Below, piece by piece: positions 1 to 33,406 of a DNA stretch of 33,406 nt. The stretch spans positions 1 through 33,406 of the forward strand of contig JAJDVR010000038.1 in assembly GCA_022826025.1 (NCBI GenBank), read 5' to 3'. The number at the start of each line of letters is the position of its first letter. Within the stretch, counting starts at the first letter, position 1. The position numbers were made by a program, and so were the translations under genes. Below the pieces are notes generated by a model. The model searched no databases and had not been told where the DNA came from. It saw only the letters and a list, made by a program, of their open reading frames with translations. Source of the DNA: Gemmatimonadota bacterium (GTDB lineage Bacteria > Gemmatimonadota > Gemmatimonadetes > Longimicrobiales > Gaopeijiaceae).

Positions 1-69
1 GGCGCGGAGCGCCGCAACCAGCTCGGTGCCCACCTGGCCGCCGGCCCCGATCACCAGAGCCCGCTTCAT
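1..69 (-). CDS. NAD-dependent epimerase/dehydratase-like protein, N-terminal 23 codons only
   Basis: Only the first 23 codons lie in the window; the gene runs off the left edge. The peptide begins MKRALVIGAGGQVGTELV, a beta strand followed by a GxGGQVG dinucleotide-binding turn typical of extended SDR epimerases. A good Shine-Dalgarno (GGAGG, 8 nt before the ATG) supports the start. It lies 59 bp downstream of the SDR at 129-857 on the same strand and may share its transcript. The fingerprint would suit an epimerase-type L-threonine dehydrogenase or a sugar epimerase, but too little is visible to choose. Confidence 0.6.
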   Translation of the reverse strand, partial: MKRALVIGAGGQVGTELVAALRA

Positions 70-128
70 GCGGCGGGCCTCCGTGATTCAGTCTGACTCG
101 TCATGTGATTCACCTGTGCCGCCCGCCG

Positions 129-857
129 TCATTGCTTCCGCCCGGGACGGCTGGGCCTCAGCTCGATCCGGCTGGGGAGAGCGTGCCCGGGATAGGCCAG
201 CAGGTCCGTCACCGCCCGGGCGACGTCGCTCCCGTCCAGCTTCCAGTCGTGCGTGGCGGACTGGCCGCGGAAGCCGGTGTTGACGCTCCCGGGCATGATG
301 AGGCTGACGCGGATGTTCCGGTGGCGCAGGTCGAGCATCATGGCCTCGGTCATCCCGAGCAGGCCGAATTTGCTGGCGTTGTACGCCGCCCCTCCGGCCA
401 AGGCGTGCCGGCCCGCGAGCGAGCCGATGTTGATGATCCAGCCGCCGCCGCCGGCGACCAAATGGGGCACGGCGGCCCGGGAGCAGTAGAACACGCCGGC
501 CAGATTGGTGTCGATCTGCGCGCGCCAGTCCTCGAGGGAAAGCTCGTCGATGGGAGCGAAGCGGCCCCAGCCGGCGTTGTTCACCAGGACGTCCAGCCGC
601 CCGAAACGCTCCGCCGCGGAATCGATCAACCGCGCGCACGCCTCCGGATCGCGCACGTCGCACGCCATTCCGGCCGCGCGTCCGTCACCCAGCGCAGCCA
701 GCTCGGCCGCCACCCGGCGGACATCGCCGTCCGTCCGGGCGCTGACAACGACATCGGCATCCCGGCGCGCGAGCTCCCTCGCGATCGCAAGCCCGATGCC
801 CCGCGTGCTTCCCGTGACGACGCACACGGTTCCGGCGAGATTCCCGGTTCCACTCAT
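129..857 (-). CDS. SDR family NAD(P)-dependent oxidoreductase (classical, FabG-like)
   Basis: The 242-residue product has the usual length of a classical short-chain dehydrogenase. It shows the cofactor turn TGSTRGIG near residue 16, the NNAG motif near residue 91, a catalytic Ser in the NIGSLAG segment, and the YNASK (YxxxK) active site near residue 160. These give a cytoplasmic NAD(P)H-dependent carbonyl or alcohol oxidoreductase; the Arg after the Gly-rich turn region is compatible with NADPH. The substrate cannot be read from sequence. It is divergent from the second SDR at 1023-1784 across a 165-bp gap and is followed by the clipped epimerase-like gene. Confidence 0.88.
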   Translation of the reverse strand: MSGTGNLAGTVCVVTGSTRGIGLAIARELARRDADVVVSARTDGDVRRVAAELAALGDGRAAGMACDVRDPEACARLIDSAAERFGRLDVLVNNAGWGRFAPIDELSLEDWRAQIDTNLAGVFYCSRAAVPHLVAGGGGWIINIGSLAGRHALAGGAAYNASKFGLLGMTEAMMLDLRHRNIRVSLIMPGSVNTGFRGQSATHDWKLDGSDVARAVTDLLAYPGHALPSRIELRPSRPGRKQ

Positions 858-1022
858 CTCGTTTGCCGCCCTTCACGGGCTCCGGTAGCTTCTCCGAGCT
901 TACTCACGGCATGCCTCGCACGCGCCATCAGATTCGAAGGTGGCCGCACGCGGCCCGGTAGAAACGGAGGGTCCGACACCCGTGGTCCAACACCCTTCCA
1001 CAAGCGACGATCCCTGCGCGTG
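858..1022. other. Divergent intergenic region between two SDR genes
   Basis: These 165 bp must hold the promoters of both divergent SDR genes. I found no convincing -35/-10 pair, operator or ORF. A GTCC direct repeat near 992-1006 is too short to interpret. Confidence 0.4.
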
Positions 1023-1784
1023 ATGGACCGCCCGCGCACCGGAAGCGAGGCGCCGCCGCCGGACGGCCGGGTGGCGCTGGTCACGGGTGGGGCGGTGCGC
1101 GTCGGGCGTGCCATCACCCTGGCCCTGGCAGACGCGGGCTTCGACGTGGTCGTGGGGTATCACGGCTCGGCGGACGCGGCGCGGGAGGTTGTGGCGGAGG
1201 TCGAGGGCAGGGGACGGCGCGCGCACTCCGTCCGGGCCGACCTTGCAACGGGCGTCGGCGCGAGGACGCTGGCCGAGGCCGCGACAACCGCCTGGGGGCG
1301 CCTCGATTTGCTCGTCAACAATGCCTCCACCTTCCTTGCCACGCCGTTCGAAGAGGTCGGCGAGGAGGAATGGGACCAGGTGATGGCGGTCAACCTGAAG
1401 GCGCCCTTCCTGCTCATCCAGGCCACCGCGGCGGCGCTCGCCGCAAACGGGGGCAGCGTGGTCAACATCGTCGACCTGTCGGCGCTGAGGCCGTGGGCGC
1501 GCTATCCCCACCACTCCGTCTCCAAGGCCGCGCTCGCCCACCTCACCCGGGTGGCCGCGCGGTCGCTGGCGCCCCGGGTGCGGGTAAACGCGATCGCGCC
1601 CGGCTCGGTGCTCCCCGAGGAAGGCGCCACCCCGGAGGCCGTGCGGGCGACCGCGGCGCGCATCCCCCTCGGCGGCTGGGGATCGCCCGAGGATGTGGCG
1701 CGCGCGGTGCTGTTCCTCGACCGGTCGCCCTTCATGACCGGCGAGGTCATCGTGGTGGACGGGGGCGTGCACGGCGCCACCTGA
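1023..1784 (+). CDS. Pteridine reductase-like SDR with His replacing the catalytic Tyr
   Basis: The protein has 253 residues. The cofactor motif TGGAVRVG matches the TGxxxRxG signature of pteridine reductases (PTR1/FolM) rather than the TGxxxGxG of classical SDRs. The position normally held by catalytic Ser is Asp151 (NIVDLS), also as in PTR1. NNAS and the C-terminal GGW.SPEDVA..FL..S.F.TGEVI.VDGG segment are typical. The YxxxK motif reads HSVSK: His164 stands where Tyr is expected, 13 residues after Asp151 and 4 before Lys168. The family reduces dihydrofolate or dihydrobiopterin with NADPH; whether this member still does is uncertain. The ATG at 1023 is directly preceded by an in-frame GTG at 1020, so the start is certain only to within one codon. 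Confidence 0.85.
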   Translation: MDRPRTGSEAPPPDGRVALVTGGAVRVGRAITLALADAGFDVVVGYHGSADAAREVVAEVEGRGRRAHSVRADLATGVGARTLAEAATTAWGRLDLLVNNASTFLATPFEEVGEEEWDQVMAVNLKAPFLLIQATAAALAANGGSVVNIVDLSALRPWARYPHHSVSKAALAHLTRVAARSLAPRVRVNAIAPGSVLPEEGATPEAVRATAARIPLGGWGSPEDVARAVLFLDRSPFMTGEVIVVDGGVHGAT

Positions 1785-1801
1785 GGCGCTCGACCGCACC
1801 G

Positions 1802-2791
1802 CTACGAGGCGCCGTTCTCCGCAGGGCCCCCGTGCGCCAGCCAGCGTTCCGCGTCCAGCGCGGCCATGCAGCCCGTCCCCGCGGCGCTCACCGCCTGGCG
1901 GTAGTAATCGTCCATCACGTCCCCGGCGGCGAACACGCCGGGCAGGGAGGTCTCCGTCCGCCACGGGGTGGGCAGCTCGATGTAGCCGTTTGCCTTGAGT
2001 TCAACCTGGCCGTTCAGAAACCCCGTGTTGGGGATGTGGCCGATGGCGACGAACATCCCGCCCGCCTCAAGCGTGTTTTTCTCCCCCGTGACCGTGTCCC
2101 TCAGCCGCAGCCCGGTGATCACCTCGTCGCCCAGGACCTCGGTCACCACCTTGTTCCACAGGAAGTCGATCTTGTCGTTGTCGAAGGCGCGCTGCTGCAT
2201 GATCGCCGAGGCGCGCAGCTGGTCGCGCCGATGAATCACGATCACCCGGCCCGCGAACTTCGCCATGTAGGTGGCGTCCTCGATGGCGCTGTCGCCGCCG
2301 CCGACCACGGCCACGACCTGGCCGCGGAAGTACGGAAGCGCCCCGTCGCACACGGCGCACGCCGACACGCCGCCCCCGCTCTGGGCCAGGCGCTCTTCTC
2401 CGGGTACGCCCAGCCAGCGCGCGTTGGCCCCCGTGGCTACGATCACGGAATCGGCGAGAATCTCCTGGCCGCGTCCGGTCACGAGGCGCTTCGGCTGCCT
2501 CTCGAGCTCCACCTCGACCACATCATCGGTGATCACGCGCGTGTCGAAGCGCAGCGCCTGCTCGCGGAAGGCGTCCATCATCTCGGGGCCGGTCACGCCC
2601 TCCGGGAACCCGGGGTAGTTCTCGACGTCGGTCGTGAACATGAGCTGTCCACCGGGGATCATGGTGCGGCTGCCGGCACCCTCCACGACGAGCGGCGAGA
2701 GCGCGGCCCGCGCCGCGTAGATGGCCGCCGTCCATGCGGCCGGCCCGGACCCGATGATCACCACCCGTTCGTGCTTCGCTGTCATCTTCAT
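1802..2791 (-). CDS. trxB: Thioredoxin reductase (NADPH)
   Basis: This 329-residue flavoprotein transfers electrons from NADPH through FAD and a CxxC disulfide to thioredoxin in the cytoplasm. Visible are the FAD turn GSGPAAW (residues 14-20), the redox pair C145-A-V-C148 followed by DGA, the NADPH turn GGGDSA, the HRRDQLRAS segment that binds the NADPH phosphate, and the C-terminal AAGDVMD FAD site. GPAAW differs from the common GPAGY but resembles GPAAH of other reductases. It is the last gene of the mla-fnr-trxB run, 46 bp after the ferredoxin reductase gene. The start could be ATG 2791 or the in-frame ATG at 2785, which has AGGGA 5 nt upstream. Confidence 0.96.
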
Positions 2792-2837
2792 CCCTTTTCC
2801 CGTATTCGAAAACCGAAAACCCGCAGCAGGGTGTCGG

Positions 2838-3842
2838 CTACTTGTCCTTGAAGATCTTGAGGTTGGTCGAGTGCCCGGGGTTAACGCGAGCGTTCGGGTC
2901 CACCCGGCGAATCGCGTTGTTCACGGCGATTGCCGCCTCGGCAAAGCCGGTGGCGATGAGGTCGAGCTTGCCCGGGTAGCTGACCAGGTCCCCGGCCGCG
3001 TAGACGCCCGGCCAGCTCGTCTCCATCAACTGGCCGACCACAATACGCTTCTTGTCTACTTCAAGCCCCCAGCTCTTGATCGGCCCCAGGTCCGGCTTGA
3101 AGCCGAGGAACGTCAGCACCGCATCTGCCTCGAAGGACTCCTCCGCATCGCTTCGGTTATCGAAGATGGTGCAGCCCTCGACTCTGCCGTTGCCGCGGAT
3201 CTCCTTCACCTCCCAGAATATCCTCAGCTCCAACTCGCCCGAGCTGGCCGCTTCCTCGAGCCGGGCCACCGATGTCTCGTGCGCCCGGAAAACGGCCCGC
3301 CGGTGCACCATGACCAGCCGCTCGACGATGTCCTTCAGGACCAGTGCCCAATCCAGCGCGGAGTCTCCTCCTCCGACGAGCACGACCCGCTTGCCCCGGT
3401 AGACCTCGGGATCGCGCACCGAGTACTCGACCCCGTGGCCCAGAAGCTCCTCGTAGCCAGGGCACTTGAGCACCATGGGTTCGAAGGCGCCCTTGCCGCC
3501 GGCGATCAGCACCGTGCGGGTGCGGTACTCCGCCGAGGCGCCCTCGAGCACGAAGACGCCGTCCTCCTCGCGAAGCCCGCGCACCTCTTCGTCCAGGACC
3601 ACTTCGGCGCCGAACTGGAGGCCCTGATCCACCAGCTCCCGGGCCAGGTTCTTGGCGCGCACCTTCGGGAAGCCGCCCACGTCGAAAATGAACTTCTCGG
3701 GATACAGGGCGGTGAGTTGCCCTCCCAGCTCAGGCAGCGAGTCGACGATGCGGCACGACATCCCGCGCATCCCGGCGTAGAAGGCGCCGAAAAGGCCGGT
3801 CGGGCCTCCCCCGATGATGGTCAGATCGACGATGTCCTTCAT
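2838..3842 (-). CDS. Ferredoxin--NADP+ reductase, thioredoxin-reductase-like type (YumC class)
   Basis: The 334-residue flavoprotein resembles thioredoxin reductase but has no CxxC, as in the bacterial YumC-type ferredoxin-NADP+ reductases. It carries the FAD turn [14 protein letters not shown] at residues 11-24, [13 protein letters not shown] near residue 40 as in that family, the NADP turn GGGDSALDW, an HRR element, and the YAAGDL FAD site near the end. It would pass electrons between NADPH and ferredoxin or flavodoxin in the cytoplasm. The gene starts 2 bp after the mlaD stop and is followed by trxB, so two related flavoenzymes sit at the end of a lipid-transport operon. Confidence 0.93.
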
Positions 3843-3844
3843 GG

Positions 3845-4831
3845 TCAGAAAATCGACAGGCGCACGTAGCGCCCCGGGTTCTCGCGGAAGTCCTCGAGCA
3901 GCAGGGTGAGCTGCGTGAGCACCGACTGCGTCTGCACGGCCACCGTGGAGTCGGCCAGCAGGTGGGCCAGGGTTCCCTCCCCGGTCTCCAGTTCGCGCCC
4001 GATGCGCTCGAAGCGGACCAGGGTGGAGTCGGCGTACTGGAGCGTGGTAGAGAGCCCGGTCGTCGTTTCGCGCAGATCGGTGGCGAGGCGCCGGAATTCG
4101 GCGGCGGTCACGCGGGTGTCGCCCACGATGGAGTCCACGACTCCACCCGAGAGCAGCCGCTCCACCTCGGCGAGCGTCCGGGTCGCCAGCGCCGCGGCCT
4201 CCTGGACCTCGCCGGTGGAGGTGCGAACGTTCTCGACCAGCTCTTCCACTGCCCCGATCTGGGCGTCGGCAAGCTCCGCCACCTGTTCGCTGACTCGGCC
4301 CACGTTCTCGATCACCAGCCTCAGGTTCTCGGCGGTCTCCTGGGTAAAGGCGACCTCGACCCGGTCGGTGATGGTGGCCAGGTTGTCGGCGATCTGGTCG
4401 GCGGTGGCGGTGAGGCGGGACAGGTCGGGGATGCTGAAACCGGCCAATACGGCGGAGTCCGAGGACTCAAAGAAGTCGAGGCGCGGGTGGGCGGAGCGCG
4501 ATACGATCTCCGCGCCCCAGTCGCCGAACATCGATTCGGGGGCGATGAGCACGGCTGCGTCGGCGGGCAGCTGCACGTCGGTGTTGATGGCGAGGCCAAC
4601 CCGCACCGCGGTTCCGTCCGGTTCGACGGCGATGCCGTTCACGCGTCCGATCGTCACTCCGCGCAGCTTCACGGAGGCGCCGTCCGGGAGCTGCCCCACG
4701 CCGCTGAAGAGCGCCTCGACCGTGGTCGTGCCCCGTGTCAGGCGATACCCGCGAAGCCAGAAGCTCCCTGCCACCGCGATCACGACGCTCAGAAGAATGA
4801 CGACCCCGACCCACACCTCGTTGCGTCTCAT
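3845..4831 (-). CDS. mlaD: MCE/MlaD family substrate-binding protein of a lipid ABC transporter
   Basis: The 328-residue protein has one N-terminal membrane anchor (about residues 8-26, VWVGVVILLSVVIAVAGSF) and an MCE domain at about 38-115 that includes a V.LRGV.IG.V..I segment. The rest is a long, mostly helical region (about 140-310) with many Leu, Val, Thr and Glu. MCE proteins form periplasmic hexameric rings that carry phospholipid to or from the MlaE/MlaF complex in the inner membrane. At 328 residues it is longer than E. coli MlaD because of the helical tail, which may form a coiled-coil tube as in other MCE proteins. Its ATG overlaps the mlaF stop by 4 bp (ATGA). Confidence 0.92.
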   Translation of the reverse strand: MRRNEVWVGVVILLSVVIAVAGSFWLRGYRLTRGTTTVEALFSGVGQLPDGASVKLRGVTIGRVNGIAVEPDGTAVRVGLAINTDVQLPADAAVLIAPESMFGDWGAEIVSRSAHPRLDFFESSDSAVLAGFSIPDLSRLTATADQIADNLATITDRVEVAFTQETAENLRLVIENVGRVSEQVAELADAQIGAVEELVENVRTSTGEVQEAAALATRTLAEVERLLSGGVVDSIVGDTRVTAAEFRRLATDLRETTTGLSTTLQYADSTLVRFERIGRELETGEGTLAHLLADSTVAVQTQSVLTQLTLLLEDFRENPGRYVRLSIF

Positions 4832-5574
4832 GCCATCGTCTCCATCAGTTCCGGAGCCCCTTCGATGAACGACCTGACGACGGGGTCCCCGGAGATCCGG
4901 ATCTCACCCGGCGCGCCGTGGGCCCGCACGCGCCCGTCGTACAGGAACGCCATGGAGTCGGCCACCTCGTAGGCGGTCCCGAGATCGTGCGTGACCACCA
5001 GTCCGGTGGCTCCGATCTCCTCCCGCAACCTGAGGATGAGTCGGCCGATCACCGTTGTCGTCACCGGATCAAGTCCCGTGGTGGGCTCGTCGTAGAGGAG
5101 ATACCGGGGACGGGTTGCGATCGCGCGCGCGATCCCCGCCCGCTTACGCTGTCCCCCGGAGATCTCTGCCGGATAACGGTCTCCCAATCCTCCCAGGTCC
5201 ACAAGCTCCAGGCACTCGGCGGCCCTCCTGCGGATGTCCCGGCGGCTCAGGCCGGGAATCCGGCGCAGCCCCATCTCCACGTTGTGGGCGAGCGTCATGG
5301 AGTCGAACAGCGCCGCGAACTGGAAGACATAGCCGACCCTGCGCCGCAGTGCGTACAGGGCCTCCTGTTCCAGCTCGGCGACCTCCCTGCCGTCGACGGT
5401 CACGCTTCCCCGGTCGGCGGCGAGCAGTCCCACGATATGCTTCAGCACGACCGATTTTCCCGCCCCGGAGGCACCGATCAGCGCTACCGTGGCCCCTCTG
5501 GGCACCTCCAGGTCGAAGCCGTCCAGCACGACCTTCTCGCCGAAGGCCTTGTGCACGCCGCGCAGACGGATCAC
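4828..5574 (-). CDS. mlaF: ABC transporter ATP-binding protein, MlaF type
   Basis: I start this gene at a GTG at 5574 that overlaps the mlaE stop codon (GTGA), giving 248 residues that begin MIRLRGVHKAFG, the normal start of this family. The Walker A motif GASGAGKS, the Q-loop region YVFQFAALFDS, the signature ISGGQRKRAGIARA, Walker B YLLYDEPTTGLDP and the switch His in VVTHD are all present. The FAALFDSMT segment is characteristic of Mla/Mkl ATPases. It powers phospholipid movement through MlaE with MlaD. Translation is coupled on both sides: GTGA with mlaE and ATGA with mlaD. Confidence 0.95.
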   Translation of the reverse strand: MIRLRGVHKAFGEKVVLDGFDLEVPRGATVALIGASGAGKSVVLKHIVGLLAADRGSVTVDGREVAELEQEALYALRRRVGYVFQFAALFDSMTLAHNVEMGLRRIPGLSRRDIRRRAAECLELVDLGGLGDRYPAEISGGQRKRAGIARAIATRPRYLLYDEPTTGLDPVTTTVIGRLILRLREEIGATGLVVTHDLGTAYEVADSMAFLYDGRVRAHGAPGEIRISGDPVVRSFIEGAPELMETMA

Positions 5575-6353
5575 AGCAGTACGGCGGCCCAGAAGGCGTC
5601 GAACACCAGGATCACCATGCTGCTTGCGACCACGGCCGAGGTAGCGGCGCGGCCCACACCGGCGGCCCCTCCCCGGGTGCGGAAGCCGAAGAAACATCCC
5701 AGCGACGTCACCGTCAAACCGAATGAGAACGACTTGATCACCGAAAAGACCACGTCGAAGGGCACGAAGAAGGTCTCGAGCCCGCGCACGAACTCGGGGG
5801 TGGACATCTCCAGAAGCTGGATGGCGGTCAGCCAGCCGGCCACGATCCCCAGCGCCGATGCCAGCAGGGTCACCGCCGGGAACATCACTGCGCCCGCGAG
5901 CACCCGGGGGAGCACCAGGTACGCAGCCGGATCGTACGCCATGGTTTCCAGCGCATCGATCTGCTCGGTGACCCGCATGGTGCCCAGCTCGGCGGCGATG
6001 CTCGCGCCCACCCGGCCCGCCAGCGCCAGCCCCGTCAGCACCGGTCCCAGCTCGATGATCATGGTCTTGCCCACCAGGCTGCCCACCAGGTACACGGGTA
6101 CCGCGCCGGTGAAAGTGTAGGAAGCCTGCAGCGCCAGCACGATGCCGGTGAAGGCGGCGATGAAGAGCGCGATGGGCACCGAGGCGACACCGATGCGCAT
6201 CATCTGTTCGAAGACCAGCTTTCCCCAGATGCGGACCGCGCGCAGGCTGCGGATGGTGTCCTGCATCAGGACGCCCCATTCGCCCACCGTCGCCGCGAAA
6301 CGTAAGGCTGCGCGCCCGGTGGCGCCGACGAAGTCCAGCGTCTTGCCCGCCAT
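5571..6353 (-). CDS. mlaE: MlaE family lipid ABC transporter permease
   Basis: From the ATG at 6353 the permease has 260 residues, normal for the family. Several hydrophobic segments are visible (about residues 50-75, 85-110, 140-175, 195-225 and 235-258). The conserved core ELGPVLTGLALAGRVG, followed by AELGTMRVTEQIDALETM and DPAAYLVLPR, is diagnostic of MlaE. It forms the inner-membrane channel of the MCE transporter. The reading frame stays open another 57 codons upstream, but that part does not resemble the family. It is the first gene of mlaE-F-D-fnr-trxB. No mlaC- or mlaB-like gene is adjacent. Confidence 0.94.
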   Translation of the reverse strand: MAGKTLDFVGATGRAALRFAATVGEWGVLMQDTIRSLRAVRIWGKLVFEQMMRIGVASVPIALFIAAFTGIVLALQASYTFTGAVPVYLVGSLVGKTMIIELGPVLTGLALAGRVGASIAAELGTMRVTEQIDALETMAYDPAAYLVLPRVLAGAVMFPAVTLLASALGIVAGWLTAIQLLEMSTPEFVRGLETFFVPFDVVFSVIKSFSFGLTVTSLGCFFGFRTRGGAAGVGRAATSAVVASSMVILVFDAFWAAVLL

Positions 6354-6407
6354 ATGCGTGAAGATAGGGGAAATCGGGGTGCAGGTGTCACCCGTGGGTA
6401 CTCCGGT

Positions 6408-6450
6408 CGCCCCCGAAAATGTCCCCTTTGGCGTGCCGCCTACGGGGGCG
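6408..6450. repeat. 8-bp perfect inverted repeat with inner hairpin around a stop codon
   Basis: CGCCCCCG at 6408-6415 is the exact reverse complement of CGGGGGCG at 6443-6450. The 27-nt interior contains a second small stem (GGCG/CGCC). The stop codon of the 119-residue gene (6440-6442) lies inside. It could be a terminator between that gene and mlaE, but no U-tract follows on either strand. Confidence 0.4.
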
Positions 6451-6799
6451 GGGGGAGACCGTTTTCCAGCGTGAAGACGACCTCGTCGTTGCCGGTTGCC
6501 GGATGTCCGGAAGGCAGCGGGCACACGACCTGGACACGGGTCACTGCGGTCTGGACGGCGCTTACCGATACCTCGAAGTCGATGCCCTGCTCGGACGAGG
6601 TGATGCGTGTGCGTACCCGCTTCCCCGGAGTGGCCTGGCGAACGCAGGCGGGATTGCGGAAGAGGGTCTTGGTGGACTGCCTTCCCGACGCCAGCGAACG
6701 GGTCACGGTGATGCGCCTGAGCGAGTCGGGTTGGTAGCTGATCAGGTAGCGGAAGCCCCGCTGATCGCGTCCCCGACCCTTCCGGTTGTGCCTCGGCAA
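6440..6799 (-). CDS. Uncharacterised 119-residue protein divergent from rho
   Basis: I do not recognise a named family. I place the start at a TTG at 6799 because GGAGG lies 4 nt upstream (6804-6808) and no ATG or GTG fits. The product begins with a strongly basic tail (MPRHNRKGRGRDQRG), followed by alternating hydrophobic/polar segments (FRYLISYQ, RRITVTRSL, STKTLFRNP, DFEVSVSAV, TRVQVVCPL, DEVVFTLENG) that suggest an all-beta domain. It ends in PPPP. There is no signal peptide or membrane segment. The beta pattern, basic N-terminus and good ribosome site argue that it is real despite the rare start. Its position divergent from rho is suggestive, but no function can be assigned. Confidence 0.7.
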   Translation of the reverse strand: MPRHNRKGRGRDQRGFRYLISYQPDSLRRITVTRSLASGRQSTKTLFRNPACVRQATPGKRVRTRITSSEQGIDFEVSVSAVQTAVTRVQVVCPLPSGHPATGNDEVVFTLENGLPPPP

Positions 6800-6814
6800 G
6801 CCACCTCCGATCCC

Positions 6815-6843
6815 TTGACCCCCTGAAACGGCCCGCTTAACAT
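6815..6843 (+). promoter_or_regulatory. Sigma-70-type promoter for rho
   Basis: TTGACC at 6815-6820 (5 of 6 consensus -35 bases) is separated by 17 nt from TAACAT at 6838-6843 (4 of 6 -10 bases). Transcription would begin near 6850, leaving a leader of about 130 nt before the rho start codon. Confidence 0.55.
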
Positions 6844-6867
6844 CCCGGCGACCCACCAGGGATGCAA

Positions 6868-6927
6868 GCCCCGCCTCAGCGTCCCGCCCCACTCCCGCCC
6901 ACACCCCGCTCCACGCCATCCCGCCAG
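6868..6927 (+). promoter_or_regulatory. C-rich, G-poor rho leader, candidate rut (autoregulation) site
   Basis: Counting by hand, this 60-nt stretch of the predicted rho 5' leader has about 38 C and only about 10 G, with many evenly spaced YC dinucleotides. Unstructured C-rich, G-poor RNA is what Rho's primary site binds. rho genes of other bacteria are autoregulated by termination in their leader, so the same is inferred here. In a genome this GC-rich the C:G imbalance is notable. Confidence 0.45.
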
Positions 6928-6979
6928 CGCCGCCGTGTGCACGGCCCGCGCCCTCCGTCCTTCCCATCGGAGTTCCCCC

Positions 6980-8230
6980 TTGGACATCGCCGAACTCAAG
7001 AGCAAGAAGGTCAGCGAGCTTCACGAACTGGCCAGCGAACTGCGCATCCCGAACTACTCCGGGCTGCGCAAGCAGGATCTCATTTTCCGCATCGAGCACA
7101 AGCTTCTCGACAGCGACGTCGTGCTTCGCGGAGAAGGCGTGCTCGAAATCCTCCCCGAGGGATACGGATTCCTGCGCTCGCAGAGCTGGAACTATCTCTA
7201 CGGCCCCGATGACATTTACGTGAGTCCCTCGCAGATCAAGCGATTCGATCTGCGCACCGGCGACACCATCCTGGGCCAGGTGCGTCCCCCCAAGGAAGGT
7301 GAGCGCTACCTGGCGCTGCTCAAGGTGGAGAACGTCAACTTCGAGCCGCCCGACAAGGCGCGGCATCGGATGACGTTCGACAACCTGCGCCCGCGCTATC
7401 CCGACGAGCGCCTGCGGCTCGAGTGCTCCAGGCGCGACATGTCCACGCGCGTGGTGGACCTCGTCGCCCCCATCGGCAAGGGACAGCGCGGCCTGATCAC
7501 ATCCCCGCCCAAGGCGGGCAAGACGATGCTGCTGCAGAAGGTGGCCAACTCGATCAGCGAGAATCACCCCGAGGTGCACCTGATCGTGTTGCTCATCGAT
7601 GAGCGGCCGGAGGAAGTCACCGACATGGAGGAGAACGTCGACGCCGAGGTGATCGCCTCAACCTTCGACGAGTCGGCGGACCGCCACACGCAAGTCGCGG
7701 AAATGGTGCTGGAGAAGGCCAAGCGGCTGGTCGAGCAAGGCAGGGATGTCGTGATCCTGCTCGACTCGATTACCCGCCTGGCGCGTGCCTACAACGTCAC
7801 CGTGCCGCACTCGGGGAAAATCCTGTCGGGAGGCGTGGACTCCAACGCGCTGCACAAGCCGAAGAGGTTCTTCGGGGCCGCGCGCAACATCGAGGGCGGA
7901 GGGTCGTTCACCATCATCGCCACCGCCCTGATCGAGACCGGAAGCCGCATGGACGAGGTGATCTTCGAGGAGTTCAAGGGCACCGGCAACATGGAGCTGG
8001 TGCTCGACCGCAACATCGCAGACAAGCGCGTCTTCCCGGCCATCGACATCAACCGTTCCGGCACCCGCAAGGAAGAGCTGCTGCTGACCGAAACCGAGCG
8101 CAACCGGGTGTACCTGCTGCGCAACTTCCTCTCCGACATGCCGGTTTCCGAGGCCATCCAGTTCCTGATCGAACGGATGAACCGCACGGAGACGAACCAG
8201 GAGTTCCTGGATTCCATGCAGGCGGCGTAG
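6980..8230 (+). CDS. rho: Transcription termination factor Rho
   Basis: The start is a TTG at 6980, with GGAG at 6969-6972 and a 7-nt spacer. This gives 416 residues beginning [18 protein letters not shown], the normal Rho N-terminus; an in-frame ATG at 6935 would add 15 unrelated residues. Rho is the hexameric RNA-dependent ATPase/translocase that ends untranslated transcripts. The N-terminal helical domain is at about 1-47, and the cold-shock-like RNA-binding fold with EGYGFLRS and [11 protein letters not shown] is at about 48-118. Walker A SPPKAGKT is at 175-182, followed by the catalytic [12 protein letters not shown] and Walker [18 protein letters not shown]. The Q- and R-loop region runs through [10 protein letters not shown] and [15 protein letters not shown]. 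No insertion or missing catalytic residue is evident. Confidence 0.97.
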
Positions 8231-8252
8231 GGAGCCGCCCACCGGCGTTTCC

Positions 8253-8750
8253 CTACGGTTGCGAGCAGGAGGGGAAGACGACCGAGCGGCCGAAGCTGGT
8301 CCACTCGCCGCACGGCCTGCCCGACCGCCAGGCGCCCCGCTCGGCCAGCGCGCCGCGCGTCCAGTACGACTCGTAGGCCCCGTCCAGTTCGCCGTTGGCG
8401 TAGTTCTCGCGCAGGGAGAGCAGTCCGGACTTGAAGTACATCTCCGCGGGTCCGTGCAGGACGCCGTCCCGGTAGCTCTCCCGGCCGGAGAGCCGGCCGT
8501 TCAGATGGAACCACTCGTGTACGCCGGTCCAGCGGCCGTCGACCAGGGTGCCGCGTTCGCGAACGATGTCCGGTGTCCACATGCGCACCACCGGGCCGCT
8601 GTAGGGTTCGAGGGTGCCCGGTTCGAGGTAGACGCCCGCGCGCTCGATGAGGCGGTCGAGGCTCGTCGCTTCCTGCCCGGCCGCCGGGGTGGCACCGTTA
8701 ACCGTGGGAGCGACAACCGCCGCCACGGCCAGGAGGCCGAGCAGCTTCAT
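8253..8750 (-). CDS. Secreted MORN-repeat-like protein (YwqK-type repeats)
   Basis: The 165-residue protein has a signal peptide (about residues 1-25, [15 protein letters not shown] then a small-residue stretch). Its C-terminal half has about four repeats of 20-23 residues of the G...G....Y..G.L.G type (for example [55 protein letters not shown]). These are the toothed-beta repeats annotated as MORN variant or YwqK family. Two Cys near the end (RPCGEW, FPSCSQP) could form a disulfide. Its ATG overlaps the stop of the upstream Ig-like gene by 4 bp, so the two are translationally coupled. The gene is convergent with rho. No toxin partner is visible, so an antitoxin role is unlikely. Confidence 0.8.
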
Positions 8751-9619
8751 CGCATTCCGGCGGGGTCGGCTACGGTCACCGCCACGTAGCCGTTGCTCCA
8801 GCAGCACTGGTTGCCCGCCGAGCTGTCGTTGGCGCTGAAGTTGTCCACGCGCGCGCGCAACAGGTATTCGCCGGGTGCCGTGAACGTTACCAGAGTGCTG
8901 GCTTCTCCGGTGCCGGGAACCGTGATCTGTTGGGGCTCGAAGATCACTTCCTCGGCCGGTCCCTGGAATTTGAACCAGGTGACCCGCACCTCGACATCCG
9001 TGTTCACGTTGTCGTCCGGGGAGCGCTCCGATACCTCCGACGCCCACAGGGTGAGAGAGAGCGGCTCGCCCACGGTCGCGGTGCGTGGCTCCGAATGCGC
9101 GCCCTGGATATACTGGCCCACCTCTCCGCCGTCTCCGAACCGCACGAGCGGGGGCACCGACCCCATCGCGCGCGGCCCGTAGTCGAGCTGGAGCGCATCG
9201 ATCCCCACCCGGGCGGGGGTGGAGTAGGTTACGCCGTTGCTTGTGATGGTCCACACAACCCGCCGGCTGGTATCCGCGTAGCTCTCGGGCACGGTCACCG
9301 AAAAGACCCCCCGGTCGCGCCGGGGCCGCACCGGGAAGTGGGTGGGCTGGTCTCCGTCGAACTCGGCCGGCTCGATGAAGTTGTCGGGACCGAGCGGGAT
9401 GTCGAGGATCTCCTCGGTGTTCAGGTTGAAGAAGCCGTAGGAGAAGGTGAAGGTACCGTCGTCATTCCGATACCAGCCCTCGAAGAAGGGCGCCACGGGC
9501 TCGCCTCTCGGCGGGATGGGCGCCAGCGGGAGTCGCTGCACCTGCTGCGCGCCCAGGGGGACCGCCGCCAGGACAGCGAGCGCCGTGGCGATGCCAAATC
9601 TCGGTTGCAGGGGTTTCAT
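8747..9619 (-). CDS. Secreted uncharacterised protein with Ig-like C-terminal region
   Basis: The 290-residue protein begins with a signal peptide ending near PLGAQQ (about residue 25). I do not recognise a named family. The sequence is mostly predicted beta with few Lys. An N-terminal region has PFFEGWYRNDDGTFTFSYGF and GPDNFIEP segments. A C-terminal region at about 170-285 has Ig/cadherin-like spacing (GEPLSLTLWASE, DVEVRVTWFKF, STLVTFTAPGEYLLRARV). A CCW motif (NQCCWSNGYVAV) lies close to the C-terminus. The start at ATG 9619 gives the signal peptide; an earlier in-frame start would add ten residues before it. It overlaps the MORN-like gene by 4 bp and lies 154 bp downstream of the haem c/copper oxygenase gene. 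Confidence 0.78.
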   Translation of the reverse strand: MKPLQPRFGIATALAVLAAVPLGAQQVQRLPLAPIPPRGEPVAPFFEGWYRNDDGTFTFSYGFFNLNTEEILDIPLGPDNFIEPAEFDGDQPTHFPVRPRRDRGVFSVTVPESYADTSRRVVWTITSNGVTYSTPARVGIDALQLDYGPRAMGSVPPLVRFGDGGEVGQYIQGAHSEPRTATVGEPLSLTLWASEVSERSPDDNVNTDVEVRVTWFKFQGPAEEVIFEPQQITVPGTGEASTLVTFTAPGEYLLRARVDNFSANDSSAGNQCCWSNGYVAVTVADPAGMR

Positions 9620-9724
9620 CTCTCTCTCCGAGCATCGACTGGACACGGTCGGCTATCGTGCGCCGTGCGCTACAATGGGGAAGGAGCCCCCACATGCGCG
9701 GTGAGCTCCTTCGTTGTCCTGACA

Positions 9725-9763
9725 CCGGACCCGGCGCCCCTTGAGAGGAAGGCGCGGGGCCGG
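9725..9763 (-). terminator. GC-rich hairpin after the cytochrome/copper oxygenase gene
   Basis: A stem of about 13 pairs, with one mismatch and one bulged base, joins 9725-9738 and 9751-9763 around a 12-nt loop. It begins about 10 nt past the stop codon at 9774. No U-tract follows, so it is either a weak intrinsic terminator or a 3'-end stabiliser ahead of Rho-dependent termination. Confidence 0.45.
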
Positions 9764-9773
9764 GCGGATTTCG

Positions 9774-11114
9774 TCAACGCGATCCGCTGCTGCCGTCGCT
9801 CACCACCCGCGCCTTGGCTTCACGCTCCTCGACGAGGCGTTCGTAGCCTTCGTCCGTCAGGTGGGTTATGGCGAGCCAGGCGTGCGACATCTCGTCGGTG
9901 GTGCGGTCGCCGCGCGCGTACCAGATCTCCGCGTCCGGGTTGAGCGGGTTGTCCGCGGTGTTGTCGTACCAGCCAGTCATGACCAGGACCGTTCCCTCGG
10001 GGAGCAGAGGAGCCGAATCGTCGCCGTAGATGTAGCTGTGGTGCCAGCGCGCGTCGAAATCGGTCACCATGCTGATCAGTTCCTCACGACCGTCCGGATA
10101 GATCGCCTTGATGGACATTGCGTGCAGGTGCACGTGCCCGTGCGGCTGGAAGCTGTCCAGGCGGACCGGGTGATCCCACCGCTTGAACCCCTGGGTCATC
10201 GCCGTGCCGCCCGGAGCCAGCGCGATGTCTCCCCGCAGGGGATAGAGGCGCAGGTCCTGCTCGAATTCGGGCGTGTATCCCTCCTCGTGGAACCAGATGC
10301 CGAGTTCAACCTGGTCGTCCGGCACCTCGTAGCCCATGGGATAGTAGTGGGCGTCCCACTCGATCAGGTCGTTCGCCAGCAGGAGGCGTCCGGCGTCGGC
10401 GGGAACGATCTCGCCGACCTTGCCCATGGCATACTCGGAGAGGCTGACCATACGCTGATACTCGCCTTCCTCGTTGAGCCTCAGCAGCCTCGGGATGGCG
10501 TGGTGCACCACCTGGCGGCCGGCGGGGAAGGAGGGCCGCGTCTCGAAGGCGCGCACCCAGCGGTCTTCGCCCAGCCCGGTCGGAACGCGAGGCCGCCACC
10601 AGGTGTCGCCGCCCTCGGCCGGAACCGTGAAGGGCTTCGACTTGATGACGTGGTCGGGGGGACCCAGGATGTGCTCAAGCTGCCACATCTGCCTGTCGGG
10701 CCACTCCACCGGAGGCGGCATGTCCGCCGGGTCGCCCTCGGGCGCGCCCGCGTCCACCCAGGCGACGATGGTCTCGATGTGCTCCTGCTCCAGGCGCCAG
10801 TCGTCCTTGATGTCCTGGATGCCCACGCCCACGTCGAGGTGGTAGGGCGGCATGAGGCGGCGCGATACCTGCTCGCGGATGCGGCGGGCGTAGCGGCGCA
10901 CATCCCGGTAGGTCACGAACGACATCGGCGCCACCGACGACTCCCGATGGCAGATCTGGCAGTTCTCCTGCACGATGGGGGCGATGTCGCGGGCGAAGGT
11001 GATCTCCGGTTCGTCCCCGTTGGTCGACTGCGCCGCAAGGGCGCCGGGAACCAGCAGGGCGGCGCACAGCAGGGCAGGCGGCAGCGTGCGGCCGGAATAC
11101 CGGGAGATGGTCAT
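9774..11114 (-). CDS. Secreted cytochrome c / copper type II monooxygenase-like fusion protein
   Basis: The 446-residue protein has a signal peptide (about 1-28, ending GALAAQ). A small cytochrome c domain follows, with haem site C52-Q-I-C55-H56 and a likely distal ligand Met88 in RRLMPPYH. The remainder resembles the PHM/DBH copper monooxygenase fold. It keeps the expected copper ligand pattern: a His pair H204-H205, H256 in WDAHYYPMG, an HxH run within H325-H331 (QPHGHVHLHAM) and Met409 in a DEM motif, as in the CuM site of PHM. The family hydroxylates C-H bonds with two copper sites; the fused haem domain probably supplies electrons in the periplasm. The substrate is unknown. AGGAGG at 11120-11125, 5 nt before the ATG, fixes the start. 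Confidence 0.85.
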   Translation of the reverse strand: MTISRYSGRTLPPALLCAALLVPGALAAQSTNGDEPEITFARDIAPIVQENCQICHRESSVAPMSFVTYRDVRRYARRIREQVSRRLMPPYHLDVGVGIQDIKDDWRLEQEHIETIVAWVDAGAPEGDPADMPPPVEWPDRQMWQLEHILGPPDHVIKSKPFTVPAEGGDTWWRPRVPTGLGEDRWVRAFETRPSFPAGRQVVHHAIPRLLRLNEEGEYQRMVSLSEYAMGKVGEIVPADAGRLLLANDLIEWDAHYYPMGYEVPDDQVELGIWFHEEGYTPEFEQDLRLYPLRGDIALAPGGTAMTQGFKRWDHPVRLDSFQPHGHVHLHAMSIKAIYPDGREELISMVTDFDARWHHSYIYGDDSAPLLPEGTVLVMTGWYDNTADNPLNPDAEIWYARGDRTTDEMSHAWLAITHLTDEGYERLVEEREAKARVVSDGSSGSR

Positions 11115-11177
11115 TTCGTCCTCCTGTCGGGCATCGTAACGCAGGGTCGCACCGGGGAGTGCGGCCGGCATGCAACT

Positions 11178-11717
11178 CTATTCGTCCAGTACGCTCTCGT
11201 ACCTCGGATTCACGACGAACTGCTGGTCCTGAAAGATCTTTCTGTCCCACGGAAATATTACGGTGGAACCGGTCTCCAGCGCAAAATAATCGGGCTTGTA
11301 GCCCCGTGGCCGCACGAAGCAGGTCGCGGTACGGACTTCGGTGGGCCCGACGTCACGCACGGCCGCGAGCCCCAGCCGCAGGGTCTCTCCGGAAGTGGTG
11401 ATCTCGTCCACGAGCAGCACCCGGCGGCCGGCGGCAACGCGGGGCGCCGCGTCGAGCACCTCGGGGCGCTCGCGGATCGAGTTGTCGGCCCTCCGGCGCG
11501 AGATCTTCATCGAGTGGAAGTCGAGACGCAGCATGGACGCGACGATGGCGCCCGGAATGACGCCCGCGCGCGCGATGCCGACGACCAGGTCGGGCCTGTG
11601 TTCGCGCGCTACCTTGAGCGCGAGCGCCCGGCACAGCTCCCCGAACATCTCCCAGGACACCTCCAGGTAATCTCCGGTCGGATCCGAGAAGCGGGGCTGG
11701 TTGTATCTGGATGGCAT
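11178..11717 (-). CDS. Phosphoribosyltransferase family protein
   Basis: The 179-residue protein shows a type I phosphoribosyltransferase fold. The PRPP-binding loop is VLLVDEITTSGETL with Asp104-Glu105, preceded by VVGIARAGVIPGAIVA, the pyrophosphate loop. Length and layout suit the predicted phosphoribosyltransferases related to xanthine/guanine enzymes, which make nucleotides from purine bases and PRPP in the cytoplasm. The hood is atypical and rich in Phe and Tyr (YKPDYFALE, FPWDRKIFQDQQF), so the base cannot be named. It lies 63 bp upstream of the cytochrome/copper oxygenase gene on the same strand, with no obvious functional link. Confidence 0.85.
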   Translation of the reverse strand: MPSRYNQPRFSDPTGDYLEVSWEMFGELCRALALKVAREHRPDLVVGIARAGVIPGAIVASMLRLDFHSMKISRRRADNSIRERPEVLDAAPRVAAGRRVLLVDEITTSGETLRLGLAAVRDVGPTEVRTATCFVRPRGYKPDYFALETGSTVIFPWDRKIFQDQQFVVNPRYESVLDE

Positions 11718-11916
11718 GTCGGCCCCATGATTGGATGCGAGGATGAGTTGCGTACGGGATGCGCCGGACGTGCATCCCGGCGCGGTTCAGGGCAGAGGAA
11801 GTTAGGACTAGTCGACGGGCCACGCCACCGAGCGGCGACGTGTCGCGCTCCCGGCAGGCAGCCGGCATTTTCAGCACGGGAAGGGTCACGCGACGGCCGA
11901 CAGGAACCAGGAGCAC
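11718..11916. other. 199-bp divergent intergenic region with one hairpin
   Basis: The region separates the phosphoribosyltransferase gene from the divergent pair of unknown genes. GGGATGC (11756-11762) and GCATCCC (11772-11778) form a perfect 7-bp stem with a 9-nt loop, about 40 nt upstream of the phosphoribosyltransferase start. It may be an operator or leader structure. A good ribosome site (AGGAG) precedes the plus-strand ATG. No ORF or clear promoter hexamers were found. Confidence 0.4.
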
Positions 11917-12378
11917 ATGACCAGCACCGACCAGACCGAAAACCCGCAGGCCCTGGCCGACGAGCGCCTGGAAGTCGCGCTTGAGAAGACGGGGGCGCGC
12001 GACCCGCGAGCCGTGTGCAGGGAGCGCCTGCGGCAACTGAAGAGCGTCGATGAGGCCGCCTTCGAGCAGGCGCTCGGCCACTATCGCGACCGGCTGGTCC
12101 CGGCGATTGCCGCGGGCGAAGAGCCCCTCACCGCCTGGGTGGAGTACGGCCGCACGATCGCGCGGCTCACGTTCCATGGAAGAACCGTCGCCATCGACCG
12201 GACGGGGCTGGCGCGCGAATACGCGACTCCGGCCGATCCGGAGGCGCTGGTGCTGCACCTGCCCGGGGGAGGGAAGGGACGCGCCCTGCTGGTGGCTCAA
12301 CCGCGCGATCCGTCGCCGGCGCAGCAGGCGACTCGCGACCTGCTGGTTGACGGACGTTCCACCATGAGGGAAGGTTAG
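11917..12378 (+). CDS. Uncharacterised 153-residue protein
   Basis: I do not recognise a family. The start at ATG 11917 has AGGAG a few nt upstream. The protein is soluble, with no signal peptide or membrane segment. The first two-thirds are rich in charged helices (RLEVALEKTGARDPRAVCRE, SVDEAAFEQALGHYRDRLVPAIA). A beta-rich part follows (RLTFHGRTVAIDRTG, EALVLHLPG, GRALLVAQP), and a helix (SPAQQATRDLLVDG) closes it. The layout suggests a small alpha/beta adaptor. A second small gene follows 28 bp downstream on the same strand; the two probably form a transcription unit. Confidence 0.7.
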   Translation: MTSTDQTENPQALADERLEVALEKTGARDPRAVCRERLRQLKSVDEAAFEQALGHYRDRLVPAIAAGEEPLTAWVEYGRTIARLTFHGRTVAIDRTGLAREYATPADPEALVLHLPGGGKGRALLVAQPRDPSPAQQATRDLLVDGRSTMREG

Positions 12379-12406
12379 GCTGCCAGGGCATCCAGCGGAG
12401 TCGGGA

Positions 12407-12691
12407 ATGGACGAGCAACGAGTTTACACGCCGCGCAACGTCGCCTGGAGCCCCCGCCCGGGGTGGGCCACCGTGCGTCTTGTGGGCACCTGCGCGGACC
12501 GCTCGCTCAGGCGTGGGCGGGTGGTGATGCATTCGCCGAGCGACGACTACCACTCGATCCCCGGGCACGACGAGGGCCTCGAGCCCGAACGAATCGTCAT
12601 CGTGCTCGCGGAAGCCACCCACCTGATCGAGGACGACCTGCACCTGGTGCCCGAAGGCGCCGTGGTGGCGGTGGGCGAACCTCTGCCCTGA
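12407..12691 (+). CDS. Uncharacterised 94-residue protein
   Basis: No family is recognised. The 94 residues are mostly short beta segments (WATVRLVGTCAD, GRVVMHSPSDD, ERIVIVLAEATHLIEDDLHLVPEGAVVAVGE), as in a small beta-barrel or nucleotide-binding subdomain. There is no export signal. GCGGAG lies about 7 nt before the ATG at 12407. It follows the 153-residue gene by 28 bp and is convergent with the D-amino-acid transaminase gene. Codon use matches its neighbours, supporting a real gene; its small size leaves some doubt. Confidence 0.6.
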   Translation: MDEQRVYTPRNVAWSPRPGWATVRLVGTCADRSLRRGRVVMHSPSDDYHSIPGHDEGLEPERIVIVLAEATHLIEDDLHLVPEGAVVAVGEPLP

Positions 12692-12732
12692 CGCGCCGGG
12701 GAGCTTCCTCTCGGGAGCGTGCGGCGCCTCTG

Positions 12733-12758
12733 CCCGCAGGCCTTTCGCGGGTTCTTCC
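12733..12758 (+). terminator. Candidate terminator for the plus-strand gene pair
   Basis: CCCGC (12733-12737) and GCGGG (12747-12751) form a short stem followed by the T-rich run TTCTTCC. It lies between convergent genes, where termination is expected. The stem is only 5 bp, so this is tentative. Confidence 0.4.
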
Positions 12759-13609
12759 TACGCCGCGCCCGGCAGCCCCTCCCGAAAAGCGTCCGACAGC
12801 CGCTTCGCCACCGGCCCCACCCTGCCATCGCCGACCGGCTGCCCGTCGATCTCCACGATGGGATGAACCTCCGTGGTAGTGCCCGTCAGGAACGCCTCGC
12901 TCGCGGATGCAAGCTCCTCCACCGCGAGGGGGCGCAGCTCGACCGGGAGTCCCAGTCCGGCCGCCAGCTCGAGCACGTACTCACGGGTGATGCCGTGCAG
13001 GATCTGGTGGGTGGCCGGGTGGGTCACCAGCGCGCCGGCGCTCACCGCGAAGAAGTTGCTGTGTGCGCCTTCGATGGCGACCCCGTCGCGCACCAGGATG
13101 ACGTCGTCCACCCCGGCGTCCACGGCCGCCTGCATGGCCAGGACGTTGGGCAGCAGGGCGATGCTCTTGATGTCGACCCGGGCCCAGCGCCGGTCCGGTG
13201 CGGTGATGGCGCGGTAGCCTCGCTCCCAGGTCTCGCTGGAAGGCCGCTGGTGCGGGCGTGCATACGCGTACACGGTGGGCCGCACGGCGTGCGGCGGGAA
13301 GTAGTGGGTGCGGGGAGCCGTTCCCCGCGTCACCTGCATGTAGACGTAGGCGAAGTCGGCGTCGGCCAGGCCGTTCAGCTCCAGCAGCCGCTGCTTGACG
13401 GCGGGCAGCCGGCCTGTGTCGTAGTCGATGCGCAGGGCCGCCAGGCCACGCGTCATGCGCGCCAGGTGTCGATCCCCGCGAAAGAAGCGTCCGCCGTACG
13501 CAGGGGTGACCTCGTAGATGCCGTCGGACAGGAGAAAGCCACGGTCGTCCGCGGCTACGCGGGCCTCGTCCCTCGGCAGGTACTCGCCGTTCAGATAGAC
13601 GGTGTCCAC
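12758..13609 (-). CDS. dat: D-amino-acid transaminase (class IV aminotransferase)
   Basis: A GTG start at 13609, 1 bp after the pspA stop, gives 283 residues, the standard length of D-amino-acid transaminase. The fold-type IV pattern is clear: MDTVYLNGEYLPRDEA at the start, GFLLSDGIYEV near residue 24, and Lys148 within VDIKSIALLPNVLA as the pyridoxal phosphate lysine. EGAHSNFFAV and FLTGTTTEVHPIVEIDG are cofactor-binding segments. The DIKS..LLPNVLA form is that of D-alanine transaminase rather than branched-chain aminotransferase. It interconverts D-alanine and D-glutamate in the cytoplasm, feeding peptidoglycan or D-amino-acid turnover. Coupling to pspA links it to the envelope. Confidence 0.9.
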   Translation of the reverse strand: MDTVYLNGEYLPRDEARVAADDRGFLLSDGIYEVTPAYGGRFFRGDRHLARMTRGLAALRIDYDTGRLPAVKQRLLELNGLADADFAYVYMQVTRGTAPRTHYFPPHAVRPTVYAYARPHQRPSSETWERGYRAITAPDRRWARVDIKSIALLPNVLAMQAAVDAGVDDVILVRDGVAIEGAHSNFFAVSAGALVTHPATHQILHGITREYVLELAAGLGLPVELRPLAVEELASASEAFLTGTTTEVHPIVEIDGQPVGDGRVGPVAKRLSDAFREGLPGAA

Positions 13610-13610
13610 G

Positions 13611-14474
13611 TCACGACCCGTCGTTTCTGCCCAGCCGCTCGAACTCCTCGAGGAGCTGCGCTTCCTGTATCGGCGCGACCGAAGCCGAAGACCCGGCGTC
13701 GGAATCCTCGGCTTCCGCGTCTTCCTCGGAGGGGGCGTCGCTGGGCCCCTCACCGGCGGTGAGCTGCCGGGGAGCCTCGGGCGCTCCTCCCGGGAGCAGC
13801 CCCATCTGTGCTTTCAGCGCCAGCAGGCGGTCGTCCAGCGCGGCACCCTCGCCGCCCGATTCCAGCCTCAGGAATTCATCCTCGAGCGAATCTCCGCTCA
13901 GTGCCTCGCTGACCTCCGCCTGAGCGAGGCTGCGGCGCTCCTCTTCCTCGATCTTGGCCGCCATGCGGTTGAACGCGTCGAACGCCGACTGGTCCGAGAG
14001 CCCGGACATGGTGGCGTGGATGCGCTTCTGCGCCTGGGCCCGCTTCTGCTTCGCGATCAGGAGGTTCCGCTTGCGCTTCGCCTCCTCGATCTTGTCGTTC
14101 AGGGTCCGAAGGGAGGCCTTGAGCTTCTCCGTCTCCTCTTTCTGCGCGCGCCAGGTCTGCTCCAGCGCCCCTGCGCGCTGGGTGTGCTCCTGCTGTCGGC
14201 TCAGAGCCTGCATGGCGAGATCGTCACGGCCCTCCCTCACGGCCAGCTCCGCCCGCTTCTGCCACGCCCGGGCCTGCTTGACCTCGGCATCGAGCTGGGC
14301 TCCGAGCTTGCGCTCGTCCGCGATCGCTCCCGCAACATCGCGCTTCGCCTTGGCGAGCTGGTCCCGCATGTCGAGGATGATCTGGTTGAGCATCTTCTCC
14401 GGGTTTTCCGCCTTCGCGATCAGATCGTTGATGTTCGACTTGATGAGCGTCGACAGCTTCTGGAAGATTCCCAT
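13611..14474 (-). CDS. pspA: PspA/IM30 family envelope stress protein
   Basis: The 287-residue protein starts MGIFQKLSTLIKSNINDLIAKAENPEKML, the amphipathic helix plus first helix of PspA/Vipp1. Long coiled-coil helices follow to about residue 215 (NQIILDMRDQLAKAKRDV, AELAVREGRDDLAMQAL, LKASLRTLNDKIEEAKRKR). The C-terminal 70 residues are an acidic, Ser/Ala/Glu-rich disordered tail ending in a short helix, which makes it longer than E. coli PspA (222). The family assembles into ESCRT-III-like rods that protect the inner membrane. It sits between a YbjN-like gene (4 bp upstream) and the transaminase gene (1 bp downstream), forming a three-gene operon with no visible pspF, pspB or pspC. Confidence 0.95.
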   Translation of the reverse strand: MGIFQKLSTLIKSNINDLIAKAENPEKMLNQIILDMRDQLAKAKRDVAGAIADERKLGAQLDAEVKQARAWQKRAELAVREGRDDLAMQALSRQQEHTQRAGALEQTWRAQKEETEKLKASLRTLNDKIEEAKRKRNLLIAKQKRAQAQKRIHATMSGLSDQSAFDAFNRMAAKIEEEERRSLAQAEVSEALSGDSLEDEFLRLESGGEGAALDDRLLALKAQMGLLPGGAPEAPRQLTAGEGPSDAPSEEDAEAEDSDAGSSASVAPIQEAQLLEEFERLGRNDGS

Positions 14475-14478
14475 GAGT

Positions 14479-14898
14479 TCAGCCCTCCATCGCCTGCGGT
14501 GCGCTGCTCGCCTGAGCAAGCTCGCGGATCCTGCCCATGTGACTCGACGCCGCGAGCTGAAGGCTCTCGATCGAGGCCTGCAGTTCGGTGAAGTCCAGGT
14601 TCTCCAGTTCGAGGGTGTCGGTGAGGATCAGCTCCCCCTCCTCGATTCCGTAGGCGCCGTGCACGATGTCGGTCGCGTTGAGTTCCAGCAGTGTGCGGTA
14701 CAGCCCGGTGAGTTCGTCCTCCGGCTCTGCCGGAAGATCCATCATCTTGAGGCGCAGCACCAGCACGGGATCCGAGTGATGGACCACCACGCCCGCGCCT
14801 CCATTGTCGCCGTGTGCGAGGAACATGCCCTCGTCCACCTCTTGATAGTCCAGATCCATGCGGATCAGGAAGCCCTCGACATCCTCTCGACTTACCAT
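14479..14898 (-). CDS. YbjN / type III secretion chaperone-like protein
   Basis: The ATG at 14898 gives 139 residues beginning MVSREDVEGFLIRMDLDYQEVDEGMF. The alpha-beta pattern (helix; strands GMFLAHG, GVVVHHSDPVLVLRLKMMDLP; helix LTGLYRTLLELNATD; strands VHGAYGIEEGELILTDTLELENL; final helix) is that of YbjN/CesT-like chaperone folds. The protein is acidic and soluble. The reading frame continues 40 codons upstream, but that part is basic and unlike the family. It is the first gene of ybjN-pspA-dat, so it may bind or regulate PspA; this is inferred from position. Confidence 0.8.
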   Translation of the reverse strand: MVSREDVEGFLIRMDLDYQEVDEGMFLAHGDNGGAGVVVHHSDPVLVLRLKMMDLPAEPEDELTGLYRTLLELNATDIVHGAYGIEEGELILTDTLELENLDFTELQASIESLQLAASSHMGRIRELAQASSAPQAMEG

Positions 14899-15076
14899 GA
14901 CTTCACTCCGTCTCCGGGGCGGGGAGCAGGTGGCTCTGCCGCTTCTGGTGTCAGCTTGCTCGTCGGGTGCGTACTGCCGGCCGCGATGCGACCGGAATGT
15001 CGCACCATCCGATGGCATAACCTATAACACTAGCAGACGCCAGGGAGCCGGGGCCAGTTTCGCAACGGGCTGCTGC
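14899..15076. other. Intergenic region upstream of ybjN-pspA-dat
   Basis: These 178 bp lie between the uvrA stop and the ybjN start. An AT-richer patch (15015-15035; minus strand reads TAGTGTTATAGGTTATG) probably holds the operon promoter, though no clean -35/-10 pair is visible. A 6-bp hairpin (14987-14992 with 14999-15004) and a CCATC-C-GATGG palindrome just beside it could be regulatory. No ORF was seen. Confidence 0.4.
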
Positions 15077-17964
<2,888 letters not shown>

Positions 17965-17968
<4 letters not shown>

Positions 17969-20900
17969 CGGCCCCACTCGCGATAGACGAACAGCCCCAG
18001 CGAATGTGCGTAGGTCGGGCCGCTCTGCTGGACCCCGAGCACGCCGCGGCGCAGGAGCGGATCCTCGGCGAAGCTCTCGAAGCCCCACAGATCGGCGAAG
18101 CGCCACTCCAGACGGGCGTTGGGGATGCGGGTACGCGTCTGGGTGGTGGTCCCGACCGGAGCCAGGTCGACGGACAGGAATACGTCGTCCCACAGGTAGC
18201 GGCCGAACTCTATCTGTGTGGAGGCGAGGGTCCCCAGCAGGCTGGGATTGGGGCCGAGGCGCTGCGTGGCCCGCTGGTTGGAAATGGCGAAATAGTCCAC
18301 GAAACCGATCTCCTGCGCGACGGCCTCCTGGAACTCGTCCGCCAGCCGACCCAGGCCGAGCGACAGACCATCGGTGATGATCGCCCCGCCCAGCAGTGAC
18401 GACTCGCCGGCACCCAGCAGTGCCGGGGGCCGGCCGAACACCAGGTAACTGACCAGTTCCGGTTCCTCGATGGGCGCGGCCGCGTCGCTGGTCAGCGACA
18501 CCGAAGGAGCCACCAGGGTGCCGCCCACGTTGGCGATCACGTTGAGCGGGCTGTCTCCGGCACGCAGGCGGGCGACAGCCTGGATGTCCAGGTTCGGGTT
18601 TACGCCGGGAATGCCGATGAACTCGAGGGTTCCCTGCTGCACCACGAAGCGGCGGCCGAAGTAGTTGTACGATCCCCGGATGGCCGCGAGTTCCCCGACC
18701 GCCACGAAGCGGCGTGCCCCGCGGTCGTACTCGAGCTCCAGGTCGCCGTCGATCTCCATGTCGATCTGGCGGCTGCGCAGCCAGCTGTCGCTCTCCACGC
18801 TCAACTCGATGTCCGCGACCAGGTTGTCGAGGAAGGGATTCTGTCCGGCCTCGATGATGGGCAGCACCCCGGCCAGGGTGGTGTCCACGGCGGCGAAAAA
18901 GGTGGTGTCCGCCAGGTCCACGATGGTCTGGTAGCGCGCGAACTCGTCCAGGTAGAGGGTGCCCTGTTCGACGTCCAGGGCCCCCTGCACGACCGGGCTG
19001 CGATAGTCTCCGGTCAGGCGCAGCTGCCCGCTGACCACTCCCTCGATGTCGTAGCGGTTGACGGCCCTGAAGCTGGTTCCGTCGATGGCGAGGTCGAGGG
19101 CCGGGTCGCGCAGGGGGCGCAGGTGCAGCGACCCGTTCACCCGGGCGGGGCCACCGGAACGCAGACTGGCCGAGAGGGTGGCGCGCGCGTCCTCGGTGAA
19201 CCCGAGAGCGGCTTCCACATCCGTGTACCGGACCCCCAGTTCCGGCAGTGCGAGGACTCCTCCGGTCAGAGACAGTTCACCGTTCGTGCGCACGTTTGCC
19301 GGGGGACCGGTGAGGCGCAGTTCTCCATCAACCAGGCCCTCGACGTCCTCGAGGCCGGGAATGACGCGCGACACGACCGCAAGCGGGAACTCCCGTGCAA
19401 CGACGGCGATGTCCATCGGCTCATCAGGGAAGCGTACGGGCACCCGCTGGAGTTCCAGCGCCGCGGCCAGGGCGCCCCGGGCGGACAGGACCTGTGCCTC
19501 CTGGTTCCACGCCTCGACGTCACCGGTGATCCGGCGGTCCAGATACTCGAGTTCGCCCGCTACCCGGGTGAGGTCCACGTTGCCGTATCCCAGGCCGTCG
19601 GCCTGGAAGGAAGCCTCCATTCCAGGATCGTCCCCGGTTCCGGATACCCCCACGTCGAGGCTTACCACTCCGCGAAGGTTCCCTTCCTCCAGACTGGTCA
19701 GCTGCGCCACGTGGGTCAGGCGCTCCAGTGGGAGGGTGCGCACCACCAGCTCGAAGTCCGCCGGGCCGGGGCCGCGCGGGATGACGCCGTCGGCTTCGAT
19801 CCTCATTCCGCCCAGGCCGGGACGCGTGAAGCTGAAGTCGTCGACCACGAAACGCTCGCTATCCCACAGGAGGCGCGCCGGCCCGCCGAGATTCCAGCGG
19901 CCGCCGGCGAAGCGGGTGGTGAGTTCGTCGAGGTGGAGTACTCCGCTGGCTGCGTCCGCCTGGTAGGTGGCGCGCGCCTGATAGCTCTCTTCGCCCGAGC
20001 GCTGCAGATCGGCGCGCAGCCGACCCTCGGATCGGGAAAGGTCCAGGTCGATGGCGGCAGAGTCGAAACCTCTGCCTTCGACCGCAAAGGAGCCGGCAAG
20101 GATCGAGGCGGTGAGCCGCCCATCGGTTCCCGGCAGGCCGTCGACGCGAAGGTCCAGCTCGGCCCGGCTGATCGCGTTGTCGCGAAAGCGAAAGCCTTCG
20201 ATGGTGACGGCGCCCTCTGCCGCGAACCGGTCGACCGCGCCGCTCAGGGTGGCTTCGCCGGAGACGCGCCCATCGACTTCGATGTCCCTCAGCAGGGGAA
20301 GGGTGTCGGGATCGACACCCTCGAGGCGCAGCAACTCGATCTCCAGGCGCGACAACGTGTCGGCCGCGATGATCGGGCCGGCCATGAAGAAAGGCCGCAG
20401 GCCATCCAGCGATTCGCTGGTGAAAGCGACGCGGACCTCTCCGGGCGGGAGACCCTCCGCGAGACCCAGGTCTCCGGATGCGTCCAGAGTGCCAAGGCTG
20501 GTCACGGCGTGCAGCGTGTCCAGGGTGGCCGCGCCCGCTTCGAGGCCAAACGCCGACCTGGCCGAGTCCACACCAACCACCCCGACCACAGCGGAAGCGA
20601 TGCGCACTCGCACGTCGGCTACGACCGAGTCGGGCTGGAGTCCGCGACCGTCCACGAACACGCCGCCGGTCACGATCGTGGGCTCCGGAAGCTCGGGCAC
20701 GATGCGCGAAAGGTGGAAGTTGCGCACCTCCGTCTCGGCCCGGTAGCTGCGGCCGATGTCGCCCGCATCGAGGCGCGCGGTCATGGCGAGAGGCCCCGCC
20801 GGGGTCTCGAGGTCGACCTCGACCGTCAGGTCGGCGAGGGGTCCACGGGCGCTCACGCCACCCGTGACCTCGCCGGTCAGCGGCAGGGTCGGGAAGTACG

Positions 20901-22479
20901 CGCCCAACGCGGTGAACGACAGGGGCTGGAGGTCGCCGGACAGGTCCACGAACGTTGCGCCGTCCCCGCGTCCAACCGTGCCGCTGACGGTGACGTCCGA
21001 CTGCGGGAGCCCCGCAGCCGCATGCGCCGCCGACGCGACGAAGTCGATTCCATCTGACAGGCGTCCTCCAGCCTCGATGTGGAGTGAACCCGAGCCTCCG
21101 ATACTGACGCGCTCGTCCATCTCGCCCAGCAGGCTGTACTGGAATGGCATCGACGTGAGGGAAAAGCCGGTCACGCCCGGGTTCGGCCCGACATGCACCC
21201 GACCCCCGAATTGGAACCCGGAGGAGGCGCCGGCCCGGGCGGTCGCGACCGTCTCGAGGTCGCCCGAAACCTCCAGGTCCTCCGGCCTGCCCTGCATGCG
21301 CACGCCGCCGCTGAACGCACCCCGCCAGGGGAGCGGCGAGGTCAGCCACGGATCGAACGCGGCGGCACGCAGCTCCCGCAGGCCGAGGTCGCCGTCCAGG
21401 AGCATGGAATCCGGCGTGAGCGTCAGGGCGAGGCGACCCTCGAGTCCGCCGTCGGCGGTGCCAAGATCGAGGGAGGAGAACTCGAGCGACGTCAACCCCG
21501 GCCTCAGACCGAGGCCCAGTTCCAGGGATCCCCGGGCCGGAGGCAGCCCCGGAACCAGCCAGTGGATGTCCTCAAGCGCCGCCACCGGAGCGCTCAGGCT
21601 CGCGTTGACGCGCAGGTCCCCGTCCCAGGCGACCGCGCCCGTTCCCGACATTTCGGTCTCCGGGAGCCAGAGACGTTCGGCGTCGAAGGAGAGTCCGTCC
21701 TGCCGCACGAGGATCTGCCCGCGATAGTCGGCCAACTCGAACGGATCTTCGGTCATGCTCCCCTGCAGGGACAGCGCGAACACGTCGAGAGCCGTCTGCT
21801 CCGCTCCGAATTCCGCCTCCCGCAGCCGCCCGCGGATACGGCTGAAGCGCAGTTCACGCAGGAGGCCGTCGCCTCCCTCAGCCGGCACAACCCCCGTGCT
21901 TCCCGGAGGCGCGTCCGTTCCCACCCGCACGATGACGTCGCCATCGAACACCGAGACGTCGCGCAGGACCAGCCCGGGTTCCTCGTCCTCCGACCCGGAC
22001 TGGAGGTTGAGCGCGGTGGCCGCTTCCCGGGGATCCGCAAGGATGCGGTTCCAATTCGACTCGTCCTCCCCGGGCCCGCGCTCGACCGTCACGACGGGAT
22101 TCCACAGCTCCAGTCCGGCGAAGGCGAACTCCCCCCCGAACAGGCTCCGGAGCGAATAGCGAACGCGGATCGAGTCCGCGCGGAACGAAGCGGGTCGTCC
22201 AGTCTCCGCGAGGGTGACGCCGGAAAGCGTGGCCCCGGCGAGCAGGTTGGCGGAGCGGATCCCCGAGACCGCGATGTCCGCGCTCAGCCGTGCCGACGCC
22301 CGGCGGAGGACTTCTTCCAGAACGATGCGCTGGCCCGGCCGGGTGTATACCAGCGCCGCCGTCGCCGCACACAGGAGCGCGGCCAGTGAAAGCCCGCCGA
22401 TCAGCAGAACCCGTCCGCCTCGGGCGCGCCGGAGGCTGGATCCCGCTCCGGTTTCCTCCAGAGGCCCTGTACCGGACAT
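17965..22479 (-). CDS. tamB: TamB-like translocation/assembly module protein
   Basis: The protein has 1504 residues. An N-terminal signal anchor (about 20-42, [23 protein letters not shown]) is followed by a very long run of amphipathic beta strands, the groove-forming region of AsmA/TamB-like lipid carriers. The C-terminal TamB domain is recognisable: [25 protein letters not shown], an [17 protein letters not shown] stretch, then [17 protein letters not shown]. It would span the periplasm and pair with the outer-membrane partner encoded just upstream, in barrel assembly or phospholipid movement. Start ATG 22479 shares one base with the upstream stop (TGATG), and its stop overlaps the uvrA ATG. 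It is longer than E. coli TamB (1259). Confidence 0.92.
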
Positions 22480-24767
22480 CAGAAGGCCTGTCCCAGAGAG
22501 AGATGGAGCTGAAGCCGGCTCAGCGACCAATCCGCGGATTCGCCGTACAGCACCGAGTGCGGAAGGATCTCGAGCCGGCCCGAACGAACGAAGTCGGGCG
22601 CGGCAGCCAGCCTGGCCTCGTCGTGATCGATGCCGGAATGGTAGGGCCGGATCCCGGACGTCAGGACGCGCTGTTCCTCGCCCCCGCTCAGCCGGTACGC
22701 CACGTCCAGCCGCAGAGGACCGATGGCGGTGAAGTAACGGACGCCCATCCCCGGGGCCCATGCGAGGTGCGCGAACTCCCGGGACCTGTCGTCGGACCAG
22801 ACCTGGCCGAAGTCGAGAAACAGCGTTCCCTGCCAGTCTGCGGAGTTGAGCGGAAAGCGTACCTCGACGTTGCCCTCGAGCAGCCGACTGCCTCCCGTGG
22901 GATTTGACGTAAAGCGGTCGTCACCAAGGGTGCGCGGATCGCAGCTGAGGTCGATGATCTGATCCGGGGTACATGGCGCGGGGCCGCCGCCTCCGGGGTC
23001 CAGCAGCGTCTCCACGTCCACGAACAGCACGCGCGGGCCCAACTGATTGTGGGCGAAGCCGCGCACCGAGGTGGCGCCCCCCGAGTAGAACCGTTTCTGC
23101 GGGTGCGCGATCTCGGAGCCGACCTCCCGGCCCAGCGCTCCAAATCCGCCGGCGCGGAGCCGACCCCCCCGTATCCGCCCGGCCACGACCCAGCCTTCCA
23201 GGAATTCGCGGCTTCCGGATGCCTCGCCCACGGCCAGGTTGTAGGCGAAGTCGGAGCCTGTCAGGCGGGACGCGTGCTCGATCTCGGCGATCAGCGAGTA
23301 TCTCGCGGCGGAACCGATGCCCGGCTCGATCTCCTCGTGCGCGAGGCGGATTCCCACGGGCGACAGCCAGTTGCTGCGCTGCAGCACGTCGATGCCCTCG
23401 AAATCGCATACCAGGAAGCTGGAGCAGAAGAAGATGTCCGCCGCGTCCAGCTTCCCCGCCGTCGGCTGGAAGAAGATCGTCTGCGAGCGTCCCGGCGCGC
23501 CCCCCCGGGTGACGGAGAGATCGACGCCCAGGCTCTGGCGGACGAAGAGGTCGGGCAGACTCTGTCGCTCCCAGAACAGGTTGGCGGCGAAGGTAGTGCG
23601 CAGCGAGAACAGGTGGGGCTGGGAGAACTGGGCCGACAGCGACCAGTTGTAGCGCCCGTAGGGACCGGTGCCGGCGTCGCGGCAGAGCGTGGAGTTGAGC
23701 GGGGAGTTCAGGATGTTGGAGAGCCGTCCGAGGAACTGCAGGCGGCGTCCGCCTCCGGAGAAATTCCGGCTGGTCCAGCTGGCCTCGGCGTTGACGCAGT
23801 CGGCCGTGCTCCAGCCGCCTCCCGCACGATATCGGTGAATGTCGCCCTCGACGACCGTGACCGATACGGGGATTACGCTGTCCGGCTGCGCGTCCAGTTC
23901 CTCCGTTACCGCGACATTGCTGAAGACCTCCATGCCGTAGAGGTTGCGCCGGGCCTCGAAAACGAGGTCGGCGTCGTAGGTGCTGCCTTCGCGGAAGGGA
24001 ATCATGCCCAGTATGACGCCCTGATCCACTCTTTCGTTTCCCTCGATGGAGATGGCCCCGAAGCGTGCCGGAGCTCCCTTGAAGACATCGAAGTTGACCC
24101 GCGCGCGGTACGGCTGCGCGGCCGGAATCAGGATGTCGAGCAGGACTTCGGCGTGGGCGTACCCGGCGTTGCGCAACCGGATGGTGAGCGAATCACGGGC
24201 TGCCCCCAGTGCCATCTGATCGAGCGGTTCGCCCGCGCCCACCGGCAGATCGTCGAGGAGACCCAGGTCGCCGGGCGGATCAAGTCCGTTGAAGGCCAGG
24301 GAATCGATGAGCACCGGCCTTCCTTCGTCGATGTGGAACGTGATCCGAACCCCGTCCCCGTTCCGGTCGAGGCTCGGTTCGATGAGCGCCTCCCGGTATC
24401 CGTGCCGATAGTAGAAGAGCCGCAGGCGCACCACGTCGCGTTCGAATTCGCGCGGGCCCAGGAAGTGCTCGTCGATGGCGAACGAGCTCCCGGACCAGCA
24501 GAAGACGGAGAGCAGCCAATGCCGGCAGTCGGTCGACCGCGTCATGATGGAAGCGCCCAGCGCGCGATCGGAGAAGACGTCGTTGCCCTCGAAGCGAAGC
24601 GTCGTCACCTCGGCCAGTTGGCCCTGGAACGCCGCTGCGGGAACGGCGGTCGCAAGCAGGGCGGGGAGGAGCGCAAGGACCGTCCGGGTGCCCGCCGGGC
24701 AACTCCCCCGCCCGGCACCTCGCCGCTCTCGTTGCTCGCGCGGGTTCATCCACGGGCTGCCAGTCAC
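22479..24767 (-). CDS. TamA/BamA family outer-membrane barrel protein
   Basis: A signal peptide (LALLPALLATAVPAAAFQG) leads into POTRA-type segments (VTTLRFEGNDVFSD, VLIDSLAFNGLD, FGAISIEGNERVDQGVILGMIPF) and a C-terminal barrel ending LQLHLSLGQAF with a terminal Phe. The RFYSGGATSVRGF motif is the conserved L6-loop region of Omp85 proteins. The partner is the TamB-like protein encoded next, which argues for TamA over BamA, though 762 residues is longer than E. coli TamA. The mature part has eight Cys in close pairs (see findings). I favour GTG 24767, which overlaps the upstream stop (GTGA) as at other junctions here; ATG 24749 is the alternative and keeps the signal peptide. Confidence 0.9.
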   Translation of the reverse strand: MTGSPWMNPREQRERRGAGRGSCPAGTRTVLALLPALLATAVPAAAFQGQLAEVTTLRFEGNDVFSDRALGASIMTRSTDCRHWLLSVFCWSGSSFAIDEHFLGPREFERDVVRLRLFYYRHGYREALIEPSLDRNGDGVRITFHIDEGRPVLIDSLAFNGLDPPGDLGLLDDLPVGAGEPLDQMALGAARDSLTIRLRNAGYAHAEVLLDILIPAAQPYRARVNFDVFKGAPARFGAISIEGNERVDQGVILGMIPFREGSTYDADLVFEARRNLYGMEVFSNVAVTEELDAQPDSVIPVSVTVVEGDIHRYRAGGGWSTADCVNAEASWTSRNFSGGGRRLQFLGRLSNILNSPLNSTLCRDAGTGPYGRYNWSLSAQFSQPHLFSLRTTFAANLFWERQSLPDLFVRQSLGVDLSVTRGGAPGRSQTIFFQPTAGKLDAADIFFCSSFLVCDFEGIDVLQRSNWLSPVGIRLAHEEIEPGIGSAARYSLIAEIEHASRLTGSDFAYNLAVGEASGSREFLEGWVVAGRIRGGRLRAGGFGALGREVGSEIAHPQKRFYSGGATSVRGFAHNQLGPRVLFVDVETLLDPGGGGPAPCTPDQIIDLSCDPRTLGDDRFTSNPTGGSRLLEGNVEVRFPLNSADWQGTLFLDFGQVWSDDRSREFAHLAWAPGMGVRYFTAIGPLRLDVAYRLSGGEEQRVLTSGIRPYHSGIDHDEARLAAAPDFVRSGRLEILPHSVLYGESADWSLSRLQLHLSLGQAF

Positions 24768-25633
24768 GCGCCGCTCGCGGTACCTGGCGGCGATGGGTGC
24801 GCGAAGTCGTGGCGGGGGAAGGTCTCGCGCGCGACCGGCTGGAAACCGTCCGCCGAGGCAGAGCGCAGATACCGGGTCACCGCGATCCTGTCGTTCGTCA
24901 CCCGCACCAGGTTGCAGCTGTTCTTTCCCTTCTCCCTTCCGCGCCCCCGGTCGGAAGCCGTGGTGCCGCTGCATACCAGCAGCACGGGCGAATCCGCTTC
25001 CCCCGGTCCGTTCGGAACGCCCACCGAGATGAAGGCGCGATGAAGGTGGCCGAAGAGCACCAGCTCCACGCCCATCCCGGCCAGCCGGTCCACGATGTGG
25101 CGGGCGCGGGGGAGGGCCGCGATGCGATCCCCGCCGGGCGCTCCGACCAGTGCGTGATGCACCACCAGAGCGCGCAGGCCCCCGTTCCCGGCCCGGGCGA
25201 ACGCCGCCGCCGCGCGTTCCAGCTGCGCGTCGGCCACGTTGCCGTTCACGATGGTGCGATCGGGCGTGGTGGTGTTGAGCGCGACCACGACCGCTCCGCC
25301 GAGGTCGTGTGCGCTGTCGAGTTCGTCCGCGATCCAGCGCCGGTAGTTGCGGAAAGGGGCGGAGGCGCGCTCCCAGAGGCGGTACAGGGGTACGTCGTGG
25401 TTGCCGGGCGTGACCACCAGCGGGACCTGGGGAAGGCGCTTCAGGTACGCGGCCGCGGCCGCGTATTCGCGGTTCTTGGCACGCTGCGTAAAGTCCCCCG
25501 AGAGCGCGATCAGGTCGGGCGAGACGGAGTGCGCCAGCGTGAGGAAGTCCTTGGCTGCCGCAGGCGCGTGCGGTCGCCCGAAGTGCAGGTCCGAGCCGTG
25601 AAGGATGGTGAAAACACGGTCGGGATCGCTCAC
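24764..25633 (-). CDS. Metallophosphoesterase, CpdA/Icc-like
   Basis: A GTG start at 25633 overlaps the lgt stop (GTGA) and gives 289 residues beginning MSDPDRVFTILHGSDLHFG. All calcineurin-like metal motifs are present: D15-L-H17, SGDFT with D47, GNHD with N79-H80, VHH near residue 165, and GHLH. The closest architecture is the class III cyclic-nucleotide phosphodiesterase CpdA, so cAMP or another phosphoester is a likely substrate. UDP-diacylglucosamine hydrolase LpxH also has this fold but is usually shorter and differs in its cap. No signal peptide, hence cytoplasmic. It lies between lgt and the tamA-like gene, with GTGA overlaps at both ends. Confidence 0.88.
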   Translation of the reverse strand: MSDPDRVFTILHGSDLHFGRPHAPAAAKDFLTLAHSVSPDLIALSGDFTQRAKNREYAAAAAYLKRLPQVPLVVTPGNHDVPLYRLWERASAPFRNYRRWIADELDSAHDLGGAVVVALNTTTPDRTIVNGNVADAQLERAAAAFARAGNGGLRALVVHHALVGAPGGDRIAALPRARHIVDRLAGMGVELVLFGHLHRAFISVGVPNGPGEADSPVLLVCSGTTASDRGRGREKGKNSCNLVRVTNDRIAVTRYLRSASADGFQPVARETFPRHDFAHPSPPGTASGA

Positions 25634-26490
25634 GGCGCCCTCGCCTTCTTCGGGCGCGACCCTCCCTTCCGGGAAGCGAGGCGGACCATCGCCGTCACCG
25701 CCGCCGCGATCAGCAGGAGGCTGATGACCTGCGCGATGGTCAGGCTGCCCAGGAAGCGGTCGTCCTTGGCGCGTACGAACTCGACCAGGAAACGGGCCGC
25801 CGAGGCCAGCGCCAGCCACAGCGCAAACACCCAGCCCGGAGGATGTGCGCTGTGCCGGAGACGCCAGACGATCGCGAAGATCACCAGCGCCATGGCGATC
25901 TCGTACAGCTGCGTGGGATGTACCGGCACGATCTGTCCGTAGGTCTCCACCAGCGCCGGATCCACCTCGATCCCGAAGCGCGCCAGGTTGTCCACCGAAC
26001 TGGGGGGCGAGCCCTCCGGAAAGCGTATGCCCACCCATGAAGCCGTCGGGCGGCCGTAGTCGTCTCCGACCAGGAAGCATCCGAGTCGGCCCACCGCGTA
26101 CGCCATCGCCATGGCCGGGGCGGTCAGATCGAGCGTCAGGCGCACGGGCAGACGAAGCCGCTTCATCTGGTACAGGACCGCTACCGTTCCGCCGAGGAAG
26201 CCCCCGTACCACACCAGCCCGCCGCGCGCGAAGAGGAAGCGCGGATTCTCGATGAGACTTGGGAAGTTGAGGAAGACGTAGTAGAGCTTGGCTCCGACGA
26301 TTCCCCCGATCACCGCGGCGAACACGAGGTCCCAGGCACGGTCGGGATGGATGCCGGTTTCGCTCATGCGCGCGCGCAACAGATAGCCGGCCGCCAGGAA
26401 GGCGAGAAAGAGCATGACGCCGAAGGAAGTGACCGGCTCTCCGCCGAGCAGCGGCACCCATTCGGGAAAGCGAAACAGGATTGGATACAC
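25630..26490 (-). CDS. lgt: Prolipoprotein diacylglyceryl transferase
   Basis: The 286-residue membrane enzyme adds diacylglycerol from phosphatidylglycerol to the lipobox Cys of prolipoproteins. Several membrane helices are visible. Family motifs include SFGVMLFLAFLAAGYLL near the start, GGLVWYGGFLGG in the middle (the HGG-type region), VHPTQLYEI, and RFLVEFVR near the end. The Lgt signature reads GRLGCFLVGDDYGRPT where E. coli has GRLGNFINGELWGR, so Cys replaces the conserved Asn and Asp replaces Glu. I believe this variant occurs in related phyla. The start is GTG 26490 with GGGGA 4 nt upstream. Its stop overlaps the metallophosphoesterase start. Confidence 0.93.
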   Translation of the reverse strand: MYPILFRFPEWVPLLGGEPVTSFGVMLFLAFLAAGYLLRARMSETGIHPDRAWDLVFAAVIGGIVGAKLYYVFLNFPSLIENPRFLFARGGLVWYGGFLGGTVAVLYQMKRLRLPVRLTLDLTAPAMAMAYAVGRLGCFLVGDDYGRPTASWVGIRFPEGSPPSSVDNLARFGIEVDPALVETYGQIVPVHPTQLYEIAMALVIFAIVWRLRHSAHPPGWVFALWLALASAARFLVEFVRAKDDRFLGSLTIAQVISLLLIAAAVTAMVRLASRKGGSRPKKARAP

Positions 26491-26518
26491 GATTCCCCAG
26501 CGGGTTCAGGGTGGCGTC

Positions 26519-26553
26519 GGGCCGGCGTGCACGGGATTCGGGCGTGCCGGCCC
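26519..26553 (-). terminator. Strong GC hairpin between tsaD and lgt
   Basis: GGGCCGGC (26519-26526) pairs perfectly with GCCGGCCC (26546-26553), and four further pairs including two G-U wobbles extend the stem to 12 around an 11-nt loop. It lies about 27 nt past the tsaD stop and upstream of the lgt start. No U-tract follows, so it may attenuate read-through rather than terminate fully. Confidence 0.45.
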
Positions 26554-26579
26554 GCAGATGGTTGCGGCAGGGGCGGGCG

Positions 26580-27623
26580 TCATTCGCGCAGGCCGGGGAA
26601 CGGGAGCGAAGCGTCGGCCGAGAGATCGAGGTCCGAGTTCTCGCCCAGGCCCAGGCGAAAGGCGGCCGCACGCGCGACCATGGCCCCGTTGTCCACCGAC
26701 AACCGGGGAGTCGCGTGAAGGAGCTCGACCTCGGGGGGATGCCGCCGGCGCAACTCCCGGCGCAAGGCACTGTTGGCGGACACGCCCCCGGCCACCAGGA
26801 TCCTGTCGGTGCCCGTGCGCTCCACCGCCTGCGCCGCCCGGGTCGCGAGGACGTCGTTGACCGCAGCCTGAAAGGACGCGGCCACGTGGGCGCGCTCGGC
26901 CTCGAGGCCGCCGTTGGCTTCGAGTTCGGCAACCTGGGTCGCGACGGCGGTCTTGAGCCCGCTGAAGGAGAAGTCCAGCGCCTTCGTCGCGTCCTGTTTT
27001 CCGGAGGACGCGAGCAGTGGCCGTGGGAACGAGTACCGGCCCGGGTCTCCCTCGGTCGCCAGCGCCTCGAGGGGAGCTCCGCCCGGATAGGGCAGCCCGA
27101 GCAGGCGCGCCACCTTGTCGAACGCTTCCCCGGCCGCGTCGTCGCGGGTCCGTCCCAGCAGTTGATACTTGCCCCAGGCGGTGGCGTGGAGGAGCAGGGT
27201 GTGTCCCCCGGAGACCAGAAGCGCCACGAAGGGTGGCTCCGCGGCGGGATCCTCGATGTGGGGAGCGAACAGGTGGGCCTCCATGTGGTGCACGCCCACG
27301 ATGGGGACCCCTGAGGCGTAGGCGGCCGCCTTCGCCCAGCACACGCCCACCAGCAGGGCCCCGATCAGCCCGGGGCCGGCTGTGACGCCGATGCCGTCGA
27401 GCTCCGCCAGCATGCATCCGGCGTCGTCCAGCGCACGGCCCACGACGTCGTCCACCACCTGCAGATGAGCCCGCGCGGCGAGCTCCGGAACCACGCCGCC
27501 GTAGACGGCGTGCATGTCCTGGGAGAGGATCACGTGCGAGCGCAGATTGTGCGCGCCATGAAGCACGGCCGCGGAAGTCTCGTCGCAACTGGTCTCGATG
27601 CCGAGAACGAGGAGATCGCTCAC
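26580..27623 (-). CDS. tsaD: tRNA N6-threonylcarbamoyladenosine synthase catalytic subunit TsaD
   Basis: The 347-residue protein starts with GTG 27623, which overlaps the ybbR stop (GTGA). It begins MSDLLVLGIETSCDETSAA, the invariant Kae1/TsaD N-terminus. The metal-binding HxxxH is H113-M-E-A-H117 in VGVHHMEAHLFAP, and ALLVSGGHT follows. PGGAPLEAL, FSFSGLKTAV and LVAGGVSANSALR are further family motifs. TsaD transfers threonylcarbamoyl to A37 of tRNAs reading ANN codons, working with TsaB, TsaC and TsaE, none of which is in the window. Length and motifs are normal. Confidence 0.97.
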   Translation of the reverse strand: MSDLLVLGIETSCDETSAAVLHGAHNLRSHVILSQDMHAVYGGVVPELAARAHLQVVDDVVGRALDDAGCMLAELDGIGVTAGPGLIGALLVGVCWAKAAAYASGVPIVGVHHMEAHLFAPHIEDPAAEPPFVALLVSGGHTLLLHATAWGKYQLLGRTRDDAAGEAFDKVARLLGLPYPGGAPLEALATEGDPGRYSFPRPLLASSGKQDATKALDFSFSGLKTAVATQVAELEANGGLEAERAHVAASFQAAVNDVLATRAAQAVERTGTDRILVAGGVSANSALRRELRRRHPPEVELLHATPRLSVDNGAMVARAAAFRLGLGENSDLDLSADASLPFPGLRE

Positions 27624-28363
27624 CGGCCCTCGGCCCCCTCTCTGGCGGCCAGCTCGACCCGCACCTCGACCGTGTCCGGCGAGAAGCTGATCAACTCGCC
27701 CGAAATGCCGTTGCCGACCCCGACGCGAACCACCTGCGACCGCGCAATGCGCGACAGGTCCACGGGATCGAGGCGGATCGTGCGCAGCTCCGCGACCCGG
27801 CTCGCCGGCCCGATTACGCGAATGGAGGCGGGGGAGGCGGTGGGAGGCGCGATCAGCGTCAACTCGTCACGCGGCGCGCCGACCAGGGTGGGGGCGACGG
27901 GCACCTCCACGGCCACCATGGGTTCGAAGGCGATCGCGACCGCGGCCGGCTCCACGGCCTCGACGACCAATCCCTCGATGCCCTGCAGGCGCACCCAGTT
28001 GCGATCGATGACGAGGGACGTGTCGGCGGAGCCCACCGCATCCACCGGAACCATGATCGAGGGCTGGTTTCCGGCAAGACGCAGGAGTTGCCGGGCTGTG
28101 CCCGCAAGCCGAACCGTAGCGCTGGAGGGCGTCGGGGTGCCCGCGACCGCCCACTGGGGATCGTTCAGTTGCACGCGCACCGGCACGCCGTCGAACGCCC
28201 GGCGCTCCGGCTGCTCCATCTGCACCACAACCCAGAGGACGACGGCGAGTGCGAGCGCGGCAAGCATCGGCGTCGCGTTTGGCGCCGACTCGGATGCCTG
28301 CCATGGCAGCTTCAGCTTGCCAGCAGCCTCTGGATCAATTCGAGGTTTTCCGGGGAATCCCAC
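27620..28363 (-). CDS. YbbR-like domain protein, membrane anchored
   Basis: The 247-residue protein has one N-terminal membrane segment (about 33-47, MLAALALAVVLWVVV) followed by three YbbR-type beta repeats of about 70 residues (for example VPVRVQLNDPQWAVAG, VVAVEVPVAPTLVGAP and the final VEVRVELA). YbbR proteins such as CdaR are membrane-bound extracytoplasmic partners of diadenylate cyclases; no cyclase gene is in the window. I use GTG 28363 because GGGAG lies 7 nt upstream and the residues around 28-40 fit the family N-terminus. It overlaps the 3' end of the tlpA-like gene by 52 bp. ATG 28267 is an alternative start with a weak ribosome site. Confidence 0.8.
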   Translation of the reverse strand: MGFPGKPRIDPEAAGKLKLPWQASESAPNATPMLAALALAVVLWVVVQMEQPERRAFDGVPVRVQLNDPQWAVAGTPTPSSATVRLAGTARQLLRLAGNQPSIMVPVDAVGSADTSLVIDRNWVRLQGIEGLVVEAVEPAAVAIAFEPMVAVEVPVAPTLVGAPRDELTLIAPPTASPASIRVIGPASRVAELRTIRLDPVDLSRIARSQVVRVGVGNGISGELISFSPDTVEVRVELAAREGAEGR

Positions 28364-28869
28364 TCGGTTGCTCCCGCGATCTTCTTGTAGATGACCCCGT
28401 CCTTGCCGATCAGGAAGGACTCGGGGACGCCAGTGGTTCGGTAGGTCTGCCGGATCCGCCCGGAGGCGTCGTGCAGGATCTGGAAGGTGAGCCCGTGCTC
28501 CTGGGCGAAGCGCGCCACGTCGCCGCCGATATTGCCCGCCTCATCGGGCTCGCCCATTGCTGCGTCCACGCTAACCGCGAGGATGTCGAACGGATCGCCT
28601 TCGAGTTGCTCGTAAAGGCGCTGCATCGAGGGCATCTCCACGATGCAGGGACCGCACCAGGTGGCCCAGATGTTGACCAGAACCACCCGGCCGCGGTGGT
28701 CCTCGAGGGAAACGGGGTTTCCCCGGAGGTCGGAGATCGTAAAGGCCGGTGCGTCGGCGCCCAGCCCGACTGGCTGAAACCGTCCCCGTCCCGCCCAGGC
28801 CATGAGGACGAGGGCGCCAGCGCCCAGCACGGCCACCAGATACGGAATGCGCGAAGGTCTGTGAGTCAT
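28312..28869 (-). CDS. TlpA-like membrane-anchored thioredoxin-fold protein
   Basis: The 185-residue protein has an N-terminal membrane anchor or uncleaved signal (about 9-26, PYLVAVLGAGALVLMAWA) and a periplasmic thioredoxin domain with W71-C72-G-P-C75 in NIWATWCGPCIVEMPS. The cis-Pro region reads TTGVPESFLIGKDG. Features of the TlpA/ResA branch include APAFTISDLRGNPVSLED and GDPFDILAVSVD. These proteins reduce disulfides outside the cytoplasm, often for cytochrome c maturation, or serve in oxidative protection. It lies downstream of the PASTA gene after 64 bp and upstream of ybbR, which starts inside its 3' end. Confidence 0.92.
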   Translation of the reverse strand: MTHRPSRIPYLVAVLGAGALVLMAWAGRGRFQPVGLGADAPAFTISDLRGNPVSLEDHRGRVVLVNIWATWCGPCIVEMPSMQRLYEQLEGDPFDILAVSVDAAMGEPDEAGNIGGDVARFAQEHGLTFQILHDASGRIRQTYRTTGVPESFLIGKDGVIYKKIAGATEWDSPENLELIQRLLAS

Positions 28870-28933
28870 GTCGGCGGCCTCTCGAAAACAGCGGATCGAA
28901 CCTGTAACAGTATCACCCTTATCATGTTCGCAC
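28870..28933 (-). promoter_or_regulatory. AT-richer gap upstream of the tlpA-like gene, possible promoter
   Basis: The minus strand reads ATGATAAGGGTGATACTG within a GC-rich setting, with two TGATA copies 8 bp apart. GATACT could be a -10 box (4 of 6), with only a weak -35 (ATGAGT) 17 nt upstream. It may give tlpA-ybbR-tsaD-lgt their own promoter. Tentative. Confidence 0.3.
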
Positions 28934-29818
28934 TCATGGTGATTGTTCCTGCGCCCCGGTGGTGTCGGTGCGGGGGAGCTCGACCGGCAGCAGCGCGCGG
29001 TCGCCGATCACCAGCCGCACCTCGGACCCCACCTCCACGGTGCTTGCCGGGGGCGGATCCTGGTCGATCACCACGCCCGGGTCCATTCCCGGAAGCGCGT
29101 CCAGTTCGATCTCGGTGACGAAGAGCCCGAGGGAATCGAGCAGGAGGAAGGCTTCCTCCTCGCTCTGCCCCAGCAGGAGCGGCATCTCCACCACCGGAGG
29201 CCCCAGGCTGATCGCGAGCCGCACTTCGAAGGGCAGGGTCACGCCAGTTCCCGCCTCCGGTTCCATGGCGACCACTTCGCCGGCGGGCTCCTCGTCCTCC
29301 ACGGAGTCCACGGCGATTGAGAAGCCGTTCGCTCCGAGGAGGACGCGCGCCCGCTGCTCGTGTTGGCCGATCATGTCGGGAACGGCGCGGTGCTCCGGGC
29401 CCAGGCTGATGGCGAATTCAATGGCCGCTCCCGGAAGGGCGAGCTGGCCGGGCAGCGGGCTCTGGCCCAGGATGGAGCCGGTGACGGCGGAGGGGTGGTA
29501 CATCGAGTCGACTGCGCCGAGCGCGAGCCCCGCCATGTCCGCGCGGCCGACGGCGTCCTCCAGGTCGAGTCCGATCAGATCGGGCACGCCCAGCAGATCC
29601 GGAGGCGGAGCGGGCACGGGGAATACGACCCGGGTGGCGACCACGTAGCCGAGACCGAACATCATGGCCACCAGAACCGTGCCGCCCAGCACGCGCCTGA
29701 AGGCGCCGGCCGGACGCCTCCGACGGGAACCCGGGCGTCTCTTCTTTCCCGTGGAACGCCGTTTGCGCCGGCCGCGACGCGCCGGCCTGCGCCGCCCGAT
29801 CGAGCTTCCCAGCCTCAT
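28934..29818 (-). CDS. PASTA-domain membrane protein with polybasic cytoplasmic tail
   Basis: The 294-residue protein begins at ATG 29818, overlapping the rsmB stop (ATGA). The first 42 residues contain 21 Arg or Lys and form a short cytoplasmic tail. One membrane segment follows (about 43-65, VLGGTVLVAMMFGLGYVVATRVV). Three PASTA repeats come next at about 77-141, 145-208 and 211-275, each with a VPDLIG or MPLLLG start, an SILGQSPLPG-type turn and a VRLAISLG-type end. A short Pro/Thr/Gln tail closes it. PASTA domains in kinases and penicillin-binding proteins contact peptidoglycan or muropeptides, but there is no kinase or transpeptidase domain here, so it is a stand-alone envelope protein of unknown role. 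Confidence 0.9.
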   Translation of the reverse strand: MRLGSSIGRRRPARRGRRKRRSTGKKRRPGSRRRRPAGAFRRVLGGTVLVAMMFGLGYVVATRVVFPVPAPPPDLLGVPDLIGLDLEDAVGRADMAGLALGAVDSMYHPSAVTGSILGQSPLPGQLALPGAAIEFAISLGPEHRAVPDMIGQHEQRARVLLGANGFSIAVDSVEDEEPAGEVVAMEPEAGTGVTLPFEVRLAISLGPPVVEMPLLLGQSEEEAFLLLDSLGLFVTEIELDALPGMDPGVVIDQDPPPASTVEVGSEVRLVIGDRALLPVELPRTDTTGAQEQSP

Positions 29819-31125
29819 CGGACTCTCCGCATGCGCGCCGCGAAGGCGCCGTCGAAACCGGTGCTCTGCGGCAGGACGCGCAGGTGGCCGCGGTCGTCCA
29901 GAACGCGCGGATCCAGATCTCCGGGTGCATCCAGGCGGAATTCGGGGTGCCGGGTCAGGAATCCCTCCACGATTTCGTCGTTTTCTTCTGGCTCCAATGT
30001 ACACGTGGAGTACACCAGAAGTCCCCCCGCGGGAACGGCACGGGATGCGCCCGCCAGGAGCCGGGACTGGACGCCGGCCAGGGTCGCGGGATCGGCCTCG
30101 GTCAGGCGCCATCTGGCGTCGGGGCGGCGAGCCAGGGTGCCCGTGCCGCTGCACGGCGCATCCACCAGGACGAGGTCGGCCCGGCGCACCGGTGTGGAGG
30201 CGGCGTCCGCGACCACAGCGCCCATACGGGCTCCGAGGCGCGAGGCGGCTGCGGTCACGAGCTTCAGGCGCGGTGGGGAAGGATCGGCTGCGAGCACGTA
30301 CCCGGCGCGTTCCGAGAGCACCAGCGCCTTGCCCCCGGGTGCGGCGCACAGGTCGGCCACCAGGGCGCCCGGAGGCGGGTCGGCGTAGCGTGCCACCAGC
30401 GCGGCGCCGGGGTCCTGGATGACGCCGGGAACGGCGCTGAGCACGCGCGCCGGATCGGTACCGGCTGCGAGACGCAGGCAACCGGAGCCGAGCCCGGCTG
30501 CGGCTGCGGTCAGGCCGGCGACCCGCAGCCGGTCGAGGGCGGGTTCGAGTTCGATGCCCACAGGACGGAAAAAGAGCCCCGGCACACCGTTGTCATGTCG
30601 AAGGAGCGCCTCGGTGGCGGTGGCCCCCCAGCGCGCCAGCCAGCGTCGCACCAGCCATCGGGGATGGGAGTGCCAATGCGTGAGGTGGCCCTCGGGGTCG
30701 TTCTGGCGGCCGGGGAAGGCGTCCGCGGGCGATCCCGCGCGCGCCGAGGCGCGCAGGACGGCGTTGATCAGTCCTGCAGCCCTTCCCGCACCGGCCGCAC
30801 GCGCGAGTTCCACCGTGGACGACACCGCCGCATACCCGGGAACGCCCTCCATGTAGTGCAGCTGGTACGCGCCCATGCGCAGCAGGTCGAGGACCGCCGG
30901 ATCGAGCCGCTCGATCCTCCGGCGCGCGTGCACCGCGATCGTGTAGTCGAGGCGACCGCGCAGCCGTGCCACCCCGTAGACGAGGGCGTGCACCCAGTGC
31001 CGGTCGCGGGACGAAAGGGCGCCGGCGCGCGTGTCCAGAGCGCGGTCAAGGCGCTGACCCCGGGTGCAGGCGGCGAGCACCCGGAAGGCGACCCTTCTTG
31101 CATCGCGCGATCCGCCCGCGCCCAT
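29815..31125 (-). CDS. rsmB: 16S rRNA (cytosine-967-C5)-methyltransferase
   Basis: From ATG 31125 the protein has 436 residues, close to E. coli RsmB (429). An N-terminal NusB-like RNA-binding domain (about 1-140; DARRVAFRVLAACTRGQRLDRAL, VHALVYGVARLRGRLDYT) precedes a SAM-dependent methyltransferase domain. SAM motifs include VADLCAAPGGKALVLSER. The two catalytic cysteines lie in VDAPCSGTGTLARRPDARWR (motif IV) and VYSTCTLEPEENDEIVEGFL (motif VI), both typical of m5C RNA methyltransferases. The NusB fusion separates RsmB from RsmF. The gene follows thiG after 17 bp and is coupled to the PASTA gene. Confidence 0.95.
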   Translation of the reverse strand: MGAGGSRDARRVAFRVLAACTRGQRLDRALDTRAGALSSRDRHWVHALVYGVARLRGRLDYTIAVHARRRIERLDPAVLDLLRMGAYQLHYMEGVPGYAAVSSTVELARAAGAGRAAGLINAVLRASARAGSPADAFPGRQNDPEGHLTHWHSHPRWLVRRWLARWGATATEALLRHDNGVPGLFFRPVGIELEPALDRLRVAGLTAAAAGLGSGCLRLAAGTDPARVLSAVPGVIQDPGAALVARYADPPPGALVADLCAAPGGKALVLSERAGYVLAADPSPPRLKLVTAAASRLGARMGAVVADAASTPVRRADLVLVDAPCSGTGTLARRPDARWRLTEADPATLAGVQSRLLAGASRAVPAGGLLVYSTCTLEPEENDEIVEGFLTRHPEFRLDAPGDLDPRVLDDRGHLRVLPQSTGFDGAFAARMRRVR

Positions 31126-31142
31126 TCGCCGCCCCGCGCGTG

Positions 31143-31928
31143 CTACTCCGGCAGTGGCGGGGAGGAGGGGACCGCCACCTCGCGCGTGGGCATGCGACCG
31201 GCCAGGTACGCGAGCCGGCCCGCGACCACCGCCTCCCGCATCGCGGCCGCCATGCGCACGGGATCGCGGGCCGCGGCGATGGCGGTGTTCATGAGCACCC
31301 CGTCCACCCCCTGCTCCATGGTGAGGCAGGCATCCGAGGCGGTGCCCACCCCGGCGTCCACGACGATGGGGACGTCGCAGCGCTCCTTGATCGCGCGCAC
31401 GTAATAGGGATTGAGCAGCCCGAGGCCGCTCCCGATGGGGCTCGCCAGGGGCATCACCGCCACGCACCCCGCGTCCTCCAGGCGAAGGGCGGTGATGAGG
31501 TCCTCGTTGGTGTAGGCCATCACCTTGAACCCCTCCGCCACGAGCACCCGGGCGGCATCGAGGGTCGCCTGGGTATCCGGGAGCAGGGTCGTCTCGTCAC
31601 CGATCACCTCCAGCTTCAGCCACTCGTTGAACCCCGCGGCCCGCGCCAGCCTCGCATAGCGGATCGCGTCGTCGGCGGTGTAGCAGCCCGCGGTGTTGGC
31701 GAGGAGGAAGAACTCGCGCGGGTCGAGATGATGGAGGATGCCTTCCTCGCGGGTCCGGTCGAGATCCACCCGCCGCACCGCCACCGTCACCATGTCCGTG
31801 CCGCTGGCGCGGATGGCCCGCACCATGGTTTCGTTGTCGGGATACTTGCCGGTCCCCACGATCAGGCGGGAGGCGAACTCCCTGCTCCCGACCACGAACG
31901 GGGTGTCGGCGCTCGCGTGTTTCGACAT
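31143..31928 (-). CDS. thiG: Thiazole synthase
   Basis: The 261-residue (beta/alpha)8 enzyme makes the thiazole phosphate of thiamine from deoxyxylulose phosphate, dehydroglycine and the thiocarboxylate of ThiS. Diagnostic segments are SRLIVGTGKYPDNETM, VTVAVRRVDLD, LLANTAGCYTADDAIRYARLAR, and WLKLEVIGDETTLLPD with the Schiff-base Lys. VMPLASPIGSGLGLLNP, VVDAGVGTASDA and EQGVDGVLMNTAIAAA complete the pattern. I start at ATG 31928; an immediately preceding in-frame GTG (31931) would add one residue. It lies 127 bp after thiS, with direct repeats and a hairpin in the gap. ThiO or ThiH, which would supply dehydroglycine, is not in the window. Confidence 0.97.
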   Translation of the reverse strand: MSKHASADTPFVVGSREFASRLIVGTGKYPDNETMVRAIRASGTDMVTVAVRRVDLDRTREEGILHHLDPREFFLLANTAGCYTADDAIRYARLARAAGFNEWLKLEVIGDETTLLPDTQATLDAARVLVAEGFKVMAYTNEDLITALRLEDAGCVAVMPLASPIGSGLGLLNPYYVRAIKERCDVPIVVDAGVGTASDACLTMEQGVDGVLMNTAIAAARDPVRMAAAMREAVVAGRLAYLAGRMPTREVAVPSSPPLPE

Positions 31929-31955
31929 CACCGCCTCTCGCTCCGTTCGCCGTAA

Positions 31956-31988
31956 CTGGTATTTACTGACATATGCTGTTATCTACTG
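31956..31988. repeat. Two 13-bp direct repeats, 20-bp period, upstream of thiG
   Basis: CTGGTATTTACTG (31956-31968) and CTGTTATCTACTG (31976-31988) match at 11 of 13 positions and start 20 bp apart, about two helical turns. They sit in an AT-rich island 28-60 bp upstream of the thiG start. The arrangement suggests a dimeric regulator site or part of a promoter. Confidence 0.45.
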
Positions 31989-32002
31989 GGTTATCAGACT
32001 TG

Positions 32003-32027
32003 GCGGGGTAAGGGCGTCCAACCCCGC
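32003..32027 (-). terminator. Hairpin after thiS
   Basis: GCGGGGT (32003-32009) pairs exactly with ACCCCGC (32021-32027) around an 11-nt loop, about 28 nt past the thiS stop. No U-tract follows. It could terminate or attenuate the fmt-thiS transcript ahead of a separate thiG promoter. Confidence 0.4.
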
Positions 32028-32055
32028 TCCCCGCGACCTCCCGACCGGCGGAGCA

Positions 32056-32256
32056 TCATCCACCGCCTACGAAGTGGACCAGCTCCAGTTGGTCGCCCTC
32101 GCTCAGACGCACCGTGGCGTAGCTCTCGCGGGTGAGGATTTCCCGGTTGCATTCGACGACCACCATCCCGGGGACCAGGCCCAACTCGTCGAGGAGGCCG
32201 GACACGGTGATGTCCGCGGCCACCTCTCGTGCCTTTCCGTTCAGGCGGATGGTCAC
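32056..32256 (-). CDS. thiS: Sulfur carrier protein ThiS
   Basis: This small ubiquitin-fold protein ends VHFVGGG; its C-terminal Gly is adenylated and thiocarboxylated to donate sulfur to ThiG. The start VTIRLNGKAREV and the core VSGLLDELGLVPGMVVVECNREIL are typical. I choose GTG 32256, which overlaps the upstream stop (GTGA) and gives 66 residues, the usual ThiS size. ATG 32268 would add four residues and overlap the upstream gene by 16 bp. It is coupled to the TenI/ThiE-like gene, so the protein and its pathway partners are made together. Confidence 0.92.
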   Translation of the reverse strand: MTIRLNGKAREVAADITVSGLLDELGLVPGMVVVECNREILTRESYATVRLSEGDQLELVHFVGGG

Positions 32257-32900
32257 CTTGCCGTCCATTCCGGTGATCTTCCCTCCTCGGGCCACGAGTC
32301 CAGAAAACGCCTCACGCCATCCCCGGGCGATGGCGCGTCCCACACGGCGCGGATCACCGCCACTCCGCGGGCGCCGGCGGCGAGCACCTGTGGCGCCCGT
32401 GCGGCGGTGATGCCGCCGATGCCCACCACGGGGGCGCGGCCCGTGGCCGCGACGGCCCGTACCACGTCGATTCCGCCCGGCGCGATCCCCGCATGGGAAG
32501 GGGTCGCGAACACCGCTCCCGCAAAAAGATAATCGATCCGGCCGTCATCCCCACCGGCCTCGGCGGCCGAGTGGATCGAACGACCTGCATGGGCACCCGG
32601 TCCGAGAAGGCGGTGGGCGACCGACGCGGACAACGAACGGCCGCCGAGGTGAACCCGGTTGATGCCGAGCACCAGCGCCACGTCCACGCGGTCGTTGACC
32701 ACCAGCCAGGCGCCGGTGCGGCGCGCGGGCCGGATCAGGTCGGCGGCGGCCCGGTAGAGCGCGCGCCCCGAGGTGCGCGGCCCGCGCACATGGAGGGCGA
32801 CCCGGGCGCCGCCCGCTTCCAGCACCTCCAGGGCGGCTGCCGGAAAGTCCGTCCGCGCCAGGATGCGGTCGTCGGTGACGACGTGCAGCCGCGGCATCAT
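32253..32900 (-). CDS. ThiE/TenI family protein, probably TenI-type thiazole tautomerase
   Basis: The 215-residue TIM-barrel protein belongs to the thiamine phosphate synthase/TenI superfamily: LHVVTDDRIL at the start, VVND (N69-D70), VHLGGRSLS, GRSIHSAAEA with His110, DYLFAGAVFATPSHAG, and VVGIGGITAARAPQVLAAGARGVAVI. The two lysines that hold HMP pyrophosphate in ThiE appear to be missing: the LRxK motif reads HVRGP (Pro41) and the PTxTK motif reads ATPSH (His136). That favours TenI, which tautomerises the thiazole made by ThiG, and fits its place directly before thiS and thiG. Start ATG 32900 overlaps the fmt stop (ATGA). ThiE activity is not excluded. Confidence 0.85.
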   Translation of the reverse strand: MMPRLHVVTDDRILARTDFPAAALEVLEAGGARVALHVRGPRTSGRALYRAAADLIRPARRTGAWLVVNDRVDVALVLGINRVHLGGRSLSASVAHRLLGPGAHAGRSIHSAAEAGGDDGRIDYLFAGAVFATPSHAGIAPGGIDVVRAVAATGRAPVVGIGGITAARAPQVLAAGARGVAVIRAVWDAPSPGDGVRRFLDSWPEEGRSPEWTAR

Positions 32901-33406
32901 CGCAACCGCTGCCCCGGGCGGGCCGCCCGGCCCCGCAGCCAGTCGCGGGCGGGCATGCGCCGTTTGCCGGCAGGCTGCACCTCGCCCACCTCCACCGAGC
33001 CCTCCCCGGTCGCGACGCGGAACCCGTGGCCGGGGTCCGCCGCGATCACGGTGCCGGGTCCTGGCCCCTCTCCTCCCGGAGGTGCATCGCCCTCGACCAC
33101 GCGCGGGCGGAAAAGCTTGAGGGGGCTGCCGTCCAGCTCGCTCCATGCTCCGGGCACTGCGTCCATGGCGCGCATCCAACGAGCCACCTTCTCTGCGGGC
33201 CGAGCCCACTCCACCCGGGCGTCCCGGCGGGAGAGACTGGGCGCGAAGGTAGCACGCGCATGGTCCTGGGGGTGCTCTTCGAGCGCGCCTTCCTCCATCA
33301 TCCCCATGGCGCGCACCAGCCCGCCGCCGCCCATCCGCGCGAGCCGTTCGTAGAGTTCGCTCGCCGTCTCGTCCGGGAGGATGTCCGTCCTCTCCTGGTG
33401 CAGGAT
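32897..33406 (-). CDS. fmt: Methionyl-tRNA formyltransferase, C-terminal part
   Basis: The last 170 codons of the gene are present; the 5' part lies beyond the right edge. The visible protein starts ILHQERTDILPDETASELYERLA, matching the end of the catalytic domain. It continues HPQDHARATFAPSLSRRDARVEWARPAEKVARWMRAMDAVPGAW, typical of the linker and C-terminal OB-fold domain that binds initiator tRNA (the A-P-L-x-K/R region; here APSLSRRDARVEW). LKLFRPRVVEG and a closing MPARDWLRGRA segment fit. It formylates Met-tRNA for translation start. Its stop overlaps the start of the TenI/ThiE-like gene. Confidence 0.93.
   Translation of the reverse strand: MLHQERTDILPDETASELYERLARMGGGGLVRAMGMMEEGALEEHPQDHARATFAPSLSRRDARVEWARPAEKVARWMRAMDAVPGAWSELDGSPLKLFRPRVVEGDAPPGGEGPGPGTVIAADPGHGFRVATGEGSVEVGEVQPAGKRRMPARDWLRGRAARPGQRLR

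Follow-up and report, generated by a model that had tools for sequence, protein, structure and literature searches.

A predicted cytochrome c–PHM/DBH-like copper protein of Gemmatimonadota and its co-evolving exported partner

PHM and DBH, which take part in animal hormone synthesis, count as animal-type monooxygenases with a need for ascorbate, and the movement of electrons between their separate copper sites has been debated for decades. The CuM site of both activates O2 and inserts oxygen. In PHM, which uses ascorbate, we take R240 to be the anchor of the glycine-carboxylate substrate, and the N-terminus of DBH is a DOMON domain. Other copper oxygenases, namely pMMO with methanol dehydrogenase and the cytochrome-fed LPMOs, are thought to be fed by haem- or PQQ-linked partners, and for pMMO and methanol dehydrogenase it has been discussed that oxidation of the product funds the hydroxylation. 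PQQ dehydrogenases pass electrons to cytochromes c. Here we describe a bacterial protein, T, in which a cytochrome c-like domain precedes a PHM/DBH-like core, together with a second exported protein, P. The open-access literature searched yielded no description of a cytochrome c–PHM fusion or of the T-P pair.

The window is a stretch of 33,406 nucleotides from a Gemmatimonadota bacterium, and the host is described as a sponge-type bacterium. The open reading frame of T translates without interruption, and a strong AGGAGG Shine-Dalgarno sequence lies shortly 5' of its ATG at 11114; an in-frame ATG at 11171 is a possible but less likely start. Judged by eye, the N-terminus is Sec-like, in agreement with the exported polypeptide of the initial annotation, and residues 1–33 have a pLDDT below 50 in the AlphaFold2 model. 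A phosphoribosyltransferase gene (11178–11717, minus strand; PF00156, E 1.2e-20) lies 63 bp upstream on the same strand as T. A promoter and terminator scan gave nothing clearly above shuffles, and plasmid records gave no match. The genome holds three copies of T, one in the window and one each on contigs C190 and C160. Searched alone, T had no match in NCBIfam, no relevant match in the PDB (phmmer) and nothing above cut-off in Pfam, where Cytochrome_CBB3 came closest with 14.7 bits against a cut-off of 27. No link to monooxygenases came out of these single-sequence searches, only out of models and profiles. Since no curated model recognises T alone, the initial annotation, which had read such an enzyme from the raw sequence, made a real catch. 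A search of the genome with PF03712 returned no match at E≤0.001, and because its controls failed as well, this negative result does not speak for absence.

A scan of genome contigs yielded 52 T-related loci. Most are Gemmatimonadota metagenome assemblies (66–98% identity); a second group (46–53%) comprises gammaproteobacterial and Gemmatimonadota assemblies, and one locus is from Rhodothermaeota (32%). Four records named Gammaproteobacteria (L003–L006) are 93–95% identical and have much of the surrounding gene order in common, so they are probably misnamed. Alignment A1 holds 36 sequences, the window protein and 35 of the 52 loci, at 33–96% identity to the window protein. Alignment A3, an outer group of 20 distant homologues (19 fetched, plus L052), was found with A1, or in the case of L052 with the window protein, as queries that included the haem domain; as L052 is in both, the two sets comprise 55 distinct sequences. 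Ten presumed metal positions (C52, C55, H56, M88, H204, H205, H256, H325, H327 and M409) are each invariant in A1 (36/36) and at the matching columns of A3 (20/20), a pattern that in 55 distinct homologues is not due to chance. Related fusions in other environmental bacteria, which the initial annotation had thought to occur, are supported, with both the haem and the copper ligands as predicted. Several outer-group proteins (L105–L124, L052) are longer than T; among the 20 members, 4 give a redoxin/AhpC-TSA match and as many as 4 a match to TPR models. The features of the locus are listed in Table 1.

Table 1. Coordinates in the window of T, its predicted domains and metal ligands, and the two genes downstream.
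Feature	Position	Strand	Basis or remark
T, exported haem c and PHM/DBH-like dicopper monooxygenase-like protein	9774..11114	-	446 aa
Signal-peptide-like N-terminus, T residues 1–28	11031..11114	-	Sec-like by eye
Cytochrome c-like domain, T residues ~38–125	10740..11003	-	weak Pfam Cytochrome_CBB3; helices in model
Haem-binding CQICH (C52, C55, H56)	10947..10961	-	36/36 and 20/20
Probable distal haem ligand Met88 (in MPP)	10851..10853	-	36/36 and 20/20
PHM/DBH-like double jelly-roll, T residues 153–423	9846..10658	-	VIA-align with 5wja_D
CuH ligands H204-H205 (predicted)	10500..10505	-	profile pairing and conservation
CuH ligand H256 (predicted)	10347..10349	-	profile pairing and conservation
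CuM ligands H325, H327 (HGH; predicted)	10134..10142	-	profile pairing and conservation
CuM ligand M409 in DEM (predicted)	9888..9890	-	36/36 and 20/20; A1–A3 hhalign only
P, exported protein, FEGW...QPTHF...QCCW	8747..9619	-	290 aa; 154 bp downstream of T
MORN-repeat protein, exported	8253..8750	-	start overlaps P stop (ATGA); MORN_2 E 3.9e-4, below cut-off

Both CxxCH and a putative distal Met, by which a c-type cytochrome is recognised, occur in every aligned T member (36/36 in A1, 20/20 in A3), and the haem site of the initial annotation, CxxCH with Met88, is borne out by this invariance; from its position, Met88 is the probable distal ligand. Cytochrome_CBB3 is matched weakly at E≤1 by all 36 A1 members (best 1.6e-4) and weakly by 19 of the 20 A3 members, the match of the window protein being below the curated cut-off. 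Two PF01578 matches over cut-off mark cytochrome c assembly genes in the genome, and T would be loaded with haem. The haem might merely anchor the protein or act as a sensor, an external small molecule reducing the coppers as in PHM and DBH. Ascorbate-type donors are compatible with the sequence; however, the haem domain carries all its ligands in 55 of 55 homologues, a count biased by search models that included this domain, and we regard external reduction as very unlikely.

The fold of the copper core was examined by structure prediction. The AlphaFold2 model of T, computed on A1, has a pLDDT of 78.9 and a pTM of 0.78 and shows a double jelly-roll. In Foldseek, the first 28 ranks went to PHM or DBH structures (best E 3.8e-12). 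With VIA-align, the model superposed on DBH 4zel_A with Z 19.9 (271 aligned residues, rmsd 3.1) and, for residues 153–423, on PHM 5wja_D with Z 18.7 (247 aligned, rmsd 3.1). PHM and DBH structures were the only strong matches, at Z 15.4–19.9, and the first other family was PNGase at Z 8.2; a passage in PMC8812541 places PNGase F and PHM in one Pfam clan. The link to PHM/DBH also appears in sequence profiles, independently of the predicted model. The A3 profile matched DBH 4zel_A (E 4.4e-9) and PHM 1yjk (E 2.6e-8). In the printed alignments, VHH and HxH each fall on the same motif, and a single His before Tyr falls on its counterpart. They end before the Met ligand. In hhalign, A1 and A3 match over nearly their whole length (probability 100, E 1.3e-88, 378 columns), so the pairing reaches H204/H205, H256 and H325/H327 of T; the DEM of A1 is paired with EEM of A3, and for this ligand the pairing is between A1 and A3 only. 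PF03712 is matched by 14 of the 20 A3 members at E≤0.1 (the first with 23.3 bits against a cut-off of 23) and PF01082 by 3 of the 20; in A1, 5 of 36 members match PF01082 or PF03712 at E≤1, the window protein having no match. The PHM-type ligand set that had been read from the sequence (H204/H205, H256, HxH and Met409) was thus recovered as invariant, its His residues being paired with PHM/DBH through A3 and its Met with A3. From the span 325–331, in which the HxH had been placed, H325 and H327 stand (36/36), whereas H329 and H331 are not conserved (21/36 and 22/36 in A1). By its predicted fold and its aligned ligands, we assign the T core to the PHM/DBH superfamily.

The initial annotation had described the enzyme as self-contained, a view that does not hold, given the presence of P. 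Of the 52 loci related to T, 48 have P nearby. Contig ends cut two of the remaining four (L040, L051); the other two (L042, L052) lack P despite ample flanking sequence. A sample of 121 genomes drawn from the phylum Gemmatimonadota contains 44 with T and 35 with P. Among the T matches listed, 105 of 109 P matches have a T as their neighbour in the same orientation, 70 of them downstream of it and 35 upstream, with one row per gene for matches in two pieces and with partnerless T rows at least as many as those listed; of the other four, two come from contigs for which no T is listed, one sits at the contig end of C9 and one is a weak match. Three further genomes, those behind loci named Pseudohongiella, Pseudomonadales and Acidobacteria, gave 31 P matches after merging, of which 29 border on a T; some T matches in two pieces were entered by their first piece. 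The constant pairing stands out because the surrounding gene order differs between clades. In the genome of the window, every one of the three full P genes neighbours a T, and a fragment of P sits at a contig end (C9). P accompanies T in 66 of 67 listed rows with E<1e-120 and in 1 of the 19 most distant listed (E>1e-60), so the outer T branch seems to work without P. T and P co-evolve: distances of T and of P (alignment A2, 42 P sequences) correlate with r 0.98 over 65 pairs, a value that none of 2000 permutations attained. Within a genome, the divergence between T paralogues is on a par with that between their Ps (T/P distances 0.71/0.69, 0.72/0.70 and 0.66/0.63), and the correlation therefore goes beyond common descent of the species alone. 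T might also have kept the PHM fold without any catalytic role, as a structural protein that binds copper or haem. We consider this extremely improbable, since no haem or copper ligand position varies among the 55 homologues and T paralogues diverge together with their partners.

Window P had no match in Pfam or NCBIfam at E≤0.1. Its model (pLDDT 72, pTM 0.50) predicts two beta-sandwich domains, and Foldseek returned generic Ig-like proteins only, with poor rmsd; with such matches and this pTM, a function for P from the fold search was set aside. The vicinal CCW of P is missing from one paralogue type (L055, and one P each in L044 and L050) and is hence not essential to the whole P family.

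The third gene of the window's clade is conserved and encodes the MORN-repeat protein; it lies downstream of P in L001, L002, L004, L006–L008, L033–L035 and others, and the coordinates obtained for it in L003, L005 and L074 are fragments. An exported creatininase-like protein is encoded between T and P in three loci (L033:6346-7266, L034:6275-7192 and L035:6388-7299; TIGR04448 E 2.1e-8 in L033, below cut-off), where a gamma-glutamyltranspeptidase gene then follows. L046 encodes an exported 'PDLQGVW' protein (7218–8369), which has relatives in L047–L049, between P and an NHL gene or nearby; it has no match in NCBIfam.

A PQQ-type alcohol dehydrogenase gene is found repeatedly at the pair, in several layouts: divergent from T (L009–L014, L016, L018, L062, L063, L067, L068), in line as PQQ-P-T (L090–L093 and, at a contig end, C190 of the window's own genome), as P-T-PQQ (L096, L101) or as T-P-x-NHL-PQQ (L046, L047, L049). 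Among the matches listed for 17 genomes, such a gene lies within 3 kb of at least 14 of 57 pairs, continuation pieces being omitted, against 2.85 expected under uniform placement. None of 20,000 uniform-placement simulations reached 14, an enrichment to be read as an indication and not as a probability because the pairs are related by descent. A universal link to PQQ dehydrogenases is rejected: 43 of the 57 pairs have none within 3 kb among the matches listed, and no such gene lies beside the pair of the window. In the window's own genome (G000), two similar P starts each follow a PQQ dehydrogenase at a contig end (C9:18803-18991 and C190:1942-2811), perhaps a strain variant or an assembly break.

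The T family can be strongly expanded. The genome of L039 (G121; 6.6 Mb, a single contig) has 31 T rows of at least 1000 nt and 15 P. On this contig, five tandem T genes on one strand (C1:1833427-1843747) are followed by one P (1844156–1845070). So many rows in one genome are unusual for a single hydroxylase reaction and would suit a copper oxidoreductase or a copper/O2 sensor, in which the PHM scaffold would serve to oxidise a substrate or to sense copper and the haem would discharge the electrons into the respiratory chain, with no oxygen inserted. Electron transfer through such a c-type haem can run in either direction, and the PQQ dehydrogenases near some loci are compatible with outward flow. 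However, none of the 55 sequences departs from the full set of CuM ligands, Met among them, and this is the oxygen-inserting site of PHM and DBH. We regard outward electron flow as the strongest rival, albeit a rather unlikely one.

NHL-propeller genes adjoin the T-P pair in five contexts (L041, L046, L047, L049, L096), with a distant one in L091. Three of the encoded proteins (L041:3423-4694, L046:8433-9524 and L096:14568-15569) match the PAL domain of PAM (3fvz) with E 9.6e-10, 1.5e-27 and 3.7e-19, respectively, which would fit peptide amidation, with T as a true peptidylglycine hydroxylase and the propeller as a PAL-like partner. However, all three proteins score higher against TRIM/Thin NHL domains than against PAL, no NHL gene lies beside the window copy, and in a MAFFT alignment of six NHL neighbours only L041 has His at all three positions that we take to be the PAL zinc ligands. 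The residue two positions before HxH also argues against amidation. In the printed A3 profile alignment it is Arg in PHM and Gln in DBH; in T it is Q323, with Gln in 35 of 36 and Met in 1 of 36 A1 sequences, and it is variable in A3. As this corresponds to R240, T is not PHM proper and the substrate of PHM should not be assumed for it. Peptide amidation thus appears highly improbable.

We consider it probable that the T family is a bacterial offshoot of the ascorbate-type dicopper monooxygenases, one that is reduced via its fused cytochrome c and hydroxylates some substrate with a dedicated partner. We propose the following scenario, in which (i) T would reside in the periplasm or at the surface, where its N-terminal cytochrome c domain would collect electrons from the periplasmic redox pool; (ii) the haem, standing in for ascorbate, would pass them to CuH (H204, H205, H256) and CuM (H325, H327, M409); (iii) CuM would activate O2, and the oxygen would be inserted into a C-H bond of some small organic molecule, the substrate; (iv) P, with its two predicted beta-sandwich domains, may serve in holo-assembly, substrate presentation or complex formation with T; (v) in part of the family, the alcohol product would probably be passed to the co-encoded PQQ-type dehydrogenase. 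A speculative extension, which we regard as possible but doubtful, is that the dehydrogenase, in oxidising the product, reduces the cytochrome c of T, that P docks the parts, and that the module has been multiplied for different substrates. If so, product oxidation would pay for the next hydroxylation, and the more than a dozen module copies in some marine bacteria would serve different substrates.

Compared with known systems, the copper core is of a known kind; T is set apart by its fused cytochrome, by the partner dedicated to it and by the expansion of the family. The PHM domain of PAM has in common with T the double jelly-roll and the HH + H and HxH + M copper ligands; in contrast to it, T is bacterial and has a fused cytochrome c, an exported partner and Gln at the position of R240. 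Human DBH (4zel) is the best match of T both in VIA-align and among the sequence profiles and has the same Gln two residues before HxH, whereas T starts with a CxxCH cytochrome. Cytochrome_CBB3-like c domains resemble that of T in CxxCH and the putative distal Met in MPP, but the domain of T is fused to a copper monooxygenase core and scores below the curated cut-off. From pMMO and the LPMOs T differs in fold and copper sites, which are unrelated, and in that the putative donor haem and the oxygenase form one chain. If our preferred reading is true, a large family of periplasmic hydroxylases, with up to 31 rows of at least 1000 nt in one genome examined, and its co-evolving partner would be added to these systems, and a bacterial branch with a covalent, spectroscopically visible donor would allow the inter-copper electron step to be followed directly.
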